From positions 1 to 64,000 of the forward strand of contig JAGPUQ010000021.1 in the NCBI GenBank assembly GCA_018069525.1: a DNA stretch of 64,000 nt. The letters are read 5' to 3'. Origin of the DNA: Porticoccaceae bacterium. GTDB lineage: Bacteria > Pseudomonadota > Gammaproteobacteria > Pseudomonadales > Porticoccaceae. Made by a program: the position numbers and the translations under genes. Within the stretch, counting starts at the first letter, position 1. Each line of letters begins with the position of its first letter. The notes beneath the pieces are model-generated. The model was not told the origin of the DNA and did no database searches. It saw only the letters and a program-made list of their open reading frames with translations. This document shows, piece after piece, positions 1-64,000 of the stretch.

Positions 1-122
1 GGTTTGGTGTCTGTGGTTTGGTGCCTGTGGTTTGGTGTCTGTGGTTTGGTGCCTGTGGTTTGGTGTCTGTGGTTTGGTGCCTGTGGTTTGGTGTCTGTGG
101 TTTGGTGCCTGTGGTTTGGTGT
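1..122. repeat. 14-bp tandem repeat, two alternating variants
   Basis: Eight full copies and one partial copy of a 14-bp unit, GGTTTGGTGTCTGT alternating strictly with GGTTTGGTGCCTGT, so the true period is 28 bp. The strand is G/T-rich with almost no A. The array runs off the left edge, so its full length is unknown. It ends at 122, about 165 bp before the first gene. There are no spacers, so it is not CRISPR. Confidence 0.95.
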
Positions 123-287
123 TTCGGTAGCGCTTGAGAAATATATCCAGCTTAAACCGTCCTAAAACACCAGAAGCAGTAAACCCCATTGCGGAACTTT
201 GGAAGTCTATGGAAGGCCTTTGATTTGTAATAGGTCCCGGTTATGATTAAGGGAATATAATTAACGGGATATTTTTGCCGGATACTT

Positions 288-1244
288 ATGGATACACCTT
301 CTACTCAAAATATAAAAATAGGCATTAGTAGCTGCTTGTTAGGCGAAAAGGTGCGCTTCGACTCTGGGCATAAGAAAAACGCCTATGTAACCGGCGTATT
401 GAGAGATTATTTTGAATTCTTACCGTTTTGTCCTGAAGTTGAAATAGGTCTTGGTATCCCCAGGGAAGCAATTCGCCTGGTTTCAATTGATGGTGAAATT
501 CGCTGCAAAGGTTCCAAAAATGATGACTTGGACGTAACGGACAAGCTTGGTGATATTGCTGAAAAACAAAAACAGTGGCATGAGACCTTATGTGGTTATA
601 TATTGAAGAAAGATTCACCCAGTTGCGGCATGGAGCGAGTAAAAATATACAGTGAAGGTATGCCGACTCGTAAAGGCACTGGGCTGTATACTCAGAAGGT
701 AATGGAAAACTTTCCCTGTTTGCCTATGGAAGAAGAAGGGCGTTTGGAAGATGCGCATCTTAGAGAAAATTTTATTCAACGTGTCTACGTATATTCACGC
801 TGGAAAATGATGCGCAGTCAACGCTTGACCATTACACATCTACAGGAGTTTCATGCCAAGCATAAATATATTTTTATGAGTCACAGTCAGACAAAATCAA
901 GAATGTTAGGCGCCTTATTGGCGGAAAACAGCGGGTCTGATATCGATAGTTTGGCAGATAAATACCTCGACAATATGATGCGTACATTAAAGTGTATTGC
1001 AAGTAGAAAAAATCATGTTAATACACTGCAACATATTCAGGGCTACCTTAAAAAATATTTGGATGCAGAAGATAAAGCTGAGTTAAATACAATTATCGAA
1101 GACTACAGGAAAGGTTTGTTGCCGCTTATTGTCCCCATCACTCTATTAAGGCATCATTTCAGGAAACATCCGAATAACTACATAACCCAGTCTTATTATA
1201 TGTCTCCGCATCCAGGGGAACTGATGTTGCTCAATAATATATGA
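288..1244 (+). CDS. DUF523-DUF1722 fusion protein (TudS/YbgA-like)
   Basis: 318 aa. The N-terminal half (about 10-150) is a DUF523 domain with its three conserved cysteines: C16 (in SSCLLG), C48 (in PFCPEV) and C113 (in KKDSPSCG). In the characterised DUF523 protein TudS (thiouracil desulfurase) the equivalent cysteines hold a [4Fe-4S] cluster that removes sulfur from thiolated uracil. The C-terminal half (about 190-310) is DUF1722, the YbgA domain, of unknown function. Such fusions are widespread in proteobacteria and often lie near photolyase genes. The stop overlaps the next start (ATGA), so the two genes are translationally coupled. The family call is firm; desulfurase activity is inference. 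Confidence 0.88.
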   Translation: MDTPSTQNIKIGISSCLLGEKVRFDSGHKKNAYVTGVLRDYFEFLPFCPEVEIGLGIPREAIRLVSIDGEIRCKGSKNDDLDVTDKLGDIAEKQKQWHETLCGYILKKDSPSCGMERVKIYSEGMPTRKGTGLYTQKVMENFPCLPMEEEGRLEDAHLRENFIQRVYVYSRWKMMRSQRLTITHLQEFHAKHKYIFMSHSQTKSRMLGALLAENSGSDIDSLADKYLDNMMRTLKCIASRKNHVNTLQHIQGYLKKYLDAEDKAELNTIIEDYRKGLLPLIVPITLLRHHFRKHPNNYITQSYYMSPHPGELMLLNNI

Positions 1245-1741
1245 AACAAGTTTCCGTAACAGATAAGTTCCAAAACAGTTACGTTTACGAGCTTGTGGAA
1301 CCCATAGGCAAAAACTTTGATAGTGAGTTCACCCCAGAGCTGACTCCCAAAGAAATGTTGAGCTTAGGTGTGTTTGGAGGTAAATATTTGAACGACTGCC
1401 AGCAAGAGTTTCCTGCTAATTGGTTTGTCGGTGCAAAGTTAAGCCCGAAAATAAAAGATATTAGTCTTAATTATTTCTCGGTAGATGCTTCCCAGCCGCT
1501 CAGTGAATGGCAGCGAAAAGGCTGGATTCATTTTCAAGACCCTAGAGGCTGGTTCCAGTGGTATTGCCGTTACTATATGGGTAGGCGCACATCAGATGAT
1601 GTACGCCAGATAAAAAGGTGGAAAGCCTTTAGGCGGCATGCATCTGCGGTTAAAAAGAACTGTGAAAGATACGATTTAAGCTGTCGAAAGAAACAGCGAC
1701 AGGCCTTGTTACATTGGGCATACGATTCACGAAATCTATAA
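1241..1741 (+). CDS. Conserved hypothetical protein coupled to DUF523-DUF1722 gene
   Basis: 166 aa, soluble, with no signal peptide or membrane segment. It is rich in Trp/Tyr/Arg in the second half (GWIHFQDPRGWFQWYCRYYMG, then a basic tail), which would suit nucleic-acid binding, but I do not recognise a named domain. Its start codon overlaps the preceding stop by 4 bp (ATGA), implying one operon and probably a related role. About 320 bp without a gene follow. Confidence 0.75.
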   Translation: MKQVSVTDKFQNSYVYELVEPIGKNFDSEFTPELTPKEMLSLGVFGGKYLNDCQQEFPANWFVGAKLSPKIKDISLNYFSVDASQPLSEWQRKGWIHFQDPRGWFQWYCRYYMGRRTSDDVRQIKRWKAFRRHASAVKKNCERYDLSCRKKQRQALLHWAYDSRNL

Positions 1742-2065
1742 ATCGTTTTAAAACACCAGGATCGGCAGACCTCCTTCCCTGTTTTCTGGGCCCTTCATCC
1801 CGAAAATTGATACTATAACCCATTGATTCTTAAGGTTGTTCGCTCTGAACAAGAGCCCCTGGGAACAAGAGCCTCGGGAACAATGAGAATAGTCGGGTAT
1901 AGGTTGTCGTGCACACCGTATATAAACAGAGTAGGCCTTCTAGCGTATTGTTTCTATAATCAAATTGTTTTGGCTACGGTTTCCGAAATCTAAAATGGAG
2001 TCGAAAGTAATATAAAGCCTGTGGCTATGGAATAAATTGTTATGTGTCACAAATCGGAGTATTAG
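1742..2065. other. Intergenic region with imperfect tandem repeat
   Basis: No credible gene. It contains an imperfect 15-16 bp tandem repeat at 1847-1887 (GAACAAGAGCCCCTGG, then GAACAAGAGCCTCGG, then a partial GAACAATGAG). The remainder probably holds the promoter of the cupin gene, but I see no convincing -35/-10 pair. Confidence 0.6.
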
Positions 2066-2380
2066 ATGGCTGGAAAGTATCCGGATAGAATCAGAGCGCT
2101 ACCACCTTATGATGGGCGTTTTGACGCATACAAACTTGAAGCAAAAGAAGGTGACGTTCTTTTCGCATCATATCCTGCTGGCACATCCATTCCTCCCCAT
2201 ATTCATGACACTGACAATCATGGCGTTATCACACGCGGTGAGTTGATATTGAGTATGAACGGCGAAGTAACTAAAGTAAGCGTGGGTGAGTGGTACCATG
2301 TTCCGGCAAATGTTGAGCACTCTGCTGAGTTTGATGTTGAAACAGACGAGATCGAATTCTGGTTCCACGAAAGCACATAA
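2066..2380 (+). CDS. Small cupin-domain protein
   Basis: 104 aa single-domain cupin. The metal-binding pattern is visible: H45, H47 and H52 in PPHIHDTDNHG, followed by GEL, with H85 in the second motif (VPANVEHSAEF). Proteins of this size are usually small metal-dependent enzymes or ligand-binding proteins, and the substrate cannot be read from sequence. The start is preceded by CGGAG. It lies 86 bp upstream of a Baeyer-Villiger monooxygenase on the same strand and may be co-transcribed with it. Confidence 0.85.
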   Translation: MAGKYPDRIRALPPYDGRFDAYKLEAKEGDVLFASYPAGTSIPPHIHDTDNHGVITRGELILSMNGEVTKVSVGEWYHVPANVEHSAEFDVETDEIEFWFHEST

Positions 2381-2466
2381 CCAATCACCCCACTGGAATT
2401 TATAATTCTCACCATCATGATGGTGGGAACAACCCTGAATTAAATTCACCTAATAGAGGATGAGTA

Positions 2467-4095
2467 ATGTTGGATCAGGACAGTAAAACGGCGACCTCCA
2501 CTAGCACAGTCGACGCGGTGGTTATCGGAGCCGGTGTGGCGGGGCTCTACCAGATTCATCAGTTGCGAGAGCAGGGCCTCAGCGTGAGGGGGTTTGATGC
2601 CGCATCCGATGTGGGTGGCACCTGGAACTGGAATCGCTATCCGGGGGCTCGTTTTGATTCTGAATGCTATATCTACCAGTATTTGTTCTCCGAGGATCTT
2701 TATAAGGACTGGAGCTGGAGCGAGCGTTTTCCCGGACAACCGGAAATTGAACGCTGGATGCATTACGTGGCGGACCGCCTCGATCTGCGTCGCAGCATAC
2801 AGTTCAACACCACAATCCAGAGCGCGCATTTTAATGAGGCCACCGAACGCTGGCTCGTCACCACCGACAGCGGCGAGGTCATCGACACCGGATTTTTAGT
2901 CACCTGCTGCGGCATGTTATCGGCCCCGCTGTCGTCCCTGTTTCCCGGGCAGGAAACCTTCAAGGGACAGATTTTTCACACCGCGCGCTGGCCAAAAGAA
3001 CCGGTCGATTTAGCGGGCAAGCGAGTTGGCGTTATTGGTAACGGCGCGACAGGTATTCAGGTGATTCAGACCATCGCCGAGAAGGTCGAACATCTTTCCG
3101 TTTTTATCCGCTCGCCGCAATATGTACTGCCCATGAAAAATATCAAGTATGGCGCGGCAGAAGTTGAAGGGTATAAATCGAGATTTAAGGAGCTTGCCGA
3201 GACCTTGCCCCACACCTTTTCCGGCTTCGAATACGACGTCGAGCACACCTGGGCAGAACTGACACCACAGCAGCGCCTCGATGTCCTTGAAGAGGGCTGG
3301 AACAATGGCTCCCTGAAATTGTGGTTGGCCTCATTCGCCGAAGTATTTACCGACGAAGATGTCAGCGCGCAAATCTCCGAGTTTGTGCGGGAAAAGATGC
3401 GCGCGCGGCTCAAGGACCCCAAATTGTGTGAACTGTTGATACCCACTGACTTCGGTTTTGGCACGCACCGGGTTCCGCTGGAGACCAATTACCTGGAAGT
3501 CTACCATCGGCCTAATGTCGAAATCGTTAGCGTTAAAGATAATGCCATCGAAAGCGTTACGCCTGAAGGCATAAAAACGACGGACGGCACCGTCCACCCA
3601 CTCGACATCATCATCCTCGCCACCGGTTTTGACGCCGGCACTGGCGCGTTAACCCGTATTGATATCCGTGGTCGGGAAGGGCGCTCTCTGAAAGAAGACT
3701 GGAGTAAAGATATTCGCACCACCATGGGTTTGCAGGTACACGGTTACCCGAATCTGTTCACCACCGGCGCACCCCTCGCGCCCTCAGCGGCGCTGTGCAA
3801 TATGACAACCTGTCTGCAACAGCAAACGGAATGGATCAGTGCCTGTATCAAATACCTACGCAACAAAAATTTGAAATGCATAGAGCCGACTCAGGAAGCC
3901 GAGGAGCAGTGGATCACCCATCACGAAGAACTGGCCAATGCCACACTGGTGGCCAAAACGTCGTCCTGGTACATGGGTTCAAATGTCGAAGGTAAACCGC
4001 GGCGACTATTATCCTATATCGGCGGCGTGGGGGATTACCGCAACCGCTGTAATGAGGTCGCTGAAAAGGGTTACCCGGGTTTTGACCTCCATTGA
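2467..4095 (+). CDS. Type I Baeyer-Villiger monooxygenase (cyclohexanone monooxygenase-like)
   Basis: 542 aa, the usual length for CHMO-type enzymes, which use FAD, NADPH and O2 to insert oxygen next to a ketone, giving an ester or lactone. The first Rossmann motif is GAGVAG at 21-26 and the second is GNGATG at 191-196. The Baeyer-Villiger fingerprint FxGxxxHxxxWP is intact at 165-176 (FKGQIFHTARWP). The Arg-containing segment HRVPLETNYLEVYHR matches the active-site region of the family. A GAGGATGA ribosome site precedes the ATG. It resembles true CHMO/CPMO enzymes more than the two other FMO-like proteins in this window. Substrate unknown. Confidence 0.9.
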   Translation: MLDQDSKTATSTSTVDAVVIGAGVAGLYQIHQLREQGLSVRGFDAASDVGGTWNWNRYPGARFDSECYIYQYLFSEDLYKDWSWSERFPGQPEIERWMHYVADRLDLRRSIQFNTTIQSAHFNEATERWLVTTDSGEVIDTGFLVTCCGMLSAPLSSLFPGQETFKGQIFHTARWPKEPVDLAGKRVGVIGNGATGIQVIQTIAEKVEHLSVFIRSPQYVLPMKNIKYGAAEVEGYKSRFKELAETLPHTFSGFEYDVEHTWAELTPQQRLDVLEEGWNNGSLKLWLASFAEVFTDEDVSAQISEFVREKMRARLKDPKLCELLIPTDFGFGTHRVPLETNYLEVYHRPNVEIVSVKDNAIESVTPEGIKTTDGTVHPLDIIILATGFDAGTGALTRIDIRGREGRSLKEDWSKDIRTTMGLQVHGYPNLFTTGAPLAPSAALCNMTTCLQQQTEWISACIKYLRNKNLKCIEPTQEAEEQWITHHEELANATLVAKTSSWYMGSNVEGKPRRLLSYIGGVGDYRNRCNEVAEKGYPGFDLH

Positions 4096-4230
4096 GTTGA
4101 AGGAGGGAGGTTCAGTTTGAGCCTTTGAATATTGAAAGAGTATGTTCTTGAAGAATCGTCGCTCAAAAAACCATAGCAAAGTGGGGCGACACGCGGCCGG
4201 GCTGCTCGGGGGCGTTAAATGGAAGAAGGT

Positions 4231-4749
4231 ATGAATAGAAAACGATTTTTGACTCTGTGTGTAACAGGGATAATTTTTGTTGGATTATTGTTTGCTGCGT
4301 ATCCCTTTCTTGCAAGCTGGAGCCCGAACCCTAAAAGTGAAAGATTGATCCTGGAACTCGACATTTCAGGCATTCCCCCGGGGGGCTCTAAATTAGTTGA
4401 ATGGAGAGGGCGGCCATTTATGATCTACAGGCCAAGTCTTGAGTCTTCCCAATATTTAATTTCGTTGAATGACGTGGCTAATGGCCCTGACTATACGCTA
4501 AAAAATATGCCGGATTTCTTTGCACACTTTCTACTAAGTACTTATCTTGGGTGCGCACTAAAGGATACTGGTGAGGAAGGTTTCGGTTATGATAAATATG
4601 TTGGTTATTGGGATCCTTGCCACAGTGGGTTTTGGGACTATGCGGGGCGCTTATTGCCTTCGGTCCATGGCGGCCAGGGGCTTGATGATCTTGATGGGGC
4701 TTCAAATTATCGAAAACTGCCGAATTCAGTCATTCGTTTCGAATACTAA
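4231..4749 (+). CDS. Membrane-anchored Rieske-fold protein lacking most [2Fe-2S] ligands
   Basis: 172 aa from the ATG at 4231, which is preceded by GGAAGAAGG; an in-frame ATG at 4219 is possible. An N-terminal membrane anchor (about 5-27) is followed by a segment like the bc1 Rieske subunit (IPPGGSKLVEWRGRPFMIYR). Box I, normally CTHLGC, reads STYLGC (103-108). Box II, normally CPCHGS, reads DPCHSG (128-133). Three of the four cluster ligands are therefore replaced (Cys to Ser, His to Tyr, Cys to Asp). One His and the two cysteines that form the structural disulfide remain. The fold is probably kept without a normal cluster. No cytochrome b or c1 gene is nearby. Confidence 0.75.
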   Translation: MNRKRFLTLCVTGIIFVGLLFAAYPFLASWSPNPKSERLILELDISGIPPGGSKLVEWRGRPFMIYRPSLESSQYLISLNDVANGPDYTLKNMPDFFAHFLLSTYLGCALKDTGEEGFGYDKYVGYWDPCHSGFWDYAGRLLPSVHGGQGLDDLDGASNYRKLPNSVIRFEY

Positions 4750-4841
4750 ATTATCTAATAGATTTTGATAGCGCCCGAACGTTACGCCACCACTAAAACC
4801 ACTCTCTTATTAAACCGACCCACTTAACCTCTATTCAATCC

Positions 4842-5177
4842 CTACTTTTTCTTCTCAGTCGATCGCAAGAGGTTAGACAGCTTCGGATTCGGCTTGCTGG
4901 CTTTCCGCAATAGCAGCGCGATATGACCAACGGTCTGCACCAGTTGGGTCTTGCAGGTTTTGTTAAGTTGGGCCAATAGCTTGCGGCGGTCGTCGCGATC
5001 AGCCACGGCTATTTTAACTTTGATCAATTCGTGATCGTCGAGTGCGCGTTCCAGCTCTGCGAGCACGGTAGGGGAAAGCCCCTTGTCGGCGATGGTAACC
5101 GTAGGCTTTAGGTCGTGGCCGATGCGGCGCAGATACTTCTTTTGCTCGTTACTGAGTGCGGTGGATGTTACAGTCAT
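4842..5177 (-). CDS. yhbY: Ribosome assembly RNA-binding protein YhbY (CRM domain)
   Basis: 111 aa, covered almost entirely by a CRM domain (KKYLRRIGHDLKPTVTIADKG through the GxxLLLRK-like end at VGHIALLLRKASK). YhbY associates with the 50S precursor during ribosome assembly. The extra C-terminal tail (about 95-111) is basic. It is divergent from rlmE, the arrangement usual in gammaproteobacteria, which supports the call. Confidence 0.93.
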   Translation of the reverse strand: MTVTSTALSNEQKKYLRRIGHDLKPTVTIADKGLSPTVLAELERALDDHELIKVKIAVADRDDRRKLLAQLNKTCKTQLVQTVGHIALLLRKASKPNPKLSNLLRSTEKKK

Positions 5178-5261
5178 GGGTGGTTCGGGCCGTTGGTCGG
5201 GGCGCGGGATTTTAACAGAAATTGGGCTGGCGAGGCCCCTTGATAGAAAAGATAGGCGAGT

Positions 5262-5891
5262 ATGGGTAAATCGAAAAGCGGAAGTAGTCGGCGCTGGTTA
5301 CAGGAGCACGAGGCCGATCACTATGTACAAAAGGCTCGGAAGGACGGCTATCGCTCCCGTGCCAGCTATAAATTGCTGGAGCTGGATACGAAGAATCGCC
5401 TGTTAAAACCGGGAATGACGGTGGTCGATCTGGGTGCTGCGCCCGGGGGCTGGTGTCAGGTAGCGGCTGAAAAAATTGGCTCGAAGGGGCGAATCATTGC
5501 CTGCGATATCCTGCCGATGGATAGCCTGGCGGATGTGGAAATACTCTGCGGTGATTTTACCGAAGAAGCGGTGCTCGCCGAGCTTGAAACTATGGTCGGC
5601 GGTGCGCCCATCGACCTTGTAATGTCGGATCTGGCACCCAATGTAAGTGGGATAAAGGAAGTGGATCAGCCTCGGTCTATGTATTTAGTGGAGCTGGCGC
5701 TGGAGTTTGCGCACCAGGTTTTGAGACCGGGCGGGGTGTTTGTGACGAAGGTTTTTCAGGGTGAGGGTTCCGATGCTCTGCTCAAGGAAGTTCGTCAGGG
5801 TTTTCAAAAGGTTACCATCCGCAAGCCGGAAGCCTCACGACCGCGATCCAGAGAAGTTTACTGGGTTGCCACAGGTTTTCGGGCAAAATAG
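5262..5891 (+). CDS. rlmE: 23S rRNA (uridine2552-2'-O)-methyltransferase RlmE
   Basis: 209 aa, the usual length of RlmE/FtsJ. It methylates the ribose of U2552 in the 23S A-loop using S-adenosylmethionine. The SAM motif ([20 protein letters not shown]) and the K-D-K-E tetrad context ([40 protein letters not shown]) are visible. It lies directly upstream of ftsH, as in most gammaproteobacteria. Confidence 0.97.
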
Positions 5892-6000
5892 CCCAGTTTT
5901 CGCGACGGAATGGCTCGCACCGCAGAATTGAGCGGTCAAAACTGGTTATAATTGATATTCGTACTAAAACATTGGCGATGGCCAATTCGAGGATTTCAGG

Positions 6001-7980
6001 TTGAGTGAAGTAGCAAAGAATGTGATTCTCTGGCTGGTGATTGGCGCCGTGCTGTTTTCGGTGTTCCGGAATTTTCAGGAAGGGCCCGCACCGCAGAACA
6101 TCACCTACACCAATTTTATTGATGAAGTGCAGAGTGGAAACGTTCGCAGTGTGCTAATTGACGAGTTGGTCATTCTGGGTGAGCGGGAAAATGGTGAGAA
6201 GTTTCGCTCCATCCGACCCTATGCCAGCGATGACGGCATGATGAAGGACCTGCTCAATAACAACGTTAATATTTCCGGTAAAGAGCCGGACAAGGCCAGT
6301 TTTTGGCAGAGCCTGTTTTTGGCGATATTACCAATCCTGTTGATTGTCGGCATTTTTGTGTTCTTCATGCGGCAAATGCAGGGCGGCGCGGGCGGTGGTC
6401 GAGGCGGGCCCATGTCCTTCGGCAAATCTAAAGCGCGCTTGCTCAGCGAAGATCAAATTAACACTACTTTTGCCGATGTCGCCGGTGTCGATGAAGCGAA
6501 AGAAGAGGTTGGCGAGCTGGTGGAATTTCTGCGCGATCCTTCCAAGTTCCAAAGCCTGGGTGGTCGTATTCCCCGTGGCGTATTAATGTCTGGCCCTCCG
6601 GGTACCGGTAAAACCTTGCTGGCCAAGGCGATTGCCGGCGAGGCGAAGGTGCCGTTCTTTTCTATCTCGGGTTCTGATTTTGTCGAAATGTTTGTCGGCG
6701 TGGGTGCGTCCCGTGTGCGCGACATGTTCGAGCAAGCTAAAAAACAAGCGCCCTGCATTATCTTTATTGATGAGATTGATGCGGTGGGCCGCACCCGCGG
6801 TGGCGGTATCGGCGGTGGTAATGACGAGCGCGAGCAAACGCTAAACCAGTTGTTGGTTGAGATGGATGGCTTTGAGGGCAACGAAGGGGTGATTGTAATC
6901 GCCGCCTCTAACCGCCCAGATGTGCTGGATAAAGCCCTGTTGCGCCCCGGACGTTTTGATCGTCAGGTCTATGTCGGCTTGCCGGACATTCGCGGTCGCG
7001 AACATATTCTTAAAGTTCACGCGCGCAAAGTGCCCCTGGACGACGATGTCAAACTCAATGTGATTGCTCGCGGTACGCCGGGGTTCTCTGGTGCCGATCT
7101 TGCCAACTTGATCAACGAGGCCGCGCTGTTTGCGGCGCGGGCCGATAAGCGTCTGGTCACCATGGAAGAATTTGAGAAGGCTCGAGACAAAATCATGATG
7201 GGTGCCGAGCGCCGCTCCATGGTGATGTCCGAAGAGGAAAAAGCCAATACCGCCTATCACGAAGCGGGCCATGCCATTATTGGTCGTTTGGTGCCGGGTC
7301 ACGATCCGGTGCATAAGGTCACTATTATTCCTCGTGGTCGCGCTCTGGGTGTTACCCAGTTCCTGCCCGAAGAAGATCAATACAGCATCAACAAACGGCA
7401 ACTGGAAGGTCAGATTTGCAGCTTGTTCGGGGGTCGTATTGCTGAGGAGTTAATACACGGTGCCGACGGCGTTACTACGGGTGCTTCCAACGACATTGAG
7501 CGTGCTAGTCAGTTAGCGCGGAGCATGGTGACCAAGTGGGGTTTGACCGAAAAACTCGGGCCCATCCTCTACGGTGAAGAGCAAACTATGGACCCCTCCG
7601 AGAGAGGCAGAAATTTCTCGGGAGAAACCTCCACGCAGATCGACCATGAAGTGCGCGGTATTATTGACCGCTGCTATCAGCGCGCGAATAAATTGCTCGA
7701 AGACAATATCGATATTTTGCACGCGATGAAAGAAGCGCTGATGGAGTATGAAACCATCGATGCCGATCAAGTCAACGATTTGATGGAGCGGCGGACGGTG
7801 CGTCCGCCGCAAGGCTGGGACGACGATTTGGATAACCGTTCGGGTGGCAGCAAGCCCAAGGAAGCCGATGTTAGTCGCGATGTAGATACGGATAAGGATA
7901 AGGATAAGGAAAAGGATAAGGAAAAGGATAAGGATAAGGAAAAGGAAAGCCCTATTGGCGGACCGGTCGAGGATAGCTAA
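6001..7980 (+). CDS. ftsH: ATP-dependent zinc metalloprotease FtsH
   Basis: 659 aa inner-membrane AAA+ protease that degrades membrane and regulatory proteins such as LpxC and sigma-32. It starts with TTG preceded by a GAGG-containing site. Transmembrane segments lie at about 7-23 and 103-123 around a periplasmic domain. Walker A GPPGTGKT is at 198-205, Walker B is FIDEIDAVG, and the arginine-finger region is [11 protein letters not shown]. The zinc site HEAGH is at 420-424. The C-terminus (about 618-652) is an unusual run of alternating Lys, Asp and Glu encoded by near-perfect 6-bp repeats. Co-directional with rlmE. Confidence 0.98.
7891..7947 (+). repeat. GATAAG/GAAAAG hexanucleotide repeat inside ftsH
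   Basis: Run of tandem 6-bp units (GATAAG and GAAAAG) near the 3' end of ftsH, translating to alternating Lys-Asp and Lys-Glu. The repeat preserves the reading frame whatever the copy number, so tail length could vary between strains. Confidence 0.9.
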
Positions 7981-8020
7981 GCATAAAGGCTGGACATTTA
8001 AAGCGGCGTTTCGATTCCGA

Positions 8021-8064
8021 AATAAAGCCGGTTGACCCTAAGGGTTGACTGGCTTTATTGTTTT
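8021..8064 (+). terminator. Terminator after ftsH
   Basis: Inverted repeat AATAAAGCC (8021-8029) / GGCTTTATT (8051-8059), with an inner CCC/GGG pairing, followed by TGTTTT. It separates ftsH from folP. Confidence 0.75.
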
Positions 8065-8170
8065 AAATGGAAGCTGGAACTGATAAATAAAAATGGAATT
8101 TTCAGATTCGGGTTTTTGAGTCCCTTAATTTTAAGTTAACTAGTTTTTAAGTGAATGAGTTTTTAATTTT

Positions 8171-9013
8171 ATGTCGATGATCGACTTTGCGCAGCGACCC
8201 GCCCACGGTCGCCCCCGAGTAATGGGGGTACTCAATATCACGCCGGATTCGTTTTCCGACGGCGGCACCCTGTTTATCAATAACGCGCTCAACCTCGATG
8301 AAACTTTGCGTCGCGCTGAAACCCTGGTGAGCGAAGAAGCGGATTTGTTGGACGTCGGTGGCGAGTCAACGCGACCCGGCGCGGAACAGGTTAGTGAAGC
8401 GCAAGAGCTGGATCGAGTGATGCCGGTGATTGAAGCGTTGATGTCTCGGTTTGATGTGCCGGTGTCAATTGATACTAGTAATCCGCTGGTTATTTCTAGC
8501 GCGGTGGCGGCAGGTGCGGGACTGGTTAACGACGTACGCGCACTGGTTCGCCCCGGCGCTTTGGATGCAGCGCGCGATAGTGGCGCGGCGATATCTTTAA
8601 TGCATATGCAGGGCCAGCCGGGCACGATGCAGGACGCACCGGTTTATCAAGATGTGGTGGCCGAGGTGCTGGCATTTTTATTGGAGCGCGTGCGCGTTTG
8701 CGTTGCAGCGGGCATCCCAAAACACCGACTAATGATTGACCCCGGCTTTGGGTTTGGTAAGGAACTCGCGCATAATGCAGCTTTGTTGCAGGCGCTACCG
8801 GAGTTTGTCGCCCAGGGCTTTCCGGTGTTGGTGGGGCTGTCCCGCAAGCGCATGGTCGGCGACATAACCGGTCGTCCGGTTAACGAGCGTGTTTGCGGCA
8901 GCGTGGCCCTGGCAATGTTGGCGGCCCAGCGCGGGGCGTCAATAATACGAGTCCACGATGTTGGCGCCACCGTCGATGCCCTCAAAACACTGGCGGTGAT
9001 TGAGCCTGCTTAA
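8171..9013 (+). CDS. folP: Dihydropteroate synthase
   Basis: 280 aa, full length. It condenses p-aminobenzoate with 6-hydroxymethyl-7,8-dihydropterin diphosphate in folate synthesis and is the sulfonamide target. Both family signatures are present: MGVLNITPDSFSDGG near the N-terminus and LLDVGGESTRPGAEQV. The phosphate/pterin-binding segments MIDPGFGFGK and GLSRKRMVG also match. It lies between ftsH and glmM as in Pseudomonas and E. coli. Confidence 0.97.
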   Translation: MSMIDFAQRPAHGRPRVMGVLNITPDSFSDGGTLFINNALNLDETLRRAETLVSEEADLLDVGGESTRPGAEQVSEAQELDRVMPVIEALMSRFDVPVSIDTSNPLVISSAVAAGAGLVNDVRALVRPGALDAARDSGAAISLMHMQGQPGTMQDAPVYQDVVAEVLAFLLERVRVCVAAGIPKHRLMIDPGFGFGKELAHNAALLQALPEFVAQGFPVLVGLSRKRMVGDITGRPVNERVCGSVALAMLAAQRGASIIRVHDVGATVDALKTLAVIEPA

Positions 9014-9028
9014 GTTAACAAAGCGAAA

Positions 9029-9044
9029 TGTCGCAAGTGCGACA
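9029..9044. repeat. Perfect inverted repeat between folP and glmM
   Basis: TGTCGCA-AG-TGCGACA forms a 7-bp stem with a 2-base centre, 16 bp after the folP stop and just before a tandem repeat. It has no T-run, so it is not a typical terminator. It could be a protein-binding palindrome. Confidence 0.6.
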
Positions 9045-9051
9045 GATATAG

Positions 9052-9099
9052 ATAAAGCGCGATATAAATAAAGCACGATATAAATAAAGCACGATATAA
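9052..9099. repeat. Three 16-bp tandem repeats upstream of glmM
   Basis: ATAAAGCGCGATATAA followed by two exact copies of ATAAAGCACGATATAA, ending about 20 bp before the glmM start. The units are A/T-rich and could carry -10-like elements, but no function is established. Confidence 0.92.
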
Positions 9100-9120
9100 A
9101 TTAGATAGATGACGAGCATT

Positions 9121-10461
9121 ATGACAAAACGTTTTTTTGGTACCGATGGTATTCGCGGCACGGTTGGCGAGTATCCCATTACTGCAGATTTCATCCTTAA
9201 GCTGGGTTGGGCCGCAGGCAAAGTATTTGGCGGGAAAAGTGACGAGCGCCAACAGATCCTGGTGGGCAAAGATACTCGGGTCTCCGGTTATATGTTTGAG
9301 TCCGCCCTGGAAGCGGGAATTATTGCCGCAGGTGTCGATGTCGGTTTATTGGGTCCTATGCCAACCCCGGCTATTTCTTATCTGACGCAAACCTTTCGTG
9401 CCCAGGCGGGAATTGTGATTAGCGCTTCGCACAATCCGTTTGCGGATAACGGCATCAAATTTTTTGGCGCCGACGGTTATAAATTGCCGGACAGTGTCGA
9501 GCACGAAATCGAGAGCTACCTCGACGAGGACATTAGAACGATGGCCTCTAGCCAGTTGGGAAGAGCCAGCCGGGTAGTCGATGCCGCTGGGCGTTATGTC
9601 GAATTTTGTAAGGGTACCTTGCCCCCGGGTTTTAGCTTGAAGGGCATCAAACTGGTTCTCGATTGCGCCAACGGTGCGACCTATCACGTGGCGCCGAATG
9701 TGCTTCGGGAATTAGGTGCGCAGGTGGAAACCATCGGCGTTGACCCCGACGGGTTTAACATCAATCGCGACTGCGGCTCCACCAGTCCTGAGGCGTTGCA
9801 GCAGGCCGTGCTTGAGCAGGGAGCAGACCTGGGCATTGCAATGGATGGCGATGGCGATCGGGTTGCCTTTGTCGACCATACCGGTGCGCTGGTTGATGGC
9901 GACGAATTGCTGTACATAATTGCCGCTCACCGGCACAACAATGGTGGCTGTAGTGGTGTTGCCGGTACCCTGATGAGCAATTACGGTCTCGAAACGGCCC
10001 TTGGCGAGTTGAACATACCCTTCGTGCGTACCGCCGTGGGTGACCGCTATGTGATTGAAGCCATGCGCGAACATCAGTGGGATCTCGGTGGTGAAAATTC
10101 CGGTCATCTGATTTGCGGTGATATCACCACTACCGGGGATGGCATTGTTGCCGCCTTGCAAGTGTTGCGGGTAATAGTCGACACCAGTAGTCGACTCTAT
10201 GACTTGCGCTCGGGGATGACTAAGCTGCCCCAAACGATGATTAACGTCAAAATCAAAAAGCGTGTGGTACTTGAAGACGATCCCGCCGTGTGCGCGGCCC
10301 TCAAGCACGCAGAGCAAGCGCTGGCGGGCCGGGGTCGAGTGTTGTTGCGTCCCTCCGGCACCGAACCGGTGGTGCGGGTGATGATAGAAGGCGAAGATAT
10401 AAAACAGGTCGAGCAGTTGGCCCGTGAAGTTGCCGCCGTCGTCGAGCTAGCCGTCGCGTGA
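9121..10461 (+). CDS. glmM: Phosphoglucosamine mutase
   Basis: 446 aa from the ATG at 9121, whose product begins [12 protein letters not shown] and so aligns with the family N-terminus. An ATG at 9109 would add four residues. It interconverts glucosamine-6-P and glucosamine-1-P for peptidoglycan and LPS precursors. The phosphoserine loop is [16 protein letters not shown], the metal loop DGDGDR (in [10 protein letters not shown]), and the sugar and phosphate loops are GGENSGH and [12 protein letters not shown]. Co-directional with folP. Confidence 0.97.
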
Positions 10462-10557
10462 ACACCTCGTGGAAGGCCCAAATCGCATTGTATGTCGGTG
10501 TTAAGTCCGTTATTATTGCGCCCCTTTTTGGGCTGGTGACAATGCGTATCCTAGTTA

Positions 10558-11331
10558 ATGCGTAGCTTGGTGATAGGCAACTGGAAAATGAACGGTTCGC
10601 GCCGTTCCAGTATTCAGTTGTGCGAAGACATTGTTGACGGCCTGGCTGAAGCTGAAGTAGCTGGGGAAATAGCTCAGCAAGCAGATCGAATAGAAACGGT
10701 GGTTTGTCCGCCCTTTGTATACCTTGCCGACGCCGCAGATATTATGGCGCGGACGGAAAGTAGTTTGAGCCTTGGTGCGCAAACCTTAAGCGAAAACAAC
10801 AACGGTGCGTTTACCGGTGAAGTGTCGGCGGCCATGTTGGTCGAACTCGCTTGTCGCTACGTGCTAGTCGGGCATTCCGAACGCCGCAGTATTTTCGGCG
10901 AAAGCAGTGCGCAGGTGGCGGATAAGTTTTGCGTAGCACTGACGGCGGGCCTGGTGCCCGTGTTGTGTGTTGGCGAGAGCCAAAGCCAGCGCGATGCCGG
11001 CGAGACCTTCGCGGTTATCGACGAGCAGCTTGATGCGGTCGTCGCCGCAGTTGGTGTCGATACGCTGAGTAGCGCAGTCATTGCCTACGAACCTGTATGG
11101 GCGATAGGCACTGGCAATACCGCAAGCCCGGCGCAGGCGCAGGCGGTACATGCCCATATTAGAGCCCGCCTGGGTGAGGCTGGTAGCGAAACACGATTAT
11201 TGTACGGCGGTAGCGTCAACGCGGATAATGCCGCAGAGCTGTTTGCCGAAGTGGATATTAATGGCGCCCTGGTGGGTGGGGCATCATTAGATGCCGGACA
11301 ATTTATAGCTATTTGTAAAGCGGCTACATGA
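10558..11331 (+). CDS. tpiA: Triosephosphate isomerase
   Basis: 257 aa. It interconverts dihydroxyacetone phosphate and glyceraldehyde 3-phosphate in glycolysis/gluconeogenesis. The catalytic residues are visible in context: Lys in GNWKMNG at the N-terminus, His in VGHSERR, and Glu in AYEPVWAIGTG. The phosphate-binding end is LYGGSVN and GGASL. It sits between glmM and secG, the Pseudomonas-type arrangement. Confidence 0.98.
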   Translation: MRSLVIGNWKMNGSRRSSIQLCEDIVDGLAEAEVAGEIAQQADRIETVVCPPFVYLADAADIMARTESSLSLGAQTLSENNNGAFTGEVSAAMLVELACRYVLVGHSERRSIFGESSAQVADKFCVALTAGLVPVLCVGESQSQRDAGETFAVIDEQLDAVVAAVGVDTLSSAVIAYEPVWAIGTGNTASPAQAQAVHAHIRARLGEAGSETRLLYGGSVNADNAAELFAEVDINGALVGGASLDAGQFIAICKAAT

Positions 11332-11355
11332 CATTGATGGGGTAGTGGAAAACTG

Positions 11356-11799
11356 ATGGAAAATTTAATACTAGCGGCACACATAGTGATCGGTTTAACG
11401 ATCATCGTTTTTGTGTTGCTACAGCAAGGCAAAGGTGCCGAAGCCGGTGCCTCTTTCGGAGCCGGGGCGTCGCAAACTTTATTTGGCAGTGTCGGTACCT
11501 GGAATTTTTTCAGCAAAGTGACCGCCATCCTGGCTCTGGGCTTCTTTATTACCAGTTTTACACTGGCCGTACTAGCCAGTAAAAACACCGGCGTCGATAG
11601 CCAATTGCTACCCGAGCTGGAAATGTTGCAAGAGATACCTGGTGTTGACGACTTGCCTGGCGCTGAGCTATCAGGCAGCTCTGAAATACCTGATCTCGAA
11701 GTGTCGGAGTTAGAAGTACCTGATCTAGAAGGTTCAGGCCTTGATGACATTAATACCGATATTGATTCGGTAGATCAACAGCTGCCGTCGCAACCGTAA
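11356..11799 (+). CDS. secG: Protein-export membrane protein SecG
   Basis: 147 aa, longer than the roughly 110 aa of E. coli SecG. Two membrane segments (about 3-22 and 53-73) flank the conserved cytoplasmic loop QQGKGAEAGASFGAGASQTLFG. SecG is the accessory subunit of the SecYEG translocon. The extra C-terminal region (about 85-147) is acidic and built of short LEVxELExPDLE-like segments, a low-complexity extension also seen in some marine relatives. It lies 24 bp after tpiA and is probably co-transcribed with it. Confidence 0.95.
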   Translation: MENLILAAHIVIGLTIIVFVLLQQGKGAEAGASFGAGASQTLFGSVGTWNFFSKVTAILALGFFITSFTLAVLASKNTGVDSQLLPELEMLQEIPGVDDLPGAELSGSSEIPDLEVSELEVPDLEGSGLDDINTDIDSVDQQLPSQP

Positions 11800-11810
11800 A
11801 ACGTCGTGAC

Positions 11811-11852
11811 GACTATAGTTAAATGACTATCGTTAGATGACTATGATTAAAT
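11811..11852. repeat. Three 14-bp imperfect tandem repeats before tRNA-Leu
   Basis: GACTATAGTTAAAT, GACTATCGTTAGAT and GACTATGATTAAAT, between secG and the tRNA gene. The last unit ends 8 bp before the mature tRNA 5' end, within its expected leader or promoter region. Confidence 0.88.
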
Positions 11853-11860
11853 GTATGTAT

Positions 11861-11945
11861 GCCCAAGTGGTGGAATTGGTAGACACGCTATCTTGAGGGG
11901 GTAGTGGCGCAAGCCGTGCCGGTTCAAGTCCGGCTTTGGGCACCA
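11861..11945 (+). tRNA. tRNA-Leu (anticodon GAG), CCA encoded
   Basis: 85 nt including the encoded CCA. The acceptor stem GCCCAAG pairs with TTTGGGC (one G-T wobble). The D arm TGGTGGAATTGGTAGACA is typical of class II tRNA-Leu. The anticodon loop CTTGAGG gives GAG, followed by a long variable arm and the T arm GGTTCAAGTCC. It closely resembles E. coli leuU and follows secG, as in many gammaproteobacteria. Confidence 0.96.
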
Positions 11946-11975
11946 TGTTAAAGACCAGCACCCTCTGCTGGCGAC

Positions 11976-12003
11976 AAAAAACCCGCGTAACAGCGGGTTT
12001 TTT
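11976..12003 (+). terminator. Rho-independent terminator after tRNA-Leu
   Basis: Stem AAAAAACCCGC / GCGGGTTTTTT with loop GTAACA, followed directly by the T-run. It ends the secG-tRNA-Leu unit. Confidence 0.93.
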
Positions 12004-12133
12004 GTGCCTGAACGATAAGTTTGAGCTTGTGACTGTGCGCCAATGTGCGCTTATGTATATTGACATCTAAGGGGGCTGGGGAGTATTTTCGGTAAACAAA
12101 GGATTGAATGCAAAAATCAAAAAGGAGATATCG

Positions 12134-12583
12134 ATGAAAAACACATTATTGGTTGTCAGCGCTTTGCTAATGGTTTTTCCAGCTATGGCGATGGCAGAGA
12201 TCTACAAATGCTCAGGTAAAAACGGTCGTACTTCGTTCAGCGATAAACCCTGTGGGAAAAACTCCCAGGTTGTTGAGGTCGAAGTTGACGTCAATAGTAT
12301 TGACCTGGGTGCGCAAGGTGATTGGGGTAAGGTTACTGAGGCTAATGAGGAGCGTGAACGACAACGCTCCATAGAAAAGCATCAGGCAGGTATTAAAAAG
12401 CTACAGAGTGAGCGCGACACCGCCATAGCTGAACTCAAATATAAACAGCGTTTCGCAGCTAATAACTCTGCTGGTGCTACCTACCACCGGTCTTTAGCAA
12501 TGGAAATGGGGTCAGTGACTGACGATTACAATAACCGCATTCAGCGCCATCAGGATGCTGTAAACCATCTGCGCAGCCAGTGA
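12134..12583 (+). CDS. DUF4124-domain exported protein
   Basis: 149 aa from the ATG at 12134, set by AAAGGAG at 12121-12127; an upstream in-frame TTG is less likely. A signal peptide (MKNTLLVVSALLMVFPAMAMA) precedes a DUF4124 segment, EIYKCSGKNGRTSFSDKPCG, with its paired cysteines. The remainder (about 75-149) is a charged, probably coiled-coil helix. DUF4124 proteins are periplasmic and of unknown function. It stands alone between two tRNA genes. Confidence 0.88.
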   Translation: MKNTLLVVSALLMVFPAMAMAEIYKCSGKNGRTSFSDKPCGKNSQVVEVEVDVNSIDLGAQGDWGKVTEANEERERQRSIEKHQAGIKKLQSERDTAIAELKYKQRFAANNSAGATYHRSLAMEMGSVTDDYNNRIQRHQDAVNHLRSQ

Positions 12584-12672
12584 TGCGGTATACGAGCCGT
12601 TGTTTGTTGTTTTGCGTGTATTGGCGATCTTAGCGACCGCTCACCCAATCCATGAAGAAGAGTCAATTAGCC

Positions 12673-12701
12673 TTGACCCTGCGGTGCCTGAGACCTATAA
12701 T
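12673..12701 (+). promoter_or_regulatory. Near-consensus sigma-70 promoter of the tRNA-fMet/nusA operon
   Basis: TTGACC (12673-12678), an exactly 17-bp spacer, then a perfect TATAAT (12696-12701), followed at once by a G/C-only stretch (CCCCGGCCC). A GC-rich discriminator next to a strong -10 is the known hallmark of stringently controlled stable-RNA promoters. It lies about 145 bp upstream of the initiator tRNA and probably drives tRNA-rimP-nusA-infB. Confidence 0.8.
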
Positions 12702-12845
12702 CCCCGGCCCTTGAGTTCAGGCGTTTCAGGGCTTCTGAAGCAAGGGTAAACGGAAGGTTGTTAAGTGGGTTTGATAGTTGTGTTGTGGCCAGTTATGGGG
12801 CTGCATCGTCAAAGCCAAAACCGGAAGTTGGAAACCAGTTAATGA

Positions 12846-12922
<77 letters not shown>

Positions 12923-12962
12923 AACTTTGGTTCGAAGCTTTGCTTCGGCTAAATGGTACGTT

Positions 12963-12988
12963 AAAGCCCCTGGTTTCAGGGGCTTTTT
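12963..12988 (+). terminator. Terminator-like hairpin between tRNA-fMet and rimP
   Basis: Perfect 10-bp stem AAAGCCCCTG / CAGGGGCTTT with loop GTTT, then further T residues. It looks like an intrinsic terminator, yet the rimP-nusA operon lies just beyond on the same strand. It may act as an attenuator or as a processing/3'-end site of the tRNA. Confidence 0.85.
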
Positions 12989-13098
12989 GTTTATAGGGTG
13001 TTCGGTTTATTTTGAGCTGAAGCCTTGTTAAAGATTCGATTTCAGGCTTGCGCCAGCGGTATCTTACGCAGGTAAAATGCAGGTCCGGAGGACAGAGA

Positions 13099-13554
13099 TT
13101 GGCAAGGCAAGATGAAACCCTAAATGCGTTGATAGCGCCGGTAGTTGAGGCCCTGGATTGTAAGCTGTGGGGTCTTGAATATAACACTGGCGGTCGATAC
13201 AGCGTGTTGCGGATTTATATTGACCGCGAGAGTGGCATCGGCATCGACGAATGCGAGAACGTAAGCCGGCAGGTGAGTAGCTTGCTGGATGTGGAAGAGG
13301 TGATTACGGGGCAATATACCCTTGAAGTATCGTCACCGGGTTTAGATAGGCCCCTGTATAATTTAACGCAGTATCAGCAATTTGCTGGCGAAGATATTAA
13401 GCTGCGTTTGCGTATTCCCTTTGAGGGACAGCGCAAGTTTCACGGGCGGCTTAGTGGTGTTGAGGGCGACGATGTCGTGCTCATGGTAGAAGACAACGAG
13501 TATTTGTTCCCGGTGGATAACATCGAACGTGCAACTGTAGTCCCGCGCTTTTAG
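13099..13554 (+). CDS. rimP: Ribosome maturation factor RimP
   Basis: 151 aa from a TTG at 13099, chosen because GGAGGA lies at 13087-13092 and the product then begins at the family N-terminus (ARQDETLNALIAPVVEAL). RimP assists 30S maturation. The conserved block VSSPGLDRPLYN is present, as is DECENVSRQVSSLLD. An upstream in-frame ATG at 13048 would add 17 residues without family support. First protein gene of the nusA operon. Confidence 0.95.
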   Translation: MARQDETLNALIAPVVEALDCKLWGLEYNTGGRYSVLRIYIDRESGIGIDECENVSRQVSSLLDVEEVITGQYTLEVSSPGLDRPLYNLTQYQQFAGEDIKLRLRIPFEGQRKFHGRLSGVEGDDVVLMVEDNEYLFPVDNIERATVVPRF

Positions 13555-13578
13555 CGGGGGTGACCGAGAGATAAATGG

Positions 13579-15102
13579 ATGGAAAATGAAATCCTGTTGG
13601 TTGCGGAAGCGGTCTCTAACGAGAAAGGCGTTTCCCAAGAGGTAATTTTTGAGGCTCTCGAGCAGGCGCTCGCGATGGCCACTAAAAAACGCTATGACGA
13701 AGACTCGAACATCCGTGTGGTGATTGATCGTCAGACCGGCGAGTACGCGAGTTTTCGCTGGTGGGACGTGGTCGACGACGAAACCATGGCCGAGCTGGGT
13801 ACCCAGCTCACCACCGAAGAAGCGATTGAGAAAGATCCTGCGCTGAAGCCGGGTGACAGCCATGAAGAGCCAATCGACAATGTCGAGTTTGGCCGCATCG
13901 CCGCGCAAATCGCCAAGCAAGTTATCGTGCAAAAAGTGCGCGATGCTGAGCGTGCGCTGGTAGCCGAAAAATACAGTAATCGCATCGGTGAATTGATTAG
14001 CGGTACGGTTAAAAAAGTCACCCGCGAACATGTCATTATTGATCTGGGTAACAACGCCGAGGGCCTGCTGCCCCGCGAAGAATTGGTCGGTCGCGAAGTG
14101 TTTCGCGTCAACGACCGGGTTCGTACTGTGCTGCTGGAAATTCGCCCCGAAGGTCGAGGCCCAGTATTGCTGCTGAGCCGAAAATGCAATGAAATGTTGC
14201 TGGAATTATTTAATATTGAAGTGCCGGAAATTGCCGAGCAAGTCATTGAGATTCGCGCAGTAGCGCGGGATCCTGGTTCGCGGGCAAAAATTGCCGTTAA
14301 AACTAACGATGGTCGCATGGACCCCATTGGTGCTTGCGTAGGTATGCGCGGTGCACGGGTGCAAGCGGTATCCAACGAGCTCGACGGCGAGCGCATCGAT
14401 ATTGTGCTGTGGGACGATAACCCTGCACAGCTAGTAATCAACGCTATGGCACCTGCCGAAGTTGAATCCATTATTGTCGACGAAGATCGACACACTATGG
14501 ATGTCGCCGTTGCCGAAGAGAACCTGGCTCAGGCCATTGGCCGAGGCGGCCAAAACGTACGCCTGGCAACCGAAATGACGACGTGGAATATCAATGTCAT
14601 GACGGTGGATGACATTAATTCCAAGCAGGAAGAAGAAGCGGGCGGCATTGTCGAAAGCTTTATGGAAAAACTCGATATCGACGAAGATGTCGCTATCGTA
14701 CTGGTTGAAGAAGGTTTTACTACGCTGGAAGAAGTTGCCTACGTACCGCTAGAAGAGATGGCGGGTATCGATGGTTTTGACGAAGAGATTGCCGAGGAGC
14801 TACGCGCTCGAGCTAAGGACGCATTGTTAACTAATGCCCTGGCATCGGAAGAAGAATTAGCGAATGCCAAACCGGCGGAAGACCTGCTAGGTATGGACGG
14901 TATGGATCAGACGCTAGCTTATACGCTCGCGGCTAAGGGTATTGTCACCATGGAAGACCTGGCTGAACTGGCCGTTGATGACTTGCTCGAAATAGAAGAA
15001 ATGGAAGCGGAGCGTGCGGCGGAATTAATTATGACTGCTCGCGCGCCCTGGTTTGAAGATGAGCCTGAGACAGGCGAAAGTGTTGCGGAAGATCAAGCCT
15101 GA
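13579..15102 (+). CDS. nusA: Transcription termination/antitermination factor NusA
   Basis: 507 aa, full length for gammaproteobacteria. The RNAP-binding N-terminal domain (about 1-130) is followed by an S1 domain (about 135-200, [22 protein letters not shown]) and two KH domains (about 200-345, with [14 protein letters not shown] and [12 protein letters not shown]). Two acidic helix-hairpin-helix repeats (about 360-500) form the C-terminus. NusA controls pausing, Rho-dependent termination and rRNA antitermination. It lies 24 bp after rimP. Confidence 0.98.
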
Positions 15103-15135
15103 TTATTAAGCGCGCTAACCGAGGGATAGATTTAC

Positions 15136-17772
15136 ATGGCTGAAGTGACTGTCACCGAACTAGCCGACGTGGTCGGCGCCTCCGTAGAGCGACTGCTGAA
15201 ACAAATGCAGGAAGCCGGGCTGTCACACAGCTCTGCAGAAGAAACTGTCAACGATGAAGACAAGCAAAAGCTGCTGGTCTATCTAAAAGGTTTGCACGGT
15301 GAGCAAGCCGACGAGCCACGCAAAATTACTTTGCGCCGCAAAAGTGTCAGTACGCTTAAAGCCGGGGCGGGTAGAAAAACCGTTAATGTCGAAGTTCGTA
15401 AGAAGCGCACCTACGTTAAGCGCGACCTTGAACCAGAAACGGTATCTGCACCTGCTCCTGAACCCGTACTTGAGCCCGTATCTGAATCGGTACCTGAATC
15501 TGTAGAACCTGCGGTTGTTGAGGAAGTTCCTACTCCTACCCCAGCTCCAGCTCCGAAACCCGCCACACCCCTGGCGGGCAAGCGTGTATCGCTGCTCGAC
15601 GGCGTCGAGGACAAGCGCCTGGCGGCGATAAGCAATCGTAAAAAAGCTGAAGCAGAGCGTGTGCGAGCGGTTGAAGACGCTCGACAGGAGCGCTTGCAAC
15701 AAGAACAAGCAGGCAAGGATAAGAAGGCGGGGGCGAAACCGTCTGCGCCTGGTGCGGGCGCCGCTGCTGCCCCCGCTGAAGATGCGAAGCCGGGCAAGCG
15801 TCGCGAAAAGCACTTTGAAGACAAACCTGTTGATGAGGTAGAAGATAAACCTAAAAAGAAAAAATCGATTAAAGGTGCGCGTAAAAAGCGTCCAGAAGAT
15901 TTACTTGCCGAGGTGGCATTAGAGGATGACGAGGGTGGTCGACCTCGCCTGAAGTCGAAACAGCCGATCGTCAAGATCAAAAATGTTCACGTGTTTAAAA
16001 AGCCGACTGGGAAAACCACGCATAGCGTCGAAATCCCCGAGCAAATATCCGTCAGTGACCTGGCTCAACGCATGTCGGTGAAAGGTGTCGCGGTGGTAAA
16101 AGAGCTGATGAAGCTCGGCACAATGGCAACGATTAACGAAGTCATTGAGCAGGACGTCGCCGTACTGGTGGTAGAAGAAATGGGTCATACCCCAGTGCTG
16201 GTTTCGGCCACGCATGAAGAAGATCAATTTCGCGATGATATTGTCACCGAAGAAGGTATCGAGTTACCTCGCGCGCCTGTGGTGACGGTGATGGGCCACG
16301 TTGATCACGGCAAAACCTCACTGCTCGATTGTATTCGCGAATCCCGTGTCGCCTCCGGCGAAGCGGGTGGTATTACCCAGCATATTGGCGCGTATCACGT
16401 TACTACGCCGAAAGGCATGGTGACCTTCCTAGATACTCCCGGTCACGCGGCGTTTACCGCCATGCGTGCTCGTGGCGCTCAGTCTACCGATGTGGTGATT
16501 CTGGTGGTTGCCGCTGATGATGGGGTGATGCCGCAAACCGAAGAAGCGGTTAAACATGCGCGCGCAGCCGGTGTGCCACTGGTCGTCGCCATTAATAAAA
16601 TGGATAAAGAGGGTGCCAATCCGGATCAGGTCATTAACGAACTGGCCGTGTTGGAAGTCGTACCCGAAGAATGGGGCGGCGATACCCAGTTTATAAAAGT
16701 CTCTGCCTTGACCGGTGACGGTATTGAAGCCTTACTCGAAGCGGTATTGTTGCAGGCGGAACTGCTTGAATTAACCGCGCCAGTCGAAGTGCCGGCACGC
16801 GGGGTGATTGTTGAAGCGCGTATTGATAAAGGTCGCGGTGTCGTAGCGACAGCACTGATACAGGCGGGCACGTTAAGCCAGGGTGATTTTGTCCTCGCTG
16901 GTGAAAGCGTCGGTAAAGTGCGCGCCATGATTGGCGACGATGGCAAAGCGATAAAAGCCGCAGGGCCGTCGATTCCGGTTGAAATTTTAGGACTCGATAC
17001 GCCACCCAATGCCGGCGATGAATTTTTTGTTACTGCCGATGAGCGCAAGGCCCGCGAAATTGCGGAACTGCGGCAGCATAAAGCGCGCGACGAACGCATG
17101 ACGCGCCAGCAAGTCGCTAACCTAGAAAACATGTTTGCCGGCTTTGAGGGCGGCGAGCAACGGGTTTTACCGTTGGTCGTCAAAACCGATGTGCGTGGTT
17201 CCCTGGAAGCCATTCTCGCGGCCTTACACGATTTTACGACCGATGAGGTTGGCGTCAACATTGTCACTTCCGGCGTTGGTGGTTTAACCGAGTCCGATAT
17301 TAATTTGGCAGTGACTACCGGTGCCGTGGTACTGGGCTTTAACGTGCGCGCCGATGCCGCCGCGCGTAAAGTGGTCGCATCCGAAGGCGTAGATCTGCGC
17401 TACTACAGCGTGATTTATCAGTTGCTCGACGAAGTGAAGCAAGCGTTGTCGGGCATGCTGGATCCGGAAATGCGCGAAGAAATTGTCGGTATCGCCGAAG
17501 TTCGCGATGTCTTCAGTTCGCCCAAGTTCGGCCACATTGCCGGTTGTATGGTGATTGAAGGTACGGTGTCTCGCGACAAGCCCATCCGCGTATTGCGCGA
17601 TAGCGTAGTGATTTATCAAGGTGAACTGGAATCTTTACGGCGCTTTAAAGACGATGTTAAAGACGTGCGCAACGGTACCGAGTGCGGTATTGGGGTTAAG
17701 GATTACAAAGATGTTAAGCCCGGTGATCAGATCGAAGTTTACGAAATTCAGTACATCGACCGAGAACTCTAG
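15136..17772 (+). CDS. infB: Translation initiation factor IF-2
   Basis: 878 aa. IF-2 is a GTPase that places fMet-tRNA on the 30S subunit and promotes subunit joining. An N-terminal IF2_N domain ([19 protein letters not shown]) is followed by a long Pro/Glu/Lys-rich linker (about 80-290). The G domain has GHVDHGKT at 387-394, DTPGH, and NKMD. Domains II-IV follow. The linker contains repeated Pro-Glu-Pro segments and is poorly conserved, as expected. Confidence 0.98.
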
Positions 17773-17786
17773 GGCGGGATTAAACG

Positions 17787-18197
17787 ATGCCGAGAGAGTT
17801 CAGTCGCAGTGAACGGGTTGCCGATGCCCTACAGCGAGAATTAGCGCAGCTGATTCGCACCGACGTTAATGATCCCCGTGTTGGCATGGTTAATGTCACT
17901 GGGGTGGATGTCAATCGCGATCTGGCGGTGGCGAAAGTATACGTCAGCTTTATCGACGATCGCGAAGACCAGGCCATTAAGGATGCGGTTGCCGCGCTTA
18001 ACGGCGCTGCAGGTTATTTGCGCTCTCAGTTGGCGAGCCGCATGACCATGCGCAGCGTGCCAACACTCAAGTTTTTCTACGACGCTACCGCCAAAACCGG
18101 CCAGTACCTGTCAGCATTAATTGATCGGGCCGTGGCAAGTGACAGTCTGACTAACGATGATGTCGCCGTAGATACTAAGAAAAAGGACGCTGAATAA
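17787..18197 (+). CDS. rbfA: 30S ribosome-binding factor RbfA
   Basis: 136 aa. RbfA binds 30S near helix 1 of 16S rRNA for late assembly and cold adaptation. The type-II KH fold sequence is recognisable: RVADALQRELAQLIRTDVNDPRVG at the N-terminus and the family end segment RTVPxLxF-like (RSVPTLKFFYD). It lies 14 bp after infB and 1 bp before truB, so co-translation is likely. Confidence 0.97.
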   Translation: MPREFSRSERVADALQRELAQLIRTDVNDPRVGMVNVTGVDVNRDLAVAKVYVSFIDDREDQAIKDAVAALNGAAGYLRSQLASRMTMRSVPTLKFFYDATAKTGQYLSALIDRAVASDSLTNDDVAVDTKKKDAE

Positions 18198-18198
18198 G

Positions 18199-19137
18199 AT
18201 GGGACGTCGTCGTCCCCACGGTCGTCCAGTCAGTGGTATTTTGGTACTCGACAAGCCCGCAGGCATAACGTCCAACGCGGCTTTACAGCAGGCGAAGTAT
18301 TTATTCTACGCCGCCAAGGCCGGGCACACCGGTAGTCTCGATCCATTAGCGACCGGGGTATTGCCAGTTTGTTTTGGTGAGGCCACTAAGTTTACCCAGT
18401 TTTTGCTGGAAGCCGACAAAACCTACCTCAGTACGTTTTGCCTGGGTGTTGCAACCGAAACCGGCGATAGTGACGGCGAGATCACCACCGAAAGCAGTGC
18501 GGCGGCGATAACGGAAAGTGCCATCGCTGAATTGTTGCCGCAGTTTCGCGGTGCGATTGAGCAAGTGCCGTCCATGTATTCGGCATTGAAGCACGGTGGT
18601 ACACCGCTGTATAAACTGGCTCGCGCAGGGATTGAAGTCGAACGTCCCGCACGCCCAGTCACGGTATTTCAGTACGACATTATTGATTTTCGCCCCGGCG
18701 AGAAAGCCGAGCTGGATGTAGAGATTCGCTGTAGTAAGGGCACCTATATTCGTACGCTGGCGGAAGATTTAGGACACAAACTAGGTTGTGGTGCCCATGT
18801 AACGGCATTGCGGCGTACCCAGGCTGGCCCGTTTCTCGAAAGTGAGTCGATCAGTTTGGAGAAGCTCGAGTCGCTGCGCGAGGGTAAGCAGGGCGAAGAT
18901 TTAGATTTTTTATTGAAGCCGATTGATGCCGCCGTTGGCGATCGTCGGCTTCTGGAATTGCCAGAAAACCTGTGTTGGTACTTTCTGCGCGGTCAACCAG
19001 TGACCGCCCCGGAGGTCTATCGCGAGGCCAACGAAGGCGATATAGTGCGTGTTTTTCAATCTCAGGGTGAATTCCTTGGGGTTGGCAAAGTATTGGAGGA
19101 TGGGCGCGTACAGCCCCATCGTCTGATAGCGGGATAG
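18199..19137 (+). CDS. truB: tRNA pseudouridine(55) synthase TruB
   Basis: 312 aa. It makes pseudouridine 55 in the T-loop of tRNAs. The catalytic Asp is in GHTGSLDPLATGVLP, preceded by the N-terminal GILVLDKPAGITSN. The KGTYIRTLAEDLG motif and a C-terminal PUA-like domain (about 245-312) complete the family pattern. Part of the nusA-infB operon. Confidence 0.97.
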   Translation: MGRRRPHGRPVSGILVLDKPAGITSNAALQQAKYLFYAAKAGHTGSLDPLATGVLPVCFGEATKFTQFLLEADKTYLSTFCLGVATETGDSDGEITTESSAAAITESAIAELLPQFRGAIEQVPSMYSALKHGGTPLYKLARAGIEVERPARPVTVFQYDIIDFRPGEKAELDVEIRCSKGTYIRTLAEDLGHKLGCGAHVTALRRTQAGPFLESESISLEKLESLREGKQGEDLDFLLKPIDAAVGDRRLLELPENLCWYFLRGQPVTAPEVYREANEGDIVRVFQSQGEFLGVGKVLEDGRVQPHRLIAG

Positions 19138-19250
19138 TGAGTTGAAGTGCTTGTTAACATTCACTTAACTTAACGACCCCATTAAACCCTGGACGATCTG
19201 TAAATATGCACGGATCCGTCTGTATTTCATTGCATATTGGAGAAAAGAAA

Positions 19251-19520
19251 ATGGCATTAAGTCCAGAAGATAAAGCAGCAATCGTAAATGACAACGCGCG
19301 TGAAAAAGGCGATACCGGCTCCCCCGAAGTTCAGGTGGCACTGTTAACCGCTAATATCAACAAGCTGCAAGGTCACTTTAAAGACAACAAAAAAGACCAT
19401 CACTCTCGTCGTGGTCTCATCCGCATGGTAAACCAGCGTCGCAAGTTGTTGGATTACCTGAAAGGCAAAGATGGAGCACGTTACGTCGCTCTTATTGCTA
19501 AGCTCGGTTTACGTCGTTAA
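19251..19520 (+). CDS. rpsO: 30S ribosomal protein S15
   Basis: 89 aa, exact family length, from the ATG at 19251 preceded by TTGGAG. Typical sequence: [35 protein letters not shown]15 binds the 16S central domain and represses its own translation in E. coli. It lies between truB and pnp as usual. Confidence 0.98.
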
Positions 19521-19530
19521 TCACATAATA

Positions 19531-19556
19531 CTTTCAGCGCTCCATGGGGGGCGCTG
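19531..19556 (+). other. Hairpin between rpsO and pnp
   Basis: CAGCGC and GCGCTG flank a short loop (TCCATGGGGG) just after the rpsO stop. In E. coli this interval holds the rpsO terminator and the RNase III/PNPase autoregulatory structure. Here the stem is short and has no T-run, so read-through to pnp and a processing role are plausible. Confidence 0.5.
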
Positions 19557-19569
19557 TTGCAACTGACTG

Positions 19570-21741
19570 GTGAAAAAATTGAATTCAGTAATAAAGAAAT
19601 TTCAGTATGGAAAGCATACCGTCACTTTGGAAACCGGCCGCATCGCGCGCCAGGCTACCGGTGCGGTACTGTGTAGCATGGATAATACCTCGGTACTGTG
19701 TACCGTAGTTGGTGCTCGGGAAGCTAAACCCGGTCAGCCGTTTTTTCCGCTGACCGTTAACTATCAAGAAAAAGCTTACGCAGCGGGTCGTATCCCCGGT
19801 GGTTTTTTCCGTCGTGAAGGCCGTCCGAACGAAAAAGAAACGCTGACCTGTCGTTTGATCGATCGCCCGATTCGTCCGCTGTTTCCCAACGGCTTTATGA
19901 ACGAAGTCCAGGTGATCACAACAGTGATGTCTGCCGACAAAAATGTCGATCCAGATATCGTTGCGATGATTGGCGCTTCCGCCGCATTGTCGATTTCCGG
20001 TATTCCTTTTAATGGCCCGGTTGGTGCAGCGCGCGTTGGCTATACCCCCGAAGACGGCTACATACTTAACCCTACCTACAGCGAGCTGGTCGATTCGAAG
20101 CTTGAGATGGTAGTTGCCGGTACCCGTGACGCAGTATTGATGGTGGAATCCGAAGCCGCAGAACTGTCCGAAGATTTAATGTTGGGTGCCGTACTTTACG
20201 CCCACCAGGAAATGCAGGCAGTGATTCAGGTAATTGACGAGTTGGTTCGCGATGCCGGTAAGCCCCGTTGGGATTGGCAGCCAGCTGTTGAAAACATGGA
20301 GCTGAAATCAGCCGTAGCAAGCCAAATTGGCGAGGATCTCGTTGCTGCTTATCAGGTGACTGAAAAGCAACAGCGCCAGGCCCGTTTGGGTGAGTTGCGC
20401 GACGACTGCGTTAAGGCGTTGGTCAATGACGAAGCCGGTATCAGTGCCGACGACGTTAGCAACGCCTTTAAAAAGCTTGAAAAAAATACCGTGCGCAGCC
20501 GCATTATTGCTGGTGAGCCGCGCATTGATGGTCGTAATACCCAAACCGTTCGTCCTATCGCGGTTGAAGTAGACGTACTGCCCAGTGCCCATGGTTCGTC
20601 ACTGTTTACACGTGGTGAAACCCAGTCCATCGTCGTTGCGACCCTCGGTTCACTGCGTGATGCGCAAATCATCGATGCGCTCGAAGGTACGCGCAGAGAT
20701 CCCTTTATGTTGCACTACAACTTCCCTCCGTTCTCGGTTGGTGAGTGTGGCCGCACCGGGTTTACCAGTCGTCGGGAAACCGGCCACGGTCGTTTGGCCC
20801 GCCGCGGTATCTCTGCAGTATTGCCGAACCAGGAAGACTTCCCTTACACCATTCGTATCGTGTCTGAAATTACTGAGTCCAACGGTTCTAGCTCCATGGC
20901 CTCGGTATGTGGCGCCAGCCTCGCGCTGATGGATGCCGGTGTACCTTTGACCACACCCGTTGCCGGTATCGCCATGGGTCTGGTAAAAGAAGACAACGGT
21001 TTTGCCGTACTCACCGATATTCTGGGTGATGAAGATCACCTCGGCGATATGGATTTCAAAGTGGCGGGTTCTGCTCGTGGTATTACCGCTTTGCAAATGG
21101 ATATTAAGATTGAAGGCATCACCGAAGAGATTATGGAAGAAGCCCTCAAGCAGGCACACAGTGCGCGCCTGCATATCCTTGGTGAAATGAACAAGGTCAT
21201 CGACAGCAGTCGCACCGATGTTGCTGAAAATGCACCGCGCTTTAAAACCTTGAAAATTGATCCGGACAAAATCCGCGATGTAATTGGTAAAGGCGGCGCA
21301 ACCATTCGCAGCTTGACCGAGCAAACCGGCGCGACCATTGATATCGAAGATGACGGTTCCATTCGTATCTACAGCGATGATAGAGAAAGTCTGGATCGTG
21401 CAGTCTTCCTTATCGAAGAAATTACCGCTGAAGCGGAAATTGGCCGTATCTACGACGGTACTGTTGCGCGCATTGTCGACTTTGGTGCTTTTGTTACCAT
21501 CATGCCGGGCACCGACGGTCTCTGTCATATCTCTCAAATCGCTGCAGAGCGCGTTGAGAAAGTGAACGATTACCTGAGCGAAGGCCAGCAAATTAAAGTC
21601 AAAGTGCTGGATGTCGACGCTCGCGGTCGTATCAAACTATCGATGAAAGAAGTTAGTGTTGAAGAGGGCGGTATCGCGCCTAAAGTCAGCGTTGAACCCG
21701 CAGCTGAACCAGTACCAGTAGCGGATGCCCCGCAAGACTAG
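19570..21741 (+). CDS. pnp: Polyribonucleotide nucleotidyltransferase (PNPase)
   Basis: 723 aa 3'-5' phosphorolytic exoribonuclease, part of the degradosome. Two RNase PH domains (about 5-235 and 315-545) are followed by a KH domain ([20 protein letters not shown]) and an S1 domain ([20 protein letters not shown]). The start is ambiguous: GTG at 19570, or TTG at 19579, whose product ([11 protein letters not shown]) fits the Pseudomonas N-terminus better and has GGTG in front. The C-terminal tail is Pro/Val-rich. Confidence 0.97.
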
Positions 21742-21766
21742 GGTGTTTTTCGTTTAGTACAGTGTT

Positions 21767-21797
21767 AAAAAAACGGGGCAATTAGCCCCGTTTTTTT
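21767..21797 (+). terminator. Rho-independent terminator after pnp
   Basis: AAAAAAACGGGGC / GCCCCGTTTTTTT with loop AATTA. The A-run on the left also lets it serve the convergent transporter gene. Confidence 0.95.
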
Positions 21798-21845
21798 ATG
21801 CCTGATTTTTATGTATGGTTCTCATGCTTGTTTTTTGCAGCGTGT

Positions 21846-22718
21846 TCAAAGGGCGTCTGCGGAGACTCTGTTTTGTAAACGATTCGACAGTGCTACATAG
21901 ATCGCAAGAGTCGCCACCATCGTGACTCCATAGAGCGAGGGCACCATGGCAATTTTAGCGTTGTTGAGTAAAAAAGGGCTGATCGCAATGGTCACACCCA
22001 GGATCGCATTTTGTGCGCCTACCTCAATGGACAGGGTGCGGGTTTGTTTGGCGTTCAACTTAGCCAGTTTGCCCAAACTCAAGCCCAATAAAATACTTAA
22101 AACATTCAAGGTAATGGTCAAGGCTCCGAGTTGGAGAAAGTGCGTAAACCAGACGCCGTCGTTTTGCATAAATACGCCGATAATCACTAGCGGTAAAAAT
22201 ACCATGCAACCCCAGCGTACCCCGTGTCGCGCACGCTGGGCAAAGGCCGGTGCACGGCGAAAGATCACCATACCCAGACTCACCGGGATAATAGTGATGA
22301 CCATAATCTGAAGTGCTGTTTTTATAAGCGGCAAGGAAAGTTGAGTACTGCTATCACTGAAATACAACATACTCAGATTCATTGCGATGGGCAGGGTAAA
22401 CACCGTTACTAAACTGGAAATACTGGTCATGGTGACCGACAGCGCGACATCACCCCGTGCCAGTAGCGTAAATAAATTAGACAGCACACCGCCGGGGCAC
22501 AGCGTGAGGAGCATCACGCCCAAAGCAATTTCTCCTGTCAAGCCCAGGCTAGCGCAGAGCGTAAATCCGAGGAGAGGCAATAACAGCAGTTGGCCGAGCA
22601 GGCCAGCCAACGCAGCTTTGGGAATTTTAACCACGCGACGAAAATCATCGAGGGTGAGTCCCATGCCCATACCGAACATCAGCAGGATAAGTACGCCGGT
22701 TGCAATAGTGCTAATCAT
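21846..22718 (-). CDS. Bile acid:sodium symporter family (BASS) transporter
   Basis: 290 aa with 8-10 hydrophobic segments. The family signature is clear near the N-terminus (GMGLTLDDFRRV) and in LCPGGVLSNLFTLLARGDVALSV, which corresponds to the Na+-binding crossover region. BASS proteins import organic anions such as keto acids or steroid-like acids with sodium. The substrate is not deducible. Convergent with pnp and divergent from the amidase. Confidence 0.9.
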   Translation of the reverse strand: MISTIATGVLILLMFGMGMGLTLDDFRRVVKIPKAALAGLLGQLLLLPLLGFTLCASLGLTGEIALGVMLLTLCPGGVLSNLFTLLARGDVALSVTMTSISSLVTVFTLPIAMNLSMLYFSDSSTQLSLPLIKTALQIMVITIIPVSLGMVIFRRAPAFAQRARHGVRWGCMVFLPLVIIGVFMQNDGVWFTHFLQLGALTITLNVLSILLGLSLGKLAKLNAKQTRTLSIEVGAQNAILGVTIAISPFLLNNAKIAMVPSLYGVTMVATLAIYVALSNRLQNRVSADAL

Positions 22719-22903
22719 AGCGCGTTGCTACGATGATAATTTTTCTGGGGTAGTTGTTTCGACATGCTGAAGGCACTCCTTTTTATTTTATTGTATTGTA
22801 TGGGTATCAACGACAGTCGTTCGCTTTGCCCCAGTTTATTATAGGATGCTGGGGTATTCTATACTGGTCAGGTATGTTTTGAAGTCATACAAGGGAGATT
22901 TTA

Positions 22904-24295
22904 ATGACCGAATTACCACTCTATTTTGACGACGCATTATCTCTTGCTGAAAAGCTGCACAAAGGAGAGATAAGCTCGCTTAGCGTCACCGAAATGATGC
23001 TGTCGAGAATTAATACCACAGACATTGAGTTCGGTGCCTATACAACGATAACTGCAGAACTTGCTTTGCAGCAGGCTGAGCAAGCGGATAGGGAAATAAG
23101 CCGAGGGAAGATACGTTCGCCTTTACACGGTGTACCTATCGCCGTTAAAGACTTACTGGATACTAAAGGTATCTCAAGCTCGTACGGAATGCCGCTTTAC
23201 TCCGAGCACAAACCAACATCAGATGCGACAGTTGTTCGAAAACTTGCAGAAGCGGGCACAGTACTGTTGGGTAAAACCAAGTTAACCGAAGGTGCTTTTG
23301 TAAGGCACCATCCGGCTATCACTCCACCCGTTAATCCATGGAACCCAGAGTGCTGGGCCGGGGTTTCGTCATCCGGCTCAGGCGTAGCTACTGCGGCCGG
23401 ACTTTGCTATGCCAGTATCGGCACCGATACCGGCGGAAGTATTCGCTTTCCATCAGCATTGAACGGTCTCGTTGGGCTAAAACCTACCTGGGGGCGTGTC
23501 AGCCGTCATGGTGTTTTCCCCCTGGCCTATTCCCTGGATCACGTTGGGCCGATGACGAGGAGTGTCGGTGATGCGGCCGCAATGCTACACATTATTGCAG
23601 GTTTAGACGTGCTTGATGCCACCAGCAGCCCGAGAGAGCCGAGCGATTATTTAGGCAATCTTAATAAGGGAGTGTCGGGTCTGAGAATAGGGATTGATCA
23701 AAGTTACGTTGCCACTGATACCGACAGTGAATTGGTTGATGCCGTTAACGAAGTTGGGGATTGCCTCCAGAGACTGGGATGTAAACTGGTTGATATCACC
23801 ATTGCTTACGGCAACCTTTGCGATGGTTGGGCGCATACCGCCGCAGTCGAAGCGGCCCACGGCCACAGGGAGACTTTTCCGGAGCAAAGAGAAAAATATG
23901 GCTCGATTAAAGAGCTACTGGATTTTGGTCTGTCTACCAGTGCCGAATCTTACATGCAGATGGAAATGGCGCGGCGTGCTTTCAAAGCTCAGCTTGAGGC
24001 AACATTTCAGTCGATCGATATTATTTTGTGTCCATCCATGCCCGCATATGCGCCACCGAAGGAAGGCTCAGCGGAAATGGATCAGGTAGGACAGGGCTTG
24101 TCGGATATGTTGAAATTTACCGCGCCCTATAATTATTCAGGTAGCCCGACCTTATCCTTGCCATGGCGGCCCGGCAGCAAAAATATTCCCTTGGGTGTGC
24201 AGCTTATAGGCAGAGATTTCGAGGAGGGCGTTCTGCTGCAAGTGGGGAAAGCCATCGAACAACGTGCCACGCCAGCGATGCACCCTAAGCTGTAA
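22904..24295 (+). CDS. Amidase-signature family amidase
   Basis: 463 aa. The Ser-cisSer-Lys catalytic set is visible: Lys in AVKDLLDTKG (about 81), Ser in SSSGSGVATAAG (about 156), and Ser in TDTGGSIRFPSALNG (about 178). It hydrolyses an amide bond. There are no gatB/gatC genes or GatA-specific context, so it is probably catabolic, as in aryl- or alkyl-amidases, with unknown substrate. AAGGGAG precedes the start. Confidence 0.9.
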   Translation: MTELPLYFDDALSLAEKLHKGEISSLSVTEMMLSRINTTDIEFGAYTTITAELALQQAEQADREISRGKIRSPLHGVPIAVKDLLDTKGISSSYGMPLYSEHKPTSDATVVRKLAEAGTVLLGKTKLTEGAFVRHHPAITPPVNPWNPECWAGVSSSGSGVATAAGLCYASIGTDTGGSIRFPSALNGLVGLKPTWGRVSRHGVFPLAYSLDHVGPMTRSVGDAAAMLHIIAGLDVLDATSSPREPSDYLGNLNKGVSGLRIGIDQSYVATDTDSELVDAVNEVGDCLQRLGCKLVDITIAYGNLCDGWAHTAAVEAAHGHRETFPEQREKYGSIKELLDFGLSTSAESYMQMEMARRAFKAQLEATFQSIDIILCPSMPAYAPPKEGSAEMDQVGQGLSDMLKFTAPYNYSGSPTLSLPWRPGSKNIPLGVQLIGRDFEEGVLLQVGKAIEQRATPAMHPKL

Positions 24296-24325
24296 GCAGT
24301 ATATTGTTTCAGTGCTTCAAATTAT

Positions 24326-25849
24326 CTAGTCCGTTAACTTATATTCAGAAAAATCCGGCTGTTCCATTTCTTTATAGAAGCGGCTGGGGTGCCACGGATA
24401 CAGGTTGGGAATTCCAGTTTTGTCGATATACCAGCTAGCGCAGCCGCCCGTGGCCCAGGTGGTAGTGGTAACGGCTTCTGCCATGTCCCGGTTAAGGGAC
24501 TCAAAGACCTCAGGTTTTACCTCGATACTGGCGGATTGTTCCGCTTTCATTTTATCCAGACACTGGATCATATAACCGATCTGGGTTTCGGTAATGGAAA
24601 TTAACGACAAGTTGCCAACCGGCCCGGTAGGGCCTTCGAGCATCCAGAAGTTGGGGAAGTTCGGTATGGTCATTGCCCTATGGGCGCGAGGCGCGCCGTC
24701 CCATTGTTCGCTCAATTCGACATTATTTTCGCCGTACACCTTAGTGGGCAAAATAAATTCCGAGACTTTAAACCCGGTCGCGAGTACCAGCACATCCAGT
24801 TCGTGTAAGCGCCCGTCTTCGGTGCGTACACCTTCCGGTTCGATGGAGGTAATTCCAGTAGTGACCAGTTCGGCATTGTCGCGGCTAATGGCCGGATAAA
24901 AGTCAGAGCAAAAAATTAAGCGCTTACAGGTTGCCTTGTAATCGGGTGTCAGTTTGGCGCGAAGCTCTGGGTCGGGAACGGTCTCTTTGAGCATCTGTAG
25001 GCAGGCTTGCTCAATTTTTTGCTGTTCTTTGACATCCCCTATCGTCGCTTTCGCAAAGGTGGTCAGCATTAAGCGTTTGTAGAACCAGACAAGAAAAAGA
25101 TGAAGCGCTGGAAAGGCGCGCAGAATGGTTTTCCAGATGGGGCCATATTTTTTTTGCGGCAGTGGCGCTACCCAGTGGGGCGTGCGCTGGAATACCGACA
25201 TGTGGCCGACTTTTTTGGTGATCTCGCCAACGATTTGTGCCGATGTCGAGCCGGTGCCAATAATGCCTACTCTCTTGCCCTCCAGTGCTACGGAGTCATC
25301 CCAGCGGGTGGTGTGAAACATCGCGCCCTTAAAGGAGTCCAGGCCAGGGATATCGGGGTAGGCGGGGTGGTGGAGAATGCCGGTGGCAGAAATGACAAAA
25401 TCAAACGTTTGAGTGTCGTGGCCCGCGGCTTTTAATTGCCATGTTGGCCCGTGGTAAGTTAGTTCGGTGACCGGGCTGTTTAATTTAACCGCCGACATGA
25501 CGTCGTATTTTTCAGCAACATGATCAATATATTTGAGAATTTCTGCTCCATACGAGAAGCGGTGAGACCAATTGGCACTGGGTTCGAAAGAGTAGGAATA
25601 CCAGTAGGATGGCACATCGCACGATAAGCCGGGATAGTGATTGTCTCGCCAGGTACCCCCGATTCTCTCGGCCTTTTCGTAGACCGTGACGTCGGTATAA
25701 CCCGCATCGCGCAATTTAATAACTGCACCAATCCCGGACAAGCCAGCGCCAACAATCGCGATACGCGGGGTGCGGCCTTCTTTAGCCCAGCACGAAGTTA
25801 AATCAGCCATGTTTCGAGTGATGTTCTCGGTTCCACTGTGATCGTTCAT
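24326..25849 (-). CDS. Flavin-containing (Baeyer-Villiger-type) monooxygenase
   Basis: 507 aa. The FAD motif is GAGLSGIG (34-41) with GGTWRDNHYPGLSCDVPS. The fingerprint FKGAMFHTTRWD is of the Baeyer-Villiger type, and the NADPH motif is GTGSTS. CKRLIFCSDFYPAISRDN matches the catalytic-Arg region of the subgroup that acts on alicyclic and aryl ketones. It lies 45 bp downstream of the FadH-like gene on the same strand, so the two are probably one operon. Substrate unknown. Confidence 0.88.
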   Translation of the reverse strand: MNDHSGTENITRNMADLTSCWAKEGRTPRIAIVGAGLSGIGAVIKLRDAGYTDVTVYEKAERIGGTWRDNHYPGLSCDVPSYWYSYSFEPSANWSHRFSYGAEILKYIDHVAEKYDVMSAVKLNSPVTELTYHGPTWQLKAAGHDTQTFDFVISATGILHHPAYPDIPGLDSFKGAMFHTTRWDDSVALEGKRVGIIGTGSTSAQIVGEITKKVGHMSVFQRTPHWVAPLPQKKYGPIWKTILRAFPALHLFLVWFYKRLMLTTFAKATIGDVKEQQKIEQACLQMLKETVPDPELRAKLTPDYKATCKRLIFCSDFYPAISRDNAELVTTGITSIEPEGVRTEDGRLHELDVLVLATGFKVSEFILPTKVYGENNVELSEQWDGAPRAHRAMTIPNFPNFWMLEGPTGPVGNLSLISITETQIGYMIQCLDKMKAEQSASIEVKPEVFESLNRDMAEAVTTTTWATGGCASWYIDKTGIPNLYPWHPSRFYKEMEQPDFSEYKLTD

Positions 25850-25894
25850 GGGTATCCCTCTAGTTTAGATGTTCTGTGTGGAGTTTAGCGCATA

Positions 25895-27949
<2,055 letters not shown>

Positions 27950-28128
27950 TTAATATTTTGCTAAGCATGAAGCGTGCTTTAGACGGTTAATCATAACCGT
28001 AGAGCGCTGGATTGGCTAATGCCTGATTCACAATTGTGGGGTCTGTTTCGGAGCTATTAGGAAATAGGACTTCGAGTTCGGCGAATCGAAAATACTTAAA
28101 GCGAAAATGGTCAAAGCCACGAGCTTGT

Positions 28129-29058
28129 TTAGAGAGTTTTGAGCTTTTTCGTGCTACAGGAATTCTCGGCAAGAAAATCCAGCAGGATTTGTCGATTTTC
28201 GTTTTGATTGTTCTTGTATTGATTGTTTTGGTTAAAGGTTGCGGTATGACGGCCCTGGCTGGCAACTCGTTGATGAGGGCCTGAGTGCGCTGTAACCAGG
28301 GTGTCGAGGTTAGCGAAAGGTATTATCTGGTCATCCCGGCTATGGAAAAATAATATGGGTAGCGTGTTGAGTTGAGGTAGGGCATCGAGAGGGTCGTAGG
28401 CTCCCGGCACACTCCACGACACCGGGTATTGCAGCGGCCAGATCAGCCAGGATTGTTTGGCAACGTAGCGAGTCATGGTTCGGTAGCGGGTAAAGGCGGC
28501 ATCCGATACCAGGCCGCAGAGTTTGGGGTTATTCAAATTCCGGGTCGCCCCGTGCAGCATTAAGCTGGCGCCGATACTTTGCCCGAGTATGAACAAATCT
28601 TGATCCGCGGTTTCCGGGGCTTCACTAAGCCAGGTGATAGCCGCATCAATATCGAAAAAAACGTCGGGTAATTTTGCTTTGCCCTTTGATAAGCCAAAGC
28701 CGCGATAGTCGAGCAGCAACACCTGATATCCGGCGGCGGGTAACCAGCGCACATTGTGGATGTGGGTGCTGATGTTTTCCGCGTTGCCGTGTAAAAATAG
28801 AATGCTGCCTTTGGGCGTACCGACGCTGGGTAAAAACCAGGCATGTAACTGTGTGCCGTCGGCGGCACTCAGTTCTATGTCTCGATAGGCCAGGCCCAGG
28901 TTATCGGGAGTTTGTAGATGCTCACGCTGGGGGAAGAAAAATAATCCGCTGCAAGCACCGAGAGTACTAACAAAAATTAGCGCGAGCAGTGCTTTGCCAG
29001 CTCGCTCTAATTTACTTGCTCGCCCTGATTTACGATACATGGACTTTATAAAGTGCAT
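28129..29058 (-). CDS. Lipoprotein alpha/beta hydrolase
   Basis: 309 aa. An N-terminal signal ends in lipobox LGAC (about 33-36), so it is probably outer-membrane or periplasmic. The core is alpha/beta-hydrolase: oxyanion-region LFLHGNAEN, nucleophile motif GQSIGAS, Asp in SRDDQIIP and His in GRHTATFN. Such proteins resemble BEM46/YfhR-like hydrolases. The C-terminus (about 275-300) is Asn/Gln-rich. It lies 11 bp after the DapA-like gene, probably co-transcribed. Substrate unknown. Confidence 0.82.
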   Translation of the reverse strand: MHFIKSMYRKSGRASKLERAGKALLALIFVSTLGACSGLFFFPQREHLQTPDNLGLAYRDIELSAADGTQLHAWFLPSVGTPKGSILFLHGNAENISTHIHNVRWLPAAGYQVLLLDYRGFGLSKGKAKLPDVFFDIDAAITWLSEAPETADQDLFILGQSIGASLMLHGATRNLNNPKLCGLVSDAAFTRYRTMTRYVAKQSWLIWPLQYPVSWSVPGAYDPLDALPQLNTLPILFFHSRDDQIIPFANLDTLVTAHSGPHQRVASQGRHTATFNQNNQYKNNQNENRQILLDFLAENSCSTKKLKTL

Positions 29059-29069
29059 GTAAAGTAAGC

Positions 29070-30038
29070 TTAAATAATACCTGCTTCAAGCAATTTACCG
29101 CGTAGCCATTCCCGACCTTTATCATCAATGGCTTTGACTGGAGGTAAAATACCACCCGCTTTTAAACCGATCATCTCGAACCAGGCCTTCATATAGGGTA
29201 TCGCAGAGGCATAAGAACCGGTATTAATAATCCAGGTGACCATAATTTCTTCAAACAAAGCACCGGCGGGACGAACCAATAACCATTTTTCTCTGGCTGC
29301 ATCAAAATCACCGGCAATGGCCAGGTCGAAATAGGCTTTCATATTGGCGCGTTGCTTACCGAAGGCGATATAGCAAAAATTGGCCCACATCACCTGGCCG
29401 CCAACCCGTAAATCATCGAGTACGAAGTATTCGAGGGGTTCAGAAATAACGATGTCCTTACGCATGGCATTGCGTACTCTTGCGGTATCCCCCTGAATAA
29501 TCGAGCCTTGCTTCATGCCCACCACGGTATCCAAATCGCTAATCCGTTTCATCAGGTCGATGCCCATCAGCTTGCCTGCCACCGGCGTGCGATACAGCAT
29601 AATGGCGAGGTCTGAGTGATCGGCCATGTATTTAAAGTATTCGTAAATTTCATCGTCGGATTTGAGTTGGAAGGGCGGGTTCATCACTTCAGCGCCCTCA
29701 AAACCGATGTCCTGGAGTCGATCCATTTTCTCCAGAGCTTGATGCACACTGTGATCTAGAATGATGGTCCAGAGTTTCATTCGCCCTTTATTCGCATCGG
29801 CAATAATTTCGTGATACCGAATCCAGTCAGACAATTTCAGGTTCCAGCCTTCGGCAACATTACCGCCGACCACCAGCCCCGGAATTCCCATCTCTACATA
29901 GGCTTCGATATTTTCGCGGATGCCGGCCTCATCGAGACTAAGGTCTGGATTGAATGGAGTAATAGGACACTCGTAAAAACCTTTCAGGTTTTCGCATGCC
30001 CAGGATTTTGCTTCGGCTTTAGTAAATTCCAGCGCCAT
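29070..30038 (-). CDS. Dihydrodipicolinate synthase (DapA/NAL) superfamily aldolase
   Basis: 322 aa. Class I aldolase barrel: the N-terminal GFYECPITPFNPDLSLDE resembles DapA. Schiff-base Lys is in VVGMKQGS and the catalytic Tyr in IMLYRTP. The GNVAEGWNL segment replaces the usual GTTGE loop, so it is unlikely to be the lysine-pathway enzyme. Relatives act on pyruvate-type or hydratase-aldolase substrates in catabolism. It forms a two-gene unit with the lipoprotein hydrolase. Confidence 0.85.
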   Translation of the reverse strand: MALEFTKAEAKSWACENLKGFYECPITPFNPDLSLDEAGIRENIEAYVEMGIPGLVVGGNVAEGWNLKLSDWIRYHEIIADANKGRMKLWTIILDHSVHQALEKMDRLQDIGFEGAEVMNPPFQLKSDDEIYEYFKYMADHSDLAIMLYRTPVAGKLMGIDLMKRISDLDTVVGMKQGSIIQGDTARVRNAMRKDIVISEPLEYFVLDDLRVGGQVMWANFCYIAFGKQRANMKAYFDLAIAGDFDAAREKWLLVRPAGALFEEIMVTWIINTGSYASAIPYMKAWFEMIGLKAGGILPPVKAIDDKGREWLRGKLLEAGII

Positions 30039-30225
30039 GATATTAGTTATCCGATGTTTAAAGATGAGGAAGAATAACTAGCCTTTCTCTAAAAGTCGAT
30101 AACTATGGTGCCTGGTTTTTTATTTATTAGCGGCGCTTTATCTGGCAGCGCCCCCCTATCGGGCCGCAGCACCTTGTTTGGTAACAGTGTATTGGCAGCA
30201 GTTTTTTTGGACGTCGCACCGAAAG

Positions 30226-32142
30226 TTATCTGAAAAAGAAGTGGTAGCCCAGCGATAATTCGGTGGCACTGTCGGCTTCGAACCAGCGACGACCTGCCGA
30301 CAGGCGCAGTGCATGATTTACATCCAGTACGATATTTTGTTCCAGCTTAAATTCAAGCCGTTGTTCGCCACCGCTAAATTCCAGACCCGAGGCGGTGATA
30401 AGTCCATTGCCCATGCGCGTACTGTAGAGCCAACCGAGTTGTGGGCCGAGAGCTATTTCCGCCACGACATCAAAATCCCGATTGTGTTCGAGGCGTCCCA
30501 TCAGTAGAGCAAACAAAGTGGTGTTGTTGAGATCGAAGGCATAGCCGCCACCGCCCGTCACATGGGTGGCGAGTGGCCTACCCTGTGCCGTGTCTACCCG
30601 CTCCAGGCCGCCGTAAACGCGCCAGGATAACTGGTCGAAAAAAGTATTTTTGGGTGTCAGTGACACAATATCAACGACATCCAGGCGTTCCAGTTTGACG
30701 GAGCCGTCGTCGTAGCGGCGAAGAGCACCGTTACCCATATTGATTTGTGCTCCGGGCAGGAAGCCGTAACTGTTATCGAGCAGACTGTGATAGGCCATGC
30801 GAAACTCGAGCTCGCTGTAGTTGCGATCGTCGTCGCGACCTATACGAATTCCGAGCCTTTTGCTCTGGTGCCCTTTTTCTGGAGAGGTCGGCGGTGAAAT
30901 AATTTGTGGGTCTTGTATCGGATACTTACTCAGTTTTTCGAGTAAAGCGAGGCTTTGTTTAGCAGCCTGTTGATCGCGAGCTTTCTTGGTTTGTTGGTAC
31001 CGCAGCGCCTGATATGCGGTATTCAAGACCTGGTATTGTTGATTTTCCGGGAGTATTTGAAAATTTTGTTCTGTTGTCGGCTCGAGATTTTCCCGTAAGC
31101 TGCCAACCAGTGGATGCAGGCGCCTTGGTAGTTCTGCTAGCTGATGTTTAAGTTTGGTTGCCAGTGCTGGTCGGTAAGCGCTCGCGGCCATAAAGCCACC
31201 GTGTTTAATTGCGCGGATGGTGTCGATGGGAATGGCCGACATAATAAATTCGTCGGTCAATTCGGCCGAGGGGCGCGCTATTTCAAGTAACTCTAAGAGG
31301 CGATAGGAGCAGTTTTCGGTGAAGAAAAAATAATCAAAATTAATATCTTTGAGTTCCCATAAATGCGTGACCAGTCGCTCCGTTTCCTGCGGGCTCAAGT
31401 TAAGAGGGTATTCCCAGATATCACGATTTTCGATGCGATTGTAAGTCTGAATTTTTTTGAAGTAGGGTTCTACAATAAACTGGCCGGGGTATCCTCCAGT
31501 GAGTCCTCGGTAAGCGTAGAGCATGGAGTTATCGCTGGCGGGGACGTTGGCTCCAAAATTGACGCCGTAGGAGAGCCAGTCCGATGACTGCTGTTCGCCG
31601 CGGTCCGTAGCAACGACTGGATCCAGTCTCAACAAAGTATGGCCGAACATGGAGGAGGGGCTGTTGAGATGATGCGCCGGGAAAATCAGCATCACGCTGT
31701 TGGCCTGCACCATTTCACTCCATTCCTTATACAATTTGCAGTTAAGTTGTGGAAGCTTTGATCGATCAATAGCCAGGTGTTTGCTGAGCCAATTGAGTCG
31801 CGCAGGAAAGCGACATTGCGCATGTTCATCGCCGCTGTGGCCGGGTTGGAATAGACTATCTAAGGTTGCAGTAAGCTCTGCTCGAGGATCAGTGCTACCG
31901 TTATCGGATAGGAAAAAAATATTATCGTCTACAAAGCTCGAGTAGGTTTTATGTTGTCTCGGTAGCAATTTTCTTTTTAAAGGTTTGTAGTGGAGTAGCT
32001 TGATCCAGTCTTGATGCAACCAGAGTTGTCGTTGCTCTACCTGGGCTTGTAGCTCAAGGACGTATTGGGTGCTGTCCGCTCCGTAGCTCCTGACGGTGCC
32101 CAGACAGATGACTATTGCAATCAGGACATACCCTGTTCTCAT
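30226..32142 (-). CDS. DUF4105 (Lnb-like) exported protein
   Basis: 638 aa from the ATG at 32142, set by an AAGGA site and a signal peptide starting MRTGYVLIAIVICLG. The DUF4105 region (about 110-330) includes NSPSSMFGHTLLRL and FFTENCSYRLLELLEIARP, which carries the conserved Cys of the NlpC/P60-related fold. The C-terminal third is predicted beta-strand rich and ends in Phe-Arg (FFFR), suggesting an outer-membrane barrel. An upstream start at 32187 would hide the signal peptide. Function unknown; Lnb-type peptidase or amidase activity is only inferred. Confidence 0.82.
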   Translation of the reverse strand: MRTGYVLIAIVICLGTVRSYGADSTQYVLELQAQVEQRQLWLHQDWIKLLHYKPLKRKLLPRQHKTYSSFVDDNIFFLSDNGSTDPRAELTATLDSLFQPGHSGDEHAQCRFPARLNWLSKHLAIDRSKLPQLNCKLYKEWSEMVQANSVMLIFPAHHLNSPSSMFGHTLLRLDPVVATDRGEQQSSDWLSYGVNFGANVPASDNSMLYAYRGLTGGYPGQFIVEPYFKKIQTYNRIENRDIWEYPLNLSPQETERLVTHLWELKDINFDYFFFTENCSYRLLELLEIARPSAELTDEFIMSAIPIDTIRAIKHGGFMAASAYRPALATKLKHQLAELPRRLHPLVGSLRENLEPTTEQNFQILPENQQYQVLNTAYQALRYQQTKKARDQQAAKQSLALLEKLSKYPIQDPQIISPPTSPEKGHQSKRLGIRIGRDDDRNYSELEFRMAYHSLLDNSYGFLPGAQINMGNGALRRYDDGSVKLERLDVVDIVSLTPKNTFFDQLSWRVYGGLERVDTAQGRPLATHVTGGGGYAFDLNNTTLFALLMGRLEHNRDFDVVAEIALGPQLGWLYSTRMGNGLITASGLEFSGGEQRLEFKLEQNIVLDVNHALRLSAGRRWFEADSATELSLGYHFFFR

Positions 32143-32233
32143 TCGTACTTCCTTGAGGTATATTTTAAGACTATATTTTAAGATCATATTTTACGTTAAG
32201 GCGTCGATAAGGACTTCGAGTGGCAGACGCAAA

Positions 32234-32268
32234 AAAACACCCTGTACAGCTAAGGTACAGGGTGTTTT
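32234..32268 (-). terminator. Rho-independent terminator of the DUF3015 gene
   Basis: Perfect 14-bp stem AAAACACCCTGTAC / GTACAGGGTGTTTT with loop AGCTAAG. On the minus strand it is followed by a run of T. It lies just past the DUF3015 stop. Confidence 0.95.
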
Positions 32269-32288
32269 AGTTGAGCTGGTCGGGAACC

Positions 32289-32786
32289 TTAGATTAGATC
32301 CGAGTATTGCACCAGCTGGGCGTCATCTTTCATCAGCGTGTGAATAGACGCCATCACTTCATGGGCTGTCACATCTTCGCTGGGGAATACTACTCTGAAG
32401 TTTTCGTGGGTGACGCGGGAAAATGCAGAACGATCTTCAGGTGCGATACCTAGAGTAACCGCCATTGCATCCATTGCATCGCCATGACCACGAGCTACGT
32501 CTTCTGAAAATTCATCCATAATCAGCGCTGCCAGGCTGGTGCCACTGTAGGTTAACGTACCATTGGTGGAGCAGCCGTTGGTGCCGCTGGTCATACCAAA
32601 AGTGGCATTACCGGAAGTACCATTGGTGAATGATGCTGCCAGGTGCGAACCCAGGCCTGATTGACCTTCAAACATCATATTACCCCAGCCACAATTAGGG
32701 CCGCCAGCCGCCCCGGCAAAGGCCAAAGAAGGTAGTGTGGAAAGAGCGATAATACCGATGATTTTTTTCCCGTTAAGTTTTCTCAT
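32289..32786 (-). CDS. DUF3015 family exported protein
   Basis: 165 aa. Signal peptide MRKLNGKKIIGIIALSTLPSLAFA is followed by the family start GPNCGWGNMMFEGQSGLGSHLAASFTN. It has a Gly/Thr/Asn-rich middle and a helical C-terminal part that ends in short acidic helices. DUF3015 proteins are periplasmic or surface proteins of unknown function. GAAGGAAGAACAAT precedes the ATG. Monocistronic, with a strong terminator. Confidence 0.88.
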   Translation of the reverse strand: MRKLNGKKIIGIIALSTLPSLAFAGAAGGPNCGWGNMMFEGQSGLGSHLAASFTNGTSGNATFGMTSGTNGCSTNGTLTYSGTSLAALIMDEFSEDVARGHGDAMDAMAVTLGIAPEDRSAFSRVTHENFRVVFPSEDVTAHEVMASIHTLMKDDAQLVQYSDLI

Positions 32787-33182
32787 AATTGTTCTTCCTT
32801 CTACATTAATTTTACTCAGGGAACTCGATCCTACTCCGGTGGGGGGGTTTTTTCAAACACTTGTCTCAGGTTAAATAGTGAAATCATTTTGTGAGTTCCG
32901 TACGGTATGTGATGGGCTTCAAAGGCAGCTAATAAGCACTTAAATATTATTCTAGATTGATCATTTATGTTGCAGTGTTTACGGGGTACCTTACTATCAA
33001 GATATATTTAATACCTCTGGTTGGGTGTCACCTATTTGATGCAGATTAACCTGTGCTTAAATAACACTAATGAGTCCGCTTCCTGGCTGCTATGGTATTG
33101 AGCGCAGCATGTGCTGGTAACAGTCGGGTGCCTGCGATAGAAAAATTAAATCACGGGATAATGCTAATACCATGAAAACACC
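32787..33182. other. Divergent promoter region between DUF3015 gene and cls
   Basis: About 396 bp, A/T-rich, no credible gene. It must contain promoters for both divergent genes. A G7T6 run lies at about 32844-32856. No recognisable operator or repeat. Confidence 0.5.
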
Positions 33183-34721
33183 ATGAATGATGTGCTGGGT
33201 GCCCTAATTACAGGATTACTCTTTGTTATGCCTCTGGTTATTAGTGTAGGGGTGGCGGTTATTAGTGTGGGGGCAGCCTGGCATGCTCTGTTGTTTAAGC
33301 GTGATTCACGATCAGCTCTGGGCTGGGTGGTGATATGTTTGGCCCTACCCGTGATTGGCGGGATATGCTACTTTTTATTTGGCGTTAATCGGGTTCGAGC
33401 CAGGGCGCAGCGCCAGCCTGGAGAAGGACGTCGTTGGCTGGTAGATTTTGAGCGGGGGCTTAGGTCTCCCCCGATCCCTGATCAAGGAAAAGAGGATAAC
33501 GCCTCTACTAATAGCAGGGCTCTTGAAATTGATTATCCCGTTGGTATTGCACGCGCCGCTGCGACAGTAACGGGGAGAGAACTCCTCGAAAATAATAAAG
33601 TAACTATTTTGCGTAACGGTGAAGCAGCCTTTCCCGCCATGTTGTCCGCTATTGCTAGTGCTCGCGAAACCATTTCCTTAACGACCTATATTTTTGAAAA
33701 CAATCGAACTGGTCTAAGTTTTATTCGAGCGTTGGCTGGGGCTAAGGCAAGGGGTGTGGACGTCCGAGTGGTCATTGACGGTTTAGGTGCCTGGTATTCA
33801 ATAGGTATTGTGCGTGCCCTGCGTAAAGAGGCAATTAATGCACAACGGTTTAATCCGCCGCGAATACTGCCCCCATCTCTGGGAGTGAATTTGCGCAACC
33901 ACCGTAAAATTTTATTGGTGGATAGTAAAGTTGCGTTTGCTGGTGGAATGAATATTGGTGATCGGCATTTACTCAAGCGGATCGAAAATAAAAATCCAAC
34001 AGCCGATGTTCAGTTTTGTTTTGAAGGCCCTGTCGTCACTCAGCTGGCCGATATTTTCGACGATACCTGGAGTAAAAGCGGTGGTGAAGATATCAAGGAC
34101 ATCCTGCCGCCTAAGGATGGGGGTTGCCATAACAGTAGACATAGCAATAATAATGATAAGCATCAAAAAGGCACCGCCATGTGTCGCGCTATTGCCGACG
34201 GCCCGGATGATAATCTGGATAAATTAGAGCTGGTATTTGTTGCGGCTATGGATTCGGCTCAGCGTAGCATCCGTATTATGACGCCCTACTTTCTACCCAC
34301 TCAGGGCATGATAGCCATTTTGCAGTCAGCGGCTTTGCGTGGTTTACAGGTCTCAATAGTGCTGCCGGCTAAAAATAATTTGTCATATGTGCACTGGGCA
34401 ACCCGAAATATGCTGTGGGAATTATTGTCCTGTGGCGTCAAGGTCTATTATCAATCTGGAGTGTTTGTCCATACCAAATTATTGTTAATCGATGACGCTT
34501 ACGCTTTGGTAGGTTCCGCGAATATTGACCCCCGCAGCTTGCGGCTCAATTACGAATTGGGTGTAGAGATTTACGATCAGGCCGTCGTGGCAGAGCTTAT
34601 TGAGGACTTTGAAGAAACTGTGGGGCGTTCAGCCCCGGTCACCCAGCAGGTGTTAGACGAACGCTCCTTACTTGAGCGCACTCGCGATGCACTATGTTGG
34701 CTGATGTCGCCCTATTTGTAG
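33183..34721 (+). CDS. cls: Cardiolipin synthase (phospholipase D family)
   Basis: 512 aa. Two N-terminal membrane helices (about 8-30 and 42-64, GWVVICLALPVIGGICYFLFG) are the PLDc_N region. The two HKD motifs are at about 240 (NHRKILLVDSKVAFAGG) and 429 (VHTKLLLIDDAYALVGSAN). It makes cardiolipin from phosphatidylglycerol at the inner membrane. The length and topology match ClsA. The linker near 300-330 is His/Asn-rich and unusual. Confidence 0.92.
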   Translation: MNDVLGALITGLLFVMPLVISVGVAVISVGAAWHALLFKRDSRSALGWVVICLALPVIGGICYFLFGVNRVRARAQRQPGEGRRWLVDFERGLRSPPIPDQGKEDNASTNSRALEIDYPVGIARAAATVTGRELLENNKVTILRNGEAAFPAMLSAIASARETISLTTYIFENNRTGLSFIRALAGAKARGVDVRVVIDGLGAWYSIGIVRALRKEAINAQRFNPPRILPPSLGVNLRNHRKILLVDSKVAFAGGMNIGDRHLLKRIENKNPTADVQFCFEGPVVTQLADIFDDTWSKSGGEDIKDILPPKDGGCHNSRHSNNNDKHQKGTAMCRAIADGPDDNLDKLELVFVAAMDSAQRSIRIMTPYFLPTQGMIAILQSAALRGLQVSIVLPAKNNLSYVHWATRNMLWELLSCGVKVYYQSGVFVHTKLLLIDDAYALVGSANIDPRSLRLNYELGVEIYDQAVVAELIEDFEETVGRSAPVTQQVLDERSLLERTRDALCWLMSPYL

Positions 34722-34787
34722 AATACTCAGTGGTGACTTAGCTGTAAATTAGTGGACGAGTTAAACCCGGTAAAAAGAGTAATGCAT

Positions 34788-34816
34788 AAAAATGCCGGGT
34801 CTAGCCCGGCATTTTT
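34788..34816. terminator. Bidirectional terminator between cls and TonB receptor
   Basis: AAAAATGCCGGG / CCCGGCATTTTT with loop TCTAG. The A-run and T-run make it functional from both sides for the convergent genes. Confidence 0.93.
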
Positions 34817-34836
34817 ATGTTCTTGCATGGCAGGAA

Positions 34837-36984
34837 TTAATAACGGTGTTGAATCTCCACACCCAATATTCTGCCCTTGCCTAGGGGCGAGAAGGTGGAA
34901 CCTGCAAAGAAGGGTAATTGAGTGTCACCGCCAACAGTGACCTCGTCCTTCAGGTTTTTTCCATAGGCAGATATAGTGAGATTGTCGTTGACGGCCCAGT
35001 CGAGACTGGCGTCAATCATATCGACCGCATTTAGGGTACCCACATTGCTGTCGGTGTAGGCGGCAGCGTCGCGATGGGAAAAGCTGGCCATTGCGGTCAG
35101 CATGCCAAGGTTGCCCATACTATGATCATAGATAAAGGTGGCGCCGTATTCCCAGGGGGACAAACGCGGCAAATCCAGGCCTTTGTCAACGCCGTTAATA
35201 ATACCGTCTGTATTGAGGTCTATGTTTACCTGGTCGTAACTGCCATCGATATAACCGGCAAACACCTGGGTAGTAAAATTATCGGTAATCAGGGCAGTGG
35301 CTTCCAGTTCAAAACCTTTGATAATAGCCGTGGCGGAGTTAACGATAGTTTGATTAACGCCGATGGGCCCAGGTTCGTTCAGTTCGCGCTGCATATCGGT
35401 GATTTTGTTGTGAAAAGCAGAGGCATTAAGGCGTACACGACCGTCCATAAAGTCTTTTTTCATGCCAATTTCGTAGGATCTTTGTGTTTCCTGATCAAAA
35501 GGATCGGTGGCGACGCTTGGATCGGTATTTCTCAAGTTGTAGCCGCCGCTGCGAAAACCCTTGGTCCAGGAAATATAATACTGAGTGGATTCGTCGGGTA
35601 ACCATTGCAGACCAATTTTCGGAGTAAAGCTATCCCAGTCTTCCGAATCGCTAAAGTCGAAGACACAGGCACCGCTATCGATATCACAACCATTGAGGGC
35701 GAGGTTGGCAACATCTCCTTCCTTTTTCTCGGTGCTGTAGCGACCGCCGAGCGTCAGTACTAGCTGATCAGTCAGAGAAATATCGGCCTGGCTAAAAAAG
35801 CCCCAGGTTTCGGTTTCTAGTCTACCGCCACCGGTGAAATTGGCGGCACCGCCGAACAGCATACGACGCTCTATATAGTCTATATCTTGAGTAAAGTAGT
35901 AGACGCCGCTGGTAATGGACACCGGACCAAAGTTGCCGGCGTAGCGTAGCTCGTTCGACAATTGATCCTGGTCAAGTTTGGCAAATCCATTGAAGACTGA
36001 GAACGGGCTTGCATCAATATCACTGAGGGAATCCGACTTGTAATCCCGGTAGCCGAGAATATTGGTAATTCGGCCTTCTCCAAAATTGACATCCCAGTTG
36101 GTTTCAAGGCTGGCATTGTTCCAGCGTTGCTGAGAGTAGCCCTCTTCATCGATGGCAAAATCGAAATTATCCCGGTCGGACAGACCGTGATTTTTACTGG
36201 CCGGGCCGTCACTCAGGGAGTCGCCATTTTCGTAGCGCAGGATAAAATCCAGGGTGTCGGTAGCGGCGAAGGTCAACGCACCTCGAACCAGGCGGGTATC
36301 GGCATCACCGAAGTTATCGTTGCCGTCAAAATCGTTGTCGTGGTAACCGCGATCATCGTTGTAATACAGGGCTATTTTGCCGCCGATTTTGTCGGTGAGT
36401 GGGCCGGAGATTACCGTGGATGCCACGTAATTAAGACCGGACTCAACTGCAAACTTGCTGTTCATACTGAACTCATCACCGGGTAGCGTGGTCCGTAGCA
36501 GCACCGCGCCGCCGGTTACATTGCGGCCAAACAATAAACCCTGTGGCCCGCGCAATACTTCGGCACCCGCCAGATCAAAGGTGTCCATGACCACGCCCAT
36601 ATTAAGGCCGTAATACATGCCATCGATAAACATTCCAACCGTGGGATCAATTCCGGGGATCGAGCTGTTGATGCCCAGGCCGCGGATGGAAAAATTTGCA
36701 ACGCCTCTAAAGGTGCCAACATCGTCCAACTGCACATTGGGGATAGAGAAGGCTAAGCTTTTCACATCGCGCATATGCAGCGCATCTATTTGAGCTTCGT
36801 CGAACGCGGTGACCGCCAGCGGCACATCCTGAACGCTGATACCATCAGGTTTTTTGGTCGCCGTGGTGATGACTTCTTCCAGCAAGACATTACCAGTGCT
36901 GGCTGCGTAGGAAGGTAGGCTGCTGAATGTTGAGATGGCCAAAATCGGTAGACTTAACAATCGGGTAAAGGTCTTTTTGTTCAT
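34837..36984 (-). CDS. TonB-dependent receptor
   Basis: 715 aa from the ATG at 36984, whose product begins with signal peptide MNKKTFTRLLSLPILAISTF. A TonB-box-like segment LLEEVITTATKK follows, then the plug domain (about 40-160, IRGLGINSSIPGIDPTVGMFIDG and RGPQGLLFGRN) and a 22-strand-type barrel ending in aromatic Tyr (IQHRY). It imports a substrate across the outer membrane using TonB energy. The type is common in marine bacteria that take up lipids, terpenoids or polysaccharides. It is next to, and co-directional with, the catabolic operon upstream. The ligand is unknown. Confidence 0.93.
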   Translation of the reverse strand: MNKKTFTRLLSLPILAISTFSSLPSYAASTGNVLLEEVITTATKKPDGISVQDVPLAVTAFDEAQIDALHMRDVKSLAFSIPNVQLDDVGTFRGVANFSIRGLGINSSIPGIDPTVGMFIDGMYYGLNMGVVMDTFDLAGAEVLRGPQGLLFGRNVTGGAVLLRTTLPGDEFSMNSKFAVESGLNYVASTVISGPLTDKIGGKIALYYNDDRGYHDNDFDGNDNFGDADTRLVRGALTFAATDTLDFILRYENGDSLSDGPASKNHGLSDRDNFDFAIDEEGYSQQRWNNASLETNWDVNFGEGRITNILGYRDYKSDSLSDIDASPFSVFNGFAKLDQDQLSNELRYAGNFGPVSITSGVYYFTQDIDYIERRMLFGGAANFTGGGRLETETWGFFSQADISLTDQLVLTLGGRYSTEKKEGDVANLALNGCDIDSGACVFDFSDSEDWDSFTPKIGLQWLPDESTQYYISWTKGFRSGGYNLRNTDPSVATDPFDQETQRSYEIGMKKDFMDGRVRLNASAFHNKITDMQRELNEPGPIGVNQTIVNSATAIIKGFELEATALITDNFTTQVFAGYIDGSYDQVNIDLNTDGIINGVDKGLDLPRLSPWEYGATFIYDHSMGNLGMLTAMASFSHRDAAAYTDSNVGTLNAVDMIDASLDWAVNDNLTISAYGKNLKDEVTVGGDTQLPFFAGSTFSPLGKGRILGVEIQHRY

Positions 36985-37428
36985 TGGGGTGCCCCTGTAA
37001 TATTTATGTAAGTGAGTTTCCTTACTATTCGTTACAGGTTTCCATACCGAGACCAAGCGTGGCGTTGCTTTGGTTTATTGGCACCAAGATAGACCACCTT
37101 TACCGCTTTGTAAATAAATTTTCTCCGTGGATTGACTCGGAATGAGGTGTTGTTATTACGCGCTTGCCAGAGGGCTTATGCCATAGATGATACTGTTGAG
37201 CGAGGCGGCGGCAAGTATCGACACCGCGCCGAATGGTCATTGGAATGATAAGGCTGAAGTTGCCCAGCGGCTTGAGTAATTAAATTTATTTGCAGACAGG
37301 AGTAAGTGAACTTCAGGTGCTGGGGTATTTCCGCCCATTCGATACCGTGGAGAGTGGGTAATTAAAAAAACCCGACAGGATGCCCTTGCCGGGTTTCAGA
37401 TTTATCGCAGCCGGATCCACTACCGACC
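36985..37428. other. Intergenic region upstream of the TonB receptor
   Basis: About 444 bp without a gene. It holds the TonB-receptor promoter region and, at its far end (37368-37396), the terminator of the monooxygenase operon. No other structure seen. Confidence 0.5.
37368..37396 (-). terminator. Hairpin terminator after the BVMO operon
   Basis: AAACCCG / CGGGTTT around a 15-base loop. On the minus strand it is followed by a run of T (the complement of AAAAAAA). It ends the carboxylase-ACAD-monooxygenase operon. Confidence 0.75.
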
Positions 37429-38973
37429 TTACTTGGTCTCCATGGTGTAGTTGTTCATGCGAAACAGGCGACTGGTCAGCCAATGGACGACACCCATGGT
37501 TGGCCGAATAGTTGGGCTATCGCCGTGGCGATCAAAGTAGTAGCTGTTTGATGCCGCGCAATCACCTACTTTAAAAATGGTGAGATGAGCACGCCTCTGC
37601 ACTTTTTCAAAATTGCGATCATTGGCGCTTTTCTTGATTTCGATGTAATTTGCCCCGCGTTTTTTTGCCGCTTTAATACAGCGCACCAAGTGCTTGGATT
37701 GGGTATCAACCATGCCAAACCAGGAGGCAGTACATACACTGTAGGGGCCAAACATCATAAAGAAGTTGGGGTAGCCGGGTACGGTGGAGCCCTCGAAGGC
37801 CTGGTAGCGGTTTTCTTCCCAAAAATCGCTCAAGTCAACGCCATCCCTGCCGGCAACTTGGAAGGTGGGTACGCTGCCTTTTTGAAATACTTCAAAACCG
37901 GTGGCGCAAATCAAAGTGTCGATTTCGCGAACGGTTCCGTCGGAGGTCACCATGGCATTTTCAGTAAAGTGAGAGATCGGCGTGGTCACCAGGTTAGCGT
38001 TATCGCGATTAAATACCGGATAAAACTTGCTGGTGAAACTGGGTCGTTTACAGCCGAAATCGTATTTGGGGATTAATGCATCCTGTGTGGCCGGGTCATC
38101 AACTTGATTGCGAATATGTTTGACGCAAATTTTTTCGAGTTTTTTACCGATAGGGAAAAAATATTTATTGAAAACTAATAAATTGATCATAATCACGTCG
38201 GTAAAAAAAATGGTCAGCCAGCGGCCAAGACGCTGTAAGCCAGGTATTTTTGCAAAGGCCTTTTGTAAACCGGGCTTGAAACTAATCTCCGTTTTGGGGA
38301 GTAGCCAGATGGCTGTGCGTTGGTAGACATCGAGGGATTTAACTTTGTCGACAATCTCGGGTACCGCTTGAATACCAGTGGCCCCGGTGCCGATAAAGCC
38401 AACACGTTTATCGTTCAAGTCGTAGGAGTGATCCCAGCGACCGGTGTGCATTACTTTTCCCTGGAATTTTTCGATGCCGTCGATAATGGGCAGTTTGGGT
38501 AATGTTAAAAACCCGGTGGCGCTGACTAAATAGCGGGACACATAGGTGTTTCCTTTCGCGGTACGAGTCACCCAAACATTGTTGACTTCATCGTATTTGG
38601 AATCGGAGACTTCCTCGTTGTAGCGCATATGCGGGCGAATGCCGTATTTTTGCGTGCAGTGATCCACGTAGGCCTTCATTTCCTTGCCAGGTGCGTACAA
38701 GCTCGACCAGTTAGGGTTCTGCTCAAAAGAAAATGAATAGCTGAGCGAAGGGATGTCAACGGCCAGCCCAGGGTAGGTGTTGTCGCGCCAGGTGCCGCCT
38801 ACGTCATCGGCCTTTTCTAAAATTACGAAATCGCCTAAACCGTCTTTGATCATTCTGATTCCGGCACCAATACCGCAGATGCCCGAACCGATAATAACGG
38901 TCTCGTAGTCGATTAGTGGTTTTTCCGCCTTCTGCGGAAGATCTAGGGCATGATCCAGCGCTGCTTGTGTCAT
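37429..38973 (-). CDS. Flavin-containing (Baeyer-Villiger-type) monooxygenase, operon member
   Basis: 514 aa. FAD motif GSGICGIG (28-35) and GGTWRDNTYPGLAVDIPS; fingerprint FQGKVMHTGRWD; NADPH motif GTGATG. CKRPSFTSKFYPVFNRDN matches the 4-hydroxyacetophenone/cyclododecanone-type subgroup. It is the last gene of a minus-strand operon (carboxylase beta, alpha, acyl-CoA dehydrogenase, this gene), 86 bp after the dehydrogenase. Its place in a CoA-ester pathway suggests it opens a ketone or shortens a methyl ketone before or during CoA-dependent degradation. Confidence 0.88.
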   Translation of the reverse strand: MTQAALDHALDLPQKAEKPLIDYETVIIGSGICGIGAGIRMIKDGLGDFVILEKADDVGGTWRDNTYPGLAVDIPSLSYSFSFEQNPNWSSLYAPGKEMKAYVDHCTQKYGIRPHMRYNEEVSDSKYDEVNNVWVTRTAKGNTYVSRYLVSATGFLTLPKLPIIDGIEKFQGKVMHTGRWDHSYDLNDKRVGFIGTGATGIQAVPEIVDKVKSLDVYQRTAIWLLPKTEISFKPGLQKAFAKIPGLQRLGRWLTIFFTDVIMINLLVFNKYFFPIGKKLEKICVKHIRNQVDDPATQDALIPKYDFGCKRPSFTSKFYPVFNRDNANLVTTPISHFTENAMVTSDGTVREIDTLICATGFEVFQKGSVPTFQVAGRDGVDLSDFWEENRYQAFEGSTVPGYPNFFMMFGPYSVCTASWFGMVDTQSKHLVRCIKAAKKRGANYIEIKKSANDRNFEKVQRRAHLTIFKVGDCAASNSYYFDRHGDSPTIRPTMGVVHWLTSRLFRMNNYTMETK

Positions 38974-39059
38974 GGTGTTAACTCTCAGGGTAATTAAAAA
39001 TAAGGTCTATTTTTTTTTGAAATGTTTTGGCAGGTGGCGTTCTGCGACACATCTGCGCA

Positions 39060-40217
39060 TCAAGCGATAATCGAACGCTTGGAAATTTCCTCCAGCATGA
39101 CCTCGGTGGCACCGCCGCCAATACTTTGTACGCGGGCGTCGCGGGACATGCGTTCGATGGCACTCTCGCGGATATAGCCAAAGCCACCGTGAAATTGCAG
39201 ACAGGTGTACATCACCTCATTAACCAATTCACAGCAAAAGGCTTTGGCCATCGACACTTCTTTAACGCAATCCTGCCCGAGGGAATCCAGCCAGGCGGCG
39301 TGGTAGGTGAGTTGTCGGCCCGCTTCGACCTTGGCTTGCAACATGGCGAGACGTTGGCGAATAGTTTGCTTGTCCCATAAGGTGCCGCCAAAGGCTTTGC
39401 GTTCTTGCACGTATTGCAAAGTCATCTCCAGTGCCTTGGCTGCTTCTCCCATGGTTTGCGCGGCCAGTACGGTGCGCTCATTCTGGAAGTTTTTCATAAT
39501 GGAGTAAAAGCCTTTATTAAGTTCGCCCAGAATATTTTCCTTGGGCACCCGGCAATTATCAAACACCAGTTCAGCGGTGTCGGAACAGCGCCAGCCCTGT
39601 TTGTCGAGGGCGCGACTGGCAGTAAAGCCGGCCATGCCTTTTTCGACGATAAAGATGGTCACACCCCGTGAGCTTTTCACCGTGGTGTCGGTTTTGGCGG
39701 CGACGAAATACACGTCACCCTTAACACCATTGGTGATAAACATTTTTGTACCGTTGAGCACATAGCTATCACCATCTTCTACGGCGGTGGTGCGAATACC
39801 CGCCACATCGGAACCGGCATCGGGTTCAGTAACCGCGACCGCGCAGATTTTTTTACCGCTGATGAGGTCGGGCATGTATTTATCTTTTTGCGCTTTGTTA
39901 CCAAAATTCTCTAAATGCGGAGACGCCATATCGGTATGCACCGTCACGGTAACTGCGAAACCACCGAAGGAGGAGCGGCCCAATTCTTCCGCAAGGATAA
40001 CGCTGCCCAGGGTGTTCATATTGCTGCCGCCGTACTCTTCCCCGTAGCGAATGCCGAGAAAGCCGAGATCTCCCATTTTTCGTAGTACATCGCGGGGTAC
40101 AAAGCCATCCTGTTCCCAGGGCTCGGCATTGGGCACGATTTCCTGTTCGACAAAGCGACGAATTTGGTCGCGCAGCATATTTTGTTCTTCAGAAAAATAC
40201 AGTTGGTTGGTGCTCAC
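39060..40217 (-). CDS. Acyl-CoA dehydrogenase (isovaleryl/citronellyl type)
   Basis: 385 aa from a GTG at 40217 behind AAGAGGATC. FAD-dependent alpha,beta-dehydrogenation of an acyl-CoA. Signatures AVAVTEPDAGSDVAGI and QFHGGFGYIRES are present. The catalytic Glu is not at the medium-chain position: the region reads SIGGGATEV instead of xYEGT. A Glu is present at the isovaleryl-CoA-type position (FQNERTVLAA). This fits enzymes for branched substrates such as IVD or AtuD. Third gene of the operon. Confidence 0.9.
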   Translation of the reverse strand: MSTNQLYFSEEQNMLRDQIRRFVEQEIVPNAEPWEQDGFVPRDVLRKMGDLGFLGIRYGEEYGGSNMNTLGSVILAEELGRSSFGGFAVTVTVHTDMASPHLENFGNKAQKDKYMPDLISGKKICAVAVTEPDAGSDVAGIRTTAVEDGDSYVLNGTKMFITNGVKGDVYFVAAKTDTTVKSSRGVTIFIVEKGMAGFTASRALDKQGWRCSDTAELVFDNCRVPKENILGELNKGFYSIMKNFQNERTVLAAQTMGEAAKALEMTLQYVQERKAFGGTLWDKQTIRQRLAMLQAKVEAGRQLTYHAAWLDSLGQDCVKEVSMAKAFCCELVNEVMYTCLQFHGGFGYIRESAIERMSRDARVQSIGGGATEVMLEEISKRSIIA

Positions 40218-40285
40218 GTGTGATCCTCTTCGGTGTTGGTTGCGCGTATTGGTAGGTTTACGCCTTAAGTTTTAGTGTGTTTGAT

Positions 40286-42370
40286 TCAGGTGTTTGGTTT
40301 TAGCTCGATGAGTAGCGCACCATTTTCGACATTATCACCCACGGCGCAAAAAATATCTTGCACGGTGCCGTCCGTTTGTGCGCTGAGTTTATGGAGTAAC
40401 TTCATTGAGTCCAGTACGGCTACCGTATCGCCTGCGGTGACTGAGTCGCCGACCTTGCAGCACACTTCAACGACCTGACCCGGTAGGCTTGCTGTTACCC
40501 GGTGATCGCCGGAGGTCTGGTCAGCGGTAGTATCGAGCGCGAGCTGATGTTCGTCCAGCAAACGCCAGCGCTGTATGTTATCACCGCTGCTAATGATCAA
40601 GAGGCCGCCTTCAGACTGAAGGGTCAGCGTGTGAGTGTGTGCACCTAGCTCAGCATCCTCTATTTCAATCAGGTAAGCGCCAGAAGCCAAACCTGTGGCA
40701 GTTGCGCTGATTTCGTGATTAATCTCGGAGCTGATTTCGTGACTGCTCTCGGAGGAATGGGCTTTCGCGTGATAAGTATCACCGCTACGGCTTACGGTGA
40801 TCAGGTGCTGTTGTCCGCTTTCGTCCTCCAGCGCTATTCGATTTTGGGCAGTAATACCGGCGCGCTCCAGTAGACGGAAACTGCCGAGTGTTTGCCAGGG
40901 AGAAGACAATGCTGCGTCAGTCGGATGCTCCCGGTTTACGGTATAGGCGATGGCCGCTAGTAAGGGGGCGTCGGCAGAGACCGGCGCAGGCGTCCAACCG
41001 CCGGGGAAGCATTGCGCCAAAAACCCAGTGCTTAGCGCTTGATCGATAAATTCGGGGCGGCGCAAAATGTCGGTAACAAAAACCAGGTTGGTGCGCGGCC
41101 CGGTAATACGAAATTGATTAAGGGCGGTGATGAGCCGGGATTTTGCCTGTGCCCGATCGTCGCCACCGGCGATCACTTTGGCGATCATCGAGTCGTAGTA
41201 GGGGGTGATTTCAGACCCGGCCTGCACGGCGCTGTCTATGCGTACTGCAGCTTTTCCATTCGGTTCGTTACCTGGTAGTGAGCCGGGTTCTGAGTAATGG
41301 GTGATCAGGCCGGTTTGCGGTTGGTAATTATTGGCGGGGTCTTCGGCATTGATGCGGGCTTCAATAGCCCAGCCATCACAAGGGATTTGATCTTGCGACA
41401 AGGGCAGCGCTTCACCCGCCGCGATACGAATTTGCCATTCAACCAAATCGAGGCCAGTGATGTATTCGGTAACCGGATGCTCGACTTGCAGGCGCGTGTT
41501 CATTTCTAAAAAATAAATATCACCGCTATTGTTATCGAGCAAAAATTCAATGGTGCCCAGCGAGTCGTAATTAATGGCTTTGGTCAGGGTAAGGGCGCTG
41601 GCGTAGAGTGCTTCCCGCTGCTGGTCGCTGATAAATGCAGCGGGCGCTTCTTCAATCACTTTTTGATGGTTGCGCTGAATGGAGCATTCCCGCTCATACA
41701 AATGCACGGTGGTGCCGGTTTTGTCCGCAGCCACCTGTACCTCGATATGACGGGGTGCGGTAACCAGTTTTTCCAGCAGCATGGCGTCGTCGCCAAAACT
41801 GGCGAGGGCTTCGCGCTTGGCATCTTGCAGGGCCGCCGCGAACTCGGCGGCGCTGTCGACCTGACGCATACCTTTGCCACCGCCGCCCGCGCTGGCTTTT
41901 ATCATTAATGGATAGCCGACCTTATCGGCTTCCAGAGCTAGGGTCGTCTCGCTTTGATCCTCGCCGTGATAACCGGGAATCACTGGCACACCAGCTTGCT
42001 GGGCAATGCGTTTGGCTTCTAGCTTGGAACCCATCAAACGAATGGCTTCCCGGTTGGGGCCGACGAAGATAATGTTTTGTTTTTCGCACAGAGAAATTAA
42101 CGCGTCGCTTTCGGACAAAAAACCATAACCGGGATGAATGGCGTCAACCTTTGCGCGTAAGGCAACGGCGATAATAGCGTCTGCATTCAGGTAGGAAGCG
42201 GCGCTCTCCGCGGGGCCAATACCGTAGGCTTCATCGGCGAGAGCCACGTGGGGCGCATGGCGATCGGCCTCGGAGTAAACAGCAACCGCGCGAATATTAA
42301 GACGGCGACAGGTACGAATAATACGAGCGGCAATTTCGCCGCGATTGGCTATTAATAACGATGTAATCAT
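40286..42370 (-). CDS. Acyl-CoA carboxylase alpha subunit (biotin carboxylase + BCCP)
   Basis: 694 aa. Biotin carboxylase/ATP-grasp domains (about 1-450) carry the MKASAGGGGKGMR ATP loop and VEHPVTEYITGLDLVEWQIRIAAG. A variable middle domain and C-terminal biotinyl domain (about 620-690) follow. The biotin Lys is about K657 in DSMKLLHKL, where the usual context is AMKM. The organisation matches 3-methylcrotonyl-CoA or geranyl-CoA carboxylase. A His/Glu/Ser-rich insertion at about 540-555 is unusual. It lies 68 bp after the beta subunit gene. Confidence 0.92.
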   Translation of the reverse strand: MITSLLIANRGEIAARIIRTCRRLNIRAVAVYSEADRHAPHVALADEAYGIGPAESAASYLNADAIIAVALRAKVDAIHPGYGFLSESDALISLCEKQNIIFVGPNREAIRLMGSKLEAKRIAQQAGVPVIPGYHGEDQSETTLALEADKVGYPLMIKASAGGGGKGMRQVDSAAEFAAALQDAKREALASFGDDAMLLEKLVTAPRHIEVQVAADKTGTTVHLYERECSIQRNHQKVIEEAPAAFISDQQREALYASALTLTKAINYDSLGTIEFLLDNNSGDIYFLEMNTRLQVEHPVTEYITGLDLVEWQIRIAAGEALPLSQDQIPCDGWAIEARINAEDPANNYQPQTGLITHYSEPGSLPGNEPNGKAAVRIDSAVQAGSEITPYYDSMIAKVIAGGDDRAQAKSRLITALNQFRITGPRTNLVFVTDILRRPEFIDQALSTGFLAQCFPGGWTPAPVSADAPLLAAIAYTVNREHPTDAALSSPWQTLGSFRLLERAGITAQNRIALEDESGQQHLITVSRSGDTYHAKAHSSESSHEISSEINHEISATATGLASGAYLIEIEDAELGAHTHTLTLQSEGGLLIISSGDNIQRWRLLDEHQLALDTTADQTSGDHRVTASLPGQVVEVCCKVGDSVTAGDTVAVLDSMKLLHKLSAQTDGTVQDIFCAVGDNVENGALLIELKPNT

Positions 42371-42438
42371 GGAATGTCTGGTCGCCTGTTTATTCGCGCT
42401 GAAAAAGTATTGGTAAGAGTCTTATTGTCATTAAGGAC

Positions 42439-44040
42439 TTACATTCTATACACGGGGGACGGCCCGGCTTCCGGCTCTCGTGTGGCGGTTAAGGCTAAAC
42501 ACAGGCCCATCACGTCGCGAGTTTGCGAGGGTTCGATAATGCCGTCGTCCCAAAGCCGAGAGGTGGCGTAGTAGGGATCGCTTTGTTCCCCGTACTGGGC
42601 GCGCACGTCGTCCTCGATTTTCTGTAATTCTTCTGCACTGGCTTCGCCGTGTTTAATACTGCTGCGGCGTAATTCCAGCATCACGTTACTGGCAATGTCC
42701 GCACTCATGGTGGCGCAACTGGCGGTGGGCCAGGTGAACATAAAGTGCGGGCCAAAGCCGCGCCCGGCCATGCCGTAATTACCCGCGCCGTAGGAGCCGC
42801 CGACAATGACTGAAAATTTAGGTACTCGCGCGTTAGCCTGGGCGTAGACCATCTTCGCGCTGTTTTTGGCAATGCCACCGCGTTCTGCATCCGTGCCCAC
42901 CATGTACCCGGTGATATTGTGCAAAAACAGCAGCGGGGTATTGCGCTGATTGCACAACTCAATAAAGTGAGCGCCCTTTAATGCTGACTCCGAAAACAGC
43001 GCGCCGTTATTGCCAAGAATCCCTACCGGATAACCGTGAATATGCGCGGTACCGCAAACCAGGGTTTCGCCGTACAGCGGTTTGAATTCGTGGAAGTCGC
43101 TGTCGTCCGCCAGCCGGGCGATAATCTCGCGAACATCGTAGGGGATTTTTGGATCGGCGCTGACAATACCGTTTAATTCTTCCGGGCTATAAGCCGGAGG
43201 TAACACCGGCTGGGTGTCGGTGTGGCAGGTTTTTGGGAAGTTCAGTTTGCCGATAATTTCCCGTAGTCGTGCTAATGCCTCGGGTTCGTCTTCGGCCAGA
43301 TAATCGCTAACACCAGATACCTTGGTGTGCATTTCGGCACCGCCCAGGGTCTCGCCATCGACGTCTTCGTTGATGGCCACTTTCACAATGGAGGGGCCGC
43401 CGAGGTGAATACGGGCATTGCCCTTCACCATAATGTTTTCGTCGGATAAGGCGGGAATATAAGCGCCGCCCGCCGTACAGCCGCCAAACACCGCCGACAG
43501 TTGCGGCAGGCCCTGCTGAGACATGCGGCATTGCCGGAAAAAGCTATTGCCGAAGTGATCTTTGTCGGGGAATACCCGGTCTTGCTCTGGCAAATAAGCG
43601 CCGCCGCAATCCACCAGATAAATACAGGGCAGTCGGTTTTGCTCGGCAATTTCCTGAGCGCGAACGTGTTTTTTGACCGTCTCGTGAAAAAACGAGCCGC
43701 CTTTAACAGTGGCGTCGTTGGCGATAATCATGCAGTGAATGCCGCAAATTTGGCCGATGCCCGTGACAATGCCCGCGGAGGGTACTTCGTTGTTGTACTG
43801 ACCGTAGGCAGCCAGGGGTGATAATTCTAAAAAAGGTGTGTGGGCATCAATCAGCCGGTCGATGCGCTCGCGAGCGAGTAATTTCCCGCGCTCCCGATGC
43901 CGCACGATTAGCTTTTCGCGAATACCGGTAGCGGCTTCGCTCAGGCGAGAACGCAATTGCTCCGTTGATTTTTGGTATTGCTCGCTGTTGGTTTTAAACT
44001 CCGGCGAGCGGGGGTTAATCGCGGATTGAATACGACTCAT
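42439..44040 (-). CDS. Acyl-CoA carboxylase beta (carboxyltransferase) subunit
   Basis: 533 aa. Two crotonase-type halves. The N-half has GKLLARERIDRLIDAHTPFLELS and GGAYLPEQDRVFPD, the hallmark of methylcrotonyl/geranyl-CoA carboxylases. The C-half has NITGYMVGTDAERGGI, KMVYAQANARVPKFSVIVGGSYGAGNYGM. It transfers CO2 from biotin to the gamma-carbon of a branched enoyl-CoA. First gene of the four-gene operon. Methylcrotonyl (leucine) or geranyl (terpene) specificity cannot be settled by eye. Confidence 0.92.
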   Translation of the reverse strand: MSRIQSAINPRSPEFKTNSEQYQKSTEQLRSRLSEAATGIREKLIVRHRERGKLLARERIDRLIDAHTPFLELSPLAAYGQYNNEVPSAGIVTGIGQICGIHCMIIANDATVKGGSFFHETVKKHVRAQEIAEQNRLPCIYLVDCGGAYLPEQDRVFPDKDHFGNSFFRQCRMSQQGLPQLSAVFGGCTAGGAYIPALSDENIMVKGNARIHLGGPSIVKVAINEDVDGETLGGAEMHTKVSGVSDYLAEDEPEALARLREIIGKLNFPKTCHTDTQPVLPPAYSPEELNGIVSADPKIPYDVREIIARLADDSDFHEFKPLYGETLVCGTAHIHGYPVGILGNNGALFSESALKGAHFIELCNQRNTPLLFLHNITGYMVGTDAERGGIAKNSAKMVYAQANARVPKFSVIVGGSYGAGNYGMAGRGFGPHFMFTWPTASCATMSADIASNVMLELRRSSIKHGEASAEELQKIEDDVRAQYGEQSDPYYATSRLWDDGIIEPSQTRDVMGLCLALTATREPEAGPSPVYRM

Positions 44041-44339
44041 AGCGGTCTCTTTTTACGGCTCTTTTTAATACGACTTATTATAATACGAATGAGCGCGGGA
44101 TACGGACCTTGCTGCTTAGCTTGATAAGCCCCCGCGCAGACAGCTGCTTACGCTAACAAATTGGCAGAGTTGAAGCAAAGAGTTGAAGCAATTAGTAGGG
44201 CGGGGTGGGGATAGCTGGAATGACAAATAGCTTGTTGAGAGAGTGAAAGGAAAGCCCGAAGATGGTCTTCTAAAAAGACGGGCTTCTAAGAGGGCGGGCT
44301 TCTAAAAAGACGGTCTTCTAAACAGGCCTTGTTCGAACC
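44041..44339. other. Intergenic region with 16-bp tandem repeats
   Basis: Upstream region of the carboxylase operon. Nothing gene-like. The right half is occupied by four tandem repeats (see next entry). Confidence 0.6.
44261..44324. repeat. Four 16-bp tandem repeats
   Basis: GATGGTCTTCTAAAAA, GACGGGCTTCTAAGAG, GGCGGGCTTCTAAAAA, GACGGTCTTCTAAACA. The common core is GG(G/T)CTTCTAA. The array ends 16 bp before the SDR stop codon. Confidence 0.93.
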
Positions 44340-45041
44340 TTACCAGGATTCAGTATTGGGCCGCAGGTCAACTTCAAACGTCCATGCGGACTGGTCCTGC
44401 TGCGCCAGGTGGAAGTAGGTTTCGGCAATGGCTTGAGGTTTTAGGAAGGTATCGTCGGCTTTGTCGGGGAACATCTCCCGGGTTCGAGGTATATCGATAA
44501 CGCCATCAATAATGACCAGCGCGACGTGGATGCCTTCGCTGCCTAAGGATCTGGCCAGCGACTGGGTTAAATTCCGTTGTGCCGCCTTTGCCGAGCTAAA
44601 GGCCGCAAAGTTGGCGCCGCCACGCAATGAAGCCGTTGCGCCCGTAACCAGCAGGCTACCGCCACCATTTTTTGTCATCGCCGGAGCCACGGCCTGAGAC
44701 ACAGTCAGTAAGCCGAGGGCATTAACCTTCCAGGCGTTTTCAAAATCGTCAAAGGCGGTGTCCAGGGCGGAGGCAAATAGGCCACCTCCGGCGTTGTAAA
44801 TCACCACGTTTGGCGTGCCCAGCGTGGCGAGGATTTGCGCAAAAGTGGCTGTTATCGAATCGGGGTCGGATAAGTCACAGGAAAAAGGACTAATGTCTTC
44901 GTGGCCCTCAGCGTAGTCCTGCATTCTCTCCAGGCTTCTGGCCAGCAGAGCGATGCGATAGCCGGCTTTATGAAATCGTTCGCAGAACGCCAGGCCATTT
45001 CCCGGGCCAACTCCGGCAATGATACATAGTGGTTTGTCCAT
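44340..45041 (-). CDS. Atypical short-chain dehydrogenase/reductase (Tyr replaced by Phe)
   Basis: 233 aa Rossmann-fold SDR with a GxxPGxG nucleotide loop (AGVGPGNGLA) and NAGGG. The catalytic Ser is at S138 (VTGATAS), but the Tyr of YxxxK is Phe: F148-S-S-A-K152. Several SDR subfamilies with this PGxG loop share the substitution, so it may be a family trait and the protein may be non-canonical. It lies upstream of the carboxylase operon on the same strand, as atuB/atuG SDRs do in terpene clusters. Confidence 0.85.
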   Translation of the reverse strand: MDKPLCIIAGVGPGNGLAFCERFHKAGYRIALLARSLERMQDYAEGHEDISPFSCDLSDPDSITATFAQILATLGTPNVVIYNAGGGLFASALDTAFDDFENAWKVNALGLLTVSQAVAPAMTKNGGGSLLVTGATASLRGGANFAAFSSAKAAQRNLTQSLARSLGSEGIHVALVIIDGVIDIPRTREMFPDKADDTFLKPQAIAETYFHLAQQDQSAWTFEVDLRPNTESW

Positions 45042-45187
45042 GATTGCGTGCCTGCTGAAGTGTTTGGTGGGCGGTATGTTGCGTCGCTGGGTATGTAGTG
45101 TTTATCGTATTGCCAAAGTGTAACCAGCTTTATAAATAAGTAGAAGCGCATATTTGCGAAAGCGGTATGCAAGAGCGCAGAGTGGGG

Positions 45188-45772
45188 TTACTTAGATGTG
45201 TGTTTCCATTGAGTTCTCAGAACATAGTGCCTGTGGGTGTGCTTACTAAATACGGGCGTCCTTCGATAAAATTTTCGTCTTATATGTTTATTTTTGTTTA
45301 ATTTAAATAATGCTATCTCAAGTAACTTTGTAGGATTCTCGGCTATTTCCTTTAATTCGAGTTTGAATTCAAACTCGGGCTTATATTTTTTAAGAGCCCA
45401 GCCCAGTCGTTTTAGGTAGATGGGAGACATATTTTTTGACTGAGGACTTTGATATGCCAGTAACACCGCCACAGACTGGTAATAGACGGAACGCTCAAAA
45501 TCATCTATCGAGTAGTAGTAAAGTCCGGCATCGTCATAGGCTTCGATGACCGAGATCGATGGAGTGAGTGATGGTTTGTTGAGCGTGATGGCAGATTTTA
45601 TTTTACTTATTGCGAGGCCAGGGGAGCCATCCTGAAATAATTTATAGGCTTCTTTCCTCAAGACGTCGGATTGTTTAACCAACTCCGTTTGTGGTTGCGG
45701 AGATACGCATCCTGCTAACAATATAGGGAAAGTAAGAGCTAAGTAGACTTGGAGGAAGGCGCAAATACGCAA
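45188..45772 (-). CDS. Predicted lipoprotein, TPR-like
   Basis: 194 aa. Signal peptide with lipobox LLAGC (about 18-22). The middle (about 40-130) is helical, with short amphipathic pairs (LFQDGSPGLAISKIKSAITLN, YYYSIDDFERSVYYQSVAVLLAY) that read like TPR units. The C-terminus is strongly basic and His-rich. I do not recognise a named family. Stands alone on the minus strand. Confidence 0.6.
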   Translation of the reverse strand: MRICAFLQVYLALTFPILLAGCVSPQPQTELVKQSDVLRKEAYKLFQDGSPGLAISKIKSAITLNKPSLTPSISVIEAYDDAGLYYYSIDDFERSVYYQSVAVLLAYQSPQSKNMSPIYLKRLGWALKKYKPEFEFKLELKEIAENPTKLLEIALFKLNKNKHIRRKFYRRTPVFSKHTHRHYVLRTQWKHTSK

Positions 45773-45862
45773 ACCCCCGATGCGTGGGTCAATAGTTGCT
45801 TTTATAGTATGGGGCCTCTAGTGTAGTACGACCGCGCTAATTTTCTAATGGTGGAGCAAGCT

Positions 45863-46753
45863 ATGAACAAAATCAAATCTCTGTTTATCGGAATTTTTCC
45901 GGTGTTTGCTATGGGTGTTAGTGTTTACGGTATCTACATCCTCGTTAACTCGGGAATGAACTTTGTTTGGCTGGGCGCAGTGCTAATAAGCTTGCCGGTC
46001 ATTCTGTTTTTCAGCCGAGTCATGATATTTAAAGACATGCCTAGAACCTCCGCACACTTCCCCTTAATAACGACGGTGGCCGTGCTCGGACTAATGCTCT
46101 CCGTTTATGGTTTCGTGCAATCTGCCAGCGGGCCTGCGGATAATCCGGAGTTAATAGCGTCAAATAAACTGGGCATGATATTAGCTAGTCTCGGGTTTAT
46201 AGCTTATTTACTTTACAACTTTTGGTATTCATCGCTTGATCGTTTGCCCAATGCAGCGTTGCAGGCTGGCCAATCATTACCGGCGTTTAGTGCATTAGGT
46301 GTCGATGGCGAAGTTGTTGATTCCAGTACATTCGAGGGTGCGCCCGCGATATTTCTGTTTTTTCGAGGTAACTGGTGTCCCTTATGCATGGCTCAAATCA
46401 CGGAAATAGTGGCACAGTATCGCGAACTATCGGCTTTGGGAGCAAAGGTTGTACTGCTTGCTCCTCAGCCGGAAAAGAACACACAAGCTCTCGCCGATAA
46501 ATTCAATGTGCCGTTTGTGTTTTTGACCGACGAAGGTAACCGTGCTGCCCAGGCCTTGGGGATAGCCATGGAAAATGGATTGCCCACAGGTATGGAAGTA
46601 CTGGGTTACGACAAGGATACGGTGTATCCCACCGTGCTTATTGTTGATGGGGACGGCGTTATTCTCTATAGCGATCTGACCGACAACTATCGAGTTCGGC
46701 CCGAGCCCGAGGAATTTTTGAAGGTCTTGAGGGCGAACGCGCAGCTAGCATAA
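45863..46753 (+). CDS. Membrane-anchored peroxiredoxin/AhpC-TSA-like protein
   Basis: 296 aa from the ATG at 45863, preceded by TGGAG; an in-frame ATG at 45848 is less likely. Four N-terminal hydrophobic segments (about 5-25, 30-50, 60-80, 100-120) precede a thioredoxin-fold domain (about 135-290). The redox motif is FFRGNWCPLCMAQI (CPLC), and the domain also has a typical cis-Pro region (YPTVLIVDGDGVI). AhpC/TSA proteins of this kind reduce peroxides or disulfides. The catalytic domain faces the side opposite the short N-terminus and cannot be placed with certainty. Confidence 0.8.
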   Translation: MNKIKSLFIGIFPVFAMGVSVYGIYILVNSGMNFVWLGAVLISLPVILFFSRVMIFKDMPRTSAHFPLITTVAVLGLMLSVYGFVQSASGPADNPELIASNKLGMILASLGFIAYLLYNFWYSSLDRLPNAALQAGQSLPAFSALGVDGEVVDSSTFEGAPAIFLFFRGNWCPLCMAQITEIVAQYRELSALGAKVVLLAPQPEKNTQALADKFNVPFVFLTDEGNRAAQALGIAMENGLPTGMEVLGYDKDTVYPTVLIVDGDGVILYSDLTDNYRVRPEPEEFLKVLRANAQLA

Positions 46754-46823
46754 AGTTCGGCCCGGCGAGCTAATAACAGAAGAAAGTCCCTAAAGGCTCA
46801 CTTACTATCCCTGGCCGTCATGC

Positions 46824-47486
46824 TTACAGCACGATATGCAAACCCAGCAAAGCTCCCTTGGTGTGAATGCTGTCTTCGGTAGTGAGAATATTAAAATGGC
46901 TGGCGGTAACAATTAAGGAGCGGGTTATCGGCCATTTTACACCAGCAGTAAATAGTACAAGGGTCACTTTATCTTTTCTAAAATCGTAAAAAGGCTCAAG
47001 TTCTACGTAGGGGATTAGCGAAGCTTTGTTGAAGCTCAATGGGTAGGACAGCTCAAATGCGGGTCGGTAGCGAAAACCCTTAATGATTTCGCCTCGGCGA
47101 TACTCTAGCCGCGAGCGATGAGAGAATTTCCAGCCGTCGAGATTAACTTTATAGGTGACAGAGCCGCGAATTCGATCATCCCTGCGGTAGCCTCCACCGT
47201 CTTTTTGAGGATAATAGCCGAAATACCCCAGCTGCCACTGACGACCCGAATCGGTAGTCCTGTTCACTCCAAGATAAGAAAATCTACCTTTATAGCGTTC
47301 ATAAATATTGCCGCCGGCAGCGATGACCTTATAGCCGTTATCAAATTGCTTAGAAGCGGACAGTTGAGAAATTAATAAGTCGTTAGCGTGTGCTGAGGAC
47401 ATTAAAGCAGTTAGCAATACCGTTATAAATATGGAGTATTTTAATAAGGGCCGTGCGATAAAATAAAATATATTGGGAGTGATCAT
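46824..47486 (-). CDS. DUF2490-like outer-membrane beta-barrel protein
   Basis: 220 aa. Signal peptide (about 1-34, ending SSAHA) followed by alternating beta-strands with aromatic girdles, for example SRLEYRRGEIIKGFRYRPAFELSYPL, which resembles DUF2490 barrels. The C-terminus ends in hydrophobic IVL. Probably a small outer-membrane barrel of unknown function. Convergent with the AhpC-like gene. Confidence 0.65.
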   Translation of the reverse strand: MITPNIFYFIARPLLKYSIFITVLLTALMSSAHANDLLISQLSASKQFDNGYKVIAAGGNIYERYKGRFSYLGVNRTTDSGRQWQLGYFGYYPQKDGGGYRRDDRIRGSVTYKVNLDGWKFSHRSRLEYRRGEIIKGFRYRPAFELSYPLSFNKASLIPYVELEPFYDFRKDKVTLVLFTAGVKWPITRSLIVTASHFNILTTEDSIHTKGALLGLHIVL

Positions 47487-47846
47487 AACTTCTCGGTTTG
47501 GATTTTGTCAGTCGCGCAATAATGTGTCCTCGCCATTAGGCGCGGAAGTTATACAGACGATATGTTTTTGCGTATATGTGGGGTTTCGAGGTTTATCTGG
47601 CGTTGTTACGAGGTTGGGGTGATCACCGGGCCAATGACTTTTGCGGTGATATCCAGTAGCTGAGCGCCGACACTAAAAAACGCCGCGCATTATAACAAAA
47701 CCCTATTAGGGTAAGTAAAGTTTTTAGTGGCGTTATACTTGATTCTTGGGGGGTGAGATCGACTCCAGCCCAATCAATTGTCTCTACCGGTAGCATGAAC
47801 GGTATAATACGGAATTCGTACAAGCAGCAGCCGGTGAGATAGCGCG
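47487..47846. other. Intergenic region with small palindrome
   Basis: About 360 bp without a credible gene. It contains a perfect 6-bp palindrome ACCCTA-T-TAGGGT at 47700-47712, possibly an operator. It serves as a divergent promoter region for the outer-membrane protein and the S1-domain protein. Confidence 0.5.
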
Positions 47847-48701
47847 ATGATAAGTATTGGTAAGGCCTATCGGCTCGAAGTGGTAAAGACCGTCGATTTT
47901 GGTTTTTATCTCGACGCCGAAGCGCTGGGTGATGTTTTGCTGCCTCGCAAGAACGCGCCCGAAGATTTGGTCGAGGGTGATTTTATCGAGGTATTTCTGT
48001 ATCTCGATTCCGAAGATCGGCCCGTGGCAACCACCCAGACCCCCGCAGCCCATGTTGGCGAGTTCGCTTATCTAAAGGTTGTGGATACTACTCCGGTAGG
48101 TGCTTTCCTGGATTGGGGTCTGGATAAAGACGTCTTAGTGCCTTTCGCTGAACAGCACAGACCTCTGGAAGTGGGCCATTATTGCCTGGTGTACTTGTAC
48201 CTCGATCGTGCCGATCGTATTACCGCATCATCCAAAATCGACCACTTCCTCGATGACGACAAGCCTCATGACTTTGTCCCCCAACAGCCGGTCGAGCTGA
48301 TTATCGCCAACAGTACCGATCTGGGTTACAAAGCCATTATTAATCACAGTCACTGGGGCGTGCTTTATAAAAGCGATGTCTACCAGCGCTTGAGTTTTGG
48401 CCAGCGTATCGACGGCTACATTAAGTATATTCGACCCGATGGAAAAATTGACCTAAGCCTGCAAGGCGGACAGGAAACCCGCGATAAATACCAGAGTGTT
48501 ATTTTGGCCTATCTAAAGGATCAAAATGGCTTTGCGCCGGTACACGATAAATCAACGCCGGCATTGATTTCGGAACTATTCGGTATGAGTAAAGGCGCGT
48601 TTAAAAAAGCCATTGGCGGTCTGTATAAGCAGCGACGTATTACTATTCAGAAGGATGGTATTCGCTTGTTGGACAGCGTTGATCGAGACACTAACAGTTA
48701 G
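47847..48701 (+). CDS. S1-like RNA-binding protein, CvfB/YitL family
   Basis: 284 aa. Three S1-like OB domains: about 1-65 (VVKTVDFGFYLDAEALGDVLLP), 70-135 (VGEFAYLKVVDTTPVGAFLDWGLDKDVLVP) and 150-215. A winged-helix C-terminus (about 225-284) includes LFGMSKGAFKKAIGGLYKQRRI. In Gram-positives CvfB affects virulence and RNA; in gammaproteobacteria the role is unclear. It lies just upstream of the DUF1456 gene on the same strand. Confidence 0.9.
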   Translation: MISIGKAYRLEVVKTVDFGFYLDAEALGDVLLPRKNAPEDLVEGDFIEVFLYLDSEDRPVATTQTPAAHVGEFAYLKVVDTTPVGAFLDWGLDKDVLVPFAEQHRPLEVGHYCLVYLYLDRADRITASSKIDHFLDDDKPHDFVPQQPVELIIANSTDLGYKAIINHSHWGVLYKSDVYQRLSFGQRIDGYIKYIRPDGKIDLSLQGGQETRDKYQSVILAYLKDQNGFAPVHDKSTPALISELFGMSKGAFKKAIGGLYKQRRITIQKDGIRLLDSVDRDTNS

Positions 48702-48714
48702 CCAGTAGTTCTTG

Positions 48715-48742
48715 AATTAGGAAAGTTAAATTAGGAAAGTTA
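48715..48742 (+). repeat. Tandem duplication of a ribosome-binding region
   Basis: Two exact copies of AATTAGGAAAGTTA end just before the TTG start of the DUF1456 gene at 48745, so its AGGAAAG ribosome site is duplicated. Confidence 0.9.
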
Positions 48743-48744
48743 AA

Positions 48745-49245
48745 TTGATAAATAACGATATTTTACGCCGCGTCCGCTACATCTTTGATTTTGGCGATAC
48801 CAAAATGGTCGCAATATTTGTGTTAGCCGATCACCAGGTGACGCGGGAACAGATTAGTAACTGGCTAAAGAAAGATGACGATGCTGCTTTCGAAGAGTGT
48901 GCTGACACCGAGCTTGCCATTTTTCTCAACGGTTTGATTAACGACAAGCGCGGGAAGAAAGAGGGCTCTCCCCACGAGCCCGAGCAACGCTTAACCAACA
49001 ACATTATTTTTATGAAGTTAAAAATCGCCCTTAATCTAAAAGCCGAAGATGTGCTGGCGATAATGGAGTTGGCAGGTTTTGTAATGAGCAAGCATGAATT
49101 AAGCGCCTTCTTCCGAAAGTCAGACCACAAGCACTATCGGGTTTGTCAGGACCAAATTTTGCGAAATTTTCTGCAAGGTTTGCAAATTAAATATCGCGGA
49201 AACTCCGAATCAAAAGCCCCTTTTGATTGGAAAGGCACGTCTTAA
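48745..49245 (+). CDS. DUF1456 family protein (YehS-like)
   Basis: 166 aa from a TTG preceded by AGGAAAG. Two DUF1456 repeats (about 3-70 and 88-150), each with the pattern NNDILRRVRYIFDF... The second is MKLKIALNLKAEDVLAIMELAGF...HYRVCQDQILRNFLQGL. The family is conserved in gammaproteobacteria, soluble, and of unknown function. Its last 60 codons and about 70 bp downstream are repeated, diverged, at 59002-59277, which frames the island that follows. Confidence 0.92.
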   Translation: MINNDILRRVRYIFDFGDTKMVAIFVLADHQVTREQISNWLKKDDDAAFEECADTELAIFLNGLINDKRGKKEGSPHEPEQRLTNNIIFMKLKIALNLKAEDVLAIMELAGFVMSKHELSAFFRKSDHKHYRVCQDQILRNFLQGLQIKYRGNSESKAPFDWKGTS

Positions 49246-49314
49246 TTCCTGGGAATACTAAGCTAATACTGCCTGATTTTGGCTTTCTGCACGGTTGTAC
49301 TTATATTCAGGTAT
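49066..49314 (+). repeat. Left copy of ~250-bp diverged direct repeat
   Basis: Begins near residue 108 of the DUF1456 gene and continues about 70 bp past its stop. It matches 59002-59277 with small indels in the non-coding part. By my count the coding part (about 190 bp) has roughly 20 mismatches, mostly at third codon positions. Confidence 0.88.
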
Positions 49315-49493
49315 TCCTTGGTCTGCCCAGTATTTTTTCGTAACCAAACCGTGAGTACATAGCCAGCATCAATGAAAGTGTTATATAAAAAGTAACGAAA
49401 ATTAATCTTGCTAACGGATCAGACCAGAATGCTGTACGCGAAGTATTTATGGCCATTCAACGCACTTTGGTCGCCTACACACATACTTCTTGT

Positions 49494-50459
49494 TTAACCA
49501 CCGCCGTATGTAGTAAAACTCAGGCCGACATAAACTCCGTAGCCAGCCAAGAGTACTCCACCTTCCAACCTGCTTAGACGACGCCCCGTATACAAGAATA
49601 GTAACAGCAGTAGAGACGATCCCAGCATGACCCATTGGTCGAATTGCAGAATTCTTGCGTGGACTGGAAGTGGCTGAAGGAGCGCAGATACACCTAGAAT
49701 CCCCAACAAATTAAAGATATTGCTGCCAAGTATGTTTCCGACAGCGACATCTGCGTGCCGGCGCAGCGCCGCGATCACCGAAATTGAAAGCTCTGGAAGG
49801 GATGTGCCAACTGCTACCAAGGTCAGACCAATAACTGCCTCGGAAACCCCAAAGTGTTCTGCAATCCCGACGGCCCCCATAAGTAGTACCTGTGATCCAG
49901 AAATTAACAGCAGTAGACCAATAATCACGGTCGCTACAATCCATGCCACTGATTTCGGTAGAGCGGTAAGTTCTTCGGCCTCGGCTTTGTGAAGTTCCGC
50001 AGAAGGTGCGGCGTGGAAGCTTTCGCTCCAATATGCCCATACCAGGTAAGCCAGTAAGACCGTCAAGAAAATTACGGCGTCCGCAGGACCCAGCGCACTT
50101 CCACCGACCAGAACCAGAAATAAAATGCTTGCCGCTACGACCGTGACTGCGTCTCGGCGTAGTACCAACGGTTTGACTGCCAGCGGCGTGATCAGCGCAC
50201 ATATCCCTAGAATCAGCAAAATATTGCCTATATTGCTACCCACAACGTTGCCAATAGCGATATCCGGTCGCTGATTTAATGCTGCATCTACAGAGACCAC
50301 CAGCTCTGGCGCAGAAGTGCCGAAGCCTACGATAACGAGACCGCTTAGCAATGGCGATACATCGAGACGTCTTGCAGTAGACAACGCGCCTCGAATCAAG
50401 GCTTCACCACCCACAGTAAGCAAGCCCACGCCGAGTATCAAAAAAAGAAAATTCATCAT
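49494..50459 (-). CDS. Calcium/sodium antiporter (CaCA family, YrbG-like)
   Basis: 321 aa with about ten membrane helices in two inverted halves. Both alpha-repeats are present: GFGTSAPELVVS with IGNVVGSNIGNI in the first half, and GTSLPELSIS with VGNILGSNIFNL in the second. It exchanges Ca2+ (or other cations) for Na+ or H+. It lies between attC-like sites, with a 55-bp leader after the R' box at 50515-50521, as expected for an integron cassette. Confidence 0.9.
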   Translation of the reverse strand: MMNFLFLILGVGLLTVGGEALIRGALSTARRLDVSPLLSGLVIVGFGTSAPELVVSVDAALNQRPDIAIGNVVGSNIGNILLILGICALITPLAVKPLVLRRDAVTVVAASILFLVLVGGSALGPADAVIFLTVLLAYLVWAYWSESFHAAPSAELHKAEAEELTALPKSVAWIVATVIIGLLLLISGSQVLLMGAVGIAEHFGVSEAVIGLTLVAVGTSLPELSISVIAALRRHADVAVGNILGSNIFNLLGILGVSALLQPLPVHARILQFDQWVMLGSSLLLLLFLYTGRRLSRLEGGVLLAGYGVYVGLSFTTYGGG

Positions 50460-50514
50460 GGTTTATGAACTACCGAGTATAGGGATTGATGAGTTCACAG
50501 AAAACACATTGAAA

Positions 50515-50592
50515 GCCTAACGCCTGCATAACTTGGAGAAAATACAGAGCGAAGCGGCGTATTTACGCTCAACGTTAATGTGCTTGTTAGGC
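50515..50592 (-). other. attC-like integron recombination site (A)
   Basis: 78 bp bounded by GCCTAAC (50515-50521) and GTTAGGC (50586-50592), a perfect inverted 7-bp pair equal to the R''/R' boxes (RYYYAAC/GTTRRRY). Inside are L-box-like TTGGAG / CTCAA with unpaired bases and a central stem AAATAC / GTATTT. On the minus strand the upstream gene's TAA stop lies within GCCTAAC, the arrangement of many gene cassettes. Confidence 0.75.
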
Positions 50593-51766
50593 AACCTTAT
50601 TCGGGACAGCATTTCCAGCCGTGTTGAAGTGCGCATGGGGGTAGTTTGGCTCACGTTTTTGAAACGAAAGAATAGAGGAATTCTGAATCACGCCATCATC
50701 AATATTGATCGCCCGTCGAATAGTATCATTTTTCTGCCAACTATCACGGCCGGCTAGTATAGTCGGTAAATAAACGATGAGGGCGGCAGAAATTGATCGC
50801 GTGGCACTTTCCCAGAGATAGCTAGGTGTGTGATCCACGGCGTAATAATCGATGGTTTCATATTTAAATGTCGGATTCTCGAATGTGGTTGGTCTGGCAA
50901 AAAAGAACCCCATTCCCTCGTCGCAACTGACGTCAATAATCAGACTATTGGTCTTGAGGCATGCACTTTCTTCTTCGGTAACAAAGTCGGTAGGATTTGC
51001 TGTGTCTTGAAAGGTTCCGTTTACGATGATATCTGCTTCACTTATCAAGTCATTCAGTGGGTGCTCGGTCCCATCGTGTTCCACCACCATCATGCGGGCC
51101 TCGCCCTCGCTGCCTGTGCGAATTCTGACATAGTTACAATCGAGCACCTCTTCACGCACTTCGTGGTCAGGGCGCTGAATGCAGATGGTGATATCTCTAA
51201 AACCATGCGCCTTGAGAGCGTATATCGCACCGCGGCTGACGGCACCAAAACCAAAAATGACTATTTTGCGTTGATTGCCGTAATGCCCATCGATACCTTT
51301 AAGTTGCAAGGCATGTATGACAGCGCAATAGCCAGCCATTTCGTTGTTCTTATAGAATGTATGACGACCAATGTGCCCGTCAGGAGACCAAACATACATA
51401 TCCTCAAAGGCAATAAGCGTCTGCTTACGATCGATAGCCGCCTGGGTGATGTCCTGTTGCTGCACACAATGCACATAGCCCCAAAGAGTTCCTCCTTCGC
51501 GAAGACTCTGTAAATCAGCTAAGACTGGCTTGTTAATAATGACCGAGCCAATGTCGGCCAATAATTTATGGCGTGAGGCAATGCCACCTGTCATGGCGGC
51601 AATTTCGGAATCTGCGATACCAAAGGGTGCGCCATAACCCTCTTCGAATACTAGCAGTCGGCGAAGTGCTTCAGGAATACGCGCTAAATGCTCTGGGTGA
51701 ATAGGAAATCGTCGTTCATCTACTTTTTTTTGAAGAGCCAATGACGCCCACTAATGCTGTGTTCAT
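50587..51766 (-). CDS. N5-(carboxyethyl)ornithine synthase-like/alanine dehydrogenase family, with N-terminal frameshift
   Basis: The intact frame (50587-51741, 384 aa) belongs to the AlaDH/PNT-type family. The nucleotide site is VIFGFGAVSRGAIYAL, and YETIDYYAVDHTPSYLWE is near the C-terminus, as in carboxyethylornithine synthase. The family N-terminus appears only in another frame. The ATG at 51766 (behind AAGGAA) gives MNTALVGVIGSSKK, then an A8 run (51724-51731) shifts out of frame. Removing one A would join it to VDERRFPIHPEHL. Either the gene is broken, or slippage at A8 or the TTG at 51741 rescues it. Confidence 0.8.
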
Positions 51767-51920
51767 GTCGTCGTTTCCTTGTGATTAAAAAATTCAATGG
51801 GTGTGACTTCACGAACGAATTAGCAGTTTCGCCAATGGGCCTGTTTATTTATGCTCTACTCTGTCGAAAGCATTCAAGGTTTCATGAGGCGAAACTCTGC
51901 ACAAATGATGGGTGTGTCAA

Positions 51921-51974
51921 ACCTAACTCTCAAAGCGGTGGTGCGTAGCATCCGTCTGACCATGCTTGTTATGA
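51921..51974 (-). other. attC-like integron recombination site (B)
   Basis: 54 bp bounded by ACCTAAC (51921-51927) and GTTATGA (51968-51974). Inner arms AAGC / GCTT and GGT / ACC are interrupted by unpaired bases, with a short TGC/GCA central stem. On the minus strand the HCCA-isomerase stop (TAA) lies inside CATAAC. The second R box deviates from GTTRRRY, as in several natural sites. Confidence 0.65.
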
Positions 51975-52634
51975 ATCATTTTTTTTAACTCTATCTATTG
52001 CTCGAGGCCGATTTATTATGTCTTGGTATATCGCATCATTAGTTTTATAGGTGCCTTTTATAACGTTGGAAAGGTATTCAAATTGGTCGTTACCCCAAAA
52101 TAGTTCATTATCAAAAATTATCGTGGGAACGCCAAAAACGCCTTTTGAAATCGCTTCATCCGTATTATTTTTTAGGGCTTCCTTGACGTCTTTGCTGTCA
52201 ATGGTTTTCTTTATCGCGTTACCGTCAAGCCCTATCTTCAATGCAATATTGGAAACCACCTCTATATTTCCAATATCTTTGCCTTCGCCCCAACCTGCAT
52301 GAAACAGAGCCGAAATCAATTTTTCTTGATGCTCTCCACTAACCATTTTCAGTGAAGCTCTTAATGCCGATAACGAATTGAAAGGATGATATTTTGGAAA
52401 CGATAAAGGTAAGTTATTTGAAGAAGCATAAAATAAACAATACTTAAAGAGCCACTCTCTTTTGGGTGGGATCTCGGCAGGTCCTAATTGTCCCCAATGA
52501 TCTAATAGCTTTCCAAAGACTACGGGTTTAATTGTCAGGTCAACATTATGATTAGGGCAAAACTCTTCTATTTTCTTCCATGAAAAATAAGCATACGGAG
52601 ATAGATAGTCAAAATAGAACTCTAGTTTCTGCAT
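51969..52634 (-). CDS. 2-hydroxychromene-2-carboxylate isomerase/DsbA-like (kappa GST) protein
   Basis: 221 aa thioredoxin-fold protein. The N-terminus FYFDYLSPYAYFSW carries the SPY/SPF glutathione-site serine of HCCA isomerases and kappa GSTs. GVFGVPTIIF with a cis-Pro and WGNDQFEYL complete the signature. Family members isomerise naphthalene-pathway intermediates or conjugate glutathione. It starts 13 bp after an R' box (52648-52654), and its stop lies in the next attC, so it is a typical cassette gene. Confidence 0.87.
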   Translation of the reverse strand: MQKLEFYFDYLSPYAYFSWKKIEEFCPNHNVDLTIKPVVFGKLLDHWGQLGPAEIPPKREWLFKYCLFYASSNNLPLSFPKYHPFNSLSALRASLKMVSGEHQEKLISALFHAGWGEGKDIGNIEVVSNIALKIGLDGNAIKKTIDSKDVKEALKNNTDEAISKGVFGVPTIIFDNELFWGNDQFEYLSNVIKGTYKTNDAIYQDIINRPRAIDRVKKNDS

Positions 52635-53068
52635 CGATGATTCCTATGCCTAACGTTCAAGTTGCCCAGTCGTTTTACACAGAGCAGAGTGAGACGGCGC
52701 GGCGTATAAAATGGTTCGGGTTAAGCGTATTATTGGGTGATTATACTGTAGCTAAGGTCGGAGGCACTCCATGTTGATTTTCTTCAGAGTTACTGTCGGT
52801 TGTCATAAATACAACAATTACAATAGGGGTGGTAAAAGGTATCAATAAGGCCAATAGCCATCACCCACCGCGATTAGTGTCATCAAGTCACCGAACAGAA
52901 GTCGCTAAACCAGGGGTAAGAACAGCCGATGTGTGATTTGTTCTTCACCTAACAGTAAGTTATGCCCGCGGCATCTTTAGATGGCTGGGGTGTCACGACA
53001 CCAGTCACTTAATTTCAACTGGTGTCTGTCCTTGTTCTTTGTATCAAAGATGACTCATACCACGAATT
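52635..53068. other. Intergenic region with attC-like site
   Basis: About 434 bp between the HCCA-isomerase start and the copB stop. It contains the attC-like site at 52648-52726; the remainder (52727-53068) shows no credible gene on either strand. Confidence 0.5.
52648..52726 (-). other. attC-like integron recombination site (C)
   Basis: 79 bp bounded by GCCTAAC (52648-52654) and GTTAAGC (52720-52726), both fitting the R-box consensus. A GTTCAAG arm next to the first box resembles the classical L-box. Inner pairing (TTTTA / TAAAA) is partial, so this is the weakest of the three island sites. Confidence 0.55.
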
Positions 53069-53995
53069 CTAAAAGGCACAACGCAGGCCTGCCACAAAAA
53101 AGAGATGCTCGGTGTCAGCACCAATCGCCTCGGCGATGTTGTCGGTTTCGCCGATCAGCGTCTGGTAACTCACCCCAATGTAGGGGGCGAACTCGCGCTT
53201 AATCTCGTAGCGCAGGCGCAGGTCGAGACTGGCGTCGGTCATACCGGTTCGCAGATCGCGCTCACGGATGTCCTGGAAGGCGAAGCCGAGTTCAGCCCGC
53301 GGTTGAAGCGCGAGGCGTTGAGTGATGCGGATGTCATACTCGGCTTCAAACGCGAAGGTGAGGTCGCCGTCTTCGGAGATGTAGAGTGAGTTGTCCAGTT
53401 CGAACTTGTATGGCGCCAGTCCCTGCAGCGCGATGACTCCGGACCAGCGATCGTCGTTGTCGTCGGGGCTCCATTCGTTGGCGTATTGAACGCCGATCTG
53501 GAAGTTCCAGAACGGTGTAATCAGGCGAGAGTAGAGCAGGTCGCTTGCTGTTTCGCCCTCGTCTGGGCCATCTAAGACCGCCTCGCCCTCATTCTTCCAC
53601 CAGAACTTATTGAGGTCGCCGCCGACCCAGCCCTGAACCGACCAGCCGAGATGATCGGAGGTATCGTCATCGGTCGCGATGCGATACTCCAAGCGCTCGA
53701 ACAGCGTGAAGGCGAACCGCCCATCATCGAGGACTGCCTCGGGGTAGTCCTCAGGCGGCGGCGATTCGGCGTAGTCGAATACCTCGTCCAGAGTCATCCC
53801 CCTTGGGATTGCCGGTTCAATGTTCGGGATCAGGCGCACGGATTCGTCATGCTGCCGGACCGAGTTATTGTGCATCGGGTGCTCGGCGGTGCTCGGCGTT
53901 TCGGACTCTTGCTGTGCCCGTACCGTGGTGGCGGCGAGCGCCAACAACGTGGCGAGCATGATGGCCTTCGCTGGCTGGAGCTTACGCCTTGACAT
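53069..53995 (-). CDS. copB: Copper resistance protein B, outer-membrane
   Basis: 308 aa from the ATG at 53995, behind GGAGGG; the start lies inside the last codons of copA (14-bp overlap), so translation is coupled. Signal peptide, then an Met/His-containing N-terminal stretch (AEHPMHNNSVRQHDESV) and the CopB barrel (LEYRIATDDDTSDHLGWSVQGWVGGDLNKFWWK). It ends with aromatic Phe. CopB binds Cu in the outer membrane. GC-rich compared with neighbours. Confidence 0.92.
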   Translation of the reverse strand: MSRRKLQPAKAIMLATLLALAATTVRAQQESETPSTAEHPMHNNSVRQHDESVRLIPNIEPAIPRGMTLDEVFDYAESPPPEDYPEAVLDDGRFAFTLFERLEYRIATDDDTSDHLGWSVQGWVGGDLNKFWWKNEGEAVLDGPDEGETASDLLYSRLITPFWNFQIGVQYANEWSPDDNDDRWSGVIALQGLAPYKFELDNSLYISEDGDLTFAFEAEYDIRITQRLALQPRAELGFAFQDIRERDLRTGMTDASLDLRLRYEIKREFAPYIGVSYQTLIGETDNIAEAIGADTEHLFFVAGLRCAF

Positions 53996-55829
53996 CGATC
54001 GACCCTCCTTCCAGCGAGCGGACGACGGCGACGGTGCGGAACATGCCCGCCTCCATGTGGTAAAGCAGGTGACAGTGAAACGCCCACTGGCCTGGGGCGT
54101 CAACGGTGATGTCAACGGTCAGCAGTTCGGCCGGCTGGACGATCACCGTGTGTTTGCGGGGATTGTCGCCGTAGTCGTCCGCCCCGGCATACAGATCCAT
54201 CCACATGCCGTGCAGATGGATCGGGTGGCTCATCATGGTGTCGTTGATAAAGTTGATCCGCAGCCGCTCGCCATACTGGAAGCGGAGCATGTCCGACTGC
54301 GACCATTTCTTGCCGTCAAAGCCCCAGATGTACTTGTGCATGTTACCGGTCAGGTGCAGGTTGAACTGCCGCGTGGGCGGGCGTCGGCCGTACGGTTCTT
54401 TGAGTGCCCGCAACTGGCTGTAGGTTAGTACGCGCCAGCCGTCGTCTCCGAGTCCGGCACCGGGATAATCAAGTCGGCGATAGGCCGTTTGACCCATGGC
54501 GATACTTGCCGGCCCGTGCTGGTCCGGGCCGTGCTTGATCCGCTGAATCAGGTTGGTCGTTGCCAGCTCTTTGCCATGGCCGTTACCGGAATCACCGTGC
54601 GGCATGTCGCGTTGCATGCCCTCCTGGTCGTCACCGTTCATAACTTTCATGCCGTCGTGCATCACCATACCCATGTCGGCCATGGTCAGCATGGGCCTCT
54701 GGCGCTGCTCCGGCACGTCGGCGCTAATCCCCATGCGAGGAGCCAGCGTGCCGCGGGCGTAGCCGCTGCGATCCATCGTCTCGGCGAACAGCGTGTAGGC
54801 CTGATCGTCGGGCAGGGTGACAATCACGTCGTAGGTTTCGGCTACCGCAATGCGAAGCTCGTCGGTCTCCACTGGTTTGATGTTTTGCCCGTCGGCCTGC
54901 ACGACCACCATCGGCAGGCCCGGAATACGGATGTCGTAGAAGGTCATAGTGGAAGCGTTGACGATCCGCAGCCGCACGCGTTGGCCCGGCTTGGCGATAA
55001 AGGTCGGGTTCTCGTGCGCCGCTTTGCCATTCATCAGGTAGGTGTAGGTTGCGCCGGTAATGTCGGCGATGTCGGTGGGGTCCATCCGCATGCCGTCCAT
55101 CGCCAGCCGCTTGCCCATCACCTCGGTCAGTGACATGCCCGTCGCTTTCATCTGTTCATCGATGTTTGCCAGGGTCGGCCGCTGGAAGTTGTAGTAGCCC
55201 TCCATCGTCTTGAGCTTCCAGAGCACGCGATGGGGGTCTTCGAACGTCCAGTCGGACAGAATGATCGAATACTCCACGTCGTAGTCGACGGGATCGGGGT
55301 CGGCCGGTTCGAGAATGAGTTGGCCGTAGTGCCCGAGTTGTTCCTGCAGGCCAGTGTGACTGTGGTACCAGTAGGTGCCGTTCTGCCGGACGGGGAAGCG
55401 GTAAGTGAAGGTTTCGCCGGGGCCAATACCGGGAAAGCTGATACCCGGCACGCCGTCCATGTTGTACGGTAGCAGAATGCCATGCCAGTGGATCGAGGTA
55501 GATTCGGGCATGCGGTTATGGACGCGGATCAAGGCCTCCTTGCCTTCCTGCATGCGGATCACAGGGCCAGGAATCGAACCATTGATTGCGATCGTCCGCG
55601 TCGACTTACCACCGACCAGGAGGTCTTTATGCTCGAGATAAAGATCAATGCCACCGGGATCGGTTGCGCTGAGTTCACCGAACTCGCCGGCACGTTGCGT
55701 TACCGGCTGTGGGGTGTACGCCAATCCAACCGGTGCTCCAAACAAACCGAGGGTCGCTAAACCGCTTGTTTTAAGGAGCTTTCGTCGTGTCAGTGCTCCT
55801 GCTGGTGAGTCTCTGAATTCATCTTTCAT
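53982..55829 (-). CDS. copA: Copper resistance multicopper oxidase CopA
   Basis: 615 aa from the ATG at 55829 behind AAAGGTAAT. A Tat signal (TRRKLLKTSG) sends it folded to the periplasm. All four copper motifs are present: HWHGI, HSHTG, HPIHLHG and HCHLLYHMEAGM. A Met-rich segment (about 375-415, MADMGMVMHDGMKVMNG) probably binds extra copper or Cu(I). It oxidises Cu(I). Paired with copB; no copRS regulator is present in the window. Clearly more GC-rich than flanking genes. Confidence 0.96.
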   Translation of the reverse strand: MKDEFRDSPAGALTRRKLLKTSGLATLGLFGAPVGLAYTPQPVTQRAGEFGELSATDPGGIDLYLEHKDLLVGGKSTRTIAINGSIPGPVIRMQEGKEALIRVHNRMPESTSIHWHGILLPYNMDGVPGISFPGIGPGETFTYRFPVRQNGTYWYHSHTGLQEQLGHYGQLILEPADPDPVDYDVEYSIILSDWTFEDPHRVLWKLKTMEGYYNFQRPTLANIDEQMKATGMSLTEVMGKRLAMDGMRMDPTDIADITGATYTYLMNGKAAHENPTFIAKPGQRVRLRIVNASTMTFYDIRIPGLPMVVVQADGQNIKPVETDELRIAVAETYDVIVTLPDDQAYTLFAETMDRSGYARGTLAPRMGISADVPEQRQRPMLTMADMGMVMHDGMKVMNGDDQEGMQRDMPHGDSGNGHGKELATTNLIQRIKHGPDQHGPASIAMGQTAYRRLDYPGAGLGDDGWRVLTYSQLRALKEPYGRRPPTRQFNLHLTGNMHKYIWGFDGKKWSQSDMLRFQYGERLRINFINDTMMSHPIHLHGMWMDLYAGADDYGDNPRKHTVIVQPAELLTVDITVDAPGQWAFHCHLLYHMEAGMFRTVAVVRSLEGGSIDVKA

Positions 55830-56191
55830 CGGATTACCTTTCGCATGGGGAGGCGCTACGCTCGTGTTCACCGAGCAAATTTATAATAGCGGCTTTGGCG
55901 CATTTTTTTGTACAACAATACAATAAGGTGACAGCGAACCTTTGCCTGGTGAAGTCGTTTGTCAGAAGTGTGCTGGACCCAGGCGTAAAATATAAAATAG
56001 TGGAAACAACGCGACTTGCAACGGCCCACTGACTTGGCCAATAGTCACTAAACTGGGAAACCGAAAAGTCTGTTGCAGTAACTTGCCACACCTATATTCT
56101 AAGACTTTGAGCCAAATTCGTTGATGTCTAATGAAAAATGTTTTCCATCTGTAGCGACAAGACCGATTTCTTTTTCCTATTTATAGGGCAC
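55830..56191. other. Upstream region of copA
   Basis: About 362 bp. Holds the copA promoter region; I see no clean -35/-10 pair, no cop-box that I can name, and no gene. Confidence 0.45.
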
Positions 56192-56443
56192 CTATTTTAT
56201 AGGAGTTTCAGAAGGGATTATATTTACAATATAGCCGCTCTCCGCCAGATCTATTATGGTTGTTCTTAGTTCAGGCTTTCGTGAAAACATGTTAGCGCTG
56301 GGGTCAAATATAAAAACATATCCCTCGAGTTTGCAATTAGTCCCCTCGTTAGCGATCACTTCGCCAATAAAGTGACGACGAACAGATTTTTCATATAACA
56401 TTCTGTAACTGATATGAATTCTCTCGCCGATACTAATAAGCAT
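56192..56443 (-). CDS. Hypothetical protein, 83 aa
   Basis: Small soluble protein without signal peptide. The sequence alternates predicted beta-strands and one helix (TTIIDLAESGYIVNIIP). I recognise no domain. It lies about 100 bp after the ferritin-like gene on the same strand. A GCGTTAT fragment about 25 bp upstream of its start resembles a degraded attC R' box. Confidence 0.55.
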   Translation of the reverse strand: MLISIGERIHISYRMLYEKSVRRHFIGEVIANEGTNCKLEGYVFIFDPSANMFSRKPELRTTIIDLAESGYIVNIIPSETPIK

Positions 56444-56544
56444 TATTTGTCTTCTGTGTTTACTGTATAACGCTCCAAGCCGCCAGCGTATTTTGAGCGC
56501 CGATGGGAATCCCTCGAAGTGACATTGCCCCTCTCAGGTCTTTC

Positions 56545-56832
56545 TTAGCCGTGAGCAATTGTTTTGTCTGTAAAGAGATAATCTTTTAGTTCTTTATCAA
56601 ATGAAGGATCTTTTCGTCTGATCCATTCAAGAACCATTGCGGCGTGTTCTTTTTCTTCATCCCTGTTGTGAGCCAGAATCGCTTTCAATTCGCTGTCTTT
56701 GCACGCATCAACTCTTTGGTTATACCAGTCTACTGCTTCCAGTTCTTCCATTAGAGAGGTGATCGCTCTATGCATATCCCTGGTTTCGTCAGTCAGTTCG
56801 TTGATCGGTTCGTGGTAACCTTCGTTTGCCAT
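56545..56832 (-). CDS. Encapsulated-ferritin-type protein (EncFtn), no encapsulin nearby
   Basis: 95 aa. The two-helix EncFtn sequence is unmistakable: MEELEAVDWYNQR and LAHNRDEEKEHAAMVLEWIRR. The ferroxidase residues of R. rubrum EncFtn (Glu32, Glu62, His65) correspond to E30, E60 and H63, and Trp/Tyr of the entry site are W36/Y37. AAAGGAGC precedes the ATG. The C-terminus ends right after the fold, so there is no cargo-loading peptide, and no encapsulin shell gene is adjacent. It probably oxidises Fe(II) outside a shell. Confidence 0.92.
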   Translation of the reverse strand: MANEGYHEPINELTDETRDMHRAITSLMEELEAVDWYNQRVDACKDSELKAILAHNRDEEKEHAAMVLEWIRRKDPSFDKELKDYLFTDKTIAHG

Positions 56833-56975
56833 TGTTAGCTCCTTTTGCTATTAAATTGTCTACATTTATTTTGATGCCTAAGGCCACAACTCCCCGACAC
56901 ATTATTGTAAGTTGTACTTTACTTTGTCGGTGTGGGCTTGCCTTGTCAAAAGCCGAGTTTTAATCATCTCGAAAT

Positions 56976-57509
56976 TTATTCTATTTCCCCCTGATAGCGG
57001 CTTTCGGCAGCCAGCATTTTCTCACGACCACTTACTATCAATTTTTGACCTTTGCTTATTTCTGATTCGCCTTCTGATATTTTTGTATTGCCACGTTGGA
57101 TTAATTTATTACCCTCGACTATTTTTTCTTCACCATCCTCCCATTCTTTAGCTGTTTTCCTTAATTTTGCGACTCTCTCTAATGCAAGCTCCCCTGAATC
57201 AATGCCTTGAGCAGTTTGAGATAGCGATTGATAAGCTTGACGGTTGGTTTGCACCTCGACATTACCTGAGGCGATTAGTTGTTCCCCTTTTCGTAAATCA
57301 GCTCGACCTTTTTCAACTAATTTTCTGCCATCTCTTATTTGATTTTCACCCGTTATCGATTGGTTTTTGCCTTGCGCCCACTGCTCGGCCACTTCTATTC
57401 TTGTTTCTCCTTCAGCGAGGACGCGGTCACCGAAGGTAGGCGATTTTGTTGCGCATCCGGTTATAGTTGCCAGTCCTGTTAGAAACAAAATACATATAAT
57501 GCCTTTCAT
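56976..57509 (-). CDS. Lipoprotein with glycine heptad repeats
   Basis: 177 aa from the ATG at 57509, with a lipobox ITGC (about 16-19). The mature protein has two blocks of 7-residue units that each begin with Gly, of form GxxxIxx or GxxxLxx: five near 50-85 and six near 115-155 (for example GNKLIQR, GNTKISE, GESEISK, GQKLIVS). They resemble the xxxLxxG heptads of Pip/YhgE-like proteins. Probably an extended coiled-coil-like lipoprotein; role unknown. Confidence 0.75.
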   Translation of the reverse strand: MKGIICILFLTGLATITGCATKSPTFGDRVLAEGETRIEVAEQWAQGKNQSITGENQIRDGRKLVEKGRADLRKGEQLIASGNVEVQTNRQAYQSLSQTAQGIDSGELALERVAKLRKTAKEWEDGEEKIVEGNKLIQRGNTKISEGESEISKGQKLIVSGREKMLAAESRYQGEIE

Positions 57510-58009
57510 AATAAAAAATCCCATAGCTATTAAACGTTGAAAAATTGTATTGCTAAAAATTAGACATATTTGATGTTTAAAAAAAGCGTCTACCGTCTAG
57601 ATTATTTCATTCTCCTTGTTGTGCCAAATCTTAATATATCATTAAGCTCCTCGGCGATCAGATAAGGTACTGCACAGTTGCTTATATGAAGGTCGTGGAT
57701 ATGAAGGTCGTGGATTTGCTCTGGCTCGAATGCTTTCGAAATGAACTTTTTAATTGGTTGATTTGTAAGTTAATTTTGGCTTATACCAAGTTTTTTAAGA
57801 GCCTTCAGGGTTTTCCGCGTCGTTAGCGATCCGAATACTCATAATGCTCGTAAAACTAACCTTAGTGTAGTGATATGCATTACTTATTTGTACAGTCAAG
57901 GCGGTATGGCTACAGAAATTTACGCCCTACATTTAAATACTCTGCCGTGTCCTCGGTGGTGGTTTTGTTAGGCCGTTCGTTATATCCAGAAAATAAGATA
58001 GCGTTTATG
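57510..58009. other. Intergenic region with tandem repeat
   Basis: About 500 bp without a credible gene. Contains two exact copies of a 15-bp unit at 57684-57713 and, at 57968-57974, a GTTAGGC that resembles an attC box but has no convincing partner. Confidence 0.5.
57684..57713. repeat. Two exact 15-bp tandem copies
   Basis: ATATGAAGGTCGTGG twice in succession. Confidence 0.9.
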
Positions 58010-58834
58010 TTATTTTTCATTGAAGTTATGTACGTCTCTTTGTGGGAAAGGAATAGTTAGTCCGGCAGCTTCAATTTTCTCCTTTATCTTTTTGGTACTA
58101 TCCCAATATACATCCCAATAATCATCAATAGTTGCCCATGCTCTTAATTGCACATTTACCGAGCTGTCAGCCATAGCTACCACCATCATTTTTGGTGCTG
58201 GATCATCAAGAAAACGTGGTTCATTCAGAATAATCGACTGTAATACAGCAAAGGCTTCGTCAATAGAATCGGAATAGGAGATTCCAACGATCAAATCCAT
58301 ACGCCGCGTACCATTTTGGGTGAAATTCGTAACGGGCCCTCCCCATAAACTACTATTCGGTGAGGAAATGTAAAGACCCTCTGGCGTTTCCAGAATGGTA
58401 GTAAATAGTCCCACTTCTTTTACTTTACCGCGTATGGAACCGAATTCTATTGTATGACCAGCGCGAAAAGGTCTGAGAATAAGTAACATCATGCCTGCAG
58501 CAATATTACTAAGTGTATCCTTAAGTGCCAGAGCAATAGCAATACCTGCCGCACCAAGCAATGCAAGAATACTAGTAGTATTGACGCCGAAGAAATCAAG
58601 AATAATTACAAGGCCAATTGCATACACGACGACAGAAACAGCCGTACATAAAACTGGAGCCAACGTGGCATCAAATCTTTCAAAACGATCGTTGGTTTTA
58701 TGTATCCAGCTGTGTAGAAATTTTTTACCAAAATAACTCGCAATAACTACAGCAATGATAAGTAGTACGTTGTAACTAACGTCTAGTATCTGTGGTGAAT
58801 GGTTATTCCATAATTTTTCTATAAAATCATTCAA
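58010..58834 (-). CDS. Small-conductance mechanosensitive channel MscS
   Basis: 274 aa, near the 286 aa of E. coli MscS. Three membrane segments (about 17-35, 58-80, 85-110) and the pore helix LGAAGIAIALALKDTLSNIAAGMMLLILRPF, followed by the beta domain (GSIRGKVKEVGLFTTIL, PNSSLWGGPVTNFT) and the C-terminal vestibule. It opens when membrane tension rises, releasing solutes on hypo-osmotic shock. Confidence 0.95.
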   Translation of the reverse strand: MNDFIEKLWNNHSPQILDVSYNVLLIIAVVIASYFGKKFLHSWIHKTNDRFERFDATLAPVLCTAVSVVVYAIGLVIILDFFGVNTTSILALLGAAGIAIALALKDTLSNIAAGMMLLILRPFRAGHTIEFGSIRGKVKEVGLFTTILETPEGLYISSPNSSLWGGPVTNFTQNGTRRMDLIVGISYSDSIDEAFAVLQSIILNEPRFLDDPAPKMMVVAMADSSVNVQLRAWATIDDYWDVYWDSTKKIKEKIEAAGLTIPFPQRDVHNFNEK

Positions 58835-59001
58835 AATAAAAATCTCATTGTTTTAAAGTGCCGAGCGATATGATGTTCGCGATATGAATTATTAATAATA
58901 TGTGATCTGAATACAGATAAGCCAATATTAAAGCTATTTAACAAAGGTGTCATGCGCATTCACGTTAGACCATGTTTTTCTAAGAGGGGGGCAATATATG
59001 G

Positions 59002-59156
59002 TAATGGAGCTGGCAGGTTTTGTAATGAGCAAGCATGAATTAAACGCTTTCCTTCGCAAGTCAGACCACAAACACTATCGGGTTTGCCAGGATCAAATTT
59101 TGCGAAACTTCCTACAAGGTTTTCAAATCAAATATCGCGGTAATTCCGAATCATAA
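59002..59156 (+). pseudogene. C-terminal fragment of a DUF1456 gene
   Basis: Encodes only the last ~50 residues of a DUF1456 protein (VMELAGFVMSKHELNAFLRK ... QDQILRNFLQGFQIKYRGNSES), ending at a TAA where the full gene reads AAA. An in-frame extension back to 58947 has no similarity to the family. Remnant of a second, related copy. Its near-synonymous divergence from the left copy suggests that it came from a gene once under selection. Confidence 0.8.
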
Positions 59157-59277
59157 GCCCCTTTTGAATGGAAAGCCACGCCTTAACTCTTCGAAAAAAC
59201 TACGGCTTTCTGGGAAAGACTCAGCTAATACTGCCTGTTTTGGCTTGCTGCACGGTTGCGCTTATACTCAGGCATTA
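59002..59277 (+). repeat. Right copy of ~250-bp diverged direct repeat
   Basis: Counterpart of 49066-49314. Matches the end of the DUF1456 gene and roughly 100 bp beyond. The mismatches in the coding part are mostly synonymous. Confidence 0.88.
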
Positions 59278-59309
59278 ATGTCGTGTCGCCGTAGGGGAGA
59301 ACATTTTCA

Positions 59310-60413
59310 ATGCCTGATCGAATGAGTAAGAGAGCCGTCCTGGTTCAAGCAAATCAACCTGTAGAAATTTGGCAGCATCCTGTCTCCGCCGCTCAGGCGG
59401 GCGAAGTCGTGGTGCGAGTGTTGATGAGCGGGGTGTGTGGAACCGACGTGCATTTTTGGCGCGGCGAGGTGGATTTGCCCGGTCCAATGGTGCTCGGCCA
59501 TGAAGGAATTGGTGCTGTTGAGGACCTTGGCGAGGGCGTGACCACGGATTTTGCCGGCGCGCCACTCAGTATCGGTGACCGTATTTATTGGGTGCCACTG
59601 AGTCCATGCCATCGTTGTCATTACTGCACGGTGGAGAAAGACCTGTCGCTTTGCGAAAATGGCATGGCGGAGCTCTTCCGAGCGGCCGATAGACCCCCGT
59701 CTGCCTGTTACAGCGAGTACTCCTGGCTCCCGGCGGGTATGCCGTTTTATCGGATTCCCGACGATACCCCATCTGAAGCAGTGATCGCATTTGGTTGTGC
59801 GATGCCGACGATGTTGCAGGGCATCGAGCGTTTGGGGGGCATTAATATAAACCAAACGGTGGTGGTGCAGGGGTGTGGCCCGGTGGGTCTGGCCGCGGTG
59901 TTACTGGCTAAGTTGTCGGGTGCCAGGCAAATCATCGTTATCGGTGCCCCGGAGCGGCGTCTAGCCATGGCCGCTCGTTTAGGGGCGACAGATATTATTA
60001 ATATGGAGGAGGTTTCGACAGCAGAGGAACGCGTTCAGCGCGTACTCGACCTTACTCAGGGCCGGGGGGCCGAGGTGGTGATTGAAGCGGCGGGTGTGGT
60101 GGCGGCTTTTGGTGAAGGCCTAAAGATCGTGGCTAAAAATGGTCGTTATCTGGTGGTGGGGCTCTGGTCTGCTCCGGGAACGGTTGCCATCGAGCCGCGT
60201 TATATCAATAACAATAACCTCCGAATTATCGGTACAGCCCTGTACCAGCCCGAACATCTCTATGGTGCAATTCAGGTCGCGCAAAAAAATCATCGCGAAT
60301 TTCCCCTGGCCGAGGCGGTGACACACCGCTTTTCACTTGAAGACAGTCAAAAAGCCCTGGAAGCCGTCGCGCGTTTGGAGACGGTGAAGGCGGTTATTAT
60401 TCCGGGGCTATAG
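59310..60413 (+). CDS. Zinc-dependent alcohol dehydrogenase (MDR family)
   Basis: 367 aa. Catalytic Zn ligands C43, H64 and E65 (VCGTD and GHEGIG). Structural Zn cysteines C100, C103, C106 and C115 (one residue longer than usual in the last gap). NAD site VQGCGPVGLAAVLLAKLSG. It oxidises a primary or benzylic-type alcohol to an aldehyde. It lies directly before the AlkB-like hydroxylase, whose product would be its natural substrate. Confidence 0.9.
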   Translation: MPDRMSKRAVLVQANQPVEIWQHPVSAAQAGEVVVRVLMSGVCGTDVHFWRGEVDLPGPMVLGHEGIGAVEDLGEGVTTDFAGAPLSIGDRIYWVPLSPCHRCHYCTVEKDLSLCENGMAELFRAADRPPSACYSEYSWLPAGMPFYRIPDDTPSEAVIAFGCAMPTMLQGIERLGGININQTVVVQGCGPVGLAAVLLAKLSGARQIIVIGAPERRLAMAARLGATDIINMEEVSTAEERVQRVLDLTQGRGAEVVIEAAGVVAAFGEGLKIVAKNGRYLVVGLWSAPGTVAIEPRYINNNNLRIIGTALYQPEHLYGAIQVAQKNHREFPLAEAVTHRFSLEDSQKALEAVARLETVKAVIIPGL

Positions 60414-60563
60414 ATGAAGAAAGGCAGGGCCCCGTTGGTACTGGCGCTTGATTTGAACGAAGATGTATACTGTCGACTGGCTTATTTTATAAGCATACCT
60501 AATAAAAACATCTGACAATAACGTCGCCCACACTATGGTGTGTGCTGATTTGGAGAGAACTTT

Positions 60564-61733
60564 ATGTCTAGTGCTATCGCTGGAAACTCCGGACCCTTAA
60601 GCTTCGTCGCCCGAGTTACTACCTTGCCGCATCTAACCTTTGCCATTTTACCGGTAGTAGGCTACCTGCTCGGCGGCGGGATATATCATTGGATAACCGT
60701 GTTCGTGTTGTTGGCGTTAATGTTTATCGACCCGATCATTGGTACCGACGACACTAATCACGACGAAGCTGATGAGGGGGCGCTGCAAGAAAAATTGTTC
60801 TATCGAATGATGCTCTGGGTAACTTTACCAGCCTCTGTCGCGGTTACTATTTTTGGCCATTGGTTGTTGACCCAAACCAGCCTTACAACCTCGGAAACAA
60901 TTGGCTTTCTGCTCTCGCTAACCTTAGCAACGGGGTTCCTGGCCACCACGGCCCACGAGCTTTGCCATCACACCCAGCCCGTCGATCGCTTGATTGGCGA
61001 CCTGGTGTTTACACCCATTTTTATGTGTGATTTCCATATCTATCACAACTTTATGCATCATATTCATGCCGCTACGCCCATTGACCCCGGCACCGCGCGC
61101 TACGGCGAGAAAATTTACCCTTTCTTGATCAATAGCATTGTCAGAAAAACCCGGATGGCCTGGCAGATAGAAAAGAAGCGCATGGCAGATAACGGTAAAC
61201 CAACCTGGCACCCCAGTAACCTGATGATTCGGTTTATCGTACTGCAGGCCGCGTGGTTGGGTTTATTAGTCGCTTTGTTCGGTCTTTGGTCGATCCCGAT
61301 CTGCTTTGTGCAGTATTTATTCCCCAGGTTATTGTTAGCCGTCGGTGATTATCTCGAGCACTACGGCCTGGGGCGCAAACAGTTGCCGGATGGTAGCTAC
61401 GAAAAAATCCGACCCAATCACGCCTGGGACGACAGCACTCTGGTCAGTAGCATGCTGTTCTGCCAGATAGACCGTCACTCCGATCACCACACTAATGTTG
61501 GACGGCCTTACCAAATTCTACGAGTGATGGACGAAGCGCCACGCTTGCCCCAGGGCTACCTGACGATGATCCCCATCGCATTTATCCCCTCGCTTTGGCG
61601 AAAGCAAATGCACCCCGTCGTCGAAGCCTATTACGACAAGGGTGAGGTAATACCCTATGCCATGCCCGATGCCTTACCGGAAAAATACGCAGCCATGGTG
61701 CCTGAAGGCTGGGGGCAAACCCTACCGGACTGA
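60564..61733 (+). CDS. AlkB/XylM-family diiron membrane hydroxylase
   Basis: 389 aa, about six membrane helices. The His boxes that bind the two irons are visible: HELCHH (131-136), H161-x3-H165-H166 in YHNFMHHIHAATPIDP, DYLEHYGLG (262-270) and RHSDHH (304-309). Family members hydroxylate terminal methyl groups of alkanes or alkyl-aromatics. The second box has Tyr and Met where AlkB has Glu and Gly. The upstream ADH and downstream fused reductase match the xylB-xylM-xylA gene set. Substrate not deducible. Confidence 0.92.
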   Translation: MSSAIAGNSGPLSFVARVTTLPHLTFAILPVVGYLLGGGIYHWITVFVLLALMFIDPIIGTDDTNHDEADEGALQEKLFYRMMLWVTLPASVAVTIFGHWLLTQTSLTTSETIGFLLSLTLATGFLATTAHELCHHTQPVDRLIGDLVFTPIFMCDFHIYHNFMHHIHAATPIDPGTARYGEKIYPFLINSIVRKTRMAWQIEKKRMADNGKPTWHPSNLMIRFIVLQAAWLGLLVALFGLWSIPICFVQYLFPRLLLAVGDYLEHYGLGRKQLPDGSYEKIRPNHAWDDSTLVSSMLFCQIDRHSDHHTNVGRPYQILRVMDEAPRLPQGYLTMIPIAFIPSLWRKQMHPVVEAYYDKGEVIPYAMPDALPEKYAAMVPEGWGQTLPD

Positions 61734-61880
61734 TCTGTCAGGCTAAAATCCGCCTGGATCGATTTGTTTTTTGTTAAAGAGAGCGTTATCGAAGATACCC
61801 AGCGTGTTATTGGACATCTTCGTTATTTTCCTATGCCTTCGGAACTGTGCTGTGGAGTTCATGGCACCTGTTAGTAAAAA

Positions 61881-61931
61881 TCACGTAGAAAACTCACGTA
61901 GAAAAAGTCACGTAGAAAAAGTCACGTAGTA
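61881..61931. repeat. Four imperfect 13-14 bp tandem repeats
   Basis: TCACGTAGAAAAC, TCACGTAGAAAAAG, TCACGTAGAAAAAG, then TCACGTAGTAG. The array lies between the hydroxylase and reductase genes and ends 13 bp before the reductase start, so no clean ribosome site is seen. Confidence 0.9.
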
Positions 61932-61944
61932 GAAATTACGCTTT

Positions 61945-63030
61945 ATGCAAAAACTGTTTAACAAATTTAAAAATCGTAACGAGCCTCGTACCGCTACCAT
62001 TCAACCCGGCGGCGAATCCTTCGAAGTACCTAAAAACCGCACCCTGCTACAGGCCGCGAACGATAAGGGTATTGATTTTCCTCAGCACTGCACGGTCGGT
62101 ACCTGCGGTAGCTGCCGCTGTAAATTGCTGGAAGGCGAGGTGCGTCCACTTCGTGATTTTTCCTATACCCTGACACGAGCAGAAATCAGCGACGGCTATA
62201 TATTAGCCTGTCAAAGCATGCTTAAAGGCGATGTGGTGGTTGAGCTGGAATCCCGCGGCGAATTGGCGACGCAGCCTGCGGAGCGCTTTACCGCTAACAT
62301 CACTAGCACCGGTATGTTGACTCACGACATTATGGAAGTGAGCGTTCAGCTCGACCGACCGCTAACTTACACCGCAGGCCAATTTGCTGACCTTTTAATA
62401 AATAACGGCCTCGAGGGTTTTGCCCGACACCGCAGCTATTCATTTTCCTGCGCGCCGGAAGTTGGGGGAAGTTCGGATCTGAGCTTTCATATCCGGCGGG
62501 TTAGCGGAGGCAGCTACACAGAATGGCTGTTTGAAAAAGACCGTACTGGCGAAACCCTGGAGTTACACGGCCCCAATGGTTCGTTTTGGTTGAGAGCTGA
62601 CGACGCGCCTATATTATGTATTGCCGGGGGCAGTGGTATGGCACCCATCAAAGCGATATTGGAGGAGGCCGCGGCGCATCACATCAAGCGACCGGTGACC
62701 TATTTATTCGGCGCTCGGGCGCAAAGAGATTTATATTGTCTAGAAGAAATGCAGGCCTTAGCGAAGCAGTGTCCAACCACTCTGCAATTTATACCGATAC
62801 TCTCGGAAGAGCCGGAAGGTTCGAGTTGGACAGGGAAGCGTGGTTTAGTGACGGAATATATTAATCCCGCAGCGGTCGGTTTCGATTTGAAAGGGTGTCA
62901 CACTTATTTATGCGGGCCTCCAGTGATGATTGATGCTGCGCTGGAGGTGCTGGAATGCAATCAGGTGCCTACGGATCATATCCACTACGACAAATTTCTC
63001 GATTCGCGGCAACTAGAAATAGAAAGTTAG
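61945..63030 (+). CDS. Ferredoxin-FAD/NAD reductase of the XylA type
   Basis: 361 aa. N-terminal plant-type [2Fe-2S] ferredoxin domain (about 15-100) with C49, C54, C57 and C89. FAD domain (about 110-215, RHRSYSFS) and NAD domain (about 220-361, CIAGGSGMAPIKAIL, CGPPVMIDAALEVL). Passes electrons from NADH straight to a hydroxylase, so the AlkB-like enzyme needs no rubredoxin. 211 bp after the hydroxylase. Confidence 0.92.
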   Translation: MQKLFNKFKNRNEPRTATIQPGGESFEVPKNRTLLQAANDKGIDFPQHCTVGTCGSCRCKLLEGEVRPLRDFSYTLTRAEISDGYILACQSMLKGDVVVELESRGELATQPAERFTANITSTGMLTHDIMEVSVQLDRPLTYTAGQFADLLINNGLEGFARHRSYSFSCAPEVGGSSDLSFHIRRVSGGSYTEWLFEKDRTGETLELHGPNGSFWLRADDAPILCIAGGSGMAPIKAILEEAAAHHIKRPVTYLFGARAQRDLYCLEEMQALAKQCPTTLQFIPILSEEPEGSSWTGKRGLVTEYINPAAVGFDLKGCHTYLCGPPVMIDAALEVLECNQVPTDHIHYDKFLDSRQLEIES

Positions 63031-63079
63031 GCGCGAAGAAGGTAGGTTTCTGGAAATGGGTTGGTTTTAATCACAGTCG

Positions 63080-63529
63080 CTAGTTAGGTGGCATCATGAC
63101 ATCTGCGGGCGGGAAAGAATCAAATTCTGGAATGCCGGAAAACTCTGGAACCCAATGGTGTCTGTATTGCACCTGCTCGACATAGTTTGGTTTGGGGAAA
63201 TTCTTATCTACGAAGCAGCCGACCGCAAAGCCAATAAAGCGTGAAATGCCCGGGAAGTGTTTCTCCGCTTGCTCGAGCGTCCAATATAACGTGGTGCCAC
63301 AGTTAGGACAGAAGTTATAAGCAACGCCCACGCTATTAGCCGAATCCGAAAACGTTTTGGTTTCTCCGCTTATTTCGAGCACTTGTTCTCGCGCGTACCA
63401 GCATGAAACCTGAAAGACGCTACCCGTGCGCTTTTGGCAATAGTCGCAATGACAGACCAGCACCCGAAACGGGTCACCCTCGACAGTCGCCGATACTTTC
63501 CCGCACGCGCATTCGGTTTTACGCTGCAT
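63080..63529 (-). CDS. GFA (glutathione-dependent formaldehyde-activating) family protein
   Basis: 149 aa. Zinc-binding cysteines typical of GFA/CENP-V: CACGK, CHCDYCQKRTGS and FCPNCGTTLYW. Function of most members unknown; they are frequent integron cassette genes. Starts about 48 bp after attC site D. Its last codons form GCCACCTAAC followed by TAG, an R''-like box, but no matching R' box is seen beyond, so its own attC is probably truncated. Confidence 0.9.
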   Translation of the reverse strand: MQRKTECACGKVSATVEGDPFRVLVCHCDYCQKRTGSVFQVSCWYAREQVLEISGETKTFSDSANSVGVAYNFCPNCGTTLYWTLEQAEKHFPGISRFIGFAVGCFVDKNFPKPNYVEQVQYRHHWVPEFSGIPEFDSFPPADVMMPPN

Positions 63530-63577
63530 GTTCAGACCTCGTTCTTTGCTGTAGTTAAAGGCAGACGACTGCTAGCC

Positions 63578-63646
63578 ACCTAACGCCCAGCTCAGCGGGC
63601 AATTGGAGCGCAGCGTAAAGTGCTCCGCTGAAGCTGATTGTTATGT
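63578..63646 (-). other. Textbook attC integron site (D)
   Basis: 69 bp bounded by ACCTAAC (63578-63584) and GTTATGT (63640-63646). Inner arms CAGCTCAGCGG and CCGCTGAAGCTG pair along 11 bp with one unpaired A, and a central stem GGAGC / GCTCC caps the structure. On the minus strand it starts 3 bp past the stop of the gene at 63649. Length, order of boxes and the single extrahelical base are classic. Confidence 0.88.
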
Positions 63647-63648
63647 TT

Positions 63649-63987
63649 TCAATGCATTGTTATTACACGCAATCGCTTTTCATGAGGCTTATATTCAAGA
63701 GCAGCCACGATTCTTGTTGGATAGCCGCCGTCGGGCCGAGGAATCTCAAGCATTACATTAAACTTGGATACATTATGATCTGGTAAATACGACAAGTTAT
63801 AGATGTAACTGTCCGACACCTTGGATTGTATAAGCCTGGAAAGCTCTTCTTTGCTCAACGCTTCTATGCCTGCTTTTTCAAGCTTCCCACATTTGGCGGA
63901 TTTCAAATATTCGTGTTTTGCGTCTTCAATTTCGATTTCAAACCGGTCTATTGGGATTATCTGATTAGATATAGAATTAAGTGACAT
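63649..63987 (-). CDS. Hypothetical cassette-borne protein, 112 aa
   Basis: Soluble, no signal peptide. Alternating strands and helices; C-terminal part (RPDGGYPTRIVAALEYKPHEKRLRVITMH) looks beta-rich. No family recognised. Its stop is followed at once by attC D, so it is probably a gene cassette. The start is 13 bp from the window edge; the true start may be upstream. Confidence 0.6.
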   Translation of the reverse strand: MSLNSISNQIIPIDRFEIEIEDAKHEYLKSAKCGKLEKAGIEALSKEELSRLIQSKVSDSYIYNLSYLPDHNVSKFNVMLEIPRPDGGYPTRIVAALEYKPHEKRLRVITMH

Positions 63988-64000
63988 CTCGGAATCAGCC

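What the first reader, a model, noticed from the sequence alone, without database searches (positions are those of the whole stretch)
49400..52726. Integron-like cassette array (three same-strand genes separated by attC-type palindromes) with no integrase in view
Three minus-strand genes (antiporter, carboxyethylornithine-synthase-like, HCCA-isomerase-like) alternate with three palindromes bounded by RYYYAAC/GTTRRRY boxes (50515-50592, 51921-51974, 52648-52726). Two stop codons lie inside the R'' box, and two genes start a short distance (13 and 55 bp) after an R' box, as in known gene cassettes. The three genes are functionally unrelated. With no intI here, this would be an orphan attC cluster (CALIN) or a piece of a larger chromosomal integron.
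Basis: partly seen in the sequence, partly recalled or inferred. Interest (0 to 1): 0.75.

Follow-up and report, generated by a model that had tools for sequence, protein, structure and literature searches.

The report
Decaying integron cassette cluster, integrase elsewhere
Three unrelated genes sit here as leftover integron gene cassettes, one still carrying a good recombination site and the others decayed ones, in a genome whose integrase gene and main cassette array lie elsewhere; this is a known kind of element, with an unusually clear record of how its genes moved.

Summary
Of the three palindromes, only 50515-50592 is a well-formed attC: 31.0 bits, E 2e-5, with a covariance model I built from 80 attC sites outside this window. 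Site 51921-51974 is a decayed attC. Site 52648-52726 keeps only the R' half. Gene 3 has no attC after it.

Relatives supply independent evidence. Gene 3 homologues are attC-bearing cassettes in two same-family genomes. The gene 2 homology block in several other genomes starts at or within 7 bases of the IntI crossover (G^TTAGRY), and in one it ends at the R'' box. Two gene 2 homologues are followed by attC left arms.

The genome is not integrase-free. It has an intact intI with attI and cassettes on contig C9, a truncated second intI, and 28 attC calls.

Verdict: a decaying CALIN, a new member of a known kind. The most unusual by-product is a family of attI-like elements without intI at the heads of several cassette clusters, including one at 1999-2042 in this window.

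The parts
52947..52985 (-). attI-core-like site: hairpin ATGCC-gcg-GGCAT followed by AACTTACT^GTTAGGT; proposed 5' end of the cluster
   Evidence: 3rd best of about 128,000 window positions with a PWM from 12 intI-adjacent attI cores; no sequence homology to the genome's own attI element
52648..52726 (-). Reader site A: only an attC-type right half (AACGTTAGGC) is recognisable; left arm absent or decayed. It may end a non-coding cassette that starts at about 52952
   Evidence: not found by R1 or R2; right half 9.3 bits, left half -7.6; fold z +2.15
51969..52634 (-). Gene 1: DsbA / 2-hydroxychromene-2-carboxylate isomerase (kappa-GST-like) family protein, 221 aa, 36.5% GC; stop TAA-CAAG overlaps R''
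   Evidence: PF01323 2e-36; PDB 3fz5 6e-19
51921..51974 (-). Reader site B: decayed attC (TCATAACAAG ... GTTAGGT), both boxes present but arms not complementary; its R' box is the 5' boundary of the gene 2 unit
   Evidence: 11.9 bits, E 1.2; half-sites 9.5 and 7.3; homology of gene 2 units starts here in other genomes
50587..51766 (-). Gene 2: AlaDH/PNT-family (carboxyethylornithine-synthase-like) protein. Natural ATG at 51766 is put out of frame by an extra A in an A8 run; ORF callers start at TTG 51741
   Evidence: PF01262, PF05222; PDB alanine dehydrogenases; frame check
50515..50592 (-). Reader site C: well-formed attC, perfect R''/R' (GCCTAAC/GTTAGGC), L arms with extrahelical base, R'' overlaps the gene 2 stop
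   Evidence: 31.0 bits, E 2.4e-5 in window and 0.001 genome-wide; both half-sites top rank; bottom strand pairs 7/7 R-box bases
49494..50459 (-). Gene 3: calcium/sodium antiporter (TIGR00367), 321 aa, starts 55 bp after R' of site C; no attC after it
   Evidence: TIGR00367 236.5 bits; homologues in attC-bearing cassettes in G016 and G356
63578..63646 (-). Strong attC, distal member of a second array that continues beyond the window to the end of contig C16 (four more attC)
   Evidence: 48.6 bits, E 1e-9; L009 hits; genome scan
63080..63529 (-). GFA-family gene, last cassette gene of that array; no attC after it
   Evidence: PF04828 1e-21; position 49 bp after R' of the 63578 attC
1999..2042 (+). 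Solo attI-like element without intI
   Evidence: 54.8 bits with a 44-nt PWM that includes it; next unrelated site 13.7 in 537 kb; best window position with the attI-core PWM that did not include it
2066..2394 (+). Cupin gene (2066-2380) directly after the solo attI-like element; its stop overlaps an attC left arm (ACATAACCAATCACCCCACT, 2375-2394), no right arm
   Evidence: PF07883; left half-site 11.0 bits

Best explanation
The segment 52.95-49.49 kb (minus strand) is a small, decaying cluster of integron gene cassettes without a local integrase (a CALIN). Shown: gene 2 is followed by a well-formed attC (50515-50592), and genes 2 and 3 are cassette-borne or cassette-bounded in other genomes. 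Inferred: single cassettes, each a gene plus an attC folded on the bottom strand, were inserted one after another by an integron integrase that cuts between G and TT of each R' box, with the 5' end at or near the attI-like site at 52953. The sites then decayed: A lost its left arm, B lost arm pairing, the last attC was lost, and gene 2 picked up a frameshift. The genome's intact IntI (contig C9) could in principle still recombine site C in trans; that was not tested.
For: Model R2, built from 80 attC sites outside the window, finds site C at 31 bits. In 176 kb around homologous genes it gave only three hits, two of them the attC pair that flanks the gene 3 homologue in G016. Half-site ranks. 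Gene 3 is flanked by two attC in G016 (61.7 and 41.3 bits) with a 54-nt leader against 55 nt here, and is followed by an attC in G356 (35.6 bits). Gene 2 homology blocks start at the R' box: G121 and G351 at 51927, G183 at 51926, G121 second copy at 51925; G161 starts at 51922 and G313 at 51934. In G121 the block ends exactly at GCCTAACAAG. attC left arms follow gene 2 in G121 (19.4 bits, none of about 126,000 background positions as high) and G313 (13.0). Genes are patchy: gene 2 in 13/294 and gene 3 in 21/294 genomes of the order; no gene 2 and only a 45% gene 3 relative in three same-genus genomes. GC differs between the three genes (36.5, 47.4, 51.1%). The genome has an intact intI and many attC.
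Against: Only one of the three sites passes a covariance threshold, so a strict two-attC CALIN rule is not met. Most gene 2 and gene 3 homologues in the order have no attC nearby, and the gene 2 block in G038 starts only at 51852. Gene 1 has no close relative anywhere searched (best 47% aa). The conserved 5' block of gene 2 could partly reflect a promoter. No strain with an empty or rearranged site was available.
Confidence: 0.88

Rival explanations
1. Degraded distal part of the same chromosomal integron whose array tail ends at about 63.08 kb: one long array was broken by insertion of other genes (alkane monooxygenase, copper operon and others), leaving this piece 10 kb downstream. (A sub-hypothesis of the best explanation about how the cluster arose.)
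For: Same contig and same strand as the array tail at 63578-66541; 5' context consistent with cassettes.
Against: An attI-core-like site lies at the head of the cluster; the intervening genes include plus-strand, apparently chromosomal genes; the attC sites differ from those of the tail.
Confidence: 0.25
2. Cassettes inserted one by one by an IntI acting in trans at a secondary (attG/attI-like) chromosomal site. (Also a sub-hypothesis about origin.)
For: Intact intI elsewhere in the genome; dispersed single attC sites in this genome; attG insertion is documented (Loot et al. 2024, cited in PMC12444791 and PMC12901181); in G330 and G351 gene 3 and gene 2 homologues sit at the same attI-like site after a LysR gene with no intI.
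Against: No dated insertion and no empty site in a close relative; decayed sites suggest age.
Confidence: 0.4
3. The palindromes are chance and the genes are ordinary horizontally acquired genes.
For: Sites A and B are individually at background; many homologues are not near attC.
Against: Site C score; TAA-CAAG stops in two adjacent genes; cassette homologues of gene 3; gene 2 boundaries at the R' crossover in several genomes.
Confidence: 0.03

Closest known systems
[quoted passage not shown] IntegronFinder class, PMC9024848)
   Same: Same-strand unrelated genes separated by attC-type sites, no local intI, in a genome that also has a complete integron
   Different: Only one attC is well formed; two are decayed and the last is missing, so the default two-attC rule is not formally met
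Dispersed CALINs of Xanthomonas away from the ilvD integron (PMC12444791)
   Same: Integrase-less clusters at several chromosomal loci of integron-bearing genomes; the paper notes that CALINs can be mobilised in trans by a functional IntI
   Different: Different lineage; here several clusters start with a recognisable attI-like element
Cassette insertion at attG sites (Loot et al. 2024, read only through citing papers)
   Same: Cassettes found outside attI/attC arrays, including single dispersed attC
   Different: attG sites are described as non-classical and divergent; the solo sites seen here share a 44-nt attI-like sequence
Gene 3 cassette of same-family genomes G016 and G356
   Same: Same antiporter family (about 80% aa), near-identical R'-to-start spacing in G016 (54 vs 55 nt)
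   Different: There an attC follows the gene; here it is lost

Membership tests
attC site (site C, 50515-50592) | R''/R' inverted boxes RYYYAAC/GTTRRRY | tested here: met
   GCCTAAC/GTTAGGC, 7/7 complementary
attC site (site C, 50515-50592) | L''/L' pairing with extrahelical base and variable terminal structure; score above background in a covariance model | tested here: met
   R2 31.0 bits, E 2.4e-5; arms aligned; fold. The narrower first model R1 missed the full site
attC site (site C, 50515-50592) | Recombined by an integron integrase | not testable with these tools
   needs an in vivo assay
attC site (site B, 51921-51974) | Paired L arms and covariance score above background | tested here: not met
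   11.9 bits, E 1.2; arm score below all genuine sites; fold z +0.25. The R' box is nevertheless a conserved unit boundary
attC site (site A, 52648-52726) | Paired arms and covariance score above background | tested here: not met
   not reported by R1 or R2; left half -7.6, right half 9.3
CALIN | At least two attC sites close together | tested here: inconclusive
   one well-formed attC plus a decayed one 1.3 kb away and a half-site
CALIN | No intI next to the cluster | tested here: met
   no intI match on C16
Gene cassette (genes 2 and 3) | Unit bounded by the G^TTRRRY crossover and carried as a unit in other genomes | tested here: met
Gene cassette (gene 1) | Carried as a unit in other genomes | tested here: inconclusive
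   closest relative 47% aa, no attC near it
Complete integron | intI + attI + cassettes at this locus | tested here: not met
   intI is on C9 and, truncated, on C4

The most novel reading that the evidence does not exclude
The genome carries a family of duplicated attI platforms without integrase genes. A 44-nt attI-like core, part of a 270-300 nt conserved region, stands at the head of dispersed cassette clusters on C3, C12, C13 and at 2.0 kb of this window, besides the copy next to intI on C9. In the same-family genomes G330 and G351 the core precedes gene 3 and gene 2 homologues at one shared chromosomal site. A single trans-acting IntI would then load cassettes onto several chromosomal attI platforms rather than one.
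Probability: 0.25. Interest if true: 0.6.

Novelty: new member of a known kind. Interest (0 to 1): 0.36.

Why it matters
It is a clear case of cassette genes (a calcium/sodium antiporter and an alanine-dehydrogenase-like enzyme) being shared across families of one bacterial order as units cut at the IntI crossover. It shows sites in successive stages of decay: intact, unpaired arms, half-site, lost. If the solo attI-like elements prove to be working platforms, they would make it directly testable whether one integrase serves several chromosomal loading sites.

Tried and rejected
Plasmid database: no match. First attC model R1 (33 sites, no loop modelled) was too narrow: it missed site C as a full site, so I built R2 from its 80 matches. 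Folding energy is not diagnostic: genuine attC range from z -0.3 to -7.4, so it cannot confirm C, though A and B fall outside that range. A fourth attC after gene 3 (49405-49500) was considered and rejected: weak halves and strongly asymmetric arms. An attI-like element of the genome's own type upstream of gene 1 was sought and not found; only a general attI-core match remains. Gene 1 in 84,980 genomes gave one relative at 47% aa without attC. The gene 3 tree does not place the window gene with the G016 cassette gene, so a common cassette ancestor for those two is not shown. Chance palindromes: rejected for site C, not for A or B taken alone. Submitting the report failed once on formatting.
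Full report
SETTING. The window is positions 1-64000 of contig C16 (66,608 bp) of a 2.73-Mb draft genome in 27 contigs. A search for the integron integrase family TIGR02249 in this genome finds one full-length gene on C9 (431.6 bits, cut-off 265, 352-aa open frame). It also finds a truncated one on C4 (172.5 bits, residues 1-170) and XerC/D-like background hits on C24. The C9 gene is followed by an attI region and cassettes up to the contig end.

CHECK OF THE SITES. I collected attC sites from integron arrays next to intI in genomes of the same order. From 33 of them I built a covariance model, R1. It found 80 sites in 17 array regions, all in the cassette orientation. I then built R2 from the 80 matches; none comes from the window. 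R2 with filters off finds site C (50515-50592, minus) at 31.0 bits, E 2.4e-5, and a second, stronger site at 63578-63646 (48.6 bits). Site B scores 11.9 bits (E 1.2) and site A is not reported. In 176 kb around homologous genes elsewhere R2 gives only three hits; two are the attC pair flanking a gene 3 cassette.

HALF-SITES AND FOLDS. Half-site matrices from 104 attC, site C excluded, rank both halves of C at the top of about 126,000 positions (15.8 and 19.4 bits). B has moderate halves (9.5 and 7.3). A has only a right half (9.3 against -7.6). The bottom strand of C pairs all seven R-box bases (z -0.85); genuine attC of the genome range from z -0.3 to -7.4, while A (+2.15) and B (+0.25) do not pair the R boxes. 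Genes 1 and 2 are the only 2 of 62 ORFs of 150 aa or more in the window whose stop is TAA-CAAG, the R'' overlap typical of cassettes. So the array observation is real, but it consists of one good attC, one decayed attC and one half-site.

UPSTREAM END. A matrix from 12 intI-adjacent attI cores ranks 52953 (minus; GGGCATAACTTACT^GTTAGGT, preceded by a small hairpin) third among about 128,000 window positions. This suggests, without proving it, that the cluster begins there with a short non-coding cassette that ends at the right half of site A.

GENES. Gene 1 is a DsbA-fold protein of the HCCA-isomerase/kappa-GST kind. Its conserved ATG (51766) is followed by an A8 run with one A too many, so the normal frame is broken (MNTALVGVIGSSKKSR*), either a real frameshift or an assembly error. 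Gene 3 is a calcium/sodium antiporter (TIGR00367).

COMPARATIVE EVIDENCE. Gene 3: in same-family genome G016 the homologue (80% aa) lies between two strong attC (61.7 and 41.3 bits), 54 nt after the R' box against 55 nt here. In G356 it follows GTTAGGC and is followed by an attC of 35.6 bits. In G330 (87% aa) homology begins at 50507, a few bases inside the cassette end, and the gene sits at an attI-like site downstream of a LysR gene. Gene 2: the block homologous to the window starts at 51927 in G121 and G351, 51926 in G183 and 51925 in the second G121 copy. It starts at 51922 in G161 and 51934 in G313. These lie at or within 7 bases of the G^TT crossover, with unrelated DNA before it. In G121 it ends exactly at GCCTAACAAG. 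attC left arms follow gene 2 in G121 (19.4 bits) and G313 (13.0 bits), without right arms. The second G121 copy is preceded by sequence resembling, by eye, the intI-adjacent attI of G351, G014 and G319, and the G351 copy sits at the attI-like site. Both genes are patchy in the order (13 and 21 of 294 genomes). In three same-genus genomes gene 2 is absent and gene 3 has at most a 45% relative. Many homologues are not near attC, so these genes also exist as ordinary chromosomal genes. Gene 1 has no relative above 47% aa.

GENOME CONTEXT. R2 finds 28 attC in the genome: the C9 array, five at the right end of C16, two at the start of C11, clusters on C3, C4 and C12, and scattered single sites. A search of fetched stretches added more on C3, C11 and C13. 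The first 141 bases of C11 equal the end of C16 (reverse strand), and the ends of C9 and C10 match, so the assembly breaks inside shared cassettes. Which integrase-linked array continues into C16 cannot be told from this draft.

MECHANISM. Shown: cassette anatomy, one intact attC, cassette homologues elsewhere, an intact IntI gene in the genome. Inferred: insertion by IntI at R' crossovers, followed by decay. Not shown: that this genome's IntI inserted these cassettes, or that site C still works.

KNOWN OR NEW. Integrase-less clusters in genomes with a complete integron are well described (IntegronFinder 2.0, PMC9024848; Xanthomonas, PMC12444791). Insertion at non-classical attG sites is also known (Loot et al. 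2024, cited in PMC12444791 and PMC12901181; I did not read that paper itself). This cluster is a new member of that kind. The least ordinary observation is outside the finding. Seven attI-like elements score 52.6-57.9 bits with a 44-nt matrix built from them, while the next site in 537 kb scores 13.7. Five are in this genome (C3, C9, C12, C13 and window 1999-2042), and only the C9 copy has intI beside it. Homology among subsets of them extends 270-300 nt but never includes intI. They could be relics of old integrons or working platforms; I could not separate the two.

Noticed in passing
window 1999-2042 (+) and 2066-2394: Solo attI-like element directly before a cupin gene whose stop overlaps an attC left arm without a right arm: a lone, decayed cassette at an attI-like site with no intI.
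   Followed up: partly
L114 3692-3735, L117 4015-4058, L118 3446-3489 (-), L007 13338-13381, L214 6143-6186 (-), L215 6322-6365 (-): Further copies of the 44-nt attI-like element at the heads of cassette clusters on C3, C12 and C13, next to intI on C9, and before gene 3 and gene 2 homologues in G330 and G351; conserved region 270-300 nt, intI only at C9.
   Followed up: partly
window 63578-63646 and L009 3579-6542: Tail of another cassette array: five attC on the minus strand from the contig end to 63578, last gene a GFA-family protein (63080-63529).
   Followed up: yes
window 49061-49315 and 59002-59276: The 3' end of the DUF1456 gene plus downstream bases is duplicated (82% identity) and flanks 9.7 kb that hold the cassettes, a copper-resistance operon, a ferritin-like gene and a MscS-type channel: possibly one inserted block.
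   Followed up: partly
window 51712-51766: Gene 2 start codon is out of frame because of one extra A in an A8 run; homologues are in frame.
   Followed up: partly
L008 11726-12241 and 13448-16325: Second integron on C4 with a truncated intI (68% aa identical to the C9 IntI over 172 residues) and four attC.
   Followed up: partly
ends of contigs C9/C10 and C11/C16: Contig ends share identical sequence inside cassettes (141 nt for C11/C16), so the same cassette exists in two places or the assembly branches there.
   Followed up: partly
L155 (G121) and L158 (G313): Gene 2 homologues followed by an attC left arm but no right arm; the same half-attC state as the cupin cassette at 2375 in the window.
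   Followed up: partly
window 1-120: Short tandem repeat (GGTTTGGTGTCTGTGGTTTGGTGCCTGT) at the contig start.
   Followed up: no
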